Shown here piece after piece: positions 1 to 64,000 of a DNA stretch of 64,000 nucleotides. The translations under genes were made by a program, and so were the position numbers. The notes under the pieces are model-generated. The model ran no database searches, was not told where the DNA came from, and was given only the letters and a program-made list of their open reading frames with translations. Location of the stretch: assembly GCA_903824785.1 (NCBI GenBank), contig CAIJYD010000078.1:101365-165364 (forward strand). The letters run 5' to 3'. Origin of the DNA: an uncultured Bacteroidota bacterium (GTDB lineage Bacteria; Bacteroidota; Bacteroidia; Bacteroidales; VadinHA17). Every line of letters starts with the position of its first letter. Positions within the stretch are counted from its first letter, which is position 1.

Positions 1-71
1 GTGCAACAAACTGGACAACAGGATGGTGCAACTTTGACCCACAAAATACTGACTATTAACAACCATTATCA

Positions 72-91
72 GGACATTCCGAATAATGTCC
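72..91. repeat. Perfect 7-bp inverted repeat
   Basis: GGACATT and AATGTCC flank a 6-base spacer. It lies just upstream of the terminator at 117-155, in a stretch with no gene. It could be a second hairpin at the end of a transcript coming from the left or part of a mobile-element end; the sequence alone does not decide. Confidence 0.5.
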
Positions 92-116
92 CAACATAGT
101 GCGTATGTTTGCCCCG

Positions 117-155
117 GAGGCTGATCTTAATGGTCAGCCTCTTTTTTTTTTTTTT
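117..155 (+). terminator. Rho-independent terminator
   Basis: GAGGCTGA (117-124) pairs perfectly with TCAGCCTC (134-141) across a 9-base loop, and 14 T residues follow. It would end a rightward transcript whose gene lies left of the window. It also insulates the two-component operon that starts at 270. The rest of 1-269 holds no coding sequence I can support. Confidence 0.9.
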
Positions 156-269
156 GTAACATTTAAGTAACGAAATTACTGTAATTGTAACAATAAATGC
201 TGCTACCTTTACAGCAGATAGATTATCAGTTATTACCGGTGAAATATCATAATCAAATGTTTTAGAATT

Positions 270-956
270 ATGGTTCTGAAAGGGAAAAAAATTCTTATTG
301 TAGATGACGAAGAAGATCTTTGTGAGATCCTTCAGTACAATCTCAGCAACGAGGAGTATAAAACAGATATTGCGCATTCAGCCGAAGAGGCTCTTAAAAG
401 ACCCCTTAATGATTACGACCTGCTTATGCTTGATGTAATGATGGGCCAGATGTCGGGGTTTAAACTCGCCGACAAACTCAGAAAAGAGATGGGGATTACT
501 GTCCCTGTCATCTTTCTTACAGCAAAGGATACCGAAAATGATGTTCTTACAGGGTTTAGTCTGGGAGCTGATGATTATATTACCAAGCCATTCTCTGTTA
601 ATGAGTTAACAGCAAGAGTCAAAGCTGTTCTCAAACGATCAAATCATGCAAAAAGCAGTAATCAGGCCATAGTAAAATTCGGAGAGATTGAGCTTGACAC
701 AGCAAGGAAAAGACTAATCATAAATGATGAGAAAATTGAACTGACAAAAAAAGAATATGAAATACTCCGCCTCCTGCTGGAGAACCAGGGGAAAGTCTTT
801 TCCAGAGAGGATATCCTCTCGAGAGTATGGGGAGGCGATGTGATTGTCACCGACCGCACAGTTGATGTGAACATTACCAGACTAAGAACAAAACTTGGGC
901 GGTTCGGACAAAATCTTAAGAACAAAACCGGGTACGGATACTTTTTTGAGATTTGA
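270..956 (+). CDS. OmpR/PhoB-family response regulator
   Basis: This 228-residue protein is a two-domain transcription factor. The receiver domain (about residues 5-120) has the acidic pair D12/D13, the phosphoacceptor D55, T84 and K106 in a TKPF motif. The C-terminal domain (about 130-228) is an OmpR-type winged helix ending in the usual tyrosine-glycine-rich wing. It overlaps the start of the histidine kinase gene by one base, so the two form a cognate pair. The overall pattern is closest to PhoB/PhoP-type regulators of Bacteroidetes, but nothing nearby identifies the stimulus or the target genes. Confidence 0.93.
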
Positions 957-2746
957 TGGTTAAAATTATTAAAATGATCCTACCTAATACCTTCCGGAAC
1001 TCTTTCAGGAATAATCTTTTCCTGTACTATTCTGCAATATTCCTGATATTCACATTTCTGACATTGGCATATCTCTATAAAAGAGAAAAAGATTACAGGA
1101 TAGGAACTCTCAATGATGAACTATACAACATCACAAGAATAACAGATAATTATCTTAGAGTCAATTCAGTATATGAGAACAATAATTATATCATCCTCGA
1201 TTCCATTGTAAAACTATTGCCACAGCCAAACCTTCGTATTTCAATAATAGCTCCTGAAGGAAATGTAATATATGATAGCTCGGTCCGTGACTGGAAGTCG
1301 ATGGAAAATCATAAAAACAGGCCGGAAATCGTTCAATCATTAATCTCAGATTTCGGAATATCAATCAGAAATTCTGGAACAACCGGACAGGAGTATTACT
1401 ACTACGCGAAATTCTATACCAGATATTTTATAAGGGCAGCCGTTATTTATGATGTAAAAACCGTACATTTTCTTGATGCAAAAAAATTCTTCCTTTTTGT
1501 CATCTTTCTGGCCTTCATTGGAATATGGTCGGTTATGCTGGTTATTACCAACAGATTCAGCGTATCTATTACAAGACTTAAGGATTTTGCTATCAGAGTA
1601 AGCAAAAACGAATCCATTGATTTTGATTCAAGGTTCCCAAAGAACGAGATCGGAACTATAGGTGAAGAGATTCTTGAGATTTACAATAACCTTCTTCAGA
1701 CAAAAAATGACCTCGCCAGTGAACGGGAGAAGCTTTTCAGCCATCTGGATGTACTAAATGAAGGGGTGGCATTTTTTTCCAGAGACAAAAGCATAATACT
1801 CAACAACGACCATTTCATTCAACTGATGAATATGATCTCAGGTGACCTGAAGATCTTTTCATCAAACTTTTTTGAAATACCAGAGTTTAATGAGGTTACT
1901 GATTTTACCGAGAAACACTCAGCCATTGAAATAAACAGTTCAGAACTGCCAAAGACAGAATTTCAGATTGCCAAAGACGGTAGGTTTTTCCGGGTGCAGT
2001 GTGTTATATTCAATGATAAAAGCTTCGAAGTTATTCTGAGCGACGTTACTAAAATGGGAAAGAATAAACTCATTAAACAGCAAATGACATCCAATATTGC
2101 TCACGAACTGAAGACACCGGTATCTTCAGTAAAAGGGTATATCGAGACACTCATTAACGAGCCGGAAATGGAACAGAAAAAGCAGAAGTATTTTCTTGAA
2201 AAAGCTCTTGCCCAGACCAACAGACTCACCGGCCTTATAAACGATATTGTAGTGCTGAATAAGATTGAGGAAGCCGGAACTTCATATTTGCTTGAAAAGA
2301 TAAAGATCAAGAAAATAATTCGTGAAGTATGCGATAATTTCAAGTCGTCAATTGAAGCAAAATTAATGAAGGTTGAAATTGACATAAGCGATAATATTGT
2401 TGTAACAGGGAATAAATCACTGGTCCTGTCTGTTTTCCAGAACCTCATTGAGAACGCAATCAATTATGCCGGAGATAATACAACTATAAGGATAATAGTC
2501 TATAATGAAGATAAGAAATTCTACCATTTCTCCCTGTCCGATAACGGCATTGGTATTCCTGAAGAACACTTAAGCAGGGTTTTTGAGCGGTTCTATCGTA
2601 TCGATTCCGGCCGGTCACGAAAAAGTGGTGGCACAGGGCTGGGACTTGCCATAGTTAAAAATGCTATTCTTCTGCATAAAGGAGAAATATCAGCAAGAAA
2701 TAAAACAGGAGGCGGTACCGAATTCCTTCTTTCTCTTCCAAAATAA
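956..2746 (+). CDS. PhoR-like membrane sensor histidine kinase
   Basis: This is the sensor partner of the preceding regulator. A first transmembrane segment lies at about residues 22-41 and a second at about 177-198, enclosing a periplasmic sensor region of about 135 residues. A HAMP-like linker and a PAS-like region (about 255-365) follow. The dimerisation domain has the phosphorylated histidine in AHELKTP (H383), and the ATPase domain shows the N box ENAINYA, the G1 box DNGIGIP and the G2 box GTGLGLAI. I chose the ATG at 956, which overlaps the regulator stop as TGATG; an in-frame TTG lies three bases earlier. The signal sensed is unknown. Confidence 0.92.
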
Positions 2747-2859
2747 ATTCAGTAACCCGTCTCTCAGAGATCTGAAATCCTCAGAACTGAAGTAAAATTC
2801 ATCTTTTACTGATGGTCAGTAGGGCAATCCATTTTGACAATTATAAAAGACAACCAGTC

Positions 2860-3900
2860 TCAATTCTCAAGATGAATGTATTTTCCCTGAAATTCAATTA
2901 CTTCACCTATTATTACTGAAGAGGTTAATCCGGCCTTATGAAGATCATTTAATATGGCTTCGGCTTTATCGTGTGATACTGACATCAGAAGGCCACCGGA
3001 TGTCTGTGCATCGAAGGCAATCATCCTGAGATTATAATCGAGCTCCTCAACCGCAAGAAGATGTTCATCAGCATAATCGAGGTTACGGAATGATGCACCC
3101 GGAATGCAGCCATCGTCAGCAAGCTTATAAGACCCACCTATCAACGGGACCTTTTTCATATTTATTTTTAATGATACCCGGCTTGCCATTGCCATCTTTA
3201 AACCATGACCCGCAAGACCAAAACCGGTAACATCAGTGGCGCCTTTAACATTATATTTTTTCATTACCTCTGCCCCCGATTTATTAAGAAGCTTCATAAG
3301 CCTCTTTGCCTCAGTAATGTCTGCCTCATTTGCCAGCCCCAGCCGGTGACCCGCCATAATGATACCTGTACCTATTGGTTTAGTAAGAATAAGTGAATCA
3401 CCCTGCCTGGCACCTGCATTGGTAATTATTTTCTCCGGATGAATATAGCCTATAACTGCAAGTCCGTATTTTGGAGGATAGTCGTCAATGGTATGTCCGC
3501 CGATAATCCTCACTCCCGCTTCCGAAGCCTTGTCAAACCCTCCTTTAAGAATCTCTGCATAAGCCTCTATTGGAAGTTTTGCAGCGGGGAACATCATGAT
3601 GTTGAGTGCAAGTACCGGATCGCCTCCCATGGCATAAACATCACTTATTGAGTTGGCCGCAGCTATCTGTCCGAATTCGTAGGGATCGCTGCACACAGGT
3701 GGGAAAAAATCAGTGGTAAGTACAAGGGCAAGATCAGCATTAACCCTGTAAACACCTGCATCGTCATGCGTGTCAATATCTACAAGAATATTCGGGTCTT
3801 TTGGAAGAGGAAGATATTTAAGTATCTCTTCGAGTTGCTTTGGTGATATCTTAGCTGAACAACCACCTGATTCAACCATCTGAAGAAGGTCAATTTTCAT
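2860..3900 (-). CDS. selD: Selenide, water dikinase (selenophosphate synthetase)
   Basis: SelD makes selenophosphate from selenide and ATP, the selenium donor for selenoproteins, seleno-tRNA and the selenium cofactor of some molybdenum hydroxylases. The 346-residue length is typical. The N-terminal active-site loop reads SGGCSAKISP; C14 aligns with the essential Cys17 of the E. coli enzyme and K17 with its Lys20, while the second cysteine of the usual CGC is Ala. The codon for C14 is TGT, so this is the cysteine form. Glycine-rich and ATP-binding AIRS-type features such as ATDVTGFGLAGH follow. It lies 17 bases downstream of yedF on the same strand. Confidence 0.93.
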   Translation of the reverse strand: MKIDLLQMVESGGCSAKISPKQLEEILKYLPLPKDPNILVDIDTHDDAGVYRVNADLALVLTTDFFPPVCSDPYEFGQIAAANSISDVYAMGGDPVLALNIMMFPAAKLPIEAYAEILKGGFDKASEAGVRIIGGHTIDDYPPKYGLAVIGYIHPEKIITNAGARQGDSLILTKPIGTGIIMAGHRLGLANEADITEAKRLMKLLNKSGAEVMKKYNVKGATDVTGFGLAGHGLKMAMASRVSLKINMKKVPLIGGSYKLADDGCIPGASFRNLDYADEHLLAVEELDYNLRMIAFDAQTSGGLLMSVSHDKAEAILNDLHKAGLTSSVIIGEVIEFQGKYIHLEN

Positions 3901-3917
3901 TACAATCTTTTTTATGT

Positions 3918-4532
3918 TCAGGGCTTTACAATATTCCCGGCCGAAGCCATTATTTCAGCAATGGTGAACATGTTGCTCAGAGTACCTATAGTAATTAAAT
4001 CTGCAAGGGAATAATGATTTACACAGGTGGCACAGAGAAGCAATTCGACCCCCATTCTCTCAAAGTCTTTCAGGAATTCAACAACCGGTGAATCATTTGT
4101 TGCCAGCGTTACACCCTTATTATAGAAAACTATTTTCAGTGGTAATTTATCAAGATCCTTTATTGCCTTTATAAAATTTATCATCAGCAGATGACCAAGC
4201 ACTTCATCACCTTCTCCCATTTTATCAGATGAAATAACAATTATGAAATTGCCTTTACCGAAATGTGCTATGGAAGAATCGCAATAATCTTCAGCATTTA
4301 CCTGAGGACTCTCCCCTGAAGTTTTAGCTATTGTAAGGGTCCAGATCCCTTCGGCTGCACTAACCAGAAACCCGGTTTTATTATCTTTAAGGAAACGGCT
4401 GACATTATTAAAGGAGGTCTGATTATCTGTTAAAACCATAATTGATTCCCCTACAGCTGTCTCTTTCAGTGCCCTTTTTACAGCAATCAGCGGTGCAGGA
4501 CATAACTGCCCTTTTGTATCTACTATTCTCAT
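3918..4532 (-). CDS. yedF: Selenium metabolism protein YedF (TusA-like plus DsrE-like)
   Basis: The 204-residue protein has an N-terminal TusA/SirA-like domain (about 1-75) with the CPAP motif at C11-P14, and a C-terminal DsrE/DsrF-like domain (about 90-204). This arrangement is the YedF family, which is found beside selD in selenium-using genomes; a role in delivering or handling selenium is inferred in the literature rather than proven. Here it is the first gene of a yedF-selD operon. No selA, selB or tRNA-Sec gene is visible in the window, so the selenium end use cannot be told. Confidence 0.88.
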   Translation of the reverse strand: MRIVDTKGQLCPAPLIAVKRALKETAVGESIMVLTDNQTSFNNVSRFLKDNKTGFLVSAAEGIWTLTIAKTSGESPQVNAEDYCDSSIAHFGKGNFIIVISSDKMGEGDEVLGHLLMINFIKAIKDLDKLPLKIVFYNKGVTLATNDSPVVEFLKDFERMGVELLLCATCVNHYSLADLITIGTLSNMFTIAEIMASAGNIVKP

Positions 4533-4694
4533 CAGGTGTTTATAAAAATGAAATGCAAAAATACGAAAGAAAAGAATTGAAAAATTGAAAACCTTTATTT
4601 CTTCCGGTTGCGTTTAGCCTTTCCTTGTCCGCACCTTCACCAGATACCCGGAATCACAATAATGATTACCTTTACGTCTTCTAAATAAAACTGA

Positions 4695-6110
4695 ATGAAA
4701 AAGATAATAGCCCTGACAATAATGGTTACCAGTATTCTGCTTTCTCAAACACTTACTGCCACAAACGTTGATAAATCATCAATTACAGGTTCATGGCTCG
4801 GCTCAATCTCTGCCGGGGCGATTGAACTGAGAGTAGTATTTAATTTATCGGTAGTTGAAAAAGATAGTCTCATTGCAACACTCGACAGTCCCGATCAGGG
4901 TGCAAAAGGGATTAAACTCGGGCCTGTGACTTTTAACGGAGAAACCATAAAGATCTCGGCAGGTGCAATGCTTGCCGAATATAACGGAACTCTGGTCAAC
5001 GACACCCTGATTGAAGGCATCTGGAAACAGGCCGGAAAATCATCTGTTCTTAATCTAAAAAAACTTAAAGCGCAATTTGCACTTAACCGGCCACAGGAAC
5101 CGAAACCACCATTCCCATATTCAGCTGAAGATGTTACATTTACCAATAGTATATTTAAGATCAGCCTGGCAGGAACATTAACTGTTCCATCAGGCAAAGG
5201 TCCGTTCCCGGCAGTAATTCTGATTACAGGATCGGGAGCCCAGAACCGGAATGAGGAGCTTATGGGTCATAAACCATTCATGGTAATAGCTGATTATCTC
5301 AGCCGTAATGGGATAGCTGTCCTACGGTATGACGACCGTGGAGTGGGAAAATCGCAGGGAAACTATGCATCAGCCACCTCTGCCGATCTTGCAACTGATG
5401 CAAAAGCAGCATTTGATTACCTGAAAAATAATTCTTCTGTTGATCAGCATTCTATCGGTCTTATTGGTCATAGCGAAGGAGGATTGATAGCACCTATTGT
5501 CGCTGCATCAGATCAGGATATCGCGTTTATTGTTTCACTTGCCGGAACAGGAGTAAACGGGGAAAAAATTATTCACCGCCAGACAGCCGATATAAGCCGG
5601 ATTTCGGGTGTTGATGAAAAACAGATTAAAGAGACCATCGCTGTCAATAAAAAACTGTATGCTGGATTGAAAAAAGAGGCCGACAATAAAACAGCCTCTG
5701 AAAAAATGTCTTCCGTTTATGAAGAGATATTAAAAAAGAAAAAAAGCTCTCCCGAAGAGAGTGAAAAGGCCATGAAGCAGATACAGGCATCATTAAACCC
5801 CGGCACACTAACCTGGCTAAGATTTTTTTTAATAACTGATCCGTCAGTTTACTGGAAGAAGGTAAAATGTCCTGTCCTTGCTCTGAACGGAGAGAATGAC
5901 CTTCAGGTTGCTGCAGATGAAAACCTACCTGCCATTGAAAAAGCCCTCAGATCATCAGGGAATAATTCAGTAAAAACTGTAAAGCTTCCCGGACTGAATC
6001 ATCTTTTTCAGCATAGCAAAAGCGGGTTACCGGCGGAATATGGAAAAATTGATGAGACTTTTTCGCCAGAGGTTCTCAGGATAATTGCTGACTGGATTTC
6101 GGGTTTATAG
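4695..6110 (+). CDS. Secreted alpha/beta hydrolase
   Basis: The protein starts with a signal peptide (about residues 1-22) and is predicted to be exported. Residues 25-125 form a beta-rich domain common in front of such hydrolases in Bacteroidetes. The hydrolase domain (about 150-470) shows GHSEGG with nucleophile S260, an acid in NGEND near residue 410 and a histidine in LNHLFQH near 441, so the catalytic triad looks complete. The substrate is probably an ester or peptide but cannot be told. Its 3' end overlaps the convergent Nudix gene by 35 bases. Confidence 0.85.
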   Translation: MKKIIALTIMVTSILLSQTLTATNVDKSSITGSWLGSISAGAIELRVVFNLSVVEKDSLIATLDSPDQGAKGIKLGPVTFNGETIKISAGAMLAEYNGTLVNDTLIEGIWKQAGKSSVLNLKKLKAQFALNRPQEPKPPFPYSAEDVTFTNSIFKISLAGTLTVPSGKGPFPAVILITGSGAQNRNEELMGHKPFMVIADYLSRNGIAVLRYDDRGVGKSQGNYASATSADLATDAKAAFDYLKNNSSVDQHSIGLIGHSEGGLIAPIVAASDQDIAFIVSLAGTGVNGEKIIHRQTADISRISGVDEKQIKETIAVNKKLYAGLKKEADNKTASEKMSSVYEEILKKKKSSPEESEKAMKQIQASLNPGTLTWLRFFLITDPSVYWKKVKCPVLALNGENDLQVAADENLPAIEKALRSSGNNSVKTVKLPGLNHLFQHSKSGLPAEYGKIDETFSPEVLRIIADWISGL

Positions 6111-7080
6111 GCATTTCAGCCAGCTTTTTCATAATCATTCTGCCTCTCGCCACAATACCCGCAGATCCTTCTCCCTGAAGCAGATTTACAGATGCCGATA
6201 ACTCATTTGCCAGCTCGGGATAGATGAGGGCAAGCCTGTAAAGTATCTCCATTGAATATGCTTTGATGGCTATTGCTGAAAAACCCGATCTTAATGCTCT
6301 GAAACAATGATCAACAAGGATCCCGTGGTGCTTCTGGCTGATCCTGTCCATCTCTGTCAGCGAAATTATTCTAAGGAAAGACCTCTGTACGCTCTCATTA
6401 TCAAGCTTATCCAAAGCCTCAATTATTCCTGGAAGAGCCGGGAAAATCATATCCGGATATTTGTCACATACTTTGGTAAGTGTCCAGGATGAATGAAAGG
6501 CAAGTTTTTTATCAGAAGAAAATGAGAAACCGATGAGCTTATTGAAAATTGCAGGATTCTCAGCAGCGGAGACTGCAACCCATTCAGCTTCTTTCATTCC
6601 CATAAGATTATTAACCAGTGTCTGAAGGTCAATATCATCGGTTGATGACTGATCCGGATCAGTTGTTATCTTAGCTCCGCATTCTTTTTCAGGGCCGGAC
6701 AGCTCCATATAGCTTTTTGCAACCGAGATATCTGCTTCTGAAAAATCTACAGTCATCAGTTCTGCAGCAACCAGCCATCTGAAGGCCAGATGCTCCGAGA
6801 GGAAAGGCAATTCACTTAAAGTGTCACAAATAAAAGGGATTAGCCTGATCTGCTTACGACCATAGTCATGTTCAACCTCTGGCAAACGACCGCAAATAAC
6901 AATCTCCATCGACAACTCTTCGGTCACTTCACGGATAATACACTCCTCTTCTGTCTCATTATCAGCAAGTTTCCCGCCCGGAAATTCCCATTTAAAAGGA
7001 TGATCAGTCGCCTCTCCCCTCTGGACAACCAGAACCTCATCATCTTCATTTCTTATAACAGCGCAGGTAACACTTATCAT
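6076..7080 (-). CDS. Nudix hydrolase (MutT-like) fused to a HEAT-like helical domain
   Basis: Residues 1-130 are a Nudix domain; the box from G35 to about 58 follows GX5EX7REVXEEL and is intact, so pyrophosphohydrolase activity such as 8-oxo-dGTP clean-up is likely. After a linker, residues 150-334 are almost wholly helical and resemble the HEAT-like repeats of small uncharacterised Bacteroidetes proteins. MutT itself is about 130 residues, so this is a fusion. The tail may bind a protein or nucleic acid, which is inference. The start codon lies 8 bases after the stop of the upstream gene at 7089, suggesting co-transcription. Confidence 0.8.
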   Translation of the reverse strand: MISVTCAVIRNEDDEVLVVQRGEATDHPFKWEFPGGKLADNETEEECIIREVTEELSMEIVICGRLPEVEHDYGRKQIRLIPFICDTLSELPFLSEHLAFRWLVAAELMTVDFSEADISVAKSYMELSGPEKECGAKITTDPDQSSTDDIDLQTLVNNLMGMKEAEWVAVSAAENPAIFNKLIGFSFSSDKKLAFHSSWTLTKVCDKYPDMIFPALPGIIEALDKLDNESVQRSFLRIISLTEMDRISQKHHGILVDHCFRALRSGFSAIAIKAYSMEILYRLALIYPELANELSASVNLLQGEGSAGIVARGRMIMKKLAEMPINPKSSQQLS

Positions 7081-7088
7081 ACAGATGG

Positions 7089-7589
7089 TCAGATTAAAAG
7101 ATCTTCATAAAGCGGTATCACCAGAAGATAATCGAACTTCATTGCCTCATGATCGATCCGGCAGGCATAATGATGAATACCGTTGGTTACGACAAGCCAG
7201 GGAACTTTAAAACTCATGTTATAGGTAGCTATCTGTTCAAATACCTTATCGTCTATTTTAACATCGGGCGATTTGCATTCCACAATCATTACAGGCTCTC
7301 CCAACCGGTTGTGAACAAGGATATCGACCCTCCTCTTTAATTTATTGAATTTGAACAGAACTTCAATACCAAGGAGACCCGGAGGATACTTCCCTTCGCT
7401 AATGAGGTACTGAATAAAATTCTGCCGTACCCACTCCTCCGGCGTAAGCTTCACAAATTTCCTTCTAAGCGGATCGAGGATCATCTCATGCTCCCCTTTT
7501 CCGGCTATTTTGAACGAATATTGAGGCAGATTTAACTCTTTCAACTTAGTTTTGTATTTTTGAGGAATCAAATATTTTGTTTCGTGCAA
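7089..7589 (-). CDS. HsdR N-terminal-like PD-(D/E)XK nuclease-fold protein
   Basis: The 166-residue protein matches the stand-alone HsdR_N-like proteins found in most Bacteroidetes. The core has an aspartate in RRVDILV and the pair E-x-K in VECKSP, with a following helix FEQIATYN, which is the arrangement of PD-(D/E)XK nucleases. It lacks the helicase motor of a type I restriction subunit and no hsdM or hsdS lies nearby, so it is not part of a restriction system here. The only start giving the full frame is a TTG; a second TTG at codon 16 (7544) is also possible. Function is unknown. Confidence 0.75.
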   Translation of the reverse strand: MHETKYLIPQKYKTKLKELNLPQYSFKIAGKGEHEMILDPLRRKFVKLTPEEWVRQNFIQYLISEGKYPPGLLGIEVLFKFNKLKRRVDILVHNRLGEPVMIVECKSPDVKIDDKVFEQIATYNMSFKVPWLVVTNGIHHYACRIDHEAMKFDYLLVIPLYEDLLI

Positions 7590-7644
7590 AGATTATTAAA
7601 ATGAATACAAATATATTGAGATAATTAATAAGTGAAATGAGCAT

Positions 7645-8415
7645 ATGAAAACGAAAGAAGAAATTGTTAATAACTGGCTACCTCGATATACAGGCAAACC
7701 GCTGGAAAACTTCGGTAAATATTTTCTGCTGACCAACTACAACTATTATGTTGAGCTCTTTGCAAAATGGAATAATGTACCTATTGAAGGAAGAGATAAA
7801 AATATGCCAAATGCTTCAGCTGAGGGAATAACTATCATAAACTTCGGGATGGGAAGCCCAAATGCCGCCACAATTATGGATCTGCTTAGTGCTGTAGAGC
7901 CTAATGCCGTTCTCTTTTTAGGGAAATGCGGAGGACTGAAAAAGAAAAACACCCTTGGAGACCTTATCCTGCCAATAGCTGCCATCCGAAGTGATGGAAC
8001 ATCGAACGACTATCTGCCAAATGAGGTTCCCGCACTTCCTGCATTTAAATTACAAAGCGCCATCTCAGCTACAATAACAAGGTTTAATAAAGAGTATTGG
8101 ACAGGGACTGTATATACCACAAACAGAAGGGTTTGGGAATACGACGACAGGTTTAAAAAATATCTGGTAAAGACCCGTGCAATGGCCATTGACATGGAGA
8201 CGGCAACTATTTTTACTGTTGGTTTTGCCAACGAGATCCCAACAGGTGCCCTTCTTCTGGTATCGGACCAGCCGATGATCTCTACAGGCATCAAAACAGA
8301 AGCAAGTGACGTCAAAGTGACAAACGATTATGTTGAGATGCATTTGAAAATAGGAATTGAATCACTCAGGGAGATAATAGATAACGGAGTATCGGTTAAG
8401 CATCTAAAATTCTGA
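7645..8415 (+). CDS. amn: AMP nucleosidase
   Basis: This 256-residue protein belongs to the nucleoside phosphorylase superfamily and matches the short AMP nucleosidase of Bacteroidetes, which splits AMP into adenine and ribose 5-phosphate. Visible features are the phosphate/nucleotide loop FGMGSPNAAT, the GKCGG motif and the late acidic motif AIDMETATIF that contacts the ribose in this superfamily, followed by LLLVSDQP. It is two bases upstream of holA and reads in the same direction, so they are probably co-transcribed. Confidence 0.88.
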   Translation: MKTKEEIVNNWLPRYTGKPLENFGKYFLLTNYNYYVELFAKWNNVPIEGRDKNMPNASAEGITIINFGMGSPNAATIMDLLSAVEPNAVLFLGKCGGLKKKNTLGDLILPIAAIRSDGTSNDYLPNEVPALPAFKLQSAISATITRFNKEYWTGTVYTTNRRVWEYDDRFKKYLVKTRAMAIDMETATIFTVGFANEIPTGALLLVSDQPMISTGIKTEASDVKVTNDYVEMHLKIGIESLREIIDNGVSVKHLKF

Positions 8416-8417
8416 TA

Positions 8418-9428
8418 ATGGCAGCTACCTATGAGGAGATTATCTCTGATCTGAAGAAGCGGATCTTTAAACCTGTCTATTTTCTGGCAGGTGAAGAACC
8501 GTATTATATTGATCTCATTACAGAGTATATTGAACATAAGGTTCTGCCTGAGGAAGAGAAAGCTTTTAACCAGATCCTTTATTATGGTGAGGATATAACC
8601 ATTTCTGCAATTATTGATACTGCACGACGTTTTCCTATGATGACAAGTCATCAGGTAGTTATCATAAAAGAGGCGCAGTCATTAAAAAAAATAGATGACC
8701 TGACAATATACCTTGAAAAGCCTCTTCTTTCAACAATATTGGTATTCTGCTACAAATACAAAACCCTTGACAAGAGGACAAAGCTGTTTAAGACATTGGA
8801 TGCCAGTGGCTCCTATTTTGAATCGGCTAAGATCCGCGATTACCTGATACCAGGATGGATTGAGAGATACCTAATGACAAGAGGGATTAAAACCGATCCA
8901 AATGCAAGTGCAATGCTGACAGAATACCTCGGAACTGACCTTCATAAAATAGTTAATGAACTGGATAAGCTCATCATTACCCTTCCTGAGACCAAACCGG
9001 TTGTGACCACAGCACTGATTGAGAAGAATATCGGGATAAGCAAAGACTATAATAATTTTGAATTACTCAAAGCTATCGGAGAAAAGAATATTCTTAAAGC
9101 TAATATGATAATTCACTATTTTGCCAATAATCCCAAAGACAATCCCATAACTTTAACAATAGCTTCCATCTTCGGTTTTTTCAGTAAACTTCTCACATAC
9201 CATTACCTTAGCGACAAGTCAAAAAATAATGTAGCAGCAGTTCTTAAGGTAAATCCCTATTTTGTAAAGGATTATGAGATTTCAGCAGCAAAATATAATG
9301 TATCAAAGAATGTTCAGATTATCAGTCTGTTAAGGACATTTGATATGAGATCAAAAGGTTATGAGGACCCGGGTACTGAGCCGGGTGATCTTTTGAAAGA
9401 GCTGGTTTATAAGATCCTGCATCTTTAA
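8418..9428 (+). CDS. holA: DNA polymerase III subunit delta
   Basis: HolA is the delta subunit of the clamp loader that opens the beta clamp. The 336-residue length fits the family. The N-terminal region begins with FLAGEEPYYID, the usual loader fold start, and the middle holds the ELDKLIITLP helix characteristic of delta proteins; the C-terminal third is helical collar. It follows amn by two bases. Its stop overlaps the convergent yqgE-like gene by four bases. Confidence 0.9.
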   Translation: MAATYEEIISDLKKRIFKPVYFLAGEEPYYIDLITEYIEHKVLPEEEKAFNQILYYGEDITISAIIDTARRFPMMTSHQVVIIKEAQSLKKIDDLTIYLEKPLLSTILVFCYKYKTLDKRTKLFKTLDASGSYFESAKIRDYLIPGWIERYLMTRGIKTDPNASAMLTEYLGTDLHKIVNELDKLIITLPETKPVVTTALIEKNIGISKDYNNFELLKAIGEKNILKANMIIHYFANNPKDNPITLTIASIFGFFSKLLTYHYLSDKSKNNVAAVLKVNPYFVKDYEISAAKYNVSKNVQIISLLRTFDMRSKGYEDPGTEPGDLLKELVYKILHL

Positions 9429-10015
9429 TTCATCTCCGGAGAATCGGGGAATTCGGCCCACATCCGGTATTTGTTCTTAAAGCTTCTAAGTACTCTTTTC
9501 CATGTATCATTGCCTCTGTTATTCATAACAATTTCAGGGTTTACCTTTGCAATGACCCATGAATTCTCTTTAAGTTCACGTTCAAGCTGACCGGCTGACC
9601 ATCCTGAATAACCAAGAAAAAACCTGATCTGAGATTTTTTTATTTTACCTGAGCTGATCAGATCCCTGATACTATCAATATCGCCACCCCAGAAAATGTT
9701 TTCCCCGACAAGGACACTATTAGGGATCAAATCTCCCTTATTATGCAGGTAATGAAGAGTATCAGGGGCTACAGGACCTCCCATACTCAGCTCTTCATCC
9801 CAGTCATCGAAACCTTCAATTGCAGCGCTGAGTTTTAAATCAATTTTCTTGTTCAGAATAAAGCCTACCGATCCTTGCAGAGTATGATCTGTCAGATAAA
9901 CTATGCTCCTGTTAAAGAAAGTATCAGGAAGAAAAGGTTCTGAGATAAGAATCTTACCTTTTCCCGGAATTTTATCTTCAGGCATAATGGTAAATAAATC
10001 CAGTTCCTGTTGCAT
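9425..10015 (-). CDS. YqgE/AlgH family protein
   Basis: The 196-residue protein matches the UPF0301 (YqgE/AlgH) family, known from signatures such as ILISEPFLPDTFFNRSIVYL near the N-terminus, GFILNK, GGPV and the FFLGYSGWSAGQLE motif. The biochemical role is not established; AlgH was first linked to alginate regulation in Pseudomonas, which does not transfer to Bacteroidetes. It stands alone and is convergent with holA. Confidence 0.9.
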   Translation of the reverse strand: MQQELDLFTIMPEDKIPGKGKILISEPFLPDTFFNRSIVYLTDHTLQGSVGFILNKKIDLKLSAAIEGFDDWDEELSMGGPVAPDTLHYLHNKGDLIPNSVLVGENIFWGGDIDSIRDLISSGKIKKSQIRFFLGYSGWSAGQLERELKENSWVIAKVNPEIVMNNRGNDTWKRVLRSFKNKYRMWAEFPDSPEMN

Positions 10016-10114
10016 AAAGAGTATTTAAAAACAAATTTACAAAACAAAAATAATTAAGTAAAGTCTTATCATCAAGTATTAAAACCTATAACTTTTACTC
10101 TAATGAAAATATCA

Positions 10115-12529
10115 TCAGAAATATTTTTCAGGAAAGGCCTCTTTCATCATTGAATAAACCGCATCGAAAATATCTTCCGAGCTCGGTTTTGAAAAATAAT
10201 CACCGTCTGTTGTATAAGCCGGCCGGTGCTCTTTACCTGTGAGGGTTTTCGGAGGACTATCAAGAAACTGCCATCCCCTCTGTTTTTCAAGAACTTCCTG
10301 CATCATATAAGCAGTTGTCCCACCGGGAACATCTTCATCAAGAAAAAGTATCCTGTTTGTTTTTTTAAGTGATTCCAGGATCATGTGGTTAATATCAAAA
10401 GGCATGAGAGTCTGAGCATCAATCAGTTCTACTGAAATATCATGCAACTCAAGTTGTTTAACAGCCTCCAGGGCAACTTTAACTGTTGAGCCATAAGTAA
10501 CAAGTGTAAGGTCTGTTCCTTCATTCATTACCTCAGGTATTCCAAGCGGCAGGCGGAATTCTCCGATATTATCAGGCATTATTTCTTTCAGCCTGTAACC
10601 GTTTAAAGGTTCAATAACTATTGCCGGGTCGTTAGCTTCAAGCAGGGTATTATAAAACCCTGCGGCCCTTGTCATATCGCGAGGAGAACAGACATAAACA
10701 CCTCTCACCGAATTGATAAGCATACTCATTGGAGAACCGGAGTGCCAGATGCCTTCAAGCCGGTGGCCACGGGTACTGATGATCAAAGGTGCAACCATCC
10801 TGCCGGCAGTCCTGTAATGTGTTGTTGCAAGATCATCACTCAAAAGCTGCAAAGCATACATCAGATAGTCGAGATACTGAATTTCGGCAATTGGCCTCAT
10901 TCCTCTGAGAGACAAACCTATACCCTGTCCAAGGATTGTTGCCTCTCTGATTCCTGTATCAGTAATACGCAATTCGCCGAATTTTTTCTGAAGTCCTTCA
11001 AGCGACTGGTTAACACCTCCAATGCCACCTGTGTCCTCACCGAAAGTTACCAAAAGAGGGTATTTGGTAAAAAGCCTGTCGTAGTTCTCTTTTAAAATAA
11101 CTCTTCCCGGTACTTCAGGCGAACTTGCAGAATATACCGGAGGAACCGGTTTAACTTTAAGAACAGAAGTTGAGGTTTCGTTATAAAGGAATGTATTATA
11201 GCTGTTGCCGGCATCTTCATAATTCCTTTTAAGCCAGCCATTCAGCTCCTCTTTCAGGTTATCAGATTTCAGGCACGATCCGCAAACATTCCTTAATATT
11301 TTGCGCGCTGTGACAAAGTTATCTTTTCGGATCGGGGAGAGTACTTTTTTAAGATCATCGGTTAAGTTCCCGACCGAATTTTCTTTTAAACTTTCTTCGC
11401 AGCGGCAGGTGCGGTCGCTGATAATTTTAACAAGAGCATCACGTTCAATCTTTATTGGATTCTGGAACATCTCCCATCCTTTTTTCCTTGCTTCCTTTGC
11501 TTCCGATTCAGTTTCTGCTTCAAGCTTTTCAAGCTCCTCTACAGTGGCAATACCAGACTGGACGATCCAGACCTTCATTTTTTTAATCGGATCAAATTCC
11601 TCTTCCCATTTTAATCTCTCTTCGCTTTTATAGCGTTCGTGGGAACCTGAAGTTGAATGTCCGAATGGCTGTGTAACTTCCTCAATATGAAACAAAACAG
11701 GAGTGTGTTCATCTCTGCAAACAGCAATTCCCTCTTCATATAGCTTTATCAGTCCTTCATAATCCCATCCTTTTCCCTTGAATATTCTTATTCCTTTTTT
11801 ATCCTTTTCAGTTTCAAAACCTTTTAGTATTTCTGATATGCTTCCTTTCGTTGTCTGGTATTTTTTTGGAACAGAGATACCATAACCGTCATCGTAAACA
11901 GAGACTGCCATTGGTACCTGAAGAACACCGGCCGCATTCATTGTTTCCCAGAAGTGACCTTCAGAAGTACTTGCATCACCTATTGAACCAAAGGCGACTT
12001 CGTTTCCTTTTGTGGAAAGAGTTGTAAAACGGTGAAGTTCTTTGTTCTGCCTGAATAGCTTTGAAGCATATGCCAGACCAAGAAGCCTTGGCATTTGTCC
12101 TGCTGTTGGAGAGATATCGGATGAGGAATTTTTCTGTTTTGTAAGATCAAGCCATGTTCCGTCAGAGTTGATATTAGGAACTGAGAAATGGTTATTAAAA
12201 ACACGTCCACCGCTTCCGGGGTTTATTTCCCTGTCGGTATTTCCGTATAACTGATGAAAAAATTCAAGCGGATCATAAAGCCCCATTGCCATCATCCAGG
12301 TCTGATCGCGATAATAGCCTGATCTCCAGTCTCCGTTTCTGAACTGTTTTGCCAAAGCTATCTGTACAATCTCTTTTCCATCGCCGAAAATTCCAAATTT
12401 CGCTTTTCCCGAAAGCACTTCACGACGACCTATTAAACTTAAGTTCCTGCTAAGGTTTGCCAGTCTGAAATCTGCAAGGATGCTTTCTTTGTTCATATTT
12501 TCTGTTGATGGGTTTGTAATATTCTTCAT
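10115..12529 (-). CDS. 2-oxoacid dehydrogenase E1, fused alpha and beta subunits
   Basis: This protein joins the alpha subunit (about residues 10-390) and the beta subunit (about 470-805) of a thiamine diphosphate-dependent E1, as is common in Bacteroidetes. The TPP motif is seen as GDASTSEGHFWE in the alpha part, and the beta part carries the FGEDTGGIGGVN and GLSLRGMRPIAEIQ signatures. Substrates could be branched-chain 2-oxoacids or pyruvate; sequence alone does not separate these, and no E2 or E3 gene adjoins. I chose the ATG at 12529; the frame is open to a codon at 12598, and another ATG lies at 12496. Confidence 0.88.
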   Translation of the reverse strand: MKNITNPSTENMNKESILADFRLANLSRNLSLIGRREVLSGKAKFGIFGDGKEIVQIALAKQFRNGDWRSGYYRDQTWMMAMGLYDPLEFFHQLYGNTDREINPGSGGRVFNNHFSVPNINSDGTWLDLTKQKNSSSDISPTAGQMPRLLGLAYASKLFRQNKELHRFTTLSTKGNEVAFGSIGDASTSEGHFWETMNAAGVLQVPMAVSVYDDGYGISVPKKYQTTKGSISEILKGFETEKDKKGIRIFKGKGWDYEGLIKLYEEGIAVCRDEHTPVLFHIEEVTQPFGHSTSGSHERYKSEERLKWEEEFDPIKKMKVWIVQSGIATVEELEKLEAETESEAKEARKKGWEMFQNPIKIERDALVKIISDRTCRCEESLKENSVGNLTDDLKKVLSPIRKDNFVTARKILRNVCGSCLKSDNLKEELNGWLKRNYEDAGNSYNTFLYNETSTSVLKVKPVPPVYSASSPEVPGRVILKENYDRLFTKYPLLVTFGEDTGGIGGVNQSLEGLQKKFGELRITDTGIREATILGQGIGLSLRGMRPIAEIQYLDYLMYALQLLSDDLATTHYRTAGRMVAPLIISTRGHRLEGIWHSGSPMSMLINSVRGVYVCSPRDMTRAAGFYNTLLEANDPAIVIEPLNGYRLKEIMPDNIGEFRLPLGIPEVMNEGTDLTLVTYGSTVKVALEAVKQLELHDISVELIDAQTLMPFDINHMILESLKKTNRILFLDEDVPGGTTAYMMQEVLEKQRGWQFLDSPPKTLTGKEHRPAYTTDGDYFSKPSSEDIFDAVYSMMKEAFPEKYF

Positions 12530-12609
12530 TTCAATTAATAGAAATTTTAAACCAACTCCTGTAACATTAAACAAAATATAATGAAGGTTGTTTAACAAGG
12601 AGCAAAGAA

Positions 12610-12684
12610 ATGATAACTATCTTCGCAGGGTTAAGCTGACTTATGAATTATTAAGCCTTCAAGATTTCAAAGATCAGTTATCAT
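12610..12684. repeat. Separated 9-bp inverted repeat between divergent genes
   Basis: ATGATAACT at 12610-12618 is matched exactly by AGTTATCAT at 12676-12684, with 57 bases between. The pair lies in the intergenic region between the E1 gene and the small membrane protein gene, which diverge. Its spacing of about 66 bases centre to centre is near six helical turns, as in looping operators, but no regulator is known. Confidence 0.35.
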
Positions 12685-12720
12685 CGTAAAGTTACGAAAT
12701 AGAGGAAATATCTCACTGAA

Positions 12721-12939
12721 ATGTTTTTAAAACTTCTGATATTAAGTACGATATTCATTGCATTAGCTGCAGCCGGATTTGGGATCAGAATGATTCTGAA
12801 AACGAATGGACGGTTTATTGAGACACATGTAAGCAATAATGAAGAGCTCAGAAAAAGAGGCATTTCCTGCGCCCGGCTAACGGATACAGGCTGTAACCCA
12901 ACTGATGGGTTCCCTGGTTGTTCGGGATGCAGCAATTAG
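12721..12939 (+). CDS. Small Cys-rich single-span membrane protein, candidate NqrM analogue
   Basis: The 72-residue protein has one strong transmembrane helix (about residues 4-26), then a short basic and polar segment and a glycine-rich tail with four cysteines, C50, C58, C67 and C70. Size, single membrane span and Cys-rich end recall NqrM (DUF539), an assembly factor of Na+-NQR in Vibrio thought to help deliver iron to the NqrD/NqrE site. It ends 28 bases from the end of apbE, next to the nqr operon, which supports that idea. I cannot align it to NqrM with confidence, so the role is inferred from context. Confidence 0.6.
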   Translation: MFLKLLILSTIFIALAAAGFGIRMILKTNGRFIETHVSNNEELRKRGISCARLTDTGCNPTDGFPGCSGCSN

Positions 12940-12967
12940 GCTTTGTCAGAGTTCCCGGATAACTTCA

Positions 12968-13987
12968 TTAATTGTCCGCTGCGGAAATAAATTCCTCAAG
13001 TTCAGGAGAAACCCAGGTTTTAAAATTACCACTATCGTCAGAAAAAACAAGAAAGGCACTGAGTTGCGGATATTTCCCGAGAAGCTCAATTGTGCGGTCT
13101 TTGCCAATAACCATACAGGCTGTTGCAATACCATCGGCAGTAGCACAATCGTCAGCAATTACTGTAGCACTAAGCAATGTGTTCTTTGCAGGATATCCTG
13201 TTTTAGGATCAATAGTGTGGGAATATTTTATGCCGTCTTCCACATAAAATTTCCTGTAGTTGCCTGAGGTAGCAATTGCTTTATCTTTTATCCGTATAAT
13301 GGCTTCAAGGTTTTGGCCGGGCGACATATTAAAATCTTCCGGTTTATCGATACCCACGCGCCAGAGAGAACCTGCCTTTGTTCCTTTTCCCCTGACTTCC
13401 CCTCCGATCTCAACAAGATAATTTTTTATTCCGAGGTTATCAAAATAGCGGCAAACCACATCAACAGAATAACCCTGAGCTATTGCATTAACATCCAGAG
13501 ATATACCAGGGTTGGTCTTTATCAGATGTCCGTCAACAAGAGAGACTTTCTCCATCCCCACAAGTTTCATAAGACTATCACGTTTCTCCTCTTTAAAGTT
13601 TTTATGATCATCAGGCCCAAATCCCCAGGCTTTCACAAGAGGGCCTACTGTAATATCGAAAGCTCCATCCGTCATCTTTGAAATAAGCGACGATTTTAGA
13701 AATACCTCTAAAAAAAAGGAATCAACTTCAACTATCTCGTTACGGTTTATCCTTGAAATAATTGATGAATCCTGATAAAGGGAGAGCGACATATCAAAAT
13801 CATATAATATCTGCTCCACCTTTCCCTTGAGAATTGTGGGATCAATCTTTTTTCTGTTTTCATAAACAATGCTGTACGTAGTTCCCTGGGTAAAGCCGGT
13901 GAAATTATCAAATACCGGTTTTCGGAAGGTACAAGAGGAGAAAAGTGTCACTAAGGAAAAAGTAATTGCCAGAGCTTTATTATTCAT
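12968..13987 (-). CDS. apbE: FAD:protein FMN transferase, lipoprotein
   Basis: ApbE attaches FMN covalently to threonine or serine of target proteins such as NqrB and NqrC. The 339-residue sequence starts with a lipoprotein signal peptide with lipobox LFSSC (C19), placing it on the periplasmic side of the membrane. Family features are GFTQGTTYSIVYE, the DVNAIAQGYSVD motif, and the HTIDPKTGYPA motif that contributes to flavin and metal binding. It lies directly downstream of nqrF with a 91-base gap and on the same strand, so it probably modifies the Na+-NQR encoded here. Confidence 0.93.
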   Translation of the reverse strand: MNNKALAITFSLVTLFSSCTFRKPVFDNFTGFTQGTTYSIVYENRKKIDPTILKGKVEQILYDFDMSLSLYQDSSIISRINRNEIVEVDSFFLEVFLKSSLISKMTDGAFDITVGPLVKAWGFGPDDHKNFKEEKRDSLMKLVGMEKVSLVDGHLIKTNPGISLDVNAIAQGYSVDVVCRYFDNLGIKNYLVEIGGEVRGKGTKAGSLWRVGIDKPEDFNMSPGQNLEAIIRIKDKAIATSGNYRKFYVEDGIKYSHTIDPKTGYPAKNTLLSATVIADDCATADGIATACMVIGKDRTIELLGKYPQLSAFLVFSDDSGNFKTWVSPELEEFISAADN

Positions 13988-14078
13988 ATTCCTTATGCAG
14001 TTATAGTAAAATTAAATACAATAGTAAATAAAAATCGCTCCATGGCAAACTATTTCTTTAAGGTAAAACTTAAAAAAA

Positions 14079-15332
14079 TCAGATCCCAAAATCGTCAAAA
14101 GCGATGTTCTCTTCAGGAACTCCGAGGCTATCGAGCGTTTTTATTACAGCGCTGTTCATTTGGGGAGGTCCGCAGAAATAATATTCAATATCCTCCGGTT
14201 CTTCATGTTTACTAAGATAGTTATCCAGAAGAACCTGATGAATAAAACCCGTATAGCCTGTCCAGTTATCCTCGGGTAAAGCATCGGACAATGCAAGATT
14301 AAATGAGAAGTTAGGGAATCTCATCTCAATGGCTCTGAATTCCTTCTCGTAAAAAACCTCCCTTAAAGATCTGGCACCATACCAGAAAGATACTTTCCTC
14401 TCAGTTTTCAGAGTATTGAACAGATGGAAGATATGCGACCTGAGAGGGGCCATTCCTGCACCGCCTCCGATATAAACCATTTCACTGTTTGTGTTTTTAA
14501 TATGGAACTCACCATATGGGCCTGAAACAACAACCTTATCGCCAGCCTTCCGTGAGAAGATATAAGAAGAACACAAACCCGGAGAGACATTCATAAACTG
14601 TTTCTTTTCACTATCCCATGGGGGGGTTGCAATTCTGATGTTAAGCTTTATGATGTTTCTCTCAGCAGGATAGTTTGCCATAGAATATGCCCTGTATGTC
14701 TCTTCTTTGTTATTCACCCGAAGATCCCACATTTTGAATTTATCCCAATCGCTTCGGAACTGTACTTCAACAGAAAAATCTTTAAACACCGTATCATACT
14801 TTGGCACATCAATCTGAATATATCCGCCAGGGATAAAATCAAGAGACTCTCCATCAGGTAATTTTACAACAAACTCCTTAATGAATGTTGCAACGTTATT
14901 ATTTGAGACCACCTCACATTCCCATTTTTTTATTCCCATTACTGTCTCCGGAACTTTTATCGTAAGGTTTTCCCTGATTTTTACCTGGCATCCAAGCCTC
15001 CAGTGGTTATGCTGTTCCTTTCGGGTGAAAAAACCTGTTTCCGTTGGCAGGATTGAACCTCCACCTTCTGTAATCTGGCATTTACACATTCCGCAGGTAC
15101 CACCTCCCCCGCAGGCAGAAGGCAGGAATATTCCGTTTCCGGAGAGAGTGGATAAAAGGCTGGACCCCCTGGATACTTCAATATCCCTGTCGTTTATATT
15201 AAGTTTTACCTGGCCCTTGGGAGCAAGTTTGTCTCTGGCAAACAGAAGGATTCCGACCAATATCAGGATTACCAGCAAAAAAACTATTATGCTATACAAA
15301 ATTGTACTAACGGTTGAAACAGCTAAAATCAT
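14079..15332 (-). CDS. nqrF: Na+-translocating NADH:quinone reductase subunit F
   Basis: NqrF is the NADH entry subunit. It has an N-terminal membrane helix (about residues 8-31), a 2Fe-2S ferredoxin domain with C74, C80, C83 and C115, and a ferredoxin-NADP reductase-like FAD/NADH domain. FAD-binding RAYSMANYP and the NAD-binding GGGAGMAPLRSH are clear. The 417-residue length fits. It is the last nqr gene and follows nqrE by 15 bases. Confidence 0.96.
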   Translation of the reverse strand: MILAVSTVSTILYSIIVFLLVILILVGILLFARDKLAPKGQVKLNINDRDIEVSRGSSLLSTLSGNGIFLPSACGGGGTCGMCKCQITEGGGSILPTETGFFTRKEQHNHWRLGCQVKIRENLTIKVPETVMGIKKWECEVVSNNNVATFIKEFVVKLPDGESLDFIPGGYIQIDVPKYDTVFKDFSVEVQFRSDWDKFKMWDLRVNNKEETYRAYSMANYPAERNIIKLNIRIATPPWDSEKKQFMNVSPGLCSSYIFSRKAGDKVVVSGPYGEFHIKNTNSEMVYIGGGAGMAPLRSHIFHLFNTLKTERKVSFWYGARSLREVFYEKEFRAIEMRFPNFSFNLALSDALPEDNWTGYTGFIHQVLLDNYLSKHEEPEDIEYYFCGPPQMNSAVIKTLDSLGVPEENIAFDDFGI

Positions 15333-15347
15333 AATCTTCTAAATCTG

Positions 15348-15965
15348 CTAAAGTTTAATTCCCATAAATCCCATGAATGCAATTGCCATAAGACCAGTAA
15401 GTATAAATGTTATTCCAAGGCCTTTAAGCGGATCGGGTACATTACTATACCTTAACTTCTCCCTGATAGCCGCAATGCCAACTATTGCCAGCATCCAACC
15501 GATACCTGATCCGACACCGAAAACAGTAGCTTCTGCAACAGTCTGATATTCCCTTTCCTGCATAAACAATGCTGCACCAAGAATTGCACAGTTTACGGCA
15601 ATAAGGGGAAGGAAAATACCAAGGGAATTATATAATGAAGGGCTGAATTTTTCAATAATCATCTCCACCAGCTGAACTATTGCAGCTATGACGGCAATAA
15701 AAACCATAAAAGTAAGGAAGCTGAGATCCACATCTGCAAATCCTGCCCCAAGCCAGGCTAAAGCTCCTTTCTTAAGAACATAATGTTCCACCAGAAAATT
15801 AACAGGAACTGTTATCAGCAATACGAAAACCACAGCTATGCCAAGCCCGATTGAAGTTTTAACTGTCTTTGAAACAGCAAGATATGAACACATGCCAAGA
15901 AAAAAGGCAAAGACCATGTTCTCTATAAAAATCGACTTAATAAAAATATTCAGTAAGTGTTCCAT
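15348..15965 (-). CDS. nqrE: Na+-translocating NADH:quinone reductase subunit E
   Basis: NqrE is one of two homologous six-helix membrane subunits that together hold an iron centre in the membrane and form part of the sodium path. The 205-residue protein is hydrophobic throughout, begins with the typical [20 protein letters not shown] helix with its conserved cysteine, and has a second conserved cysteine in [14 protein letters not shown]. It lies 14 bases after nqrD and 15 before nqrF. Confidence 0.95.
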
Positions 15966-15979
15966 AATTAATATCTCTC

Positions 15980-16630
15980 TTATTTATCGATTAGACTTCT
16001 GTTTCTGCTTCTCTGAACCCAGATGATAAGTCCGACTACAATCAAAGCCATCGGAGGAAGAATCATCATTCCGTTGTTTTCATATCCTATGGAATAGAGT
16101 CCAAGCTTTTCCATAACCGGATAGCCATATATTGAACCCGAACCGAGCAGCTCCCGCAGAAAGGCAACGATGATAAGTATCAGCCCGTAACCTGCTCCGT
16201 TTCCCAGTCCGTCAATAAATGAGGGCCATGGTTTATTTGCCATGGCAAATGCTTCGAGGCGGCCCATCAGGATGCAGTTTGTTATAATAAGCCCAACAAA
16301 AACGGAAAGTTGTTTGCTTACATCGAAAGCATAAGCCTTCAAAATCTGGTCAACAAGAATAACCATGGTTGCGGCAACCACAAGCTGCACTATAATCCTG
16401 ATCCTGTCAGGAATATATTTTCTCATTGCTGCTATAATCACATTTGAAAATGCAACAACAATGGTTACAGAGATAGCCATTACAATAGCAGGCTTTAGTT
16501 TAACTGTAACAGCCAATGCAGAACAGATACCAAGTACCTGAACAGTAATAGGATTATCCCTGCCTAAAGGAGCAGTAAAGAGTTTCAAATTTTTAGCCGA
16601 AAAAACCGGCTCTTTTTCCTGATTTCCCAT
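15980..16630 (-). CDS. nqrD: Na+-translocating NADH:quinone reductase subunit D
   Basis: NqrD pairs with NqrE in the membrane core of the enzyme. The 216-residue sequence has six predicted helices and the two family cysteines, in [11 protein letters not shown] and [11 protein letters not shown], which by homology ligate the intramembrane iron centre. It follows nqrC by three bases. Its last helix is followed by a short basic cytoplasmic tail. Confidence 0.95.
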
Positions 16631-16633
16631 ATA

Positions 16634-17335
16634 TTATTTTCTGTTTTTTAAGAAATAATCATTATACTTTCCTATACAGTCAAGGAGCATTTTCTGAAGG
16701 CCTTTGCTTGTAATTGTTCCACCTGAAATCGCATCAACATTATGAGGATCATCTTTTTTAGCACCACCTTTAAGAACTCCGATGGAAACAAATGCATCAG
16801 CTTCGTAAAGCTTCTTCCCGATAAACATACTCTCAAACGGGGTAGTATTTATCTCTGCGCCCAGTCCGGGGGTCTCTCCTTTATGATCAAATGTAACTCC
16901 GTAAATTGTATTCATGTCTGTTTTCAGTGACACATATCCATATAACGGCCCCCACAGTCCTTTTCCTTCAACAGGAATGATTATTGCCTTTTCCCCGTTA
17001 TCCGAAACAGCATTGAATACAGGAAGATATTGCTCTTCTGCCGGTTTTTTATGTTCAATGTTCAGCACAACATTAAATGCATCAATACCGGCTACTGTCT
17101 CTCCCTTTGAATCAATGACGAAGCTCTCCTTGATATATTTGTCGTATAAAATCTCAGTTGTCTGAATTGTCGATGCAATCCCTATTGACTCAAGCATGCT
17201 TCTCTTTTTTTCTATTTCAAGGTTCTTCAGCTGCCGTGGCTGAAGCAATGTGGCAGCCAGCGATAGCAGTGTTGCCACAACAATAACCATTAATGCTGAA
17301 AATATGAAAATATATTTGTTACTGAACTCTTTCAT
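16634..17335 (-). CDS. nqrC: Na+-translocating NADH:quinone reductase subunit C
   Basis: NqrC has one N-terminal membrane helix (about residues 9-30) and a periplasmic FMN-binding domain. The flavin is attached to the threonine of a conserved SGAT-type motif; here the motif reads SGGTITS with T207 as the expected acceptor, so Gly replaces the usual Ala. The product is 233 residues. Its start overlaps the end of nqrB by 17 bases, indicating translational coupling. Confidence 0.94.
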   Translation of the reverse strand: MKEFSNKYIFIFSALMVIVVATLLSLAATLLQPRQLKNLEIEKKRSMLESIGIASTIQTTEILYDKYIKESFVIDSKGETVAGIDAFNVVLNIEHKKPAEEQYLPVFNAVSDNGEKAIIIPVEGKGLWGPLYGYVSLKTDMNTIYGVTFDHKGETPGLGAEINTTPFESMFIGKKLYEADAFVSIGVLKGGAKKDDPHNVDAISGGTITSKGLQKMLLDCIGKYNDYFLKNRK

Positions 17336-18509
17336 CCTGTTGTAATTTTATGGCTCTTCCCGCCCGTTTAAGCCTCTTGTTAATATTCGATTGAATAACA
17401 AAATAGTCGATGAGTGGTGCAAATACGTTCATAAGTAATATTGCCAGCATTACACCTTCCGGATAGGCAGGATTGATGACTCTGATCAGAATCGACATTA
17501 CCCCTATCAGGAATCCGTAAATCCATTTGCCCTTCTCCGTCTGAGCCCCCGACACCGGATCTGTTGCCATGAATACAGCACCAAAAGCAAAGCCCCCCAT
17601 TACAAAATGATAATATGCGGGTACTTCCATATAAGGATTAACTGCAAAAAAGTTTAATAATAACCCCATAGCCAGTCCTCCGGAAAAAACACTAATGATA
17701 ATCTTCCAGCTGCCAATCCCGGTTATAATCAGGATAAGAGCTCCAATCAGTATAGCCAGTGTTGATGTTTCTCCTATTGAACCGGGTATAGTACCAATAA
17801 ACATCTGCATGAAGGAGGGTATTTTTGAAGTCTCTCCTGCAGCACATAAGGCAAGAGGTGTTGCTCCGGAAAATCCATCAATAATATTCTCTCCTTTAAT
17901 CATACCCTGAGTCCATACCTTTTCTCCGGTCATCCAGGCGGGATAACTGAAAAAGAGGAATGCTCTGGCAATTAGGGCAGGGTTGAACACATTCATTCCG
18001 GTTCCGCCAAATACCTCTTTACCTATTATTACTGCAAATGCAGTGGCTATTGCAAGCATCCACAGAGGAATATCGACAGGCATGATAAGAGGTATAAGCA
18101 GCCCTGTAACAAGGAAACCCTCATTTATTTCGTGGCCACGTATCTGGGCCGCAATAAACTCAATACCCAAACCAACCGAATAGCTAACGACAATAAGCGG
18201 AAGTATCTTCATAAATCCAAAGAGGAACATCTCCAGCGGTTCTGCTTCAGCACCAATTGATCTGAAATGCTGAAGCCCTGTGTTGTATGCTCCAAAAAGC
18301 AGGGCAGGTAACAGAGCCATTATAACAACACTCATTGTCCGTTTCAGATCGATGCTGTCACGAACATGCGATCCTTTAAAAGTAACCCTGTCGGGAACAA
18401 AAAGGAAAGACTCAAAACCTTCAAATACCGAACGGAACTTACCAAGCTTTCCCCCTTCCGTGAAATGGGGTTTAATTTTACTAATACCTTTTCTTAAGAA
18501 ATTCATCAT
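17319..18509 (-). CDS. nqrB: Na+-translocating NADH:quinone reductase subunit B
   Basis: NqrB is the large membrane subunit that carries covalent FMN and riboflavin and takes part in sodium transport and quinone reduction. The 396-residue protein has about ten membrane helices. The flavinylation site is the threonine in DGFSGATPLA (T217). The conserved FNPALIARAF and MATDPVSGAQT segments are present. Two ATG codons stand in a row at the start; the first is used here. It follows nqrA by 86 bases and overlaps nqrC. Confidence 0.95.
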   Translation of the reverse strand: MMNFLRKGISKIKPHFTEGGKLGKFRSVFEGFESFLFVPDRVTFKGSHVRDSIDLKRTMSVVIMALLPALLFGAYNTGLQHFRSIGAEAEPLEMFLFGFMKILPLIVVSYSVGLGIEFIAAQIRGHEINEGFLVTGLLIPLIMPVDIPLWMLAIATAFAVIIGKEVFGGTGMNVFNPALIARAFLFFSYPAWMTGEKVWTQGMIKGENIIDGFSGATPLALCAAGETSKIPSFMQMFIGTIPGSIGETSTLAILIGALILIITGIGSWKIIISVFSGGLAMGLLLNFFAVNPYMEVPAYYHFVMGGFAFGAVFMATDPVSGAQTEKGKWIYGFLIGVMSILIRVINPAYPEGVMLAILLMNVFAPLIDYFVIQSNINKRLKRAGRAIKLQQDERVQ

Positions 18510-18595
18510 TTATTATTATCTCAGGTTACAAGTGTCATATCCGGCTTATCTTAAAGCAATTATGCCAATCGAATTTAAACTGAACTATCATTTCT

Positions 18596-19948
18596 CTAAT
18601 TCATTTCTCTGACCATCAGATCGAGCCCTTTTCTTACCATTGACTGTATCTCAATCTTGGAAGGGCAGATAAATTCACAGAGAGCAAAGTCCTCTTCAGC
18701 AATCTCATATATTCCAAGATTCTCCATAAGATCAATGTCTTCAGCTAAAATAGCTTTCAGTAATTGCATCGGATAGATATCCATTGGAACAACTCTCTCA
18801 TATTGTCCGGTCATTACAAAAGCACGCTCTCCGCCATGAAGGTTTGTATCCATTCGATAGTTTTTCCATGGGATAAGGCTAGAGAGGAAAGTTCTGGAAA
18901 AACTGAATTTTGTTATTCCGGGAGACATCCATCCAAAGAATTCAAAATAATCTCCTTCCGGTATCACGGAAAACTGCGAATCGTAATATCCAAGACAACC
19001 ATCCGTTTCAATTCTTCTTCCTGTAAGCACATTCCCGCTTATATACCTCAGCTTGCCGGGTTTCACATTATCTTTAACCAATTCCGATACGGATATGCCC
19101 GAACGTACTTTATAATAGGCCGGCTTCAAAACCTCCGAACCTGTCAGAGCTACTATTCTCTCATGCTCAAAAATACCCTCATCAAAAAGACGTCCGATAG
19201 CAATAATATCCTGAATATTAATGAACCAGACAACTTCACCTTTATTAACAGGATCCATATGATGAATATGAACACCTACGTTACCTGCAGGGTGAGGTCC
19301 TGAGAAGTATGAGATCTCAACATCCGGAGTCTTCTTCAGAAACTCTGAAGAGTTCTTTTTTCCGTTAAGTATCATATTTATATTACCATCAGTCAGTTTT
19401 TTCAATACACTGAGGCCTGTATGGAAAAACGCCTCCGGAGAGTTTTCCATAATGAAATTGTAATCAGGGGCAAGTGGAGCGGTATCGAATCCGGAAATAA
19501 ATATTGCTTTTGGAACATCCTCAGGATCAGCAATAATGTGATAGGGTCGCTGACGTATTGATGGCCAGAGCCCGGAAATGAGCAATGCTTTCTTAATTTT
19601 TGCCCTTGTTAAACCGGCTGTATCTGCCATACCGAAATCAATGAATTCATCACCTTCCTTCTCAATTACTATCTCAAGCAATTTCCTCCGGTCGCCCCTG
19701 ATAATTGAAACAACTTTTCCGCTTACAGGTGAGGTAAATAAAATATCGGGACGCATTTTATCCTGAAAAAGCGGTGAACCTGCAGAGACTTTATCCCCGG
19801 TTTTAACCCTGAGTTTCGGGATAAGACCTGGAAATTCTTCCGGCTTAACACTATACAAAGCAGATTGAACCTCAGGAATAAGGATTTTTTCGGCTACCCC
19901 CTTAATTCTGATGTCAAGCCCCTTTTTAAGTTTAAATGATAATGACAT
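18596..19948 (-). CDS. nqrA: Na+-translocating NADH:quinone reductase subunit A
   Basis: NqrA is the peripheral cytoplasmic subunit at the quinone-side interface. The first gene of the nqr operon, it encodes about 450 residues with the standard opening KLKKGLDIRIKG. Other family segments are VKTGDKVSAGSPLF and the SPVSGKV lipoyl-like turn. I chose the ATG at 19948; an in-frame TTG four codons earlier fits the family less well. A promoter and an inverted repeat lie just upstream, at 20032-20061 and 19984-20003. Confidence 0.94.
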   Translation of the reverse strand: MSLSFKLKKGLDIRIKGVAEKILIPEVQSALYSVKPEEFPGLIPKLRVKTGDKVSAGSPLFQDKMRPDILFTSPVSGKVVSIIRGDRRKLLEIVIEKEGDEFIDFGMADTAGLTRAKIKKALLISGLWPSIRQRPYHIIADPEDVPKAIFISGFDTAPLAPDYNFIMENSPEAFFHTGLSVLKKLTDGNINMILNGKKNSSEFLKKTPDVEISYFSGPHPAGNVGVHIHHMDPVNKGEVVWFINIQDIIAIGRLFDEGIFEHERIVALTGSEVLKPAYYKVRSGISVSELVKDNVKPGKLRYISGNVLTGRRIETDGCLGYYDSQFSVIPEGDYFEFFGWMSPGITKFSFSRTFLSSLIPWKNYRMDTNLHGGERAFVMTGQYERVVPMDIYPMQLLKAILAEDIDLMENLGIYEIAEEDFALCEFICPSKIEIQSMVRKGLDLMVREMN

Positions 19949-19983
19949 TGCCTGATACAATTAATAAGATTTTATAAATTTAC

Positions 19984-20003
19984 GCTGTTATTATATTAAC
20001 AGC
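19984..20003. promoter_or_regulatory. Inverted repeat in the nqr leader (possible operator)
   Basis: GCTGTTA and TAACAGC form a perfect 7-bp inverted repeat around a 6-base AT spacer. It lies between the predicted transcription start (about 20025) and the nqrA ATG at 19948. It could be an operator for a dimeric repressor or a small leader hairpin. The sequence shows the symmetry; the function is inferred. Confidence 0.5.
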
Positions 20004-20031
20004 AATCTTCGGAAAAATAATTATCCCGCCA

Positions 20032-20061
20032 CAAAATTACTAATGTGCGTTAATGATGCAA
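20032..20061 (-). promoter_or_regulatory. Promoter of the nqr operon
   Basis: On the minus strand TTG is followed after exactly 19 bases by TAATTTTG, matching the Bacteroidetes -33 and -7 consensus (TTTG, TAnnTTTG). Transcription would begin near 20025 and give a leader of about 77 bases before nqrA. The same bases overlap the upstream region of the divergent plug-type gene. Confidence 0.6.
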
Positions 20062-20105
20062 CATTTATCTACATTTATTGTTTAAATATTACTGAACTGT
20101 TAACT

Positions 20106-21395
20106 ATGAGGATCATACTGATTTCTTTTTTATTAACCAATCTCCTATTTTTGAATGGCCAGGAAAGCTACTCTGATAACATTCTTTATTCAGGCCATAT
20201 CTTTAATGAAAAGATAAATACTGTACAGCTATATAAAGAGGGATGGAATCTTTCCAATCCGATAATAAAACTGAACAGTACTGAAAAACTGGTTTTTAAC
20301 TTCGACCTTCTTGATGATCAGGCCGAAACATATTATTATACTTTTGTTCATTGCGATAAAGAGTGGCAGAAATCTGATATTTTCCCAAACGCATACCTTG
20401 ACGGGTATCCGGAAAACCCGATTGAAGATTATGAGACATCATTCAATACAACCGTTGGCTACATTCACTATACGGTCAGTTTCCCGAACGAAAGAGTAAA
20501 ATTCAGCCTTTCAGGCAATTATCTTCTTGTCATTTATCCTATCGACAAACCTGAAGAACCTGCAGTAACACAAAGGTTTATCGTTACCGAAGATGCTGTA
20601 AATATTGCCATAACAGCTAACAGACCTCAGATGACAAAAGATGCAAACAGTAATCAACAGGTCAGTTTTACAGTTAATTACACGGGCCTTAATATCGATG
20701 ATCCTTACCGGAATGTTTACGCTTTTATACTTCAGAATGGCAGATGGGATAATGCAAAAAGAAACCTAAAACCTGAGTTTTACGGAAATAACGAACTAAA
20801 ATACAACACATTATCTGATAAAAATATTTTTGCAGGCGGAAATGAATTCAGGTATTTCGATATTAAAAGTATAAGATATCAGACCGAATATGTAAAGAGG
20901 ATTGATTTTGTAAATCCTAATTATAATGTTTATCTCTTTCCTTCTGAAAACAGGGAGTTCAAGCCATATTTTTACTCAAAGGATTTTAACGGGAAATATT
21001 ACATTGCATTTCAGGAGGGGAAGAAACCTGATACTGACGCCGATTATGTTTATGTCTATTTTTCACTTCCTTCGAAACAGATTATTGCAGGGGGAAACCT
21101 TTATGTGTCGGGTAATCTCAACAACTGGAAGTTCGACAATAAAAACCTGATGACATACAATACTGAAAGAGGAGAATATGAATGTACCATACTGATGAAA
21201 CAGGGCTGGTATAATTATGAATATGTTTTTCTGAAAGATGGTTGCAATGACGGAACTGCAACGATATTTGAGGGCAGCCATTACGAAACCGAAAACGATT
21301 ATATTGTATTGTTATATTACAGAAATCCCCGCGACCGGTATGACAGAGTAATCGGAACTGCTACAGCCAATACGCTGAACCGTATTACAAACTGA
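20106..21395 (+). CDS. Type IX secretion system plug-type protein (DUF5103 family)
   Basis: The predicted protein of about 429 residues has a signal peptide (about 1-19) and the domain layout of the DUF5103 family, named for the Plug protein that blocks the periplasmic side of the SprA translocon when no substrate is engaged. Features are the N-terminal YTFVHCDKEWQKSD region and a C-terminal carbohydrate-binding-like immunoglobulin fold ending GWYNYEYVF. The frame is open from 20043, but the ATG at 20106 places the signal peptide at the N-terminus. It implies a functional T9SS elsewhere in the genome. Confidence 0.82.
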   Translation: MRIILISFLLTNLLFLNGQESYSDNILYSGHIFNEKINTVQLYKEGWNLSNPIIKLNSTEKLVFNFDLLDDQAETYYYTFVHCDKEWQKSDIFPNAYLDGYPENPIEDYETSFNTTVGYIHYTVSFPNERVKFSLSGNYLLVIYPIDKPEEPAVTQRFIVTEDAVNIAITANRPQMTKDANSNQQVSFTVNYTGLNIDDPYRNVYAFILQNGRWDNAKRNLKPEFYGNNELKYNTLSDKNIFAGGNEFRYFDIKSIRYQTEYVKRIDFVNPNYNVYLFPSENREFKPYFYSKDFNGKYYIAFQEGKKPDTDADYVYVYFSLPSKQIIAGGNLYVSGNLNNWKFDNKNLMTYNTERGEYECTILMKQGWYNYEYVFLKDGCNDGTATIFEGSHYETENDYIVLLYYRNPRDRYDRVIGTATANTLNRITN

Positions 21396-21458
21396 TAGCA
21401 AGAACGACTGTCATAACTGTTCAGGTTAATTTGCATTATATAATTTTCCTGCGCCCGT

Positions 21459-23696
21459 CTATTTTGTAACCTTTCTGAATTCATCGGAATAGAGTCCCAT
21501 TTTATCGAATGGCAGGGGTTGAAAGCCCGGAATTTTTTTAAAGGCTTCTGAATCATCCCTCAGATTGAAATTTTCATTTTTATAATCCACAAATCCCGGA
21601 TCGCTGTCGGTTCTGAAATTATTTATCTCCTCAAACTGAGCATATTCGCCCCCTAACCTCTCGACGGGTTCCGGAGCTCCTCCGACAATCAGGTTTCGTG
21701 AAAGGACATTTCTGCGTGCCCGCATTCCTTCCCACTCCTTGCCATCGACAATTGGTTTAAGGTAATCTGCCAGTTCAGGGTATCTTTCGCTGTAAGGTGG
21801 CTCATAAATATTTACACTCTTAAGGAGCCTGTTCCTGATAAGTCCGTTTTCGCCAAACATAGGAATGCGCTCCCCTGATGCCCAGGTATAATAATGGGCC
21901 GAAATTACTACTGTCCGCGAAACAGGTTCAATAACTATATTGTTTTCCATCTTTAAATCCCACCCGCTGTTGCTGAAAAGAACCCCGTAAATGGTATTCA
22001 TCTTATAAAAGATATTACCGAAAACCAGCACGCCTGTACTGGAATCGTCACAGTATATTCCCATATTCATCCGTTCGGTATTTCCACAATGATGAATATA
22101 GTTATACCTGATTACATTACCTCTGTCACTGGGGTCGCGGCCGATATACCAGGGAGAGGTGTCATTGGAATTCAGGGTAACATGATGAATATTGTTGTAT
22201 TCAAAAAGGTGGTCATTTCCCCGTACATATATTCCCTGCCATTCCGAATCATAAATTTCGCAATGAGCTATTCTATTCCCGCAACCATCGACATTAATGG
22301 CTGCCCATAAAAATTTGTTACGCTGATTGTAGTTGTGAATCTTACAGTTCTCGACATAGTTATTACCATGTACCAGTTTACGTTTGCTTCCGCCGCTAAG
22401 GTAAATTCCGCCACTGCCGGTATTGTAAACATCACAGCTCAGTATTCCATGATCCGACCCGGCTTTACGGTCCCAGGCAGTATATTTGTAGATCTGCCCC
22501 TGCAGATTTCCAATTTTCCGGGAAACAGGTACTCCCTCATAATCCTCGTGAGTAATAAAGGGGAAAGTCTGGTTTGCTCCCTGCCCCATAAATATACCGC
22601 TGGTACCTACATTCCTGACTGTGCAGCCAGCTATCAGATTATGCGATCCGCGTTCAATGTAAACCCCGATACCGCGCCCCACTTCAATGGTTAAATCCCT
22701 GATGGTTACATAGCTTGCCCCTTCCAGACAAACAATCGGATCTTCCAGTATTGAGACCATAACAGAACCACTTTTAAGATCAGCCGGTGGCCAGAAGTAA
22801 AGAATTCCCGATGTTTTGTCGAGATACCACTCCCCCGGGGTATCGAGCTCTTCAAGGATATTGTGCGCTACATAATGCTGATAATCTTTCCCGCCGGCAA
22901 CCCCATAGAGTGAAGGCATTGCAAGTTTTATCTGCTTCTTTTGGACATCAATCGATTCTACAAGCAGATTATCATCAGCAAACCCGTAATTAAAAGAGCC
23001 CTGAAACCAGATATCTTTCTCTCCGGCCCAGACTGAATGTCGTGGATCGGTGTATTCAAATATAGCTCCCCGGCCGCTGTAATCACGGTTGCGTGGTACC
23101 GATCCGGCATCCATTACTTTGCCTATCTGAATATACCCATCATTTGGATAGTGTGCCAATGCCATCGTCTCATTCCCGAAGAAAAGCCCGAGTGGTGCAG
23201 CAGAGACAGAAATGGCATGTCCATATTGTTTAATCCGGCCAAAATCATGAACCTTAAGATCTTTCAGGTTTACCTGCAATACTTTCCGGGCAGCATCTTT
23301 CGACAGTCTCCCGGATATCACCTTGTCTGTTACTCCTGTAAATTTCTCCGATGGAATGGTAATCCCGCCGGTAATAGTGACCTTTTCATCCTTAACCGGC
23401 CTCCATACAATGGGGGTACCAGGCTCACCCGAGTCGTTTTCATCAAGTATCAAAGGTTGTTTCTGATCGTATTGCCCTTTGCCTATCCATACAGTTATGC
23501 CACCTTCCGGTAAATCATTTATTGCTTTGTACTTCCTTACCAGATCGCGGGCTGCACAAAGAGAGGCAACAGGCTTTTCCTTTGTCCCCGGATTATTATC
23601 GTTTCCATCAGGTCTGACATAGACATCCTGAGAATAGGCACCGGTTCCGGCACAGTAGAATAAGAAAAAGAACATCAGGTTTTTTGCGCACTTCAT
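21459..23696 (-). CDS. Secreted right-handed beta-helix protein, GH141-like
   Basis: The product (about 745 residues) has a signal peptide (about 1-23), then YVRPDGNDNNPGT, the usual opening of secreted parallel beta-helix enzymes, and many NxI/GI turns between residues 330 and 600 that mark right-handed beta-helix coils. The overall layout resembles GH141 glycoside hydrolases, whose known members act on fucose- or xylose-containing plant polysaccharide, but I cannot assign a substrate. It is the last gene of the sugar operon that begins at 30462. An ATG at 23696 is used; the frame extends three codons further to a TTG. Confidence 0.75.
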   Translation of the reverse strand: MKCAKNLMFFFLFYCAGTGAYSQDVYVRPDGNDNNPGTKEKPVASLCAARDLVRKYKAINDLPEGGITVWIGKGQYDQKQPLILDENDSGEPGTPIVWRPVKDEKVTITGGITIPSEKFTGVTDKVISGRLSKDAARKVLQVNLKDLKVHDFGRIKQYGHAISVSAAPLGLFFGNETMALAHYPNDGYIQIGKVMDAGSVPRNRDYSGRGAIFEYTDPRHSVWAGEKDIWFQGSFNYGFADDNLLVESIDVQKKQIKLAMPSLYGVAGGKDYQHYVAHNILEELDTPGEWYLDKTSGILYFWPPADLKSGSVMVSILEDPIVCLEGASYVTIRDLTIEVGRGIGVYIERGSHNLIAGCTVRNVGTSGIFMGQGANQTFPFITHEDYEGVPVSRKIGNLQGQIYKYTAWDRKAGSDHGILSCDVYNTGSGGIYLSGGSKRKLVHGNNYVENCKIHNYNQRNKFLWAAINVDGCGNRIAHCEIYDSEWQGIYVRGNDHLFEYNNIHHVTLNSNDTSPWYIGRDPSDRGNVIRYNYIHHCGNTERMNMGIYCDDSSTGVLVFGNIFYKMNTIYGVLFSNSGWDLKMENNIVIEPVSRTVVISAHYYTWASGERIPMFGENGLIRNRLLKSVNIYEPPYSERYPELADYLKPIVDGKEWEGMRARRNVLSRNLIVGGAPEPVERLGGEYAQFEEINNFRTDSDPGFVDYKNENFNLRDDSEAFKKIPGFQPLPFDKMGLYSDEFRKVTK

Positions 23697-23807
23697 AATA
23701 ATCAATAGTTGGTTAGATTTTTTGCCCGAACAGATGAAAAAACATTTAACTCATTTGTCAAATGGAAATAATCAGAAAAAGAGCTGATCTAAGAATTTCT
23801 AAAGGCC

Positions 23808-25643
23808 TCAGAATAATGACTGAATGTCCTTTTTTATTTTCCCTGCAATATCCACAGGAAGATTTTTCAGTCCGTTGAACTCAATATATCCGTTTGCCAC
23901 ACCTACACCGGTACCGCTTTTCCGGGCTAGATCCATCTGAGCTTCCCACATCTGAATGAAGTGCCAGGAGCATGGAATCCACGGTTTTTTGCATAAAGGG
24001 GCAAGATAACGTATAGGTTCTTTACGGTAGAGCGGATTTCCGAGCAGGTCCGGATAAGAGTGGTCTCCCGCCTCTCCGTCAGCCCACATAACCATGTTTG
24101 CCATACTGCAATCGCTTGTCAGCAAGGCTTTATCGTTACCATACGAATGGATTAATGCGCGCATCTCTTTAATAAATCCTATGGTATGTGCAGATAAAGG
24201 GCCTTTTCTGTCGGGATGCTCATCATAACCAAGACAGAGGAAGGTTTCATCAAAAACAATAGCATCGGGATTCAGAACTTCCATGATATAACCGGCCTGT
24301 TTCAGCAGATGTTTCCGCCATTTTTCAGAAGAAAATGACATGAACCAGTTCTTCCCGGCTGTATCCGAGTTGCTCCACGGGTATTCAATCGGTTTACCCT
24401 CTGAGTCAATCATAATCGAATCTTTTAATTCGGGGAACAGAGGAGATGCATCATCAAAACAAAGAGTGTGCATATAAACTGCAGGGTGGGTGCCGACTTT
24501 ACGCGTAGCAGCTATCCTGGCCTTCATTTTATCTATTGACATCTCAACAGGGCCATGCTTGTCTCCTCTCATTGCCAGCCATTTCTCCCTCGAAGGCTGA
24601 ATAAAATCACCAATGGAAGGATAGTAACCATGCTGAGTAGCCATCCCAACGCGATAATCTTTAAAAAAATGAGAATCAGCTTCATATCCGTCACCACGAT
24701 GTCCCTCTTCTCCATTTGCCGATGATAAGAAGTCATAATAATGAACTTTCACCTCGCGTAACCAGTCGGGCACATTAGCTGTTTCATAATGGCCGAACAG
24801 GTGAAACGTGTTCCAGGCAACTGAAGTATCACCCTTATGAATCAGGAGGAAACATCGCAATGACTGTTTCTCTCCGGGTTTAATTACAACAGTTCTGCCG
24901 GCAGACCATTGCGGATTGTTTTGTTTATCAGTAACGGATTTAAATTCGCAGGGATATTCAGATTCAGTAAACATCGCCACTCTCCATGGAGTATCAGGGT
25001 AATAACTGTCGACTACAGGAGCCAGAAGAAGTGCTTTTGTCTTCCGCTTCAAAGGATTGCTTGCCATAGGTTCAAGGTAATGGCATTCAAAGTTTCCTCT
25101 TCCTATTTTCTGATCGCAGTCGGTCAAAAACTCAAGGCTTCCAATTGGTGCGTGCCGAGGATCCTTAAATAATCCGGCTGCTGAAACCGGAATATAAATC
25201 TTCTGGTTATCGTACTGCTCTGAGGAGTGAGCTGCTGTAATAAAACTAATGTCGAGTTGTATTGAAACGCTGCTCAGATTCCGGACCGTAAAAACTGCCT
25301 CAAGCAGATCTTCCCCATCGCCAAAAGGAGTTTTATGAAGCTGATGAGTCAAAGCTGTATCAATCTGATTTACAATAATATTCTCATTTCCAGGCTTAAG
25401 GTAGATTTCAGAAAGGTTTTTATCGCCCTTTGAAAAACAACATTTTGCATCAAGCAACCCGGCAGAAGTATTCCGTATGAATGGTTTTTCTTCACAAATA
25501 AGCTGGCTGAACAATTTGTCTCCCTTGTTTTTTTCCCAACGCAATTTTGATTTTGAGGAAGGTGTTCCAAGTACGGATTCGCGTAGCAGTGTTGTTCCAA
25601 TAATGCCGGCTCCGGTAAGAGAAATGAAATTTCGTCGTTCCAT
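23808..25643 (-). CDS. Exported TIM-barrel glycosidase-like protein
   Basis: The 611-residue protein has a twin-arginine-like signal (MERRNF then a hydrophobic stretch to about residue 25). The first 270 residues are beta-rich. The second half looks like a TIM barrel with conserved acidic strand ends such as DAIVFDETF (near residue 430) and LLTSDCSM (near 490), a pattern seen in GH36-like and amylase-like clans. I do not recognise the exact family. It sits between the MFS transporter and the beta-helix protein, and its start lies only four bases from the MFS stop, so it belongs to the same operon. Confidence 0.65.
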   Translation of the reverse strand: MERRNFISLTGAGIIGTTLLRESVLGTPSSKSKLRWEKNKGDKLFSQLICEEKPFIRNTSAGLLDAKCCFSKGDKNLSEIYLKPGNENIIVNQIDTALTHQLHKTPFGDGEDLLEAVFTVRNLSSVSIQLDISFITAAHSSEQYDNQKIYIPVSAAGLFKDPRHAPIGSLEFLTDCDQKIGRGNFECHYLEPMASNPLKRKTKALLLAPVVDSYYPDTPWRVAMFTESEYPCEFKSVTDKQNNPQWSAGRTVVIKPGEKQSLRCFLLIHKGDTSVAWNTFHLFGHYETANVPDWLREVKVHYYDFLSSANGEEGHRGDGYEADSHFFKDYRVGMATQHGYYPSIGDFIQPSREKWLAMRGDKHGPVEMSIDKMKARIAATRKVGTHPAVYMHTLCFDDASPLFPELKDSIMIDSEGKPIEYPWSNSDTAGKNWFMSFSSEKWRKHLLKQAGYIMEVLNPDAIVFDETFLCLGYDEHPDRKGPLSAHTIGFIKEMRALIHSYGNDKALLTSDCSMANMVMWADGEAGDHSYPDLLGNPLYRKEPIRYLAPLCKKPWIPCSWHFIQMWEAQMDLARKSGTGVGVANGYIEFNGLKNLPVDIAGKIKKDIQSLF

Positions 25644-25647
25644 CTGT

Positions 25648-26922
25648 TTAAGATTGAGGATTTAAAGTAACCGGTTTAAGAGAAGGTGAAAGCCGGTGAA
25701 CAACAGTAATACCGATGAGATATCCAAAGGAGGCTATTACAAAAGGGAAAACATATCCGCCGGTACCTGATTTGTTCAATACATATCCGATAAGCAGGGA
25801 TGTAACCATGGCTGCCACCGAGCTTATTGTAGTTGCAAAACCAATAACCGAACCTACTGCAGACTTCGGAAACAGATCGGAGGCTATTGTGAAAATATTT
25901 GCCGACCACGAGTTATGGGCTGCGGCAGCGAGCGCAATAAGTGCCACACAGAGGTAAAGAGAATCAAGAAAAGGGACCAACATTACCGGAAGAACCAGAA
26001 TTGCACTTCCCAGCATGGTTATTTTACGGGCAAAATTTACTGTTTTACCTTTTTTCAGCAACCAGGAAGAGATTGCTCCGCCACCAACTCCTCCACAATA
26101 AGCCACAAGATAAATAATTACCAGTGGCAATGCCAGTCCGCTAAGGGTTATACCAAACTTGGAATGGAGAAATTTAGCTCCCCAGAAAAGATAGAAATAC
26201 CAGACAGGATCTGCAAAGAGTTTTCCAAGAGCCACTGCCCATGTCTGTCGGTAAAGGATAAGTCTTTTCCATGGAATGATCACCTTTCCTGAATCACCGG
26301 AGCCCTCTCTGATATAATCAAGTTCTTTCTGATTGACGAAACGGCTCTCTTCAGGTGAACGATAGACCACCAGCCACAACAACAGCCAGAGCAGACTTAA
26401 CAATCCGGAAAAAATAAATACAACCTTCCAGGTGAAAAAGAGCAAAAGAATTACCGGAATAAGCAAAGGAGCCAGTACCTGCCCCATATTCGACCCACCA
26501 TTAAATAATCCTGTGGCAAATGCCCTTTCCCCGGGAGGGAACCATTCAGCCACAGTTTTTATACTGGCAGGAAAATTAGCAGCCTGACCAATTCCTAAAC
26601 CCATACGTGACAGTGCAAACCCAATCCACCCTCTTGCAAGAGCATGAGAAGTGCTGGCCAGTCCCCATAGAAATGCGGCCAAAACGAATCCCCAGCGCGT
26701 TCCGAGGCGATCGATCAGGTACCCCATGATAAAGGTCCCAAGGGCATAGGTAAGCTGAAAAGCAAAAACTATGTATCCGTACTGCTGCTCATTCCAACCA
26801 AACTCAACACCCAGGTTGGGAGCAAGGATGCCTATTAAAACACGATCAAAATAATTGATTGTGGTTGACAGGAAAAGCATTGCCACAATGATCCAGCGAA
26901 AATTTGTCTTTTTGAGGACCAT
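25648..26922 (-). CDS. MFS transporter, anion:cation symporter (hexuronate-type)
   Basis: The 424-residue protein has twelve predicted membrane helices in two halves. The opening RWIIVAMLFLSTTINYFDR and the loop motif MGYLIDRLGTRWG are typical of the ACS family (ExuT, GudP, DgoT), which import sugar acids with protons or sodium. It probably brings in the product made by the secreted enzymes of this operon, so an acidic or oxidised sugar is the best guess. It is tightly linked to the downstream gene at 25643. Confidence 0.85.
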   Translation of the reverse strand: MVLKKTNFRWIIVAMLFLSTTINYFDRVLIGILAPNLGVEFGWNEQQYGYIVFAFQLTYALGTFIMGYLIDRLGTRWGFVLAAFLWGLASTSHALARGWIGFALSRMGLGIGQAANFPASIKTVAEWFPPGERAFATGLFNGGSNMGQVLAPLLIPVILLLFFTWKVVFIFSGLLSLLWLLLWLVVYRSPEESRFVNQKELDYIREGSGDSGKVIIPWKRLILYRQTWAVALGKLFADPVWYFYLFWGAKFLHSKFGITLSGLALPLVIIYLVAYCGGVGGGAISSWLLKKGKTVNFARKITMLGSAILVLPVMLVPFLDSLYLCVALIALAAAAHNSWSANIFTIASDLFPKSAVGSVIGFATTISSVAAMVTSLLIGYVLNKSGTGGYVFPFVIASFGYLIGITVVHRLSPSLKPVTLNPQS

Positions 26923-27017
26923 GTCCTGAGTTATTAGTTATTGACTGATTAAAAAATTAGCAGAGCAAAAATAGTTGCACTTTCAAGATTAAATTGAAAC
27001 AGGTATCATATCATCCA

Positions 27018-27902
27018 CTAATTTTTCTCTTTCGAATACCTTTTTTTATACTCATTCCAGGTATTCATTGACTGGGTCAGAGTTGGCTCGCAATCCTGTT
27101 TGATATTATAACACTGCAATCCGAACTTACCCTCATAATTATTATCCTTTAAAAACTTTACCAGAGGATATGTATCAAAACTTCCTTTTCCAAGAGGCTG
27201 GATAAGCCTGTCCCAATCCATATTTCTGGTATCTCCCGTGTCGGCACCTGACAAAGAAACCATGAACAGGTAAGGCACAGCTTTTTTAACCTGCTCTTCC
27301 AGATCTGAAGGCCCTTCCACCTTAAGAAAATGGCAAAGATTAAAGACGGCACCAAGATTAGGGCGGTTAACCATTTTTGTCAGTTTCACGGCGTGTTCAA
27401 GACTCTCGCAGTAAAATGAATAATGCGGATAGACGGAAAGCTTAACGTTGTACTGTGCAGCATAATCAGCCAGTTCAGTAAGTACAGCCACAAACTTCAA
27501 ATCGCCTTCCTCCTTATTGTTCTTATAAATTTCACTATGCAGATGAAGTGTAATTAAAAGGTCACGGTCTTTGGAGTCTTTGATAAGCTCTTTTAACAAT
27601 GGATTGTAGGGAGGAATACCGGAATCAATCTTAAGAGGGATATATGTTTCGGGTATATTAACACCGGCAATATCAAGTGCCTTTCGGAATTCAAAATAAC
27701 TCTCTTCTCCGCTTCCTGAGATGCCTGAATAGCCTAGCCGTTTTGCAAGTCTGGCCTGTTCTTCGTAACCGGTGGGTGCATTCGCAAGCCTCATTGAATT
27801 GTTAAAGCAGTAAAAAACATTATCCAACTTCTTTTTATTTAAGCAGCAACTCAAAGACAAAGAAAGTGTTACGAGCATCAATATTATTAGAATTCTTCTC
27901 AT
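27018..27902 (-). CDS. Sugar phosphate isomerase/epimerase-like lipoprotein
   Basis: The 294-residue protein starts with a lipoprotein signal peptide with a lipobox ending at C19 (SLSCC). The rest is a xylose-isomerase-like TIM barrel: HLHSEIY, VYPHYSFYCE, GAVFNLCHFL and GKFGLQCYNI supply the histidine and acidic ligands expected for a metal site. Most relatives act on sugars by isomerisation or epimerisation. The lipoprotein form implies a periplasmic or outer-membrane location, as often seen in Bacteroidetes sugar operons with Gfo/Idh/MocA partners. It starts six bases after the stop of the oxidoreductase gene. Confidence 0.75.
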   Translation of the reverse strand: MRRILIILMLVTLSLSLSCCLNKKKLDNVFYCFNNSMRLANAPTGYEEQARLAKRLGYSGISGSGEESYFEFRKALDIAGVNIPETYIPLKIDSGIPPYNPLLKELIKDSKDRDLLITLHLHSEIYKNNKEEGDLKFVAVLTELADYAAQYNVKLSVYPHYSFYCESLEHAVKLTKMVNRPNLGAVFNLCHFLKVEGPSDLEEQVKKAVPYLFMVSLSGADTGDTRNMDWDRLIQPLGKGSFDTYPLVKFLKDNNYEGKFGLQCYNIKQDCEPTLTQSMNTWNEYKKRYSKEKN

Positions 27903-27908
27903 CCCGGT

Positions 27909-29276
27909 TTATTTTAAAGTTACATTTTGAAATTTATTCATCCAGTCCACAACATTTTTATCAAGCCATTTTTCACGAAAAGGTCTGTTTAACATGGCAT
28001 TAGCATCTGAATTACCGGAAAACTTCATAGCAGTTTTGTCCCATTTCAATTCGGCACCCTGTTTGATTGCAAACAGCCCCATCAGGGTGGTAAAATATAC
28101 ATTGTGCCCAACTTCTATTGGTTCAAAGGCTTTTTTTCCTGTTTCAATTGACCTGAGAAAATCAGCTTTATCAGTTAAAGTATCCTTGTAGGAGATGTCG
28201 TTTGCCCCAGGTTTAAAGTTAAGAATGGAAGGATTACTGACCTCTATTTTATCGGGGTAAGTAATTTTAATCCATCCATTATCTCCTTCAAATTTTACAT
28301 AAGGCTGGTCGATAGTATAGCTCATTGTTAATCCATCGGCATATTTGTAATCCAGGTTAAAGTTCTCGATGGTATTCCAAAGCCCTTTTGAAAAATTACC
28401 GGTTCCTGAAACGCTTACCGGCAATTCGTATTCCTTTTTCATTCCCCAAAGGGCAATATCGCAAAGATGGGCACCCCAGTTGGTGATCATCCCATTGCTA
28501 TAATCCTCGTTTCTCAGCCATCCCGGCCGCGTTTCAATGGTGTTTGGGTCGTGGACCCTGTTTCGTGTGTAGGGGGCAGGAAAAGCAGGCCCCAGCCACA
28601 TATCGTAATTAAGTTCTTTTGGAACCTCCGTTTCGGGCTGCGGGCCAAGAGCACTCCCAGATAATTCAGCAGGAACACCTACTTTAACATTAATAAGCTT
28701 CCCGATTACTCCATTGTGAACAATCTCAATTGTTTTCCAGAAATGTTCAAGAGACCTGAATTCACTGTCGAGCCGGTTGGCAACACCTTTAAATTTAACA
28801 GCTTCAACTAATGCTTTACTATGGGAATAGCTCACAGAAAGAGCCTTTTCCACTGAAACATGTTTGCCGGCAAGGGCTGCGGCAATTCCTGCAGCTGCAT
28901 GCCAGTGATCGGGAGTAGATACCATTACAGCATCTACATCTTTGTTCGCAATAAGTTCGCGGTAATCATCATGCGATTTTACACCTGAATAAGGGCTGCC
29001 GGTTTTAGAAGCGTAAGCCTGGTTGATAACCTTTGCTGCATTTCCCATCCTCCATGAGTCAACATCATTGATAGCAATGACCTGGCAGTTGCCGAGTTTC
29101 AGAAACCCATTCAGGAGGTTGGCACTCACAGCCTGACGACCAACACCAATCATTCCGATTCCGATCCTGTTGGCGGGAGCATTTTTTCCGAAAACGGATG
29201 AAGGGACAATGGTTGGCATCACCATTGTGCCTAATACTGCTATTCCATTTCGTTTAATAAATTCTTTGCGGTTCAT
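27909..29276 (-). CDS. Exported Gfo/Idh/MocA-family oxidoreductase
   Basis: The 455-residue protein has a twin-arginine-like signal (NRKEFIKRNGIAVLG) and a Rossmann domain starting IGIGMIGVGRQ at about residue 37. The conserved EKALS (the EKP-type motif) supports NAD(P) binding and catalysis, and the C-terminal part is the usual beta-sheet domain. Family members oxidise sugars or act as glycosidases through an oxidation-elimination route (GH109). The partner isomerase-like lipoprotein follows at once. It lies 25 bases after the UroD-like gene on the same strand. Confidence 0.82.
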   Translation of the reverse strand: MNRKEFIKRNGIAVLGTMVMPTIVPSSVFGKNAPANRIGIGMIGVGRQAVSANLLNGFLKLGNCQVIAINDVDSWRMGNAAKVINQAYASKTGSPYSGVKSHDDYRELIANKDVDAVMVSTPDHWHAAAGIAAALAGKHVSVEKALSVSYSHSKALVEAVKFKGVANRLDSEFRSLEHFWKTIEIVHNGVIGKLINVKVGVPAELSGSALGPQPETEVPKELNYDMWLGPAFPAPYTRNRVHDPNTIETRPGWLRNEDYSNGMITNWGAHLCDIALWGMKKEYELPVSVSGTGNFSKGLWNTIENFNLDYKYADGLTMSYTIDQPYVKFEGDNGWIKITYPDKIEVSNPSILNFKPGANDISYKDTLTDKADFLRSIETGKKAFEPIEVGHNVYFTTLMGLFAIKQGAELKWDKTAMKFSGNSDANAMLNRPFREKWLDKNVVDWMNKFQNVTLK

Positions 29277-29301
29277 TTTCAGTATATTTATTTGTTAATC
29301 A

Positions 29302-30462
29302 TCAGTATTTTCCATATTCCCGGAGCCCTTCCAGCATTGCAATTATATTTTGAGGAGGTACTTCACTCTGGATATTATGCACAGTGGCAAAAACATAGCC
29401 TCCTCCCGGCGCAAGTGCTTCCAGATTTCTTTTTACACTTTCGGTAACCTCCTCAGGGGTTGATGTTGGAAGCACTTTTTGTGTATCAATCCCACCTCCC
29501 CAGAAGACAATATCGCTGCCAAAATCCTTTTTCAGCTGCAGAGGCTCCATTCCGGTTGCGGTAATGTGGACAGGGTTCAGAATATCAATGCCCATCTCAA
29601 TAAAATCCGGTATTACGGGACGCACGTTACCACATGAGTGAAACATTACTTTGGCATTTGGCGCCTTCCTTTTCATTGCATCTATTACTCTGGAAACGTG
29701 AGGCTTGTAATTCAGTCTGAACTGGTCAGGCCCGATAAGCTGCGATTCCTGAGTCCCGTAATCGTCACCTTCTGCAACAATATCCACCAAATCGCCAAGG
29801 GCATCCAGTGCCATTTCCCAGAACTCGATCTTCAAATCGGTAATCTTTCCAACAAGCAGGTCAGAGAATTCCGGAATTGTGAAGGAATCTACCATAGCGT
29901 TGGTCATTCCCCGAACTCTCTGGTGCATTTCGAAAACTCCGGCACAAAGACCCTTTATTATTACCAGTTTTCCCTGCTCCCTGAATTGCAGGGCTTTTTC
30001 CCGTAATCCGGCAATACGACGCTTATCGGAAGCCAGAGGCCAGTTGAATTCCAGAATATCATTTACGGATGGATCTGTAATATCCGCCATCGGATTTTTC
30101 ACCAGAGAAAACCAGTGACCATTATTTTTGGGAAAATGGTGTATGAAATTCCATTCATCATGATACTCCCAGTTATTGCCAGCCTCGGTCAGTTTCTCAT
30201 AAACATCCCAGTTATGGCTGGTCAGTGGCAGCAGACCGCGTGTATCAACACTCAGCCGTTCCAGCACAATATCTGATGGAATAACAATCTGCTGGATTAC
30301 ATCTGCCCAGTCAGGTTTTTCCTGAGGGAGATCCATATAGCTTACAAGATTCTGATATGCACCGTTTGTAATTCCTGTCCAGGTTGAACCTGCAAGATCG
30401 AACGGAACCCTGTCGGGCTCCTGATGATTCAAAGTTTTTAAGATTCTTTCGCGCGAATTCAT
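29302..30462 (-). CDS. Uroporphyrinogen decarboxylase-superfamily protein
   Basis: The 386-residue protein has the UroD-superfamily barrel with the opening ERILKTLNHQEPDRVPFD and the HSCGN motif near residue 275, features of the MtaA/CmuA-type methyltransferase branch rather than of heme-pathway HemE. The single HxC offers a possible zinc or corrinoid-related site. It is the first gene of a sugar-utilisation operon, where such proteins recur without known function; an O-demethylation role on methylated sugars would fit but is speculative. A TAAGTTTG promoter element lies upstream at 30535-30542. Confidence 0.75.
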   Translation of the reverse strand: MNSRERILKTLNHQEPDRVPFDLAGSTWTGITNGAYQNLVSYMDLPQEKPDWADVIQQIVIPSDIVLERLSVDTRGLLPLTSHNWDVYEKLTEAGNNWEYHDEWNFIHHFPKNNGHWFSLVKNPMADITDPSVNDILEFNWPLASDKRRIAGLREKALQFREQGKLVIIKGLCAGVFEMHQRVRGMTNAMVDSFTIPEFSDLLVGKITDLKIEFWEMALDALGDLVDIVAEGDDYGTQESQLIGPDQFRLNYKPHVSRVIDAMKRKAPNAKVMFHSCGNVRPVIPDFIEMGIDILNPVHITATGMEPLQLKKDFGSDIVFWGGGIDTQKVLPTSTPEEVTESVKRNLEALAPGGGYVFATVHNIQSEVPPQNIIAMLEGLREYGKY

Positions 30463-30534
30463 TGAAAAATTCAGATTATTGGATTTGCTGAAATGATGTA
30501 TCCCTATGTGCCAGTTTTATTCTATATATTTAAT

Positions 30535-30542
30535 CAAACTTA
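30535..30542 (-). promoter_or_regulatory. Candidate -7 element of the sugar operon promoter
   Basis: The minus strand reads TAAGTTTG, a full match to the Bacteroidetes -7 consensus, 73 bases upstream of the UroD-like start codon. I see no good TTTG at the -33 position, so this call is tentative. The rest of 30463-30679 is AT-rich and empty of genes. Confidence 0.35.
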
Positions 30543-30679
30543 TAATGTTTTGGCTAATACCCGATGAGTAAATATACGATAATTACAATAATTCAATAAT
30601 TTTCATGAAATAAAAATGGCTGAGAATGATAAATCAAAGTGCCCATGAAATACAGTTTGGGGAAAACTGAAACAGATGG

Positions 30680-31783
30680 TCAGGTTATGCTTTCAGTAAC
30701 CAACTGGGGCTCTTTTGAATGGTACCTCGCCCCGCGGCCTTTGCCTGTTTTCATCAATAAACCTTCAATAACAAGATAAGAAAGGTCTTTTTTCAGAGTA
30801 TTCCGGGAGTAAACTTTAAGTTGTTTTTCCAGCATCCCCACCTGGGCGGTTTTATGTTCGTCAAGAAATTCCATAACTGCTTGCTGACGTTCATTTAATG
30901 ACACTTTCAGTTTATTGTATGTATCGTACATGATATCAAGTTTGCGGGTTATTACCATTAAACAATCAAATAAGAACAGTACCCAGCTCTCAATCCGCTC
31001 ATTTTCCTTATTTCTGCTTGGCTGCCCTGCCATCAACGCCTGCTGGTATTCTTCTTTCCTTGCTTCAAGCTCGTTTTCCAGTGAGACATACCTGATAAAA
31101 GTGTAATCCTGCTTCAGCAGCAGCAGTATAGTCAGGAGCCTTGATAAACGACCGTTACCATCATGGTATGGGTGTATTGACAGAAATTCATAAATAAAAG
31201 AAGCCGTTATAAACATCGGATGTAAATCTTTCTTTTTAAGTCTTTCATTTGTCCAGAATAACAAACCTTCCATCTCGCCTGGTGTCAGGTGCGGTTCTGT
31301 AGTTATGAAAATCGATTTCCCCGGACCATCGGGATAATTAGCCACTACCTGGTTTGCAAGTTTTTTATATTTTCCTTTATGCCTAAGGTCGTTAACACTG
31401 TGCCTCAAGAGGATACTATGGAGCTGATGAATATAGTCCTCTTCTATTGTTATTCCGGACGAATTCCCCAGAATCATTTCCAATGCCTCAAAATATCCCA
31501 GAACCTCCTGCTCGTCATAATTTATGGGTGTTCTTGAGTCTCCTAAAATCATAAGTTTTTCAACTTCATCATCAGAAAGCTTAGCTCCTTCGATTCGTGT
31601 TGACGAACCGACACTCTCCTTTATAGCTGTTTTTTCAAGTACCGACAAATATTTGCTTTGCAGACTTTCAAATACTTTCCATTTTCCGTTAAATGAGTCA
31701 ATCACGCCAAGCTTTTGACTTACCTGCTGGTATACTGAACTACTGAAATCCAGCTTTGAAGTTATTCTATTAGAGATATCCAT
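30680..31783 (-). CDS. Fic-domain protein AMPylase with winged-helix tail
   Basis: The Fic core carries HPYHDGNGRLSR, which matches the HPFxx(D/E)GNGRxxR catalytic motif with its essential histidine. An inhibitory helix motif SxxxEG occurs N-terminally (SSTRIEG), so it is a class II Fic protein that is autoinhibited by the glutamate. The C-terminal 70 residues look like a winged helix-turn-helix, so the protein may bind DNA. I use the ATG at 31783; the frame runs up to a GTG at 31804 that would lie almost on the predicted transcription start. Repeats of TATCC cover its upstream region. No antitoxin gene adjoins. Confidence 0.85.
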   Translation of the reverse strand: MDISNRITSKLDFSSSVYQQVSQKLGVIDSFNGKWKVFESLQSKYLSVLEKTAIKESVGSSTRIEGAKLSDDEVEKLMILGDSRTPINYDEQEVLGYFEALEMILGNSSGITIEEDYIHQLHSILLRHSVNDLRHKGKYKKLANQVVANYPDGPGKSIFITTEPHLTPGEMEGLLFWTNERLKKKDLHPMFITASFIYEFLSIHPYHDGNGRLSRLLTILLLLKQDYTFIRYVSLENELEARKEEYQQALMAGQPSRNKENERIESWVLFLFDCLMVITRKLDIMYDTYNKLKVSLNERQQAVMEFLDEHKTAQVGMLEKQLKVYSRNTLKKDLSYLVIEGLLMKTGKGRGARYHSKEPQLVTESIT

Positions 31784-31869
31784 TATTATCCGTTTTATAT
31801 CCACATTATCCGTTTACAAAAATAGAAAATATTTTTACAATATATCCGTTATGTATCCGTTTTTTATCC
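31777..31869. repeat. Helically phased TATCC repeats at the fic promoter
   Basis: TATCC starts at 31777, 31787, 31798, 31807, 31843, 31854 and 31865, so steps are 10, 11, 9, 36, 11 and 11 bases. Four copies are the exact octamer TATCCGTT (31787, 31807, 31843, 31854). They flank the predicted promoter and run into the first codons of fic. This looks like a binding array for a protein sitting on one face of the helix, possibly the Fic winged helix itself. Confidence 0.6.
31817..31824 (-). promoter_or_regulatory. Candidate -7 element of the fic promoter
   Basis: The minus strand reads TATTTTTG, a match to TAnnTTTG. Transcription would start near 31810, leaving a leader of about 27 bases to the ATG at 31783. 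The -33 element is not convincing. Copies of TATCC lie on both sides. Confidence 0.35.
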
Positions 31870-31953
31870 TGTAGTATAAAAATATTCCGGAAATAAATAT
31901 ATCAGTTACAACTGATCTTTATTATGCTGAAAAAATCGGAAAAGGGGGGCAAA

Positions 31954-32466
31954 TCAGTGTTTTTCATGTTTGTCAATGCCGTATTGCATATAAATTGTAT
32001 GCTCCATAGTTCGAAGGATCTCGGCCATATACTCTTCAACAGCTTTCAGTGAACCGGGAAGGGTATAAATAAGCGATTTCCCGATTATTCCGGCTACACC
32101 TCTGCTCAGTAAAGCATTTGGTTTCTCTGCTCCGTATTTCATCCTAATAAATTCCATAATACCGGGAATCTCTTTTGTGAGAAGTGGTTTAACCGTCTCA
32201 ATGGTAATATCTCTGGGGCCGATACCTGTTCCTCCGGTGGTTATGATAATATTGAATTTGTCCACTGCACTCACAAGTATCTCTTTCAATTCAGCCCGAT
32301 CGTCCGGGATAAGTGTGAGGCAGACATTAAAATCCCATCCTGCTGAAGTAAAATATGGTTCAATGATCTCTTTTATCCTGGGTCCGCTCAGATCAGGGTA
32401 ATCACCTCTGAATGCACGATCGCTAAGAGTAATAATAAGAATATTAATTTTTGCCGGTAAGTTCAT
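31954..32466 (-). CDS. moaB: Molybdopterin adenylyltransferase-type protein (MoaB/Mog)
   Basis: The 170-residue protein is a MoaB/Mog-family protein, which adenylylates molybdopterin before metal insertion. The nucleotide-binding signature is ITTGGTGIGPRDITIE, and the SGPRIKEI and ALLSRGVAGI segments are also typical. It overlaps moaC by four bases and is the last gene of the Mo/W operon. Confidence 0.88.
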   Translation of the reverse strand: MNLPAKINILIITLSDRAFRGDYPDLSGPRIKEIIEPYFTSAGWDFNVCLTLIPDDRAELKEILVSAVDKFNIIITTGGTGIGPRDITIETVKPLLTKEIPGIMEFIRMKYGAEKPNALLSRGVAGIIGKSLIYTLPGSLKAVEEYMAEILRTMEHTIYMQYGIDKHEKH

Positions 32467-32909
32467 TTTTTAATTTTTTCAGTAAGAAATATTTTATCAA
32501 TTACCATCTTCTTATCGACTGCTTTACACATATCATACACTGTCAGGAGAGCAATGCTGACTGCGGTTAATGCCTCCATCTCCACCCCTGTTCTTCCGGT
32601 ACAGCGGACCTCACTAACAACCATCACGCCGGTACCATCAACAATTGCATCAACTTTAACACTATCTATAACGATATTATGACATAGCGGAATCAGGGAG
32701 GATGTCTGTTTCGCTGCGCTTATTCCTGCCAGCTGAGCTACAGTTAATACATCTCCTTTTTTCAGAAGATTTTCTTTAATCAGCTCTATTGTTCCATCTG
32801 ACAGAACAATGTGTCCTTCAGCTCTCGCAATGCGAAGCTGAATCTCCTTTTCACCAACATCAACCATTACCGCTTTACCTTTAATGTCAGTATGTGTCAG
32901 TTTATCCAT
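32463..32909 (-). CDS. moaC: Cyclic pyranopterin monophosphate synthase
   Basis: MoaC converts the MoaA product into cyclic pyranopterin monophosphate. The 148-residue protein has the SLIPLCHNI motif and the conserved GRTGVEMEALTAVS followed by LLTVYDMCKAVDK, with the usual catalytic lysine and aspartate. It starts six bases after the moaA stop and overlaps moaB by four bases. Confidence 0.94.
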   Translation of the reverse strand: MDKLTHTDIKGKAVMVDVGEKEIQLRIARAEGHIVLSDGTIELIKENLLKKGDVLTVAQLAGISAAKQTSSLIPLCHNIVIDSVKVDAIVDGTGVMVVSEVRCTGRTGVEMEALTAVSIALLTVYDMCKAVDKKMVIDKIFLTEKIKK

Positions 32910-32915
32910 AATCTG

Positions 32916-33716
32916 TTAACCTCCGATATTATAAAATTTACCTGTTTCATTCTTTGATCCGCATTCAGGCTTTAATTCCACTGATTTCATTAAGGCCTTT
33001 TCAAAACCGAGTTCTCTAATATCCAGTTCAATATCACTGAAGAGGCAGGGTTTTAGTTTTCCATTGGCGGTAAGTCTTAATCTGTTGCAGGATTGACAAT
33101 CTCCTCCTGTTCCGCCATCAACCGGTGAGAAATGCCCCGTTACAAGATCCATTTGTCTTATATACCTTATTTCCAAATTATTATCCTGACAGAACCGGGT
33201 AACCTCCATTGCCTCAGGTTCCTTTTTAGACTCTTTTATAACACAGTTTATTTTTACAGGAAGCAGACCTGCATTTACAGCTGCCTTTATACCTTCAAAC
33301 ACCTGGGAAATATCTCCTGTCCTGGTGATTGCCCTGAACTTTTCAGGATCTATCGTATCAAGGCTGATATTTACCCGTTGAAGTCCGGCAGATTTAAGCT
33401 CCACCGCAAATTCTTTCAGAAGCACTCCGTTAGTTGTCATTGAGAGGTCCTCAATACCGCTGATATCTGAGATCATCCGTACAAGAGCTGTAATTCCTTT
33501 TCTTACAAGGGGTTCTCCGCCGGTGATTCTTACTTTTGTCACACCGTATTTCACTGCAGCAGCAGTAAAGCTGGTAATTTCGCTGAACGAGAGAATATCG
33601 CTGTGGCGGAGCAACTGAATACCCTCTTCCGGCATACAATATGAACATCTCAGATTACACCTGTCAGTAACCGAAATGCGCAGATAGTTAATATTTCTGT
33701 CAAATCTGTCGTACAC
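32916..33716 (-). CDS. moaA: GTP 3',8-cyclase, shortened form
   Basis: MoaA is the radical-SAM enzyme that starts molybdopterin synthesis from GTP. The first 4Fe-4S site is C20, C24 and C27 in CNLRCSYC; the second is C207, C210 and C224; and the chain ends in GG as required for function in known MoaA. At 266 residues it is about 60 shorter than the usual 320-330. The missing part lies between about residues 190 and 205, just before the second cluster. The frame is intact, so this is a compact variant, not an interrupted gene. Its start overlaps moeA by 17 bases. Confidence 0.88.
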   Translation of the reverse strand: MYDRFDRNINYLRISVTDRCNLRCSYCMPEEGIQLLRHSDILSFSEITSFTAAAVKYGVTKVRITGGEPLVRKGITALVRMISDISGIEDLSMTTNGVLLKEFAVELKSAGLQRVNISLDTIDPEKFRAITRTGDISQVFEGIKAAVNAGLLPVKINCVIKESKKEPEAMEVTRFCQDNNLEIRYIRQMDLVTGHFSPVDGGTGGDCQSCNRLRLTANGKLKPCLFSDIELDIRELGFEKALMKSVELKPECGSKNETGKFYNIGG

Positions 33717-34881
33717 TTACCACCTCTCCCTTTTCTATAGTTTTTTTGCCTTCAGGAAGCATAATTATCCCGTCAGCAGATGCTAATGCAGAAATATGTG
33801 CAGAGCCATGATATTCAACGGGAGATACTCTTCCGTCTTTTGATATTACAACAGGAATCCAGGCCATGCGGTCGGTTGTTCGTCGGGTAAAACTATCCTT
33901 CATAGGAAGGGAAAAAGTTACCGGAACAAATTGACAGCCCATCATTTCACAAATGACCGGCCTGACAAGCAATTCGAACTGTAAAAATGAGGAAACAGGA
34001 TTGCCTGGCAATCCGAATACAATTGCTTTGGGATGAACGCCAAAAGTTGTTGGTTTCCCCGGCTGTACGTTCACTCGTGAGAAGAGAATTTTCACACCTG
34101 CCCTTTCCATTACAGAAGGAACAAAATCGAAATCGCCCATAGAGACACCCCCGGTAATGAGGACTATATCGCTTACAGAGAGAGCGTGTGTTAAAATATC
34201 ATAGGTTACTGACTCATTATCCCCGGCAATACCAAGATACTCTCCCATGGCGCCGGCACGCTTCAGCTGAGCCATTAACTGGTATGCATTGGAATTCCTG
34301 ATTTTCGAAATTCCGGGTTTTTCGGAAGGTTCAACAAGTTCATCGCCTGAACTTATAACAGTTACTTTAGGCATAGCGCTGACAATGACAGAAGTATGTC
34401 CAACTGAGGCCATTACGGCAATATCCTGTGGACTGATCAGTTTTCCCTGTTTCAGAACCGTATCTCCCTTTTTAATATCCTCACCACGTTTTGAGATATT
34501 GTCCTTTGAAAAAGCTCCCGTATAACTAACTTTCCCATCTGGATTTATATGAGAGTCCTCCACCATAAAAACCATATCGGCCCCTGCCGGAACAGAAGCT
34601 CCTGTCATTATCCTGAAACAAATATTTTCCGAAATTTCTTCTCTTGAATGGCTGCCTGCAGCAATTGTCCCTGCAAGATCCAGCACTCTTCCCAGATCAC
34701 ATCTTCTGCATGCAAATCCATCAACTGTTGCTTTATTGAAAGGAGGCATATCCATATCGCTGGCAATATCTTCAGCCAGGACCCGGTAAAGGGAATCAGT
34801 AAAAGAAACCTTCTCAGTAGTCATTCTGAAAGAAGATTTAAGCACTGTCTCCTGTGCCTTTTCGAATGATATTATCTCCAT
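33700..34881 (-). CDS. moeA: Molybdopterin molybdenumtransferase
   Basis: MoeA inserts molybdate (or tungstate in related enzymes) into adenylylated molybdopterin. The 393-residue protein shows the MPPFNKATVDGFA motif, RIMTGASVPAGADMV, the TGGVSMGDFDFV loop and the GLPGNPVS motif. It is 69 bases downstream of the transporter ATPase gene and overlaps moaA. It could serve tungsten, given the WtpA-type receptor and the AOR nearby. Confidence 0.93.
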   Translation of the reverse strand: MEIISFEKAQETVLKSSFRMTTEKVSFTDSLYRVLAEDIASDMDMPPFNKATVDGFACRRCDLGRVLDLAGTIAAGSHSREEISENICFRIMTGASVPAGADMVFMVEDSHINPDGKVSYTGAFSKDNISKRGEDIKKGDTVLKQGKLISPQDIAVMASVGHTSVIVSAMPKVTVISSGDELVEPSEKPGISKIRNSNAYQLMAQLKRAGAMGEYLGIAGDNESVTYDILTHALSVSDIVLITGGVSMGDFDFVPSVMERAGVKILFSRVNVQPGKPTTFGVHPKAIVFGLPGNPVSSFLQFELLVRPVICEMMGCQFVPVTFSLPMKDSFTRRTTDRMAWIPVVISKDGRVSPVEYHGSAHISALASADGIIMLPEGKKTIEKGEVVSVRQI

Positions 34882-34950
34882 TATTGTTCTTTATTTTAGT
34901 TACTGTATATCTTTTTGGTATCCCGGAGCAGATTAAGTTTTCGGTTTGCA

Positions 34951-36009
34951 TTAATTGGCTCCCTGAAGTGCAATAGCAGCTTCGGGAGAAAAAGAGATCC
35001 ATACCTCTGCTAACTCACATAAAGGGAATTGCTTAAAAGTATCGGCAGATACATCAACATAGAATCTTTCACCTGCATCGATTGTTATTTCCATCCCATA
35101 ACCGACCGGAAGAATCTCCCTGACTATCCCTTTGAAACAGTTACCGGGATTAAAAGAAGGCATTGCAGGAGTAATTTTAATATCATCGCTTCTTAACAGC
35201 AACAGACCTTCTTTGGGATACAAGTTTTCGGAAACATTAAAAATTATTTTGTCATTGCAGACTGCAACCCATTTTTCGGATTCCTTTTTATATTCAACCC
35301 TGAAGAAGTTTCTGATTCCTGAATATCTGGCCACAAATTTATTGACGGGTTTTCTGAAAACATCATCAGGGGAACCCTCCTGGATAATCCTTCCATTATG
35401 TATCACTCCTACTTTAGTTGCAAGGCTTACTGCTTCAGCGTAGTCGTGTGTAACATGTATTATTGTAAGTCCTTTTCTGTTCAGTCCCCTGAGAAGCCTT
35501 TTGATATCATCCTTCAGACTTGCATCCACTGAAGCCATCGGCTCGTCAAGAAGCAACAGCCTGGGGGAAGTTATGAGAGTGCGGGCCAGAGCTACTCTCT
35601 GCAGCTCTCCTCCTGAAAGATGGTGTGTATCTCTCCCAAGAAGGTGAGTAATATTAAGTTCAGCTGCCACTTTGCTGACTTTTTCTTTTATAATAGTTCT
35701 GCTTGTCTTTCCGGAACTTAATGAATAAGCTATGTTCCCGGAAACCGTCATATTAGGGAAGATGGCATAATCCTGAAATACCAGACCGATACTTCTTCCC
35801 TGGATTTTTTTCTTAGTAATATTTTCCCCATCGAGCCAGATCTCACCGGTATCAGGTTTATTGAGCCCTGCAATAAGTTCCAGCAACTGAGTCTTTCCTG
35901 AACCCGATCTTCCAAGAAGAACATAATAGGTCCCTTCCGATATTTCAAGGTCAATATCGGTCAAATGAAAATCCCCAAATTTCTTTGATATGTTCTTAAG
36001 AATCAGCAT
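34951..36009 (-). CDS. wtpC: Tungstate/molybdate ABC transporter ATP-binding protein
   Basis: This ATPase powers the oxyanion importer. Walker A is GRSGSGKTQ, the Q loop is in VFQDYAIFP, the signature is LSGGELQRVALAR and Walker B is LLLLDEPMA followed by the switch histidine in HVTHDY. About residues 240-350 form a C-terminal regulatory domain. I chose ATG at 36009; ATG at 36015 and TTG at 36024 are alternatives. The start region overlaps the end of the permease gene. Confidence 0.87.
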   Translation of the reverse strand: MLILKNISKKFGDFHLTDIDLEISEGTYYVLLGRSGSGKTQLLELIAGLNKPDTGEIWLDGENITKKKIQGRSIGLVFQDYAIFPNMTVSGNIAYSLSSGKTSRTIIKEKVSKVAAELNITHLLGRDTHHLSGGELQRVALARTLITSPRLLLLDEPMASVDASLKDDIKRLLRGLNRKGLTIIHVTHDYAEAVSLATKVGVIHNGRIIQEGSPDDVFRKPVNKFVARYSGIRNFFRVEYKKESEKWVAVCNDKIIFNVSENLYPKEGLLLLRSDDIKITPAMPSFNPGNCFKGIVREILPVGYGMEITIDAGERFYVDVSADTFKQFPLCELAEVWISFSPEAAIALQGAN

Positions 36010-36805
36010 AATCATTTTTTGCAAACGGAGTCTTTCTTATTTCCGAAAGGATCCTTAATAAAGTAAATACGACAAGTGCGACAATAATAAACAATACTGC
36101 AGCAGGACGAGCATATGACAGCCCGAAAGAGCTGAATCTGTCATAAATTAGGACAGGTGCTATCATAGGGTGATATGCGATTATAACGACAGCACCAAAT
36201 TCGCTCATTCCCCGTGCAAACATCATAACAAATCCGGTAACTATACTTCTCCAGGCAAGCGGAAGTGATATTGTAAAAAACACTCTTGCCCTGCTGGCGC
36301 CAAGGCTAAGGGCGGCCTTTTCGAGTCGCTCAGGAACTGCTGCAAAGCCATCGCGCGCAGAGTTTATCAGGAAAGGAAGACTCACAAAGGCCATTGCTAG
36401 AGCAATTCCGGAAGGATTATTAATCAGGCTGATACCTGCCACCGCAGCTGTTTTTCCCAGAATACCATCTCGTGAGATAAATCCGAGAAGAGCGATCCCG
36501 GCAGCTGTATGAGGCAATACAACCGGCAGATCAATTATCCCTTTAACGATGCTTTTCATTGGAAACGATTTCCTGGCAAGGAGCCAGGAGAAAGGTACGG
36601 CTGCAATTGCAAAGAGAAATGTTGCCGAGAAAGAGACCCAGATTGTAAGCCAGATACTTGCCTGCACCTCTTTATCATTTGCTGTATCAAAAAACTCCCC
36701 GACTCCTGTCTGCAGAAACATTCCAAGAAGAGGAGCCACAAGAAATAGCAGAACCAACGAAGATAAAACCAGCAGAATGAGGTTAAAAGGGGTGTATCTG
36801 TACAT
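35996..36805 (-). CDS. wtpB: Tungstate/molybdate ABC transporter permease
   Basis: The 269-residue protein has six predicted membrane helices and the EAA-type loop EKAALSLGASRARVFFTISLP that docks to the ATPase. It belongs to the ModB/WtpB branch of binding-protein-dependent permeases. Its gene is 7 bases after wtpA and overlaps the start of wtpC. Confidence 0.87.
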   Translation of the reverse strand: MYRYTPFNLILLVLSSLVLLFLVAPLLGMFLQTGVGEFFDTANDKEVQASIWLTIWVSFSATFLFAIAAVPFSWLLARKSFPMKSIVKGIIDLPVVLPHTAAGIALLGFISRDGILGKTAAVAGISLINNPSGIALAMAFVSLPFLINSARDGFAAVPERLEKAALSLGASRARVFFTISLPLAWRSIVTGFVMMFARGMSEFGAVVIIAYHPMIAPVLIYDRFSSFGLSYARPAAVLFIIVALVVFTLLRILSEIRKTPFAKNDYADS

Positions 36806-36812
36806 AGTCAGA

Positions 36813-37775
36813 TTAATTCACTTTATTATCAGTTATATACTTCAAAAGTTCTATAGGAAGTTTATCAGACTGTTCTGTTGAAAATGGAATAATAGGCTCC
36901 TGTCCGTTTTTTCTGAATATTTCCAACCCTTCTTTGCCAAGTATGAAACAGATAAAATCGATTGCGGCGGCGTTATGAGGAGCATTATCAGGAATTGTAA
37001 GACTGTAATTAATATAATCACCGGTAACCTTCATTCTGGAGCCGGGCTTGCTGCCTGTTACATCTATTGAGACAGATTTATACAATCCGGCTTTCGAAGG
37101 GTCAGACAGGTTGATATCATCCGGAAGTTCAATGTATTTCAATCCATGCTGAATTGCAACTGACTTATATTGAAACATGTAGTCAATAGAATTCGTTTCA
37201 ATAAGTGCAATCAGGTCAACCTCTTTAGGCCGGATAAAGTTTATGTTTTTCCGCACCAAACTCTCAGTTAGCCCTTTTCTGTTATAATACTTCTCTGCCA
37301 GCATAAGGGTGAAAACGGTACGGTAACCGCAGGGGTCGGAGTCGGGATCGGAACGGGAATAGATGACGTCGTCCCGAAGCAGAATATCTATCCAGTTTTC
37401 AGGGGTTATCGCAGAATGATATTTTGATTTATCATTAAACGCAATGACGATTTCATTAGTGGCAAATCTGATGCTCCATTTTGCAAATCCGGGAATAAGC
37501 ATCTCATTTATAACAAAATAATCTGCAGATGCTATTATGTCGCAAGGTTTTTTCAGTTCAGTTATCTTCCGTGCGCAGACGATACTGCCTGCCGGTTCAA
37601 GTAATATTTTAACATCCGAATTCTTCTTCTCATATTCATTTTTCATCTGCCGGAAAGGTACAGAAAGGCTACCGGCATGGAAGATTATTATCTCTTTTGA
37701 ATTTCCGGAATGTCTGTTCCCGCATCCGGTAAGAAGGGAAATAGCCAGAAATAAAAATACAGGGATCTGTCTCAT
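36813..37775 (-). CDS. wtpA: Tungstate/molybdate-binding lipoprotein
   Basis: The 320-residue receptor has a lipoprotein signal with C18 in LLTGCGN. The mature part opens with FHAGSLSVPF and ends its first lobe near SDPDSDPCGYRT; in WtpA the aspartate of this region and the glutamate of an ETNSIDY-like segment complete an octahedral site. Both segments are seen here, so the WtpA type is likelier than ModA. It overlaps the regulator gene by four bases. Confidence 0.87.
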   Translation of the reverse strand: MRQIPVFLFLAISLLTGCGNRHSGNSKEIIIFHAGSLSVPFRQMKNEYEKKNSDVKILLEPAGSIVCARKITELKKPCDIIASADYFVINEMLIPGFAKWSIRFATNEIVIAFNDKSKYHSAITPENWIDILLRDDVIYSRSDPDSDPCGYRTVFTLMLAEKYYNRKGLTESLVRKNINFIRPKEVDLIALIETNSIDYMFQYKSVAIQHGLKYIELPDDINLSDPSKAGLYKSVSIDVTGSKPGSRMKVTGDYINYSLTIPDNAPHNAAAIDFICFILGKEGLEIFRKNGQEPIIPFSTEQSDKLPIELLKYITDNKVN

Positions 37776-38164
37776 TCTCTGCCTGATATTTTATTAATGC
37801 TGTTAAAAAAAGTTTTTACAGGATCGTGAACTGCAGAATCAAGATCCCGTTTCAGATTAGTGTAGGCCATAATAAGCTCTGTTCCTTCCTGAGTTAGGTA
37901 GGTTTTCCCACCGGCTTCACCACCGCGATGCTTCCCCACAAGCTTAAATCCAAGGAGATTCTCAATCTCCCGCAGAAGCCCCCAGGCTTTCCTGTAACTG
38001 ATATCCAGATTCCTTGAAGCGGCAACAATAGATTGCTCCTTCTGCAACTCCAGAAGCAGAAGAAAACCCTCTTCATTGATTACAGCATCATCCGCCTTTG
38101 TAACAAGCAAAAGTTGTTGCTTCAGAAAAATATCATAATATTTTGAACCTTTCGGACCGGCCAT
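37772..38164 (-). CDS. ModE-like winged-helix regulator without the metal-binding domain
   Basis: The 130-residue protein matches the DNA-binding half of ModE, a winged helix in which ASRNLDISYRKAWGLLREIE is the helix-turn-helix. Full ModE adds two Mop domains that bind molybdate; here they are absent, so it cannot sense the oxyanion by that route. It is the first gene of the Mo/W operon and sits directly downstream of the promoter at 38247-38277, consistent with autoregulation. Confidence 0.82.
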   Translation of the reverse strand: MAGPKGSKYYDIFLKQQLLLVTKADDAVINEEGFLLLLELQKEQSIVAASRNLDISYRKAWGLLREIENLLGFKLVGKHRGGEAGGKTYLTQEGTELIMAYTNLKRDLDSAVHDPVKTFFNSINKISGRE

Positions 38165-38199
38165 AAAAAAGTTGAAGATTAAGTAACGGAATCTGCAAT

Positions 38200-38326
38200 T
38201 TTAACTCAATGTTATTTACAAATTCACTTCATTCAATTTATTTAAGCAAATGTAAATCTTTTGACGCTAATGCCAAAGGATCGGTCAAGTATGAAGTGCA
38301 CAGAATGAAGTGAAAAATGAGTTAAA
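38200..38326. repeat. Nested inverted repeats enclosing the Mo/W operon promoter
   Basis: TTCACTTCATTC (38223-38234) is matched on the other strand by GAATGAAGTGAA (38303-38314), 12 of 12. Further out, TTTAACTCA (38200-38208) pairs with TGAGTTAAA (38318-38326), 9 of 9. The arms flank the promoter, giving about 127 bases. It may be paired operators for the ModE-like protein or a small mobile element. Confidence 0.5.
38247..38277 (-). promoter_or_regulatory. Promoter of the Mo/W operon
   Basis: On the minus strand TTTG (38274-38277) is followed after exactly 19 bases by TACATTTG (38247-38254), which fully matches the Bacteroidetes promoter consensus. The start point would be near 38240, about 76 bases before the ModE-like start codon. 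It lies inside the nested inverted repeats at 38200-38326. Confidence 0.75.
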
Positions 38327-38396
38327 TGGCATAAACGACCAGGCTGGCATCAATGGTCTGTTTCTGCTGGTATCTGGAATGCCGGATCGCCTGCAA

Positions 38397-40550
38397 TTAA
38401 AGATGTTTTTTCACAACATCAAGTACTTCAGGAAAGTCCATTCCTATTTTCTTAAGAAATTCGATTGAAGGAATCCCGTCTTTGTTCCAGCCTCTTCTTT
38501 TATAGACAGCATCTGTTAACTTCTCAAACTGATCCTCCCTGTACAGGCGAAGCAACTTCATTTTTTCCTCAGTTGTTTTTCCCATAGGATCAACGAAAAC
38601 CTTCTCCTTTAATTGCTTGTCATACCTGTCGGCGCGTGATTCATATTCCTCTTTCGTTACGGGTCCTGCGGCACGATATGGCTGCCTGTCGTTAATACGT
38701 TTTCCATAGCCGCGTCTGATATTAAATACACGCTGAAAATTATAGACCCTTTCAGAATCCTCCACCAGTCGTTTCCTGTCGAACTCCAGACCTGTAACTG
38801 CCTTATAGATAGCTATGTAATTATCAACATGTTCCGGTACTTTGGCAGGTTCATCACTTTGTGCATTACTTTCGGGTTCCACGTCGTTCCATGGAAGTTT
38901 GCATAAACCAACCAGACCAAACCATGTACGGAACATAGGAAAATAGTGAAGAGCTTCGGCTTTATTTTCGAATGTAGGAATCTGATTATTAACCATATCC
39001 ATAAATATTAGCCACGCTTCATCGTGTTGGGGACCTTTATTTGTAAGTGCAAAACCACCTTGTTGTGCCAGTGATTCTTTCGGCATATACTGGGAATATT
39101 CCAGTCCCTTGTTTTCCATCCCAATATCATTAAGAAAGGCAGCGTCACCCCATCCGTTGCGGATAAACAACTCCTTCATTTTACGAACTCCGGTTCCGGC
39201 TATCTTCCCGAATCCCTCTCCTCTGGCCAGCTGGTGAAGCATTTCAAGGGCAGCTTCTGAATTGCCAAAATTGAGATCCAGCCCTCCTGTTCTTTCCATA
39301 TTGAGGATCCCGTTCTGGAAACACTCCATAATGAATGCCGTTGAGGTGCTCCAGGTTATTGTACAGACTCCGTAGGTATCGCAATAGAAATTAGTTTCAA
39401 TAATATATTCCGGATCAAATATTCCGCAGTTTGAACCAAGGCCTGCAGCATTTTCATATTCAGGGCCATCAACGATAACAACCTGGCCTTTATGCGGGCC
39501 TGTTTTTACAGTATAATCATCAATTCGCTTGCTGCACGACATATTACAACCTATCCAGCAGCCATCCGGGACATTCTGCGTAAAATGTCTTTTCCAGACT
39601 GAGGAGTCTATTTTAAAAGCATCACGATGACTGCCATATTTGTAATTCATTACAGGAAGAAGATCATGGTCATTCATTATTTCCATAAGATGAGCCGTTC
39701 CTGTCTGTTTCATCTGGCATTGCGAATCGTCAAGTTCACGCATCTCCCTGTTGAATCGTTTTCCACGCTCCATAATTGCGTCAAGATCAACAACATTATT
39801 AAGATTACCCTTTACTCCGGGGATCTTACATACGAGGGCTCTGATCTTTTTATTGCGAAAAACAGTACCAATACCTCCCCTTCCTGCCTGTTTCAGACGA
39901 ACCTTTTTCTTTTTAGGATCAAAGAAGCTGAAATTCAGCATCCCGATAAGCGAATGGTCTGCTGCTGACCCTGTGGAGACTATTCCTATCGATTTTTTCT
40001 CATTCTCATTATCAGCAAATATCTCCGTAAGCTGTTCTGTCAGACGATGGCTGTCCGGAGCCTCGCCGGGTGCTTCAAATATTTCAACCTTATGGTTTAT
40101 GCCATCAATGAAAACTATTATATCCTTATCCGATTTGCCCTGAATTTCAAGAGCATCAAAACCTGAAAACTTAAGAAATGGTCCGAAAAATCCGCCAACA
40201 TTACTGTCCATAACCGAGTCGGTCTGCGGGGATATTGTAACTACCAGGGACTTCCCTGTTCCTGAATACTGGGTTATTCCTCCAATAGGACCTGAAGATA
40301 TAATAATTTCATTTTCAGGATCATCCCATTTTGTTTCAGGTTTGGTTGCATCCCAGAGAAGCCGGAGTCCATAACCTTTTCCGCCAATGAATTTTTCCTT
40401 CATAATGGCGGGGACATCCTTCTCTTTTACTTCTGAAGTACCTACATTGATATAAAGAGTTTTGTCGGTATAGCCCCTGGTAAGCGGAGTCCAGTTATAA
40501 TCCCATTTCCTGAGAAGTTTATGCTGCGCTTTTATTGCCTGAATTTCCAT
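38397..40550 (-). CDS. aor: Aldehyde:ferredoxin oxidoreductase, tungsten type
   Basis: AOR oxidises aldehydes to carboxylic acids with ferredoxin, using a tungsten bis-pterin centre and a 4Fe-4S cluster. The 717-residue protein has the N-terminal pterin-binding GGKGYGLRLL and GPIGGITQYSGTGKS segments and the cluster cysteines in CWIGCNMSC and a later LVGLCKLPW. It is somewhat longer than the 605-residue archaeal enzyme and matches the larger bacterial AOR-like proteins; the exact aldehyde is unknown. It lies beside the W/Mo operon and diverges from the ThiF/MoaD pair, so metal, pterin and enzyme are clustered. Confidence 0.87.
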   Translation of the reverse strand: MEIQAIKAQHKLLRKWDYNWTPLTRGYTDKTLYINVGTSEVKEKDVPAIMKEKFIGGKGYGLRLLWDATKPETKWDDPENEIIISSGPIGGITQYSGTGKSLVVTISPQTDSVMDSNVGGFFGPFLKFSGFDALEIQGKSDKDIIVFIDGINHKVEIFEAPGEAPDSHRLTEQLTEIFADNENEKKSIGIVSTGSAADHSLIGMLNFSFFDPKKKKVRLKQAGRGGIGTVFRNKKIRALVCKIPGVKGNLNNVVDLDAIMERGKRFNREMRELDDSQCQMKQTGTAHLMEIMNDHDLLPVMNYKYGSHRDAFKIDSSVWKRHFTQNVPDGCWIGCNMSCSKRIDDYTVKTGPHKGQVVIVDGPEYENAAGLGSNCGIFDPEYIIETNFYCDTYGVCTITWSTSTAFIMECFQNGILNMERTGGLDLNFGNSEAALEMLHQLARGEGFGKIAGTGVRKMKELFIRNGWGDAAFLNDIGMENKGLEYSQYMPKESLAQQGGFALTNKGPQHDEAWLIFMDMVNNQIPTFENKAEALHYFPMFRTWFGLVGLCKLPWNDVEPESNAQSDEPAKVPEHVDNYIAIYKAVTGLEFDRKRLVEDSERVYNFQRVFNIRRGYGKRINDRQPYRAAGPVTKEEYESRADRYDKQLKEKVFVDPMGKTTEEKMKLLRLYREDQFEKLTDAVYKRRGWNKDGIPSIEFLKKIGMDFPEVLDVVKKHL

Positions 40551-40594
40551 ATTCCGGTTATTGAGATTTATACCTTAAACTGTTTCTGACCCAT

Positions 40595-40602
40595 CAAAGG
40601 TA
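40595..40602 (-). promoter_or_regulatory. Candidate -7 element of the aor promoter
   Basis: The minus strand reads TACCTTTG, a full match to TAnnTTTG, 45 bases upstream of the aor start codon. The -33 region is weak. It lies in the 137-base gap between the divergent aor and thiF-like genes. Confidence 0.4.
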
Positions 40603-40687
40603 GGCTATTAAGACAATCTATAATATGATATAAGTCAATATGCTATGTGATAAAATGAGTATCTTTATAGCCGGAATAAGAAATAAA

Positions 40688-41275
40688 ATGAACTTTTCAG
40701 AAATAAGGAGTCATCTGGGAAAATTCCGGGTAGGCATAGCAGGTGCAGGAGGGCTTGGTTCAAATTGCGCTGTTGCACTTGCCAGAAGCGGGGTTGGCAC
40801 TCTTGTCATAACTGATTTTGATATTATTGAAGAGCCGAATCTCAATAGACAATATTTTTTCAGGGATCAGATAGGGATGATGAAAGTTTTCGCACTGAAA
40901 GATAACATCAGCCGGATCAATCCGGATGTTTCTGTAATATGCCATCAAATAAAACTCAACAGGATTAATATTCCTGAGATCTTCTCCGGATGCTCGGTAA
41001 TTGTTGAAGCATTCGACAGATCAGACATGAAGGAGATGCTTATAGAAACCGTTCAGACGAAGCTGGCGGGAACTCCCATTGTTATCGGCTCCGGACTGGC
41101 AGGATGGGGTAAGAGTGAAGATATTGTCTGCAGAAAAATAGATGGTACTTTATTTGTTTGCGGTGACGAATCGTCTGAAGTTTCAGATAATATGCCGCCT
41201 ATGGCACCACGTGTTGGAATGGTGGCAAATATGCAGGCAAATGTAGTGATTGAAATCCTGATGAAAATGAAGTGA
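40688..41275 (+). CDS. ThiF-like sulfur carrier adenylyltransferase
   Basis: This E1-like protein of about 195 residues has the nucleotide-binding motif GIAGAGGLGSN at the N-terminus and the NLNRQYFF arginine-finger motif. It fits the short ThiF-family (about 200 residues) rather than MoeB. It would adenylylate the C-terminal Gly-Gly of the small carrier protein encoded 19 bases downstream. I chose the ATG at 40688 because GKFRVGIAGAGGLG should lie close to the start; the frame is open from 40640. It diverges from aor. Confidence 0.8.
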   Translation: MNFSEIRSHLGKFRVGIAGAGGLGSNCAVALARSGVGTLVITDFDIIEEPNLNRQYFFRDQIGMMKVFALKDNISRINPDVSVICHQIKLNRINIPEIFSGCSVIVEAFDRSDMKEMLIETVQTKLAGTPIVIGSGLAGWGKSEDIVCRKIDGTLFVCGDESSEVSDNMPPMAPRVGMVANMQANVVIEILMKMK

Positions 41276-41294
41276 ACCTCTTATCGCTTTGATT

Positions 41295-41498
41295 ATGAAG
41301 ATATTATTAAACAACAGAGAAGAGGGATTCACTCTGGAGGAGATGAGCGTCAGTGATATGCTTCTCATTAAAAAATTCTCTTTTAAATTAAGAATCATTA
41401 AGATAAACGGAGTCTTGATAGTAAAAGAGAAGTACGACTCGACAGTTATACACAATGGCGACAATGTGCAGATGCTTTATCTCATGAGTGGCGGTTGA
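41295..41498 (+). CDS. MoaD/ThiS-like sulfur carrier protein
   Basis: The 67-residue protein ends in SGG, the C-terminal Gly-Gly that is adenylylated and thiocarboxylated in MoaD and ThiS. The body fits the beta-grasp fold. It follows the ThiF-like gene and lies opposite aor, so it likely supplies sulfur for the dithiolene of the AOR cofactor, though thiamine synthesis is possible. I prefer the ATG at 41295 to an in-frame TTG at 41289. Such carriers are paired with AOR genes in other bacteria. Confidence 0.78.
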   Translation: MKILLNNREEGFTLEEMSVSDMLLIKKFSFKLRIIKINGVLIVKEKYDSTVIHNGDNVQMLYLMSGG

Positions 41499-41524
41499 AA
41501 AAAATATTGTAGGTTTGTACAATC

Positions 41525-41863
41525 ATGATCAGGTTTAATTATTCCAACAAAATACCCCGGGTATTGCGAAACAAATACCTTCTGACTCTTATTATTTTCC
41601 TGGTCTGGCTTTTGCTTTTTGATTCTAATAATCTTATCTCCAGATATAAGGAGATGCGGGATTTGCGTAAGCTAAAGATCGATAAAGAGTATTATATTAA
41701 ACGGATAGAAGCTGACAGCCAGAAGCTTCATGAACTAAAAACAGACAATCACAATCTGGAGAAGTTTGCAAGGGAGCAGTACCACATGAAGAAATCAGAT
41801 GAGGATCTTTATATTATTCTAACGCCATCGGAAGACAGAAAGATGACAAGAAGGAATAATTAG
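41525..41863 (+). CDS. FtsB/DivIC-type septum formation protein
   Basis: The 112-residue protein has one membrane helix (about residues 18-35) and a coiled coil (about 42-80), followed by the FAREQYHMKK motif typical of FtsB/DivIC. These proteins join FtsL and FtsQ in the divisome. It starts 26 bases after the MoaD-like gene. The 3' end overlaps the convergent glycosyltransferase gene by four bases. Confidence 0.85.
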   Translation: MIRFNYSNKIPRVLRNKYLLTLIIFLVWLLLFDSNNLISRYKEMRDLRKLKIDKEYYIKRIEADSQKLHELKTDNHNLEKFAREQYHMKKSDEDLYIILTPSEDRKMTRRNN

Positions 41864-43131
41864 GAATAATTACCTGATTTTTCCAGCTTCCTGAAATATA
41901 TCAGCAGTTCGTGAGGATCGGCAGATTTTACTTTTATTCCTGAATTTTCCAATAATTCTTTTGCTGAAACATCAACATCCCTTTTTTCAAATATCTCCCG
42001 GTGGACATAATTCAGGTATTTTACAATCCGGAACATATTGAACCATTCGAAGAACCTTTTACGGAATGGTGGCAACCCTGAAGTGTTATTTTTTATTTCA
42101 GCAATCTTTTCTATCCATTCTTTTTCGACTAAAAATGATTTTAATCCGGAAGGAAATGTATTATAATGAGCCTTCAAGCCTGAAGGATTACAATTAAAAA
42201 ACTCATCAACCATTCCGAAGAAATAGCGAAGTTCCTTAAAAGCCAGCATATTATATGTAAGAAGTGACTGTTTGTTTTCTTCAGTAAGCTTCCCTATTGA
42301 AGCGCCTGTCCCAAAAGGCACTCTGAATGACGGCCGCGGGGAAGGAAAGACTGTTGTACTGTTAAGATTAAAATAGCCACCTGCAGGAACCAGTTTCTGG
42401 ATAAAATAAAAATCCTCACCGGCCTGCCGTCTGTTCATGCCACCGGCTTTCACATATGGAAGGGCTTTTACGGCAATGGCTGATCCGACTGTATGAAAGA
42501 GATATGGAAATCCGGAATAAGCGAGCCCCTGTAAATAATAACGCAGATGGAGTTCATATAAAGTAATGTACCGGTATATATCAGGGGGAAATTCGCTTCC
42601 CGACAAAGGGTGTTCAAAACAGATTGAGCAGGCCGACCTCTCCTTAATTTTGAATAATTCATTGCAGACCGAGACAAAGTAATTCGTTGCCACCAGACAG
42701 TCTGCATCCAGATTAAGAATTACCCCTTCCGGGTTGTTGATGCTGCTGAAACGGCGCACAGCTTCATCCATTCCTGTTTTCCTTGCCAGCCCTACGCCCC
42801 AGCCGGTTAAAGAGGTCTGAACAGCCAGAAAAGAAAAAAGCCGGAAGAAACAGTTACTGTTTTCTTTCTTCCAGCTTTCAATATTTTTTATGGTGAGCCT
42901 GTTATTTTCAATGCTTTCCACCGATGCATCATCCGGGGCATTTACGATAACAATAACCTCAACCTTACATTCCGGCTCGATGCATGAAGCGAGGGAATCG
43001 AGAAGTTTATTTATGGCCGGTTCATTATAGGCAGGGATTATAACAATGATACCGGTCTGTTTATCAGGTTCCTCCTTAACTATTTGAGGGAATAATATCC
43101 TTTCTTCAAGATAGGCTGAGGCAAAACCCAT
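41860..43131 (-). CDS. Glycosyltransferase family 2-like protein
   Basis: The 423-residue protein has a GT-A fold: it begins a Rossmann-like region with IVIIPAYNEPAINKLLDSLA (about residue 30) and has the metal-binding aspartates in LNLDADCLV, with a later DFYFIQKL that matches the catalytic-acid region. No membrane helices are seen, so it is probably cytoplasmic. The donor and acceptor are unknown. It starts six bases downstream of the OmpH-like gene on the same strand. Confidence 0.75.
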   Translation of the reverse strand: MGFASAYLEERILFPQIVKEEPDKQTGIIVIIPAYNEPAINKLLDSLASCIEPECKVEVIVIVNAPDDASVESIENNRLTIKNIESWKKENSNCFFRLFSFLAVQTSLTGWGVGLARKTGMDEAVRRFSSINNPEGVILNLDADCLVATNYFVSVCNELFKIKERSACSICFEHPLSGSEFPPDIYRYITLYELHLRYYLQGLAYSGFPYLFHTVGSAIAVKALPYVKAGGMNRRQAGEDFYFIQKLVPAGGYFNLNSTTVFPSPRPSFRVPFGTGASIGKLTEENKQSLLTYNMLAFKELRYFFGMVDEFFNCNPSGLKAHYNTFPSGLKSFLVEKEWIEKIAEIKNNTSGLPPFRKRFFEWFNMFRIVKYLNYVHREIFEKRDVDVSAKELLENSGIKVKSADPHELLIYFRKLEKSGNYS

Positions 43132-43136
43132 TGGTT

Positions 43137-43727
43137 CTATTTTTTCTCTGCCTGGTATTTTTTATTTATTGCATCCAGTACTTTCGGGGTAATATCCAAT
43201 GCACTATCGCTGTATAAAACGATACTTCCAAAACTCTTGCCAAGGATGTACTGGTAGTTGTAGGCCGATCTGTTTTCATCGAGATATTTGGTGATGTAGT
43301 CAATGATCTGACGATTCATAACCTGTTCCTCTTCCATCAGGTTTGATTGGAGTTTATCGCGAAGAGAGACCAGTTCCTGTTGCTGCTGAACAAGTGACTG
43401 TTCAATCTGTGCTGCAGTTGCTCTGGTTACCAGTCCTTTACTAACTTTATCCTGATAGTCGCGTGCACCTCTTTCGTACACACCACCTTTAGAGTTAAGT
43501 TCTGCTTCTGCACTCTTCTGCTTTACCATTAAATCATCTCTTCTGTCAGAGTACATCTGAAATTTAGATATTAAAGAATCGATATTAACGTAAGCCATTC
43601 CCTGGGAGGGAGCACCGCTGACGGAACCGGTAACAACACTTTTCTTACTTCCCGAGAAATGCAGAATATAAAGGCCTGCTATTGATAAGAACAGAACTAC
43701 ATACACAACTATTGATAGTTTCTTCAT
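43137..43727 (-). CDS. OmpH/Skp-family periplasmic chaperone
   Basis: The 196-residue protein has an N-terminal hydrophobic helix (about 4-24), probably a signal anchor, then a long coiled coil (about 55-140) with Skp-like heptads, and a short C-terminal beta region ending with DITPKVLDAINKKY. Skp binds unfolded outer-membrane proteins in the periplasm. A -7 element lies at 43763-43770. It is co-directional with and directly upstream of the glycosyltransferase gene. Confidence 0.87.
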   Translation of the reverse strand: MKKLSIVVYVVLFLSIAGLYILHFSGSKKSVVTGSVSGAPSQGMAYVNIDSLISKFQMYSDRRDDLMVKQKSAEAELNSKGGVYERGARDYQDKVSKGLVTRATAAQIEQSLVQQQQELVSLRDKLQSNLMEEEQVMNRQIIDYITKYLDENRSAYNYQYILGKSFGSIVLYSDSALDITPKVLDAINKKYQAEKK

Positions 43728-43762
43728 CGCAAATTAAATATTTGTTAAACATTAGACAGGCG

Positions 43763-43770
43763 CAAATATA
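43763..43770 (-). promoter_or_regulatory. Candidate -7 element of the OmpH/Skp gene
   Basis: The minus strand reads TATATTTG, a full match to TAnnTTTG, 36 bases upstream of the ompH-like ATG. A convincing -33 box at 19-21 bases is not seen. Confidence 0.4.
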
Positions 43771-43848
43771 AACAAATTAATAAATGTGGCTGCGTCAATA
43801 ACATAATTTTAGAGATTCGGTTCATACAAACAGGAACCTGTGAAATAG

Positions 43849-44838
43849 TTAGAACTCGGGGCAAGGTATTGCCCTTATCCGTTTTCGCTGCTGTCCCATT
43901 GATAAATTATTAAATTCATAAACCAGCGAGATCTCATGAGCCCCGGATGTTGAGCTTATGAGGTTTGAGACTGTAAAATCGTAGCTGTAACCTATCTGGA
44001 GATAATTGGTTTTTATTCCAACCAGACCAATCAGTGCATCACCTGCCTGAGAGGTAACCAACGGTATTCCCCTGTACCATAAGCCAAAAACTAGAGGGTT
44101 GGTATAATAATATAACCCAAGGTCTGACTGGAAGAATTTCGCCTGTTTCTGAAAGTTCATTGCAATTGAAAGAATCTCCTGGTTTTTGCGTCTGAGCCGG
44201 GTCTGCTTAATAATCTGCATTCCTCCAAACATATTTATTTTAACAGGTATAGTAGATTCATCACCATAAAATGATGTTTTAGGAGACAGCAGATGATCGA
44301 GGGTAAGCCCCCCCCATATCCTTTCATTATAAACAAGTACTGAAGTAGTAAAGTCCACATCAGCCAGATTTTCAAATGGAGGAGGTGTAACAGATGGTGA
44401 GATTCCGCTACCTGACATCTGGCTGTTAAAAACAAGTTTGTAAATGTCCAGTCCGAGGTAATAGAATTTGAAATTAACACCCGGCCTGATGTGCCAGTTT
44501 TTGTTAATGTTAAAGTCATAAGAATAAAGAAGACCTATGTTTGTTGAACTAAGGTTTCCTGACCCGGCCACATCATAAGTTGCAAGCACACCTATACCCG
44601 AATTAAAACTGGCCAGGGCTTTATCGAATGAGATGCTGTATGTGTGAAATACTCCGGGTACCGCAGGCCATTGGTTCCTGTAATTCATGGCAAGCCTGTA
44701 CTCTTCAGTAGCTCCCGCGAAGGAGGGTGACAGGTACAATTTATTGGCATAAAACTGGGAGAATGTAGGATCCTGACCATAACTATCTGTAAGAATGATA
44801 AATGAAAGTACCAGTAAATATGTAATCCTCTTTACCAA
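43849..44838 (-). CDS. PorP/SprF-family type IX secretion membrane protein
   Basis: The 329-residue protein has a signal peptide (about 1-21), the opening QDPTFSQFYANKLYLSPSFAGA typical of PorP/SprF, and alternating strands of an outer-membrane beta-barrel. These proteins help secrete or attach T9SS substrates of the CHU_C (type B) class. The start codon in frame is TTG, with no ATG upstream, which is unusual. The neighbour at 45034 carries a CHU_C-type domain, matching the common pairing of PorP with such proteins. Confidence 0.85.
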   Translation of the reverse strand: MVKRITYLLVLSFIILTDSYGQDPTFSQFYANKLYLSPSFAGATEEYRLAMNYRNQWPAVPGVFHTYSISFDKALASFNSGIGVLATYDVAGSGNLSSTNIGLLYSYDFNINKNWHIRPGVNFKFYYLGLDIYKLVFNSQMSGSGISPSVTPPPFENLADVDFTTSVLVYNERIWGGLTLDHLLSPKTSFYGDESTIPVKINMFGGMQIIKQTRLRRKNQEILSIAMNFQKQAKFFQSDLGLYYYTNPLVFGLWYRGIPLVTSQAGDALIGLVGIKTNYLQIGYSYDFTVSNLISSTSGAHEISLVYEFNNLSMGQQRKRIRAIPCPEF

Positions 44839-45033
44839 TTTCGCACAGATTATGTTTACAATGACGAAAATAATGATTTGCAGTTAAAATCCATTACTCT
44901 TTAACGGAAAATAGCTGTAAAAGTGATATTTGCTATGCTTTTAATACCAAACAGCAGCGTTAGCCCGACCGGGGAGTTAGATATATTTTAAGAAAAGCGA
45001 AACAGCCATTCTGTCAGATAATGCTTCTCATTA

Positions 45034-46347
45034 TCAGTTTTTAAGAAGAGTTATATCGCCCATTTTGATAAATGGCTCACCATTTTTGAAATTCCCCCGT
45101 ACCTTCCAGATATATACACCCGGATTGCTTACCTGCCCATTATAATACCCATCCCATCCAATATTAATATCATTGCTTTCGAAAATAAGGATCCCTAATT
45201 TGCTGAATATTTTCAGCTGATACTCAGATACTCCTGAGAACACCGGGTGGAAGATCTGGGCCGTTTCATCGCTTTTTGAAGAATAAAACCCACCTGTCGG
45301 CCCGCCCTGATTAGGAATGAAAGCATTTGGAAAATCAATAAAATCCTCAGAGCCGGTAAATGCATTCAGAACTGTTAGGGAATCGATACATCCAAATTCT
45401 GATGAGACTACCAGCTTTAAATTATAATTGCCTGATTTTGAATATCTGTGAAGGGGTTCAGAAAGATCTGAAGAACTTCCGTCGCCAAAATCCCATCTAA
45501 ATTTTACTCCATTCGCCGAATAATTGACGAAGCGAATCTCGTCATCAGGAAGAAGAGGCTTTGAGGGATTTGTTTCAAAGCTTACTGATGGCTTCGGGTA
45601 GACTGTTATTACTGCTGAAGAAGTTGCAATGTTCCCATCAGTGCCAAACACATCAAGAACTACCTTATAATCTCCTTCAACATCAAAGATCCATTCCGGA
45701 TTCTTTGATGTTGAATAACCTCCGTCACCAAAGGTCCAGCGGCAGGAATCGTAACCGTTCAATTTATTATAAAACTGTATTTTCAAAGGGGAACATCCTT
45801 TAGCAACAGATGATTCGAATATGGGTTGTTCCTTATTCAATCTGCCTTTTATCTTACCGCTCTCGGGAGTCGATCCTGTGAACAGCTCTTTTTTGGAAAA
45901 CGATTCAGTCACTCCTGCCGGCATAAATTTGTTTTTCATAGGAACTTCTTTTAACCGGATCGTCTCCTTAGCCTGCATTTTTCCGTGACTATTTTTTTGT
46001 CCGGTAGTCACTGATTCTGAAGCTCTGTCTTTTAAATTACCTTCATTCTGCTTTAAAGGGCTGAAAGCCGCATCAGTTGTATTATCAGCACGGACATTAA
46101 TATTCAGACTGTCAGAGAAATTCACGGAAGGCAATTGACCTGAATCCTTTTCTCCTCCGGAAAGTAAAAAAACGACTACTGCTACTGCAACAAAGATACC
46201 TCCAAGATAATAGATATTTATTCTGCCCGGGGTGAAACGCAGGAACTCACGTCCGGCGAGCTTGCGCATCAGCTTTGCATTAACTGAAGCATCCGGAATA
46301 ATTTCACTGTTTTCAAGCTTCCGCCTGAATAACTCATTTAAGTCCAT
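45034..46347 (-). CDS. Membrane anti-sigma-like protein with PKD and CHU_C domains
   Basis: The N-terminal 50 residues (NELFRRKLENSEIIPDASVN) resemble the cytoplasmic end of an anti-sigma factor. One membrane helix follows (about residues 50-70), then a low-complexity linker, two PKD domains (about 180-260 and 265-340) with YSTSKNPEWIF and RFRWDFGDG-like turns, and a C-terminal CHU_C-like domain starting near FPNAFIPNQGG. It has no signal peptide, so it is a single-pass inner-membrane protein with a large periplasmic part. An ATG at 46347 is used; a GTG at 46368 is possible. The gene follows its ECF sigma gene. Confidence 0.75.
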   Translation of the reverse strand: MDLNELFRRKLENSEIIPDASVNAKLMRKLAGREFLRFTPGRINIYYLGGIFVAVAVVVFLLSGGEKDSGQLPSVNFSDSLNINVRADNTTDAAFSPLKQNEGNLKDRASESVTTGQKNSHGKMQAKETIRLKEVPMKNKFMPAGVTESFSKKELFTGSTPESGKIKGRLNKEQPIFESSVAKGCSPLKIQFYNKLNGYDSCRWTFGDGGYSTSKNPEWIFDVEGDYKVVLDVFGTDGNIATSSAVITVYPKPSVSFETNPSKPLLPDDEIRFVNYSANGVKFRWDFGDGSSSDLSEPLHRYSKSGNYNLKLVVSSEFGCIDSLTVLNAFTGSEDFIDFPNAFIPNQGGPTGGFYSSKSDETAQIFHPVFSGVSEYQLKIFSKLGILIFESNDINIGWDGYYNGQVSNPGVYIWKVRGNFKNGEPFIKMGDITLLKN

Positions 46348-46394
46348 ATTCTGTTTCCCTGTCTTCACCTTTTTTAAAATGTTATCATGTTCTT

Positions 46395-46958
46395 TCAGCC
46401 ATTTTCCGGATAGCTGCTTTTCAATTTTCCAAGTTTTTCAAGTTTGTCTCTGAGTACTCCTTTTGCCCTGCTGTACTGAGATTTAGATGTATTTGTATCA
46501 ATCCCGAGCATTTCAGCAATCTCCTTATGTTTATAGCCCTCAACTGCATAAAGGTTAAACACCATTCTGTAACCGGCCGGCAACTCATTAAGCACTTTGA
46601 AAAGTTCTTCGGAATTAAAAAAATCTTCTTCAAAACTTTCAGTCCCTGCCTCAACCGAAATGTACTCATCAATATCAACATGATATCTGTATTTCAGATT
46701 TTTATGATAATGGGTAATTGCGGTATTAACGGCAATCTTCCTTAACCATCCTATAAAAGAACCTGTTCCTGAAAAATCTTTGATATTAAAGAAGATCTTC
46801 AAAAAACTCTCCTGCAAAATATCCTCAGCCTCCGCCTTATCTTTTGCATATCTTAAACAAACACCAAGCAAAAGGCGGGAATACTTATCGTAAAGTATCT
46901 GCTGCGCCCTCCTGTTATGTTTAGCGCACCCTTCTATTATTTGCTGCTCGCTCATCAT
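46395..46958 (-). CDS. ECF RNA polymerase sigma factor
   Basis: The 187-residue protein has sigma region 2 (about residues 25-95, with the DILQESFLKIF helix) and region 4 (about 120-175) including YAVEGYKHKEIAEMLGIDTNTSKSQ as the helix-turn-helix. It directs RNA polymerase to promoters chosen by a regulon that is not known. The downstream gene encodes a membrane protein with an anti-sigma-like N-terminus, so the pair is a likely regulatory switch. Two ATG codons start the gene; the first is used. Confidence 0.88.
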   Translation of the reverse strand: MMSEQQIIEGCAKHNRRAQQILYDKYSRLLLGVCLRYAKDKAEAEDILQESFLKIFFNIKDFSGTGSFIGWLRKIAVNTAITHYHKNLKYRYHVDIDEYISVEAGTESFEEDFFNSEELFKVLNELPAGYRMVFNLYAVEGYKHKEIAEMLGIDTNTSKSQYSRAKGVLRDKLEKLGKLKSSYPENG

Positions 46959-47058
46959 AACCCGGGGACATTTTTAAGACCGATCAAGGAAAAGAATGGT
47001 TGCATTATCTGAAATATTTCTTTAAAAAAATATTTTCATGCGTTATTCTTGTTTTCTG

Positions 47059-47074
47059 AATGACAAAGGTCATT
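47059..47074. repeat. Perfect 16-bp palindrome between divergent genes
   Basis: AATGAC-AAAG-GTCATT: the two 6-base arms are perfect complements around a 4-base spacer. It is in the region between the divergent ECF sigma and proline dehydrogenase genes, 101 bases from the first and 83 bases from the second. It looks like a dimer-binding operator, but the regulator is not identified. Confidence 0.5.
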
Positions 47075-47156
47075 AAAAAATGAATTGTTTTCAGCTTTAT
47101 TAGCATTTTAAAAAGTGAAAAAGGAAAATTAGTTCTAAAAGTTACAAAATCATATT

Positions 47157-48068
47157 ATGTTCAACAAATTCATAGCGGCAATATTGCCCTGGTTTCCTAA
47201 AAAATTCATCTGGATATTTTCGAGAGCTTATATCTCAGGTGAAACAATTGAAGATGCAATGCAGGTATCCAGGGAGCTGAACAGCAAAAAGATAAAGGTT
47301 ACTCTTGATGTCCTTGGAGAATTCATTAAGACACTTGAAGAGGCTGAACTCAATAAGAATGAATACCTGAACCTGATTGAAACCTCATACAAAAACGGTA
47401 TTGATGGAAATTTCTCAGTTAAACCTACCAGTTTCGGTTTGCTGATCGATAAGGAGGTCTGCTTCAATCATATCAGGGATATTGTTGCAAAAGCCGCACA
47501 ATACAACGGGTTCATCAGAATCGACATGGAAGATTCTCCCTGCACCAGTGATGAGATTGAGCTTTTCCGCAGACTTAAAGCTGAATTTCCAGGAAATACA
47601 GGACTTGTTGTACAGGCATATTTAAGAAGAACATTAAAAGACCTTGAGGAGATGCTTGATCTGAACAGCGCAAAGATCCCGGTGAGTTACAGGCTATGCA
47701 AAGGTATTTACGTTGAAAAGGAAACAATTGCATTTAAAAAATATGAAGAGATTAATACCCATTTCCTTGAAGATCTTGAATTTATGTTCAGGAATAAAAT
47801 TTATGTCGGAATTGCAACACACGATAAACCACTTGTAGACGGAGCATATAAACTGATTGAAAAATATCAGGTCCCGAAAGAGATGTATGAATTTCAGATG
47901 CTATACGGTGTTACTCCCAGACTTCGGGATAGCATTGTTAATGAAGGACATACCATGAGGATTTACGTTCCGTTCGGGAAACAATGGTTCGGCTATTCAA
48001 CACGAAGGCTGAAAGAAAATCCTAAAATGGCAAGCCATATTATTAAAGCTGTTTTTTATAAAGGATAA
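47157..48068 (+). CDS. Proline dehydrogenase family protein
   Basis: The 303-residue FAD-dependent TIM barrel oxidises proline to pyrroline-5-carboxylate, feeding electrons to quinone. Typical segments are DMEDSPCTS, SYRLCKGIYVEKE, ATHDKPLVD, EFQMLYGV and the C-terminal YVPFGKQWFGYSTRRLKENP. It is the monofunctional, short form without the aldehyde dehydrogenase half of PutA. No P5C dehydrogenase gene is adjacent. The ATG at 47157 gives the expected length. Confidence 0.86.
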   Translation: MFNKFIAAILPWFPKKFIWIFSRAYISGETIEDAMQVSRELNSKKIKVTLDVLGEFIKTLEEAELNKNEYLNLIETSYKNGIDGNFSVKPTSFGLLIDKEVCFNHIRDIVAKAAQYNGFIRIDMEDSPCTSDEIELFRRLKAEFPGNTGLVVQAYLRRTLKDLEEMLDLNSAKIPVSYRLCKGIYVEKETIAFKKYEEINTHFLEDLEFMFRNKIYVGIATHDKPLVDGAYKLIEKYQVPKEMYEFQMLYGVTPRLRDSIVNEGHTMRIYVPFGKQWFGYSTRRLKENPKMASHIIKAVFYKG

Positions 48069-48088
48069 TCCTCCCGGTCAAAAGGATT

Positions 48089-48814
48089 CTATTTCCTCTG
48101 CCGCAGAGTCTCAAAGTATTTTTTCTGTATCTGATTCAGATCCTGATCAGTCAGTTCAGACTTAAACTGAGCTGGCTTTTCCGGGACGCCCTTTATAAGA
48201 AGGAAAGCTGCTGGTATTAATAATAACGGACTTAACCCGGCTATCTTATCCGATGGGATTCCACCTCTTTCAAAAGCATCATTCTTCTGTTTCTGGCTTA
48301 ATATTGAATAGTTGCCGGATGCATCACCAAAATTATTTATACCTGTACGTCCCTGATATGCTGACATAGCTACGTTATATCTGGCATTATTAAATGTTTC
48401 AGGGGTTTTACTCCTTCCATTCATAAGGTCAGATTTCAGGTTTGTTAATCTGGGAACTATAATAACCTCACCTATTGACAGCGTATCGCTATTCAAATAA
48501 ATACCAGCAATAAACTCCATTCCTGTGAGTGTATCACTTATATGCATAAATTCTGATTTATATCCGAGGCTGTTAAAGACAACTGTATCGCCGTGATTCA
48601 CATAAAAGGCAAAAGATCCATCATCACTGCTTACAGCTGAAAAGGAGCTGTTAATCATGATCTGTGTGTTGCGAACCGGTGATAGGTTAGCAGCATCCAT
48701 TACCATGCCATGAAATAGAATACCGCCGTCACTGGTTTCTTTTTTCTGACTAAATCCCGATTGAAAAATAATAAGTGCTGAAAAGAGAAAAAGAATGATT
48801 CGTCTTTCAGTCAT
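48089..48814 (-). CDS. Secreted protein with CarboxypepD_reg-like domain
   Basis: The 241-residue protein has a signal peptide (about 1-22) and a beta-sandwich (about 30-110) like the carboxypeptidase regulatory domain: it starts FHGMVMDAANLSPVRNTQI and ends with the DTVVFNSLGYKS turn, as at the N-termini of TonB-dependent SusC proteins. After this comes a mostly disordered or helical part with no TonB box or barrel. It may be a periplasmic or outer-membrane anchor; its role is not known. It lies just downstream of the nitroreductase gene in the same direction. Confidence 0.7.
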   Translation of the reverse strand: MTERRIILFLFSALIIFQSGFSQKKETSDGGILFHGMVMDAANLSPVRNTQIMINSSFSAVSSDDGSFAFYVNHGDTVVFNSLGYKSEFMHISDTLTGMEFIAGIYLNSDTLSIGEVIIVPRLTNLKSDLMNGRSKTPETFNNARYNVAMSAYQGRTGINNFGDASGNYSILSQKQKNDAFERGGIPSDKIAGLSPLLLIPAAFLLIKGVPEKPAQFKSELTDQDLNQIQKKYFETLRQRK

Positions 48815-48821
48815 TATCAGA

Positions 48822-49394
48822 TTATAACTTAATTATCAGCTCACTAAGGGTTCTTTTAGGGACATGATGCTTCTTTTCACCATCTCTCCAGTATTTGACA
48901 TCATTATTTTTAATCTCATCAATAATAACCACCTCAACCGGTTTCCCCAATGCGAGAACAAGAAGGATATCGAACTTATCAGGTATATTCAGTTCTTCCC
49001 GAAGCTCTTCACGTTTTATTGAAGATATCATACAACCTCCAAGGCCTGCTTCTGTTGCTCCAAGCATTATACTTTGTGCAGCAATTCCGTGATCTACACC
49101 AAAGATCTCAGTTATAGATTTATCGCCAAGAATTATAATATAGCCCGATGGCCGTTCTCCTTTGGAAGGGCCTGCCCATGCCTCAATATACCCTGCCCAG
49201 GAGAGATATGGAAATATTTTTTCACAATAACCCTGGGTGTTGAAAAGAAGGTATTTTAATGGTTGCCTGTTAGCACCCGAGGCTGAAAGTCTTGCAAGGC
49301 CGACAAGATTTTCGAGCGTTGACTGATCAATACTGTGCGACTCATCGAACCTGCGAAAAGTACGGGTTGCTGAGATTAGTTCTTTAAGATTCAT
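48822..49394 (-). CDS. Nitroreductase-family flavoprotein
   Basis: The 190-residue protein is a small FMN-dependent nitroreductase. It has TRTFRRFDESHSID, the SASGANRQP FMN-binding turn near residue 40, and the GLGGCMISS segment with Cys in the later fold. Such enzymes reduce nitro compounds, quinones or flavins with NAD(P)H. It is 81 bases downstream of sodB, from which it is separated by a terminator. Confidence 0.85.
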   Translation of the reverse strand: MNLKELISATRTFRRFDESHSIDQSTLENLVGLARLSASGANRQPLKYLLFNTQGYCEKIFPYLSWAGYIEAWAGPSKGERPSGYIIILGDKSITEIFGVDHGIAAQSIMLGATEAGLGGCMISSIKREELREELNIPDKFDILLVLALGKPVEVVIIDEIKNNDVKYWRDGEKKHHVPKRTLSELIIKL

Positions 49395-49422
49395 TTTTCA
49401 GTTTTTTTCTTATGACAAATGT

Positions 49423-49455
49423 AAAAAAAAAAAAGGAATCGCCTACTGATTCCTT
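49423..49455 (-). terminator. Rho-independent terminator of sodB
   Basis: On the minus strand AAGGAATC pairs perfectly with GATTCCTT across a 7-base loop, and a run of 10 or more T follows (A run at 49423-49434 on the plus strand). It ends the leftward transcript of the superoxide dismutase gene. Confidence 0.88.
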
Positions 49456-49475
49456 CCTGAATTTATGTAAGGTTA

Positions 49476-50051
49476 TTAATACCTTTTTTCAATCTGATCC
49501 CAATCAAGAACCTCCCAGAATGATTTGATATAATCCGGACGTTTATTTCTGTGATCAATATAATATGCGTGTTCCCATACATCGCATGTAATAAGCGGTT
49601 TGAGTCCTTTACGCAAAGGGTTGCCAGCGTTTGATTCCTGAACAATCTGAAGAGTTCCGTCTTGATTTTTCGCCAGCCAGGCCCATCCGGCTCCGAAAAG
49701 GGTAGCCGCAGCTTTATTAAATTGTTCCTTGAATGAATCAAAGGAACCGAAAGAGCCGTTTATTGCCTCAGCAAGAATGCCTTTAGGAATCTTCCTTCCA
49801 TCGAGTGCAAATGATTCGAAGTAGAAAGTATGGTTCCAGACCTGAGCAGCATTATTGTAAATCCCGCCTTCAGCTTTCCTGATAATTGTTTCAAGGTCAG
49901 CATTTTCAAATTCTGTGCCGGGTACAAGTCCGTTCAGGTTATTAACATAAGCCTGATGATGTTTTCCATAATGGTAATCGAGCGTCTCTTCACTTATATG
50001 AGGTACAAGTGAATTCAGCTTGTAAGGTAGTTTTGGTAGTTCAAATGCCAT
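49476..50051 (-). CDS. sodB: Superoxide dismutase, Fe/Mn type
   Basis: The 191-residue enzyme dismutates superoxide. The metal ligands of the family are visible: H27 in LDYHYGKHH, a second histidine in QVWNHTFYF (about residue 74), and the aspartate and histidine in CDVWEHAYYIDH near the C-terminus. The short form and the GAGWAWL segment are typical of the Fe or cambialistic branch of Bacteroidetes. Two -7-like boxes (50111-50118, 50120-50127) lie upstream. Confidence 0.95.
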   Translation of the reverse strand: MAFELPKLPYKLNSLVPHISEETLDYHYGKHHQAYVNNLNGLVPGTEFENADLETIIRKAEGGIYNNAAQVWNHTFYFESFALDGRKIPKGILAEAINGSFGSFDSFKEQFNKAAATLFGAGWAWLAKNQDGTLQIVQESNAGNPLRKGLKPLITCDVWEHAYYIDHRNKRPDYIKSFWEVLDWDQIEKRY

Positions 50052-50137
50052 GATTCTGATAATTTTGAATTAATACTTTCAACATAAAACAATGAAAAGT
50101 TACCTATGTTCAAATTTAACAAAAATATACCACTCCT

Positions 50138-50977
50138 TTAATATTCGGGGTTAAGAAAAATCCTTTCGGGAAGCCCGGGAATAACCCCTTTTTCTACGGC
50201 TACCCTGAAAAGCTCATTAATAGCCTCTTTACCTTTTTTCCCAAGGTTAAGGGAAAATTCATTCACAAAAAGTTTAATATGGTTATTCATAACAGTACTG
50301 TCCATCTCTTTTGCATTACCTACAACAAAATCATAAGAAGCAAATGAATCGTGATAAGCATATTCGAGACTCCTCCGAAGTATACGGTTTACCTTCAAAG
50401 CTACATCTTCAGGGATATTGCGATTTATAACAATAGTTCCGAGAGGGATTGGCATTCCGGTAAGTTTTTCCCAGTACTCTCCCATATCTGCTATCTTTCC
50501 CAAACCTTTTTTATGATAAGTGAATCGTGTTTCGTGAATTATAAGTCCGGCATCAGCTTTGTCTGTCAGAAGTGCCTCTTCAATATCCGAAAAAAGAAAT
50601 TCTGTCTTCTTTTTTGCCTCCGGGTAAGCTATGCTGAAAAGAAGATTCGCTGTTGTATATTTCCCTGGTATTGCAATTCTAGCATCAGCAATCTCAGATG
50701 GATCAATTATCCTTCTGCTTATAAGCAATGGCCCGTTTCTGTGCCCCAACGCACTTCCTGAATCCAGAATGAGGTAATTATGAGCAACATAAGCATATGC
50801 ATGACAGCTAATCTTTGTTATATCTACTTCTGAAGCCCGGGCTTTTTTGTTCAGCTCTTCAACATCTGCAAGAAAATAATCAAACTCCAGTCCTTCAAGA
50901 TCAACCCTTCCATGCACCAAGGCGTCGAAAATAAATGTATCGTTAGGGCATGGGGAAAAACCCAATGTTAATTTCAT
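50138..50977 (-). CDS. mqnD: 1,4-dihydroxy-6-naphthoate synthase
   Basis: MqnD acts in the futalosine pathway of menaquinone synthesis, turning cyclic dehypoxanthine futalosine into dihydroxy-naphthoate. The 279-residue protein has the periplasmic-binding-protein-like fold, the start LGFSPCPNDTFIFDA and the ARIAIPGKYTTANLLF segment. It starts 4 bases after mqnB on the same strand. Menaquinone is the expected quinone partner of the Na+-NQR encoded at 14-20 kb. Confidence 0.92.
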   Translation of the reverse strand: MKLTLGFSPCPNDTFIFDALVHGRVDLEGLEFDYFLADVEELNKKARASEVDITKISCHAYAYVAHNYLILDSGSALGHRNGPLLISRRIIDPSEIADARIAIPGKYTTANLLFSIAYPEAKKKTEFLFSDIEEALLTDKADAGLIIHETRFTYHKKGLGKIADMGEYWEKLTGMPIPLGTIVINRNIPEDVALKVNRILRRSLEYAYHDSFASYDFVVGNAKEMDSTVMNNHIKLFVNEFSLNLGKKGKEAINELFRVAVEKGVIPGLPERIFLNPEY

Positions 50978-50981
50978 CTTT

Positions 50982-51662
50982 TCAATCCAAAGTTAGTAAT
51001 ACTTCAAGAAGCTTTTCCGAAAGGTTACCGATCGCAAGGGGGATATTCCATTTGCTCTTATCACGGAGTTCCACTCTGTTAGAAATTGACCTTAAAGCCA
51101 GAAAAGGGATCTGTTCACTAATGCAAATATAAAAAAAAGTTGCTCCTTCCATCGTCTCAATATCAGGATTAAACTTCCGGAACAGTTTAATACGGGTAGC
51201 TTCTGAACCTGTGGCAGTATTTACAGTTATAGCCCTGACCGGCGGTATTCTGCTCTTTATCTGATGAAAACACAGGTTATCAGCATAAAGAAGCCCATCC
51301 TTAAATGGAAATTCACCGGCACCGGTTAAACCCGCTTCAGCCAGCGTGAGGAAGTTGTCCCCGTCCTCAATGCCGGAATCGGCAAAACAGTCAGACCATG
51401 GCATAACAACATCTCCGATAATAAATTCATCTCTGTAACTGCCTGCAATACCTGCATTTATGGCAAGGTCCGGTTTACCATTTTCAGTGAACCATCTCTT
51501 CAGAGCCCAGGCCGTTAAGATTGAACCTACGCCGGCAACAAGAAGAGTTATCTCAATGTTTCCAAAGCGGTATCCGCCGGTTACCTTCTGTATACCCTTG
51601 ATTTTATTCAGGGCATCTGCTTCTGCAGAAGTGGCTGTAACGTATAATATTTTAAATGACAT
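50982..51662 (-). CDS. mqnB: Futalosine hydrolase
   Basis: MqnB removes hypoxanthine from futalosine. The 226-residue protein is a nucleoside-phosphorylase-fold hydrolase with the loop AGVGSILTAWAL, the INAGIAGSY motif and the acidic ETMEGATFF motif near residue 170, which binds the ribose. It is the first gene of an mqnB-mqnD pair. Confidence 0.88.
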   Translation of the reverse strand: MSFKILYVTATSAEADALNKIKGIQKVTGGYRFGNIEITLLVAGVGSILTAWALKRWFTENGKPDLAINAGIAGSYRDEFIIGDVVMPWSDCFADSGIEDGDNFLTLAEAGLTGAGEFPFKDGLLYADNLCFHQIKSRIPPVRAITVNTATGSEATRIKLFRKFNPDIETMEGATFFYICISEQIPFLALRSISNRVELRDKSKWNIPLAIGNLSEKLLEVLLTLD

Positions 51663-51769
51663 AGTTAGGCAAAGAGCTGTCTAAATTACCAGAGTCGTAA
51701 AGATATTGCTTTTATGGATCAGAAAGATCAAAATTAATGGCTAATATTGTAACATAAATTCATTGAAGT

Positions 51770-52180
51770 ATGATTTACCTGACACGCAGAGAAAGATTCT
51801 GTTCCGCACACAGGATGTTCAGGAAAGACTGGTCTGATGAAGAAAACCAAAAAGTATTCGGGAAATGCTCCAATCCGAACTGGCACGGACATAACTATGT
51901 GCTTTGGGTTACCATTAAGGGAGAACCTTCGCCAGAACATGGTTTTGTTATGAATATCAACATCCTGAAACAGATTATTCTCGAAAAGGTGATCAGTAAG
52001 ATTGACCATAAAAACATCAATCTTGAGGTACCTTTTATGAAAGAAAGAATTGCAACAACCGAAAATCTGGCAGTTGCAATCTGGAATGAACTTGAATTGC
52101 CAATTAAAATCGAGGGGGCAAGCCTTCATTGCATTAAAATTGAAGAAACGGAAAATAATTCAATAGAATATTATGGCTGA
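51770..52180 (+). CDS. queD: 6-carboxytetrahydropterin synthase / PTPS-like protein
   Basis: This 136-residue enzyme of the 6-pyruvoyl-tetrahydropterin synthase family acts on the GTP cyclohydrolase product. Zinc ligands are H14 in CSAHRMF and the two histidines of NWHGHNY (H39, H41), with C33 as the expected catalytic cysteine and the acidic pair near the C-terminus. It overlaps folE by 8 bases, so the two are translationally coupled. It may feed queuosine or tetrahydropterin synthesis; other queuosine genes are not in the window. Confidence 0.87.
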
Positions 52181-52820
52181 CAGAATTGAAAAAGTAAACG
52201 ACGGATCCGGAAAGAAAACCGATGGATATAAAAAAATTGAAACCTGGGACTCTGCCACAATTGATGAGCTTTCTGGTATTTATTACAGGGTTCTTAAGCT
52301 GATTGGCGAAGATCCTGATCGTGAAGGGCTTCTCAACACACCGGTAAGGGTTGCCAAAGCTATGAGTTTTTTAACAATGGGTTATAACCAGGATCCCTGT
52401 GCCATTATAAACTCAGCAAAATTTAAAGAAGAATACAGACAAATGGTACTTGTCAAGGATATTGACATCTATTCGATGTGCGAACATCACATGCTTCCAT
52501 TCTTCGGGAAGGCACATGTAGCTTATATCCCCGATGGATATATTACCGGCCTAAGCAAAATCGCACGGGTTGTTGAAGCTTTCAGCAGAAGGCTGCAGGT
52601 TCAGGAGCGGCTTACCACACAGATCAGAAACTGTATTCAGGAATGTCTTAACCCGCTTGGAGTTGCTGTAGTAATTGAAGCAAAGCATATGTGTATGCAG
52701 ATCCGTGGCGTTCAGAAACAGAACTCTGTAACAACTACTTCCGCTTTCACCGGCGTCTTTCTTGAACAGCTTAACACACGGGAAGAGTTTGTTCACCTTA
52801 TTGGAACCAAACTACACTGA
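52173..52820 (+). CDS. folE: GTP cyclohydrolase I
   Basis: FolE converts GTP to dihydroneopterin triphosphate, the entry to folate and related pterins. The 215-residue protein has the zinc cysteine and histidines in [11 protein letters not shown], the [10 protein letters not shown] segment, the RLQVQERLT motif and the C-terminal zinc cysteine in [10 protein letters not shown]. It is the second gene of a queD-folE pair, overlapping queD by 8 bases. Confidence 0.95.
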
Positions 52821-52881
52821 TAATAGCGAAAAATCATTTTAGCCTCAGGAAACTTCTGAACTATTTAAAGCTTTTATACTG

Positions 52882-53289
52882 TTAACTAAATAACAGGGTA
52901 ACATTCTGAATTACTGATTCATTAAGGGAAAGAGCAACCGGACATGTTTTAACGCAATACTCAAGGATTTTTTTCTGCTTTACGGTATAACTATTTCCTG
53001 AAAAGTCGAATTCAATTTTTATCTCTCCAATTTTCCGTGGAGTGTCGTTCATTATTTTGGTTATTTTGCAGGTGCTGCCTTCAATTGAAAAGCCATGCTC
53101 CATGGCGGCAATACCCATGATAGTGAAGATACAGCTCCCAAGAGCCGAGGCAACCATATCAGTTGGTGAAAAGTTTTCTCCCTTTCCTTTATTATCAACA
53201 GGTGCATCTGTGGTTATAACACTTCCCGACCTGACATGAAGAATTTCAGTGCGGAGATCTCCAAGGTATTTTGTTTTTGCTGTTTCCAT
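52882..53289 (-). CDS. OsmC/Ohr-family protein
   Basis: The 135-residue protein is of the OsmC family. The paired redox cysteines are in ALGSCIFT (about residue 52) and in EYCVKTCP near the C-terminus. These enzymes detoxify organic or lipid hydroperoxides with a thiol reductant. It is convergent with folE. A possible -7 TACATTTG with a TTTG 21 bases upstream lies at 53476-53508, although that would give a long leader. Confidence 0.86.
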   Translation of the reverse strand: METAKTKYLGDLRTEILHVRSGSVITTDAPVDNKGKGENFSPTDMVASALGSCIFTIMGIAAMEHGFSIEGSTCKITKIMNDTPRKIGEIKIEFDFSGNSYTVKQKKILEYCVKTCPVALSLNESVIQNVTLLFS

Positions 53290-53334
53290 TTATATTCAAT
53301 TAAAATTTATAACTTATTGATGCTGACACCTTAA

Positions 53335-53421
53335 TTTATCAGACTAACGGAGATTCCGGGTACTATTGCAATGGCAAAACTGTTCCTGGATAAATTTGGC
53401 TATCTCGGCCTTTCTAAATAA
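53335..53421 (+). pseudogene. Possible C-terminal gene remnant
   Basis: The frame is open for 28 codons after a stop at 53332 and ends with TAA at 53419-53421, and it reads a plausible helix-rich end (AMAKLFLDKFGYLGLSK). There is no start codon that would make it a gene of normal size. The parent family is not recognised, and chance cannot be excluded. Confidence 0.2.
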
Positions 53422-53558
53422 TTTTTCAAATTTACAATATTTTTAAACAACCCGGGGGTGTCATTGCAAAAGTTACAAATGTAGCGTTTAAGGGTAGATA
53501 ACCACAAACAGCAGGCTTTAGAAATACAATGATTTATGTGAACCTCTTGTGAGAAGGA

Positions 53559-53703
53559 TTAAGTTTTAACAGGTACAGGCATTGATAATTGCGCTTTATG
53601 AACCTCTAATAAAAGTTTTAAAGCATCAATTAAATTGATTTTAAGTTCGTCTATGGTTTTGCCTTGCGAAATAGCTGCAGTTAGTTATTACAAAATTTCT
53701 CAT
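53559..53703 (-). pseudogene. HicB-like antitoxin remnant
   Basis: The minus strand from ATG 53703 reads MRNFVIT, an HicB-like beginning, then shifts frame; the second frame reads AISQGKTIDELKINLIDALK and ends at TAA (53559-53561). HicB antitoxins have just this QGKTIEEA-type helix. The middle seems deleted and a stop interrupts the frame upstream, so it is not functional. No hicA is visible beside it. Confidence 0.45.
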
Positions 53704-53704
53704 G

Positions 53705-53902
53705 TTATATGCCATTTTTAAAAAATAGAATTAGTGAAATATTTGTTGCCTCTCCGATTGAGACAAGCAGAGACAAGAAGTGCCTTGTCGCTGCCCAAGT
53801 TTGTGTGCCAATTTTTATTGAACTATTGCTTCCAATATTCCCATAAGAATTTAGCAGTAAAAATATTCCGATTATAGCGATAACCGTTTTAAATATCCTC
53901 AT
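53705..53902 (-). pseudogene. Truncated secreted FISUMP-like fragment
   Basis: The 65-codon frame begins with a good signal peptide (MRIFKTVIAIIGIFLLLNS), then SIKIGTQTWA, which matches the start of Fibrobacter-succinogenes-major-paralogous (FISUMP) repeats. The following residues do not continue the domain. It looks like the left part of a longer secreted protein gene joined by deletion to unrelated sequence. Confidence 0.4.
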
Positions 53903-53981
53903 TCAGTAACGGTTATCCTCGTCATTTATCTTAAAGAGATCCTGTTTCCGTTGTCCCCTGTTTGACAAAAAACCTTCGAAA

Positions 53982-56951
53982 TCAGGGTTTCAGGATAACT
54001 CCTCTGTGATTTTTTCCGTCAATCAGAATCTCGAGCGGGTTGGAAAATCTGACATGCCTGATATAACTATCTTCATAAATGACATCAAGTTTATTCAGAT
54101 ATTCCACATCGTAATAGCCCTCATTAATATATGGATTAATGGTAAAATAGCCAACACGGAATGAGGTCAGATTCTGAAAGAAATGAGTACCCTGACTGGG
54201 GTCAATCCTATAGTTTTTCAGCCCCGATTCAATTATGATCCTTGCTGCCGAAATCTGGGGCCACTTAACCGGAATACCAAGCCAGGGATCAGTTGATCCC
54301 CATCTTCCCGGTCCGACAAGGACATATCCTTTTGCCTGCTTTACAAACAGTGAGTTAATCCGGTCAATTTCAATTGCAACATTTTTATTATTTGCAGCAT
54401 TGAAAGATTCCGGCTTTACGTAAACAAGATCATGAATACCCTTAAAAATGCCATTCCCCAGTGCCGATTCAGAATAGATGATGGTCTCTTCGGTTTTAAT
54501 ATGATCGAGATTAATATGGTGGGTCTCCTCAGTATGGACGATCGGTCTTATCTGCAGGAAGTTGAAGATCTTTGGTGTCCCGGCAGGTGTTTCAAGGTTT
54601 GCTGCAAATTCAATTTCAATAGGATTATTCATCTCCTGCTGGCCAATTTCGAGAAGTGTACTTAAAATGTCAGCAAGAGGGAATATTTTGTGCTGAAGTA
54701 TATTTGAGAAGGTAATTACACGCTTGCCTGAATGTATAATGCCATCTCGAAGGACGTTGTTAGTCCTGTCATATGTGGAAGCAACATATTTCATTGCAAC
54801 CTCGTTGTTCATATCCTTTATATCGATCTTCATAATATTCACACCATCATCAGTGGAAGGGATAAAACTGTTGATATTGAGGTCGAGTGCACAAAACTCT
54901 TTTTGCGTATCCCTTAATGCTGCTTCGGGTGATGAAAGCTGTAGAATCTTTTTTGGATGCTTAGGTGAAAATCTGAGCGACAAGCCCCCTTCAACAATCA
55001 TTTTCCCGAGACCGAAAGCAATATTCACGATGCCGTCCTCAGCTTTTTCCGAACCAATCGGATAATAATTTATCGATCGCGCCACACCTGATAAGGTAGG
55101 ATAAAATATCTCTCCGTGCTGGTTGCCGCAAACCTCCTGAAGGATAATCCCCATCTTCTCTTCATCAATAACATTTGCTGTTGCTGTCATGTATGCTTTA
55201 CTCGACTTATAGTAGACTGAAGCATAGACCTCTTTTATTGCGTCAGATAACATCTTAACCATCAGCTTATTATCGGGCAGCCTGGGGATCATATATGTTG
55301 AATAGATCCCTGCAAAAGGCTGATAGTGTGAATCTTCAAGTTTACTGGAAGAACGGACAGCTATCGGAACATTCTTTGAAACAGCCAGAAATGCATAAAA
55401 GTCCTGATATACATGTCCGGGAAGCTCAGCATTTACAAACCGGTTAAGGATCTCATCGTCGGAAAGATCAGACAGTGCAATGGAATAGAGATTGTTCTGA
55501 TCCATGAACTCATCAAAAATGTCGGTACTTAAAACTACTGTCCGCGGAATAGTAATGAGAACATCGGGATATTTATTAAACAGCTTATTATTTTTTATTA
55601 TCCTGTTAATAAAAGCAAGTCCTCTTGCCTTACCACCGATTGACCCCTCTCCGATACGCGAAAAGATCTGGTATTCATCAAAACTTGATTTGTCGAATTT
55701 TGCAATAATCCCCCTACCCTTTCCCAGCCGGAAGCTGGAAATGGCAACATACAGGAACTTCCGCATCTCGTCCATACTTTCAAAATCTTCCCTGTTGATA
55801 TATTTAAACATCTGGGCCACAGGAAAAAGGGCTCTTGCATTCAACCATTTGGAAAAATGGTTCCGTGAGGCGTGGTATGCAAGAGAATTGTCGGGGATAG
55901 TGAGTAATTTTTGTTGCAGGCTCTGAAGGTCAGTTGCAATAGCAATTGGTTCAAGAGTAACCGGGTTTCTAAAAACAAACGGACCAAAGGCAAGATTCTG
56001 GATAATAAAATTCCGTAACTCAAGAGAGAGCGATTTGGAATATTTATTTATGAACCCTGCTCCAAGCTCTTCTGCCACCTTTTTATGTGTTAAACTTGAA
56101 GATTGTATCAGGAAAGGGACTTTGTCGTCATCAGCCATAACCACTTTGCACAACTCAATCCCTGCATTTTCATCCGTTATATTATCTTTCTTATAACTTA
56201 TATCAGATATAACTCCAAGAACATTGTACTTATATTTCTGATAAAGCACAAGGGCATCGTTGAAATTATTTGCAAGAAGAATCTTGGGACGTCCCCTCAT
56301 CTTTAGCATTCTCTGATGTTCGTTGAGTGCTTCCCGCTGAAAATCGAGTGATTGAAGAAGTACTATTCTGTAAATATTCGGGAGGTAGGAAGAGATGTAT
56401 CTTATAGAGTTTTCAACGAGGATGATTGCCTGAACACCAATATGTTCTATGTCATATTCAGCATTCATCTTATCTTCAATCAGTTTTATTATGGCCAGGA
56501 TAAGCGAGGCATCACCAAGCCAGCAAAAAACGTAATCGATAGCGCTAAGATCTTCACCTTCAAGTCGCAGCGATACTTCCCTTGAGAAATATGTAAGAAC
56601 AACAATGGGGATATTTTCGTACTTCGCCTTAATCTTTTTTGCCAGAGCAAAAACGTCAGTACCTTTAAGGCTCAGCATAGAGATTACAAGATCTATGTTT
56701 CCGTCCTGCAATATTCTGAACGCATCTTCCGCATTATCAGTCTGAACAAATGTTGGCGGGTACCTGAGGTTCAGCGAAGCATATTCATTAAAGATCTGTT
56801 CATCAATCCTGCCATCTTCCTCAAGCATATAATTATCATAATTACTGCATATTACAAGTACCCTGTGTATTCTCTTCTGCATTAGCAGATCAAAAGAGGT
56901 ATCGGTAAAATCGTATTTCTGAAGATCAAGTATTCCGTCAATAATGGACAT
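53982..56951 (-). CDS. Large two-receiver/ATP-grasp protein without GAF (PEP synthase-like N-terminal domain)
   Basis: The 989-residue protein has a receiver-like domain at about 29-160 whose phosphosite aspartate is replaced by M92, a second receiver (about 174-320) that keeps D250 and K303, a helical region, then an ATP-grasp domain like that of PEP synthase and pyruvate phosphate dikinase (about 430-870). Visible ATP-site pieces are GGKARGLAF (K441), VRSSSKLED (R533) and the late LQIRP. The C-terminus has a conserved GPGRWGSTDPWLGIPVKWP block. The phospho-histidine and PEP-binding domains are absent. It follows its larger paralogue by 12 bases. Role unknown. Confidence 0.75.
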   Translation of the reverse strand: MSIIDGILDLQKYDFTDTSFDLLMQKRIHRVLVICSNYDNYMLEEDGRIDEQIFNEYASLNLRYPPTFVQTDNAEDAFRILQDGNIDLVISMLSLKGTDVFALAKKIKAKYENIPIVVLTYFSREVSLRLEGEDLSAIDYVFCWLGDASLILAIIKLIEDKMNAEYDIEHIGVQAIILVENSIRYISSYLPNIYRIVLLQSLDFQREALNEHQRMLKMRGRPKILLANNFNDALVLYQKYKYNVLGVISDISYKKDNITDENAGIELCKVVMADDDKVPFLIQSSSLTHKKVAEELGAGFINKYSKSLSLELRNFIIQNLAFGPFVFRNPVTLEPIAIATDLQSLQQKLLTIPDNSLAYHASRNHFSKWLNARALFPVAQMFKYINREDFESMDEMRKFLYVAISSFRLGKGRGIIAKFDKSSFDEYQIFSRIGEGSIGGKARGLAFINRIIKNNKLFNKYPDVLITIPRTVVLSTDIFDEFMDQNNLYSIALSDLSDDEILNRFVNAELPGHVYQDFYAFLAVSKNVPIAVRSSSKLEDSHYQPFAGIYSTYMIPRLPDNKLMVKMLSDAIKEVYASVYYKSSKAYMTATANVIDEEKMGIILQEVCGNQHGEIFYPTLSGVARSINYYPIGSEKAEDGIVNIAFGLGKMIVEGGLSLRFSPKHPKKILQLSSPEAALRDTQKEFCALDLNINSFIPSTDDGVNIMKIDIKDMNNEVAMKYVASTYDRTNNVLRDGIIHSGKRVITFSNILQHKIFPLADILSTLLEIGQQEMNNPIEIEFAANLETPAGTPKIFNFLQIRPIVHTEETHHINLDHIKTEETIIYSESALGNGIFKGIHDLVYVKPESFNAANNKNVAIEIDRINSLFVKQAKGYVLVGPGRWGSTDPWLGIPVKWPQISAARIIIESGLKNYRIDPSQGTHFFQNLTSFRVGYFTINPYINEGYYDVEYLNKLDVIYEDSYIRHVRFSNPLEILIDGKNHRGVILKP

Positions 56952-56963
56952 AAATTCTGAATT

Positions 56964-59900
56964 TTAATGAGTCATTGAGATAACAGCCATTCCCTTTTTA
57001 CCATCCATCCGTATTAGAAGCGGCTTATCAAACCTTACATGCCTGAAGAATTTCCCCTTTTCAATAACCTTCTGTTTATTAAGTTTTTCCCATTCAATTA
57101 AACCGTCATTAAACTCCTGATTTATTGAAAAATATCCGACATTCATTGAGGTTACGTTATGAAAAAAATGAGATCCAAGTGAGGCATCGAGGTGAAAATC
57201 AGGCAAGCTAACCTCGACAATAACTTTTGCGTTTGATATTTGTGGCCAAACGACAGGTATCCCAAGGAACCTGTCTTTTGTTCCCCACCTGCCGGGCCCG
57301 AGAAGGACATACCGGCGGTTTTCCTTCATCATTTTTTCGTTTATCAAATCTATTTCGTATGCCATCTCATTGGTAGACATGTTATTGAACTTTTCAGGAT
57401 CGATATATATCACATCTGTAATATCGTTAATAACACCGTTGCCCATGCTTTTTTTTGTGACAAGAATCAGCTCTTCATTATAAATACTTTCAGGATCAAC
57501 GGAATAACCACCACCAGTGCCAACGAGTGGTTTTATCTGAAGGAGATAAAATGATGTATTTCCCGACAGATCCTTATTCAGGTCAACTGCAAATTCAATC
57601 TCAACCGGTGTTCCAAAAGCTTCAGTAACTACTTCGAGAACTACCTTTAAGGTCGATGCAAGAGGGGCATAATCATATTTAAGGATATCAGCAAAACTAA
57701 TTACGCGGGGACCAATTGAATCCAGGCCCGGAACTAAAATATCATTATCGGCGTTCCATACAGAAGCAGAGTGTTTCAGTGTGCCATGTTTTTCGGCCTG
57801 ACTGATATCAAGAACAACCAGCCCGGCATTTTCCCCATCAAGAAGATTCAGCTCTTTTTTTGCCATATCAACGGCATAGAAACGGGTCTGGGAATTTTTA
57901 TAAATGTCTTTATGTGAGATAATATCCAGAGCCGGATAGGCGGGTGAAAATCTGAAAGCTCTCTCTCCTTCAACAACATACTGACCAAGCCCGACTGCTA
58001 TAACTGAGAATCCATCCTGAGGAGTCATATGGGCAACCGGATAAAAATTAAAAGACTGCGCAGTTCCGCTGATATGTGGGTAGAAGGCATCTTCAAACCT
58101 GTTTCCCACAACTTCCTGGATTACTACAGCCATCTTTTCCTGCTCCACTTTATAGCTGATAGCTTCGAAATAGGTACGGGCATTTCTGGAATATATTGAA
58201 GAAAAAACAAGTTTGATTGCATCCGATAACTGCTTCAGCCTGATCTCCGGATCGGAGTTATTATTGGGAAGAAGATATGTTCCGAAAATTCCTGAAAAGG
58301 GCTGGCTCATTGAGTCTTCGAACAGACTTGATGATCGGACGGCAAGTGGCTTGCTTATGAGCCGGATAAATATCTTAAGTTCTTTTTCAAGGGTGTAGCT
58401 AAGACTTCCTTCTAGGAAGAGTTTTTTAAGAATATCAAAATCTTTTTCCTCTTTTACCCTGTTCCACAGATGATTTCGTTCCATGAACATATCAAATTCA
58501 TCTGTACCAATAATTGCCGTTACAGGAGTTTTAATATTTATACCCGGCAAAAGGCGTCCTAATTCGAAGCTATAGATAAGGGTATTGATGAATGCCAGTC
58601 CACGACCTTTTCCACCAAGAGAGCCACCCGCAAGACTTACAACATTTGTTTCATCAATAACTGCAGATTCCTCAAAATTAACCACCTTACCTTTATTCAT
58701 TTCCCTTCGTCTCCTGCGGATTATGTCAATTAGGTACTCACGGAGCTCTTTAAGACTATTGAAATCAGATACTTTTACAGGATTTATCAACTTGGCAATT
58801 TTCACCTCTCCTCTTGCCATCAGCCATAATGAAAAATGGTTTTTCATGGAATGATAAGCAAGAGAATCCTCGGGAACAGTCTGAAGGTAGGCTTCGAACT
58901 CCTTCATTGATTTAGCCACTGCAATCTGACGGCCTTTTGTGTCTCTGTAAACAAAGTGGCCAAAGCCCAGATAATAGTTTATAAATGATTTAAGATCCTG
59001 AAGAAGGCTTTCGGAGTTTTTGTTAATAAAATTTGATTTCAGTATATGTGCATATCTTGCGTTTTCGGGATCTGCCGACTGGAGCACGGAAGGAAGATTT
59101 GGAAAGTCCATTTTTACATGCTTTATAAGATCAAATCCTGCTGTATCGTGTAAAACTCCGTTCCGGGGAAACCTCATATCAGAAATCACGCATAAGAGAC
59201 TATCCTTGTGCTTATTATAAATCGTTATCGAATCTTCGTAGTTTGAAGCGAGCAGGATCTTCGGTCTGGCTCTCAATTTCAGTACTTTATACAATTCATC
59301 GGTAGAGACATCCTCAATCAGGTTTTTTGTCTGTTCCATTATTAGAGTATAAAGCATAGGCAGATAACTTGAATAATATTCTGCCGAATCCTCAACGATA
59401 AGGATCACTCTTGTAAGTCCTTTTTTTGTATCATTATCAACATTTACCCTGTCTTCCAGAAGCTTGACCATTGCAAAGAAGACTTTCGATTCGCCTGTCC
59501 ATACAAAATAGTTATCAAAAGGAATCCCGAGTGTTTTCTGCTTTCCAACGAAAGGGACATCACCTGGGTTGTTCAGAAGAAGGAATGTAGGAAGATAGGG
59601 GTATTTGTCTTTTATTTTTTTACACAGGATCATAGGACTCTCTTTATCGACCCCGATCATAATAATAATCATATCGTAGTGCCTGGCCTTCAGTCGACTG
59701 AATGCCTCATCTTCACCTGAAACACCAGTAACCCTTGGAATGGATGTAAGGCTCATCTGGTAATATTCTCCAAGCATATGGTCAGAAAATCTTCCTTCTC
59801 CTTCAATTGAGTAGGCATCATAAAGGTTTGCCACGAGGAGAATCTCTTTGACTTTAAATGGCATCAGATCGTGAAAAACATCCCTCTCTGCATTGTGGCG

Positions 59901-60410
59901 ATCGAGAAATTTCTGAAGAAGCTTTCTTGAGGATACATCTTTAATATCAATATTATCGTCGGGAGGGATCTGTGCCAGCCCTATTATGTCTCTGGCTTTG
60001 TAGCTGTTAATATATCCTGTAAGCAGGCTGGCAATATTCAGGATCAGATCTCTTTCCTCTTTCAGGAAGGGGCCTTCATTTTCGGTATTGAATTCCGTAG
60101 TATAAAAAATCTCTATTGATCCTTTTTCACCATCTATGGTCAGAAAATCCTGACGCATCCTCCAGTTGGTTTCCTGAAAATCGACTGATTCAAACTCGTT
60201 ACCCATGAATCGGATACGAGCAGCAGTATATTCAGGATACTGCCAGGCGGCGGGCAATAGAAGTACAATTTGCTGGAGCGATTCTTCAACAGGCTTGAAT
60301 TCTTTCAGGATTGATGTAGTCTGGTTTATACAAGCCAGCTCCTTCAACCTCTCCTGCTGATCGTGGAGTAACCGGTTGTACTCAATTTTATTATGTTTCA
60401 ATTCACCCAT
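56964..60410 (-). CDS. Giant GAF/two-receiver/ATP-grasp protein (PEP synthase-like N-terminal domain)
   Basis: The 1148-residue protein carries a GAF-like domain (about 25-140), a receiver-like domain with M251 in place of the phosphosite aspartate (about 187-320), a second receiver with E340/D341, D411, S445 and K464 that looks competent (about 334-480), a helical linker and an ATP-grasp domain (about 590-965) with GGKGRGLAF (K601), VRSSSLFED (R692) and LQIKPL. The end has the same GPGRWG block as the next gene. No His-domain or PEP barrel follows. It precedes the 989-residue paralogue by 12 bases. Function unknown; annotation as PEP synthase would be wrong. Confidence 0.75.
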   Translation of the reverse strand: MGELKHNKIEYNRLLHDQQERLKELACINQTTSILKEFKPVEESLQQIVLLLPAAWQYPEYTAARIRFMGNEFESVDFQETNWRMRQDFLTIDGEKGSIEIFYTTEFNTENEGPFLKEERDLILNIASLLTGYINSYKARDIIGLAQIPPDDNIDIKDVSSRKLLQKFLDRHNAERDVFHDLMPFKVKEILLVANLYDAYSIEGEGRFSDHMLGEYYQMSLTSIPRVTGVSGEDEAFSRLKARHYDMIIIMIGVDKESPMILCKKIKDKYPYLPTFLLLNNPGDVPFVGKQKTLGIPFDNYFVWTGESKVFFAMVKLLEDRVNVDNDTKKGLTRVILIVEDSAEYYSSYLPMLYTLIMEQTKNLIEDVSTDELYKVLKLRARPKILLASNYEDSITIYNKHKDSLLCVISDMRFPRNGVLHDTAGFDLIKHVKMDFPNLPSVLQSADPENARYAHILKSNFINKNSESLLQDLKSFINYYLGFGHFVYRDTKGRQIAVAKSMKEFEAYLQTVPEDSLAYHSMKNHFSLWLMARGEVKIAKLINPVKVSDFNSLKELREYLIDIIRRRRREMNKGKVVNFEESAVIDETNVVSLAGGSLGGKGRGLAFINTLIYSFELGRLLPGINIKTPVTAIIGTDEFDMFMERNHLWNRVKEEKDFDILKKLFLEGSLSYTLEKELKIFIRLISKPLAVRSSSLFEDSMSQPFSGIFGTYLLPNNNSDPEIRLKQLSDAIKLVFSSIYSRNARTYFEAISYKVEQEKMAVVIQEVVGNRFEDAFYPHISGTAQSFNFYPVAHMTPQDGFSVIAVGLGQYVVEGERAFRFSPAYPALDIISHKDIYKNSQTRFYAVDMAKKELNLLDGENAGLVVLDISQAEKHGTLKHSASVWNADNDILVPGLDSIGPRVISFADILKYDYAPLASTLKVVLEVVTEAFGTPVEIEFAVDLNKDLSGNTSFYLLQIKPLVGTGGGYSVDPESIYNEELILVTKKSMGNGVINDITDVIYIDPEKFNNMSTNEMAYEIDLINEKMMKENRRYVLLGPGRWGTKDRFLGIPVVWPQISNAKVIVEVSLPDFHLDASLGSHFFHNVTSMNVGYFSINQEFNDGLIEWEKLNKQKVIEKGKFFRHVRFDKPLLIRMDGKKGMAVISMTH

Positions 60411-60515
60411 CAGCAGAAAATAAATTGGATCAGTTTTTAAAATTACTAAAATAGTTTCAGATAATGGCTTTTGAATTGAAGAACCTAAAAGTGCCTAAGG
60501 CCAGAGATTCAATAA

Positions 60516-60547
60516 CAAAAATCCCTCTTCCAGTCAATGAAAGAGGG
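60516..60547 (-). terminator. Rho-independent terminator of korAB
   Basis: On the minus strand CCCTCTT pairs with AAGAGGG across an 11-base loop, and the sequence ATTTTTG follows the stem (A run at 60517-60521 on the plus strand). It ends the leftward korA-korB transcript and separates it from the giant-protein genes. Confidence 0.75.
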
Positions 60548-60614
60548 AAATGGCAATGTGCCGGATATAAGAAAAATGTAATCTGAAAACCGGGGAAATC
60601 GTCTCAGTTTTGCA

Positions 60615-61637
60615 CTATTCAACTTTCCAGGTTGACCCGCTCATAAGCAGATCGTCCATGCACTTGATTTTTGCAGTACTTTGTATCGTGCTAATCTGAT
60701 CAGCAACAGCCCTATCATACGTCGGAGCCGACACCTCTCTGATAACACCCAGAGCAACAGGATATTCCGGATATTTCATATTGGCCAGCATATAATGAAT
60801 GCCTGGATTTGGCTCTAAAGCATCATGTATGAGAATGTCTTTTTCTGCAATGCCGTTTTCACCCAGTTTAACAACTTTGAGTTTCAGCCCTTCGAGGATC
60901 AGACCCTTGTCATTTCCGGTGCCAAAGATCATTGGCTGACCATGCTTAAGGATTATTGTTCTGTCGTCTCTTACATCTTTACCGGCAACGGTATCGTGTA
61001 TCCCGTCGTTAAAAATAACGCAATTCTGAAGTACCTCAATAACAGATGTTCCTTTATGGCCCGCTGCTTCAATATAGATCTGAGTTGAAAGGGAAACATT
61101 TGTGTCGAGAGTACGGGCAAAGAATTTGCCTTTTGCACCAATTACAAGTTCGCCTACGGAGAAAGGCTCTTCAAGCGTTCCGAAAGGTGAAGTCTTGGTT
61201 ACCAGTCCTTTTGTTGAAGTAGGAGAATACTGTCCTTTGGTGAGACCGTAAATCTCATTGTTAAACAGAATTATATTAATATCAATGTTACGACGTATTG
61301 CATGAATGAAATGATTCCCTCCGATTGCCAGGGCATCACCATCTCCTGTGATCTGCCAAACCGACAGCTCGGGATTTGCGGTTTTTACCCCGGAGGCAAT
61401 TGCTGAAGCTCGGCCATGAATGCTATGAAAACCGTATGTATCCATATAATAAGGGAATCTGGAAGAGCACCCGATTCCGGAGATAAATGCGAATTTCTCT
61501 TTAGGTATACCCAGCTCTGCCAAAGCTCTCTGAACAGAACTTAAAACTGCATGGTCGCCGCAACCCGGACACCATCTGACTTCCTGATCGCTTTTAAAAT
61601 CTTTCGCAGTATATTTAGTTACAAGTGTTTCAGCCAT
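60615..61637 (-). CDS. korB: 2-oxoacid:ferredoxin oxidoreductase, beta subunit
   Basis: KorB carries thiamine diphosphate and one iron-sulfur cluster. The 340-residue protein has WCPGCGDHAVL (cluster/TPP contact) near the start, GIGCSSRFPYY, and the TPP motif GDGDALAIGGNHFIHA. It partners with KorA to make acetyl- or succinyl-CoA while reducing ferredoxin. It starts one base after the korA stop on the same strand. Confidence 0.93.
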   Translation of the reverse strand: MAETLVTKYTAKDFKSDQEVRWCPGCGDHAVLSSVQRALAELGIPKEKFAFISGIGCSSRFPYYMDTYGFHSIHGRASAIASGVKTANPELSVWQITGDGDALAIGGNHFIHAIRRNIDINIILFNNEIYGLTKGQYSPTSTKGLVTKTSPFGTLEEPFSVGELVIGAKGKFFARTLDTNVSLSTQIYIEAAGHKGTSVIEVLQNCVIFNDGIHDTVAGKDVRDDRTIILKHGQPMIFGTGNDKGLILEGLKLKVVKLGENGIAEKDILIHDALEPNPGIHYMLANMKYPEYPVALGVIREVSAPTYDRAVADQISTIQSTAKIKCMDDLLMSGSTWKVE

Positions 61638-61638
61638 T

Positions 61639-63483
61639 TTATTTATCCTCCAGCATTTTAATGCATTTCTCTTTTATATCATTAATAGTAAAGGGGAGAC
61701 CCTGAACTTTATTCAACTGTTCATAAGTGAACTCCTGATGCTTAATGCGCAGGTAGTCAGCAAACTGTCCAAGATTCAATTCACAAACCAAGATCTTCTT
61801 ATACTTTCCAAACACATCCCTGACATTTTTCGGCAGAGGATTAATATAGTTAAAGTTAACAAGACTTACTTTATGTCCTTCGGCCTGCAGTTCGCGTACA
61901 GCGGTAATAAGATAACCATATGATCCGCCCCAGCCCACAACAAGGACATCACCTGAAGTGGCTCCATAGGGTACCAGGTCGGGGATTTCATTAACAACCC
62001 TTTCAATTTTCTCTGCCCTAAGATTAACCATTAATTCATGATTTTCAGGCACATATGAAACTGTTCCTTTCACTGTTTTCTCAAGTCCTCCTATTCTGTG
62101 TTCCAGACCGGGAGTACCCGGAACAGCCCAGGAACGTGCAAGATTTACATTATCGCGCTTATATGGAAGAAAAGGAATCTCATTCTTGTCGGCAAAAGGC
62201 GGATTTATTTCCGGGAGGTCTTTCATCTCAGGTATTCTCCATGGTTCAGTACCATTTGCAAGGTAGCTGTCAGAGAGGAGGAGTACCGGAGTCATATGTT
62301 CAAGGGCAATCCTTGCAGCTTCGTATGCAAAGCGGAAACAGTCTGATGGAGTACTTGATGCTATAACAACCACAGGACACTCACCGTTACGTCCATAAAG
62401 GGCCTGCATAAGGTCGGCCTGTTCTGTTTTGGTAGGCAGACCTGTTGAGGGGCCACCTCTCTGAACATTTACGATAACTATTGGAAGTTCAGCCATAACT
62501 GCCAGACCGATAGCTTCAGATTTCAATGCCAGGCCGGGGCCGGATGTTGATGTTATTGCAAGTCTTCCTGCAAAGCTGGAGCCAAGAGCTGTACATATTC
62601 CGGCTATCTCATCTTCAGCCTGAAAACTTATTGCTCCGAGGTCTTTACGGGCAGCAAGTTCCTCAAGGATCCCTGTTGCAGGTGTGATAGGATATGAACC
62701 GATAAAGAGTTTAATCCCGGCTTTTTCAGCTGCTGCCAGAAAACCCCAGGCAGTTGCTGAATTTCCGTTAATGTTCCGGTAGGTTCCCTTTGCAATCGGG
62801 GCCGGAAGTATTTTATAGACCGGCCTTAAAGCCTCTATTGTTTCTGCATAGTAGTATCCGGCTCGCAGTACAACTTTATTGGCATCTGCCATACCCGGTT
62901 TATTATGAAACTTCTTATCAAAGTATTTCTCGGTATAGTCAAGTTTACGGTCGAATAGCCAGTAGACCATTCCCAGAGCAAACATATTTCTTGTTCTCAG
63001 AACAGATTTAGGGTCGAGACCATAGTCCTTAAGGGCTTCTTTAACCATTGCAGATATTGGAGCAGCAATAATATTGTAGCTGTCGAGCTTCTCTTCAATG
63101 ATCGGATGGCTCTCATAGCCGGCTTTCTCGATATTTTTTTCAGTAAAATTACCCTCGTCGTAAATAATTGTTCCCCCCGGCTTTATCCATTTGGCATTTG
63201 CTTTTATTGCAGCCGGATTCATTGCCACGAGAACATCAGAAAAATCACCCGGGGTATTTATTTCTGAATGACCGAGATGAACCTGAAAACCTGAAACACC
63301 GCCGACAGTTCCCTGAGGGGCACGGATCTCGGCAGGATAATCGGGAAATGTTGACAAGTCATTACCGAATAAAGCGGCAGTATCGGAAAACAGTGTCCCT
63401 GTAAGCTGCATTCCATCACCTGAATCGCCCGAAAAACGAATGACTACTTCTTCCCTTTCGATAACCTCTGATTTTTTAGCCAT
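61639..63483 (-). CDS. korA: 2-oxoacid:ferredoxin oxidoreductase, alpha subunit with fused gamma domain
   Basis: The 614-residue protein joins the gamma domain (about 1-195, with FSGDSGDGMQLTG near the start) and the alpha domain (about 220-610, with GNSATAWGFLAAAEKAG and SYPITPATGILEEL). This two-subunit form is the 2-oxoglutarate- or pyruvate-type enzyme of many anaerobes; the substrate cannot be fixed from sequence. A candidate -7 element is at 63545-63552. Confidence 0.93.
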   Translation of the reverse strand: MAKKSEVIEREEVVIRFSGDSGDGMQLTGTLFSDTAALFGNDLSTFPDYPAEIRAPQGTVGGVSGFQVHLGHSEINTPGDFSDVLVAMNPAAIKANAKWIKPGGTIIYDEGNFTEKNIEKAGYESHPIIEEKLDSYNIIAAPISAMVKEALKDYGLDPKSVLRTRNMFALGMVYWLFDRKLDYTEKYFDKKFHNKPGMADANKVVLRAGYYYAETIEALRPVYKILPAPIAKGTYRNINGNSATAWGFLAAAEKAGIKLFIGSYPITPATGILEELAARKDLGAISFQAEDEIAGICTALGSSFAGRLAITSTSGPGLALKSEAIGLAVMAELPIVIVNVQRGGPSTGLPTKTEQADLMQALYGRNGECPVVVIASSTPSDCFRFAYEAARIALEHMTPVLLLSDSYLANGTEPWRIPEMKDLPEINPPFADKNEIPFLPYKRDNVNLARSWAVPGTPGLEHRIGGLEKTVKGTVSYVPENHELMVNLRAEKIERVVNEIPDLVPYGATSGDVLVVGWGGSYGYLITAVRELQAEGHKVSLVNFNYINPLPKNVRDVFGKYKKILVCELNLGQFADYLRIKHQEFTYEQLNKVQGLPFTINDIKEKCIKMLEDK

Positions 63484-63544
63484 GATATTTGTTGTTTTAT
63501 CTCAGTATAAAGAAGATTACATACTGTTAAATTTTAATAATTCA

Positions 63545-63552
63545 CAAAAGTA
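63545..63552 (-). promoter_or_regulatory. Candidate -7 element of the korAB promoter
   Basis: The minus strand reads TACTTTTG, a full match to TAnnTTTG, 62 bases upstream of the korA ATG. The -33 box is weak (TTTG at 24 bases). The stretch 63484-63781 otherwise has nothing I can support. Confidence 0.4.
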
Positions 63553-63781
63553 ACTTATTAAGAATTTAAAAACATACAAAAAATGTAATACTATATGATG
63601 TTTATCATATTTATAAACCTGAGGCCCCGCTGTTTTGCTTCTCCTGTTCCGGTGACTTGCCTGATCCTTCTGATTCACTGAAAAGGTGGTCGATGAATCA
63701 CATTTACCGCGGGAGTTACCTCACCTTCCGGATAGTAATCTTTTAAAGAGGAAGATTTTTGTCAGTTGCAAGGTTAGTGCC

Positions 63782-64000
63782 TCAGCTCCAGATATCAGCT
63801 TTCATCAGGTTTATTTCCCCTTCAAAGAACATTTTTGCAATCTTCCCAAAGTAGGTTGTATAGTCGGAAACAAAGAACTGGTCTTTTACAATTCCTGAAT
63901 CGTTAAGCATATTGTTTTTATCCAGGGCATCTCTCAGAATCATCGCCACAATACGTGCCGAATCAATGACTTCAATATTAAAGTTAAAAAATTTGCTGAT
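63782..64000 (-). CDS. murI: Glutamate racemase, C-terminal part
   Basis: The frame runs from the window edge for 72 codons to a TGA at 63782-63784. The fragment reads FNFNIEVIDSARIVA and VSDYTTYFGKIAKMFF, typical of the MurI C-terminus in Bacteroidetes. MurI makes D-glutamate for the cell wall. The 5' part lies outside the window. Confidence 0.65.
   Translation of the reverse strand: MSKFFNFNIEVIDSARIVAMILRDALDKNNMLNDSGIVKDQFFVSDYTTYFGKIAKMFFEGEINLMKADIWS

Follow-up and report, generated by a model that had tools for sequence, protein, structure and literature searches.

Proteins A and B, encoded by two tandem genes in the window (the whole 64,000-nucleotide stretch of DNA analysed, from an uncultured Bacteroidota bacterium), join two receiver domains to a PEP-synthase-type ATP-grasp domain and a conserved C-terminal domain. 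Their ATP-site and receiver residues are conserved among relatives, the genes of those relatives are linked to glutamate dehydrogenase (GDH) across Bacteroidota, and GDH paralogues keep matched partners from the family. A and B may well belong to a family of PEP-synthase-like phosphotransferases gated by receivers, with GDH as the usual partner and the most likely recipient of the phosphoryl group. The relatives of A and B are probably an unrecognised control on ammonia fixation into glutamate in Bacteroidota.

The features of the locus are listed in Table 1. The two genes are separated by 12 bp, and the first-pass annotation had correctly described them as adjacent paralogues of 989 and 1148 residues sharing a C-terminal GPGRWG block. 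It had also proposed two receiver-like domains per protein and an additional GAF domain in the larger one. The predicted folds agree on the receivers, and the additional domain of B is putatively GAF-like. A search of PDB sequences with A returned the receivers and a weak match to the ATP domain of rifampin phosphotransferase (RPH), and the same search with B gave nothing useful. A fold family missing from the structural match lists was not counted as excluded. The single annotated family record that was examined carries the name "PEP/pyruvate-binding domain-containing protein".

Table 1. Features of the A and B locus and its upstream neighbours (window coordinates).
Feature	Residues	Coordinates	Strand	Remarks
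Protein A	989 aa	53982..56951	-	Order: receiver 1, receiver 2, helical linker, ATP-grasp, C-terminal swivel-like domain
A receiver 1	27-144	56520..56873	-	Pfam Response_reg and fold; M at the phospho-Asp position
A receiver 2	172-325	55977..56438	-	Acceptor-site residues E180, D250, S284, K303
A D250	250	56202..56204	-	Predicted phospho-acceptor aspartate of receiver 2
A ATP-grasp (PPDK_N)	419-813	54513..55697	-	K441, R533, E781, Q800, R802
A C-terminal GPGRWG domain	814-989	53985..54512	-	Swivel-like by structural alignment
A H923	923	54183..54185	-	Candidate phospho-His; the conserved His in the motif S-x-G-[TS]-H-F-F
Protein B	1148 aa	56964..60410	-	Order: GAF-like, receiver 1, receiver 2, DUF5752, ATP-grasp, C-terminal swivel-like domain
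B GAF-like sensor domain	13-149	59964..60374	-	N-terminal
B receiver 1	186-331	59418..59855	-	No phospho-Asp
B receiver 2	332-487	58950..59417	-	D411, predicted acceptor
B DUF5752 region	499-574	58689..58916	-	Pfam E 1.4e-5, over cut-off
B ATP-grasp (PPDK_N)		57507..58676	-	Final ATP-site Arg replaced by Lys (K960)
B C-terminal swivel-like domain		56967..57506	-	Contains H1081; structural alignment
Terminator-like hairpin		60522..60548	-	Between korB and B; 11-pair stem with T run
2-oxoacid:ferredoxin oxidoreductase beta subunit (KorB-like)		60615..61637	-	Upstream neighbour in the window's lineage
2-oxoacid:acceptor oxidoreductase alpha subunit (KorA-like)		61639..63483	-	TIGR03710 over cut-off

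The ATP-grasp domain was recognised in both proteins by the Pfam model PPDK_N (PF01326), with E values of 7.2e-37 and 9.3e-37, far over the cut-off. Residues were counted in 177 of the 223 cluster members, selected by no motif rule and taken without deduplication; the other 46 comprised 12 at contig edges, 15 "long" proteins and 19 short or mini ones. K441, R533, E781 and Q800 were present in 177/177 of these full-length relatives, and the fifth ATP-site residue was Arg in all 124 A-type and Lys in all 53 B-type proteins, so that the set is full in A and partial in B. We take the PPDK (pyruvate phosphate dikinase) counterparts of the five residues to be K22, R92, E323, Q335 and R337. The match and the conserved residues thus bear out an intact ATP site with the motifs of PEP synthase and PPDK, as first proposed. 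The absence of a PEP-binding barrel was likewise upheld, with no Pfam match to the PEP/pyruvate TIM barrel up to E 10 in either protein and a chain that stops at the C-terminal domain. Because no PEP barrel was found, A and B are not PEP synthases. Complete PEP synthase or PPDK was accordingly ruled out as an identity for either protein, which also lack a PF00391 domain detectable from sequence. The only other PPDK_N gene in the genome of the window is a 932-aa frame, and it does carry PF00391.

RPH was the top fold match of A. Relatives with a known role, RPH and PigC among them, act on small molecules, and A could likewise be a metabolic enzyme with glutamate or 2-oxoglutarate as the acceptor of phosphoryl transfer or ligation, its receivers serving only for regulation. 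Besides the fold match, the RPH and PigC models match A in part, and 2-oxoglutarate could be common to GDH and 2-oxoacid:ferredoxin oxidoreductase. However, the large substrate domain that separates the ATP-grasp and His domains in RPH is missing from A: its ATP-grasp domain ends at about residue 813 and the C-terminal domain starts directly, which leaves no space for such a domain. The NCBIfam RPH match covered only residues 492-656 of A and was far below cut-off. We consider this explanation rather unlikely, also in view of the pairing of GDH with A described below.

The two receivers differ in their acceptor sites. The acceptor aspartate of receiver 2 was kept in 176/177 full-length relatives (123/124 A-type and 53/53 B-type), and E180, D250, S/T284 and K303 were each found in 176/177. 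The second acidic position is D or N, with N in the A protein of the window. Receiver 1 has lost this aspartate, and each of the 177 proteins has M, T, W or A in the phospho-Asp column.

The C-terminal domain was compared with known phospho-His domains by structure and by sequence. Residues 418-989 of the A model aligned with residues 4-466 of PEP synthase (2ols) and 3-510 of PPDK (1dik), and residues 587-1148 of the B model with residues 9-467 of 2ols. These alignments start in the ATP-grasp domain, continue across the C-terminal domain and finish at the end of the His domain in 2ols, 1dik and 5hv3 (RPH). However, the aligner gives only the first and last aligned residues, with an rmsd of 4.4-6.4 for the whole match, and it warns that its result is scarcely a test of the C-terminal part. 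The histidine corresponding to H923 was present in all 162 C-terminal domains of a set picked by GRWG, for which H923 was no selection rule, and in 176/177 full-length relatives, the lone exception being a gap in an interrupted frame; not all sets are independent. The loop at residues 918-923 has a pLDDT below 50 in the A model. The swivelling phospho-His domain PF00391 gave no Pfam match in A or B, and hhalign of 162, later 116, GRWG-chosen C-terminal sequences against swivel segments from PPDK, PEP synthase and PtsI (32, later 68) gave no match, with probabilities of 0.1-0.3 out of 100. In a forced, low-confidence alignment the phospho-His motif was paired with GPGRWG and not with H923. The earlier statement that both proteins lack the phospho-histidine is doubtful because the structural alignments run through a C-terminal domain that contains a conserved His, although no relation shows up in the profiles. 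H923 is kept as the candidate because of these alignments, the order of the secondary-structure elements and its conservation.

GDH is an ammonia entry into glutamate in Bacteroidota, a dominant gut phylum. In a neighbourhood survey of 49 genomes across Bacteroidota, a GDH gene lay less than 1 kb from 59 of the 70 A-type or receiver-less ("mini") genes, in 42/49 genomes, 37/42 genera and 11/12 family labels. The outside cluster that came next in frequency, judged by eye to be aminotransferase-like, reached 8. In 46 of these 59 cases GDH lay upstream in the same orientation; in Parabacteroides distasonis gdhA is divergent from A. There are tandem cassettes, for example one with the order GDH-A-histidine kinase-response regulator-GDH-A-GDH (one kinase checked). 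The minis consist of the ATP-grasp and C-terminal domains only, and 11/12 lie less than 1 kb downstream of GDH; this composition and adjacency suggest that the core of these two domains is the working unit. Linkage was weaker in the Bacteroidaceae-like family f2 together with one Phocaeicola record (GDH within 1 kb in only 9/24 loci), and one Prevotella record had no GDH near the family gene. The genome searches for the family covered Bacteroidota. Among 345 genomes, the 26 without GDH included no member of the 74 that had a family match. In a plasmid collection the family occurred in 3 of 72,556 records, all from Bacteroidota.

The distances between GDH proteins correlated with those between their A partners (r 0.89, 45 pairs). 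GDH paralogues kept matched A partners in the 13 genomes that have two pairs: of 78 comparisons, 49 agreed with the pairing and 3 disagreed, the other 26 being near-ties that were dropped. This pairing may stem from vertical inheritance of a two-gene unit. It speaks for specificity between proteins rather than for a common metabolite, since separate matched partners for each GDH paralogue in one genome are not required by a common small molecule. Cognate pairing would also suit an allosteric subunit or scaffold of GDH, in which A reads nucleotide and receiver state through GDH binding with no phosphoryl transfer to GDH, and the change of the catalytic Arg to Lys throughout the B-type proteins is in its favour. 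The strict conservation of the other four ATP-site residues and the near-invariance of the His are, however, more than pure binding needs, and we judge a purely allosteric role unlikely.

Signalling phosphotransferase, the reading first put forward, is still the best one for the anatomy, with an intact ATP site and no PEP barrel. Its suggested tie to the ferredoxin enzymes of the next operon holds only in the window's own lineage, and the phylum-wide neighbour is GDH. KorAB lies less than 2 kb away in 51 of the 77 GTDB loci, once (L069) in a rearranged locus where it is still adjacent, and 44 of the 49 loci with full-length B also have KorAB. Yet only a single lineage showed this adjacency, inside a longer conserved synteny block, for which reason KorAB was demoted to a rival partner; GDH instead is beside the distant members. 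That A and B are signalling phosphotransferases for KorAB is very unlikely in our estimate. With the terminator-like hairpin upstream, B-A looks like a transcription unit of its own; terminator-like sites occurred over the region at the shuffled rate (8 found against a mean of 8.5), and this hairpin is intergenic and has the longest stem. There is no GDH gene near A or B in the genome of the window, where both GDH genes are on another contig.

For the phosphotransferase with GDH as its partner, the following mechanism is proposed. A histidine kinase would phosphorylate D250 or D411 of receiver 2, which would open or close the ATP-grasp engine. The engine would move a phosphoryl group from ATP to H923 or H1081 of the diverged C-terminal swivel domain, and the putative phospho-His would pass it on, most likely to GDH itself, setting GDH activity by nitrogen or energy state; any sign given to this control would be conjectural. 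In the window's lineage there is no GDH neighbour, and a tandem pair, whose B member has a GAF-like sensor and the Arg-to-Lys change, adjoins 2-oxoacid:ferredoxin oxidoreductase. The target in this lineage may therefore be the oxidoreductase, GDH, or both. More tentatively, a two-component input at receiver 2 might switch a PEP-synthase-type ATP/phospho-His relay that acts on GDH, each GDH paralogue having its own modifier. This would be a new post-translational control and the missing factor behind GDH control in Bacteroidota, which in the lineage of the window would have moved to the 2-oxoacid:ferredoxin branch. Our literature search found no description of the family or of its GDH link, and no explanation of how GDH activity is set in Bacteroidota. 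Reversible inactivation of GDH in B. fragilis was reportedly described in 1987, and a name gdhX may also be in use.

Compared with PEP synthase (PpsA) and PPDK, A and B have two receivers in front, no PEP/pyruvate TIM barrel and a C-terminal domain unseen by PF00391. RPH of Listeria has no receivers, and A and B have no substrate domain. If the proposed mechanism is true, PEP-synthase-type phosphotransferases would be extended from small acceptors to protein signalling. GlnE and GlnD exert covalent control of nitrogen assimilation. The A family would also be a covalent control of ammonia assimilation, and a further likeness is the nucleotidyltransferase domain of the linked "long" relatives; unlike GlnE/GlnD, its engine is an ATP-grasp domain and its apparent target is GDH, not glutamine synthetase or PII. 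Two-component response regulators are alike in the acceptor-site residues of receiver 2 and in the histidine-kinase genes of some cassettes, but here the output is an ATP-grasp phosphotransferase-like core instead of DNA binding or a cyclase, and receiver 1 is an aspartate-less receiver. One genetic study reportedly describes trans-acting gene(s) downstream of gdhA that affect GDH activity in Bacteroides thetaiotaomicron (Baggio and Morrison, 1996). The likeness would be a gene beside gdhA, and the A-type family is a candidate for the trans-acting gene(s). Given a widespread family that often lies beside gdh, forms matched pairs and contains a two-component receiver, this 1996 observation could become a testable protein.

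Genes A and B were adjacent, with a 12-bp gap and the sizes first described (see table), and the proposed HMM check placed PPDK_N, the ATP-grasp domain, in both proteins at about E 1e-36 (Pfam). The receiver match was over the cut-off in A and weak in B, and DUF5752 was over the cut-off in B. Pfam matches listed to E 10 included neither PEP-utilizers nor PEP-barrel in A or B, in line with the claimed lack of a PEP barrel, whereas the claimed lack of a phospho-histidine is doubtful; a GAF domain was likewise not found there. The NCBIfam models of PEP synthase, PigC, RedH and rifampin phosphotransferase gave partial matches only, far under cut-off.

Coordinates of A, B and two long relatives
Feature	Position	Strand	Length	Remark
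A	window 53982-56951	-	989 aa	
B	window 56964-60410	-	1148 aa	
Long gene	L149:10730-13918		about 1061 aa	one of 12 longs
Long gene	L120:5884-9066		about 1061 aa	one of 12 longs

Gene neighbourhoods were surveyed across Bacteroidetes with a core profile searched against 345 genomes. Of these, 74 matched, and in 51, among them the window's own genome, the match was strong (E under 1e-150). From 49 of the other 50 strong-match genomes, 60 regions were read, each no longer than 20 kb. One partner family emerged, glutamate dehydrogenase (GDH), which was present in 52 of the 60 regions and lay within 1 kb of 59 of 70 A-type or receiver-less (mini) genes (48/58 and 11/12, respectively). These cases were spread over 42/49 genomes, 37/42 genera and 11/12 family labels, while the next commonest outside neighbour cluster reached 8 family genes. 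For the long genes, counted apart, the figure was 0/12. GDH was upstream on the same strand in 46 of the 59 GDH-flanked genes. The gdhA gene of Parabacteroides distasonis is oriented divergently from A, whose annotation there reads 'PEP/pyruvate-binding domain-containing protein'. Because 53 of 57 neighbouring GDHs of at least 400 aa retained both catalytic motifs, the partner looks, by its sequence, like a working enzyme. At two loci (L081:13248-16039 and L076:1763-4557) A is followed by GDH and then by an ammonium-transporter-like gene, which is a further tie to ammonia assimilation. Eight family genes (L109, L119, L131, L133, L135, L138, L143 and L145) had an aminotransferase-like gene of about 400 aa, named by eye, no more than 1 kb away.

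KorB-like and KorA-like subunits of 2-oxoacid:ferredoxin oxidoreductase are encoded upstream of B, and the models leave open which 2-oxoacid is involved. The first-pass annotation had read A and B as signalling phosphotransferases possibly tied to this ferredoxin enzyme, which proved half right. Signalling phosphotransferase remains the reading that best fits the domain layout, and KorAB was within 2 kb in 51 of 77 GTDB loci found from A, but the phylum-wide neighbour is GDH; in 12 other loci of the 77, where GDH was found by tblastn, KorAB was near in none. B-A looks like its own transcription unit, because a terminator-like hairpin separates korB from B, although region-wide such sites were no commoner than in shuffles. 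At L069:6552-14000 onward, KorAB flanks the B-A pair from the opposite side and on the opposite strand, still adjacent; the arrangement differs elsewhere. A FabD-like gene (by eye) was seen in 51 loci, mostly right after A in those listed, and the window has about 690 bp without one at 53290-53981.

The link to GDH is not universal. A and B are the only family members of their own genome, and its two GDH genes are on a different contig from the window with no family member beside them. These GDH genes (L155:7631-11703, contig C50) are separated by about 1.4 kb, in which a DprA-like ORF (by eye) lies. In a Bacteroidaceae-like family (by identity to Phocaeicola), 53/61 genomes and 28/30 genera carry a family gene, and GDH was within 1 kb in just 9/24 loci (3/3 in one set and 6/21 in another, the latter six including a Phocaeicola massiliensis record). 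In family f48 it was 0/2, each locus carrying an A-type gene (L126 in genome G306, L128 in G271). GDH occurred in all 74 matching genomes and was missing from 26/345; this co-occurrence supports the link weakly, since ancestry is a confounder here: the 20 listed genomes without GDH all belong to one family.

The distances among GDHs and among A proteins were correlated (r 0.89; 45 upstream same-strand pairs from 32 genomes, shared ancestry left in). Within 13 genomes with two pairs, the pairing agreed in 49 of 78 comparisons, disagreed in 3 and was too close to call in 26. That GDH and A paralogues pair in this matched fashion speaks more for a protein as the partner than for a metabolite in common.

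Residues were recounted with no motif rule in 177 full-length proteins (124 A-type and 53 B-type, assigned by identity, duplicates retained); 46 of 223 cluster members were left out as edge, long or short. The ATP-site residues K441, R533, E781 and Q800 were kept in 177/177, and the R802 position was Arg in 124/124 A-type and Lys in 53/53 B-type proteins. In B this last ATP-site residue is K960 (window 57531-57533), and the substitution suggests that B has different chemistry or plays a regulatory role. In the tree, B-type proteins group in a separate clade (support 100) that holds no A-type, mini or long protein, and among the genomes sampled they were seen only in the window's wider lineage. 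B may have arisen as a specialised copy that gained a sensor and whose ATP site changed. Receiver 2 residues E180, D250, S/T284 and K303 were each present in 176/177, and the Asp column of receiver 1 was M, T, W or A in all 177. The C-terminal R883, W884, D888 and H923 were also each present in 176/177, the one protein without H923 being that of L011, whose interrupted frame leaves a gap there; a second His, H966, was found in 116/124 A-type and 52/53 B-type proteins. Asp after GRWG and S-x-G-x-H-F-F occurred in 162/162 deduplicated C-terminal domains, which included receiver-less and long relatives and were selected solely by the GRWG motif.

One typical cassette reads GDH-A-PAS histidine kinase-response regulator-GDH-A-GDH (kinase checked in L103, regulator named by eye), and another GDH-mini-long. 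In four GTDB loci the gene immediately before A encodes a TPR/PAS histidine kinase (L056 checked). Minis consist of the ATP-grasp and C-terminal domains and nothing else, and long proteins have an extra C-terminal nucleotidyltransferase domain, PF01909, over cut-off in the two checked. The tabulated longs overlap, by a few bases, a receiver-less relative behind a GDH gene and combine a B-like N-terminus (by eye), PPDK_N and a GPGRWGSRGD variant with the nucleotidyltransferase domain; they may be a second covalent modifier of GDH.

A relay is suggested by the receiver-2 site, the kinase genes in some cassettes, the intact ATP engine and the swivel-like domain with its conserved His. A histidine kinase would phosphorylate receiver 2, whose state would gate ATP use; ATP would then give phospho-His in the swivel-like domain, from which the relay would run to GDH. 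Such control of GDH fits the title of a 1996 paper, in the reference list of PMC4539542, on trans-acting gene(s) downstream of gdhA. At L091 and L092, from two genomes that share a genus label, A is directly downstream of a GDH gene, convergent with it and 80% identical to Phocaeicola A; at L158, from a third genome so labelled, no GDH lies near A. The component folds are known. As far as the tools used can tell, what looks new is the way they are combined, the partnership with GDH and the matching of paralogues.
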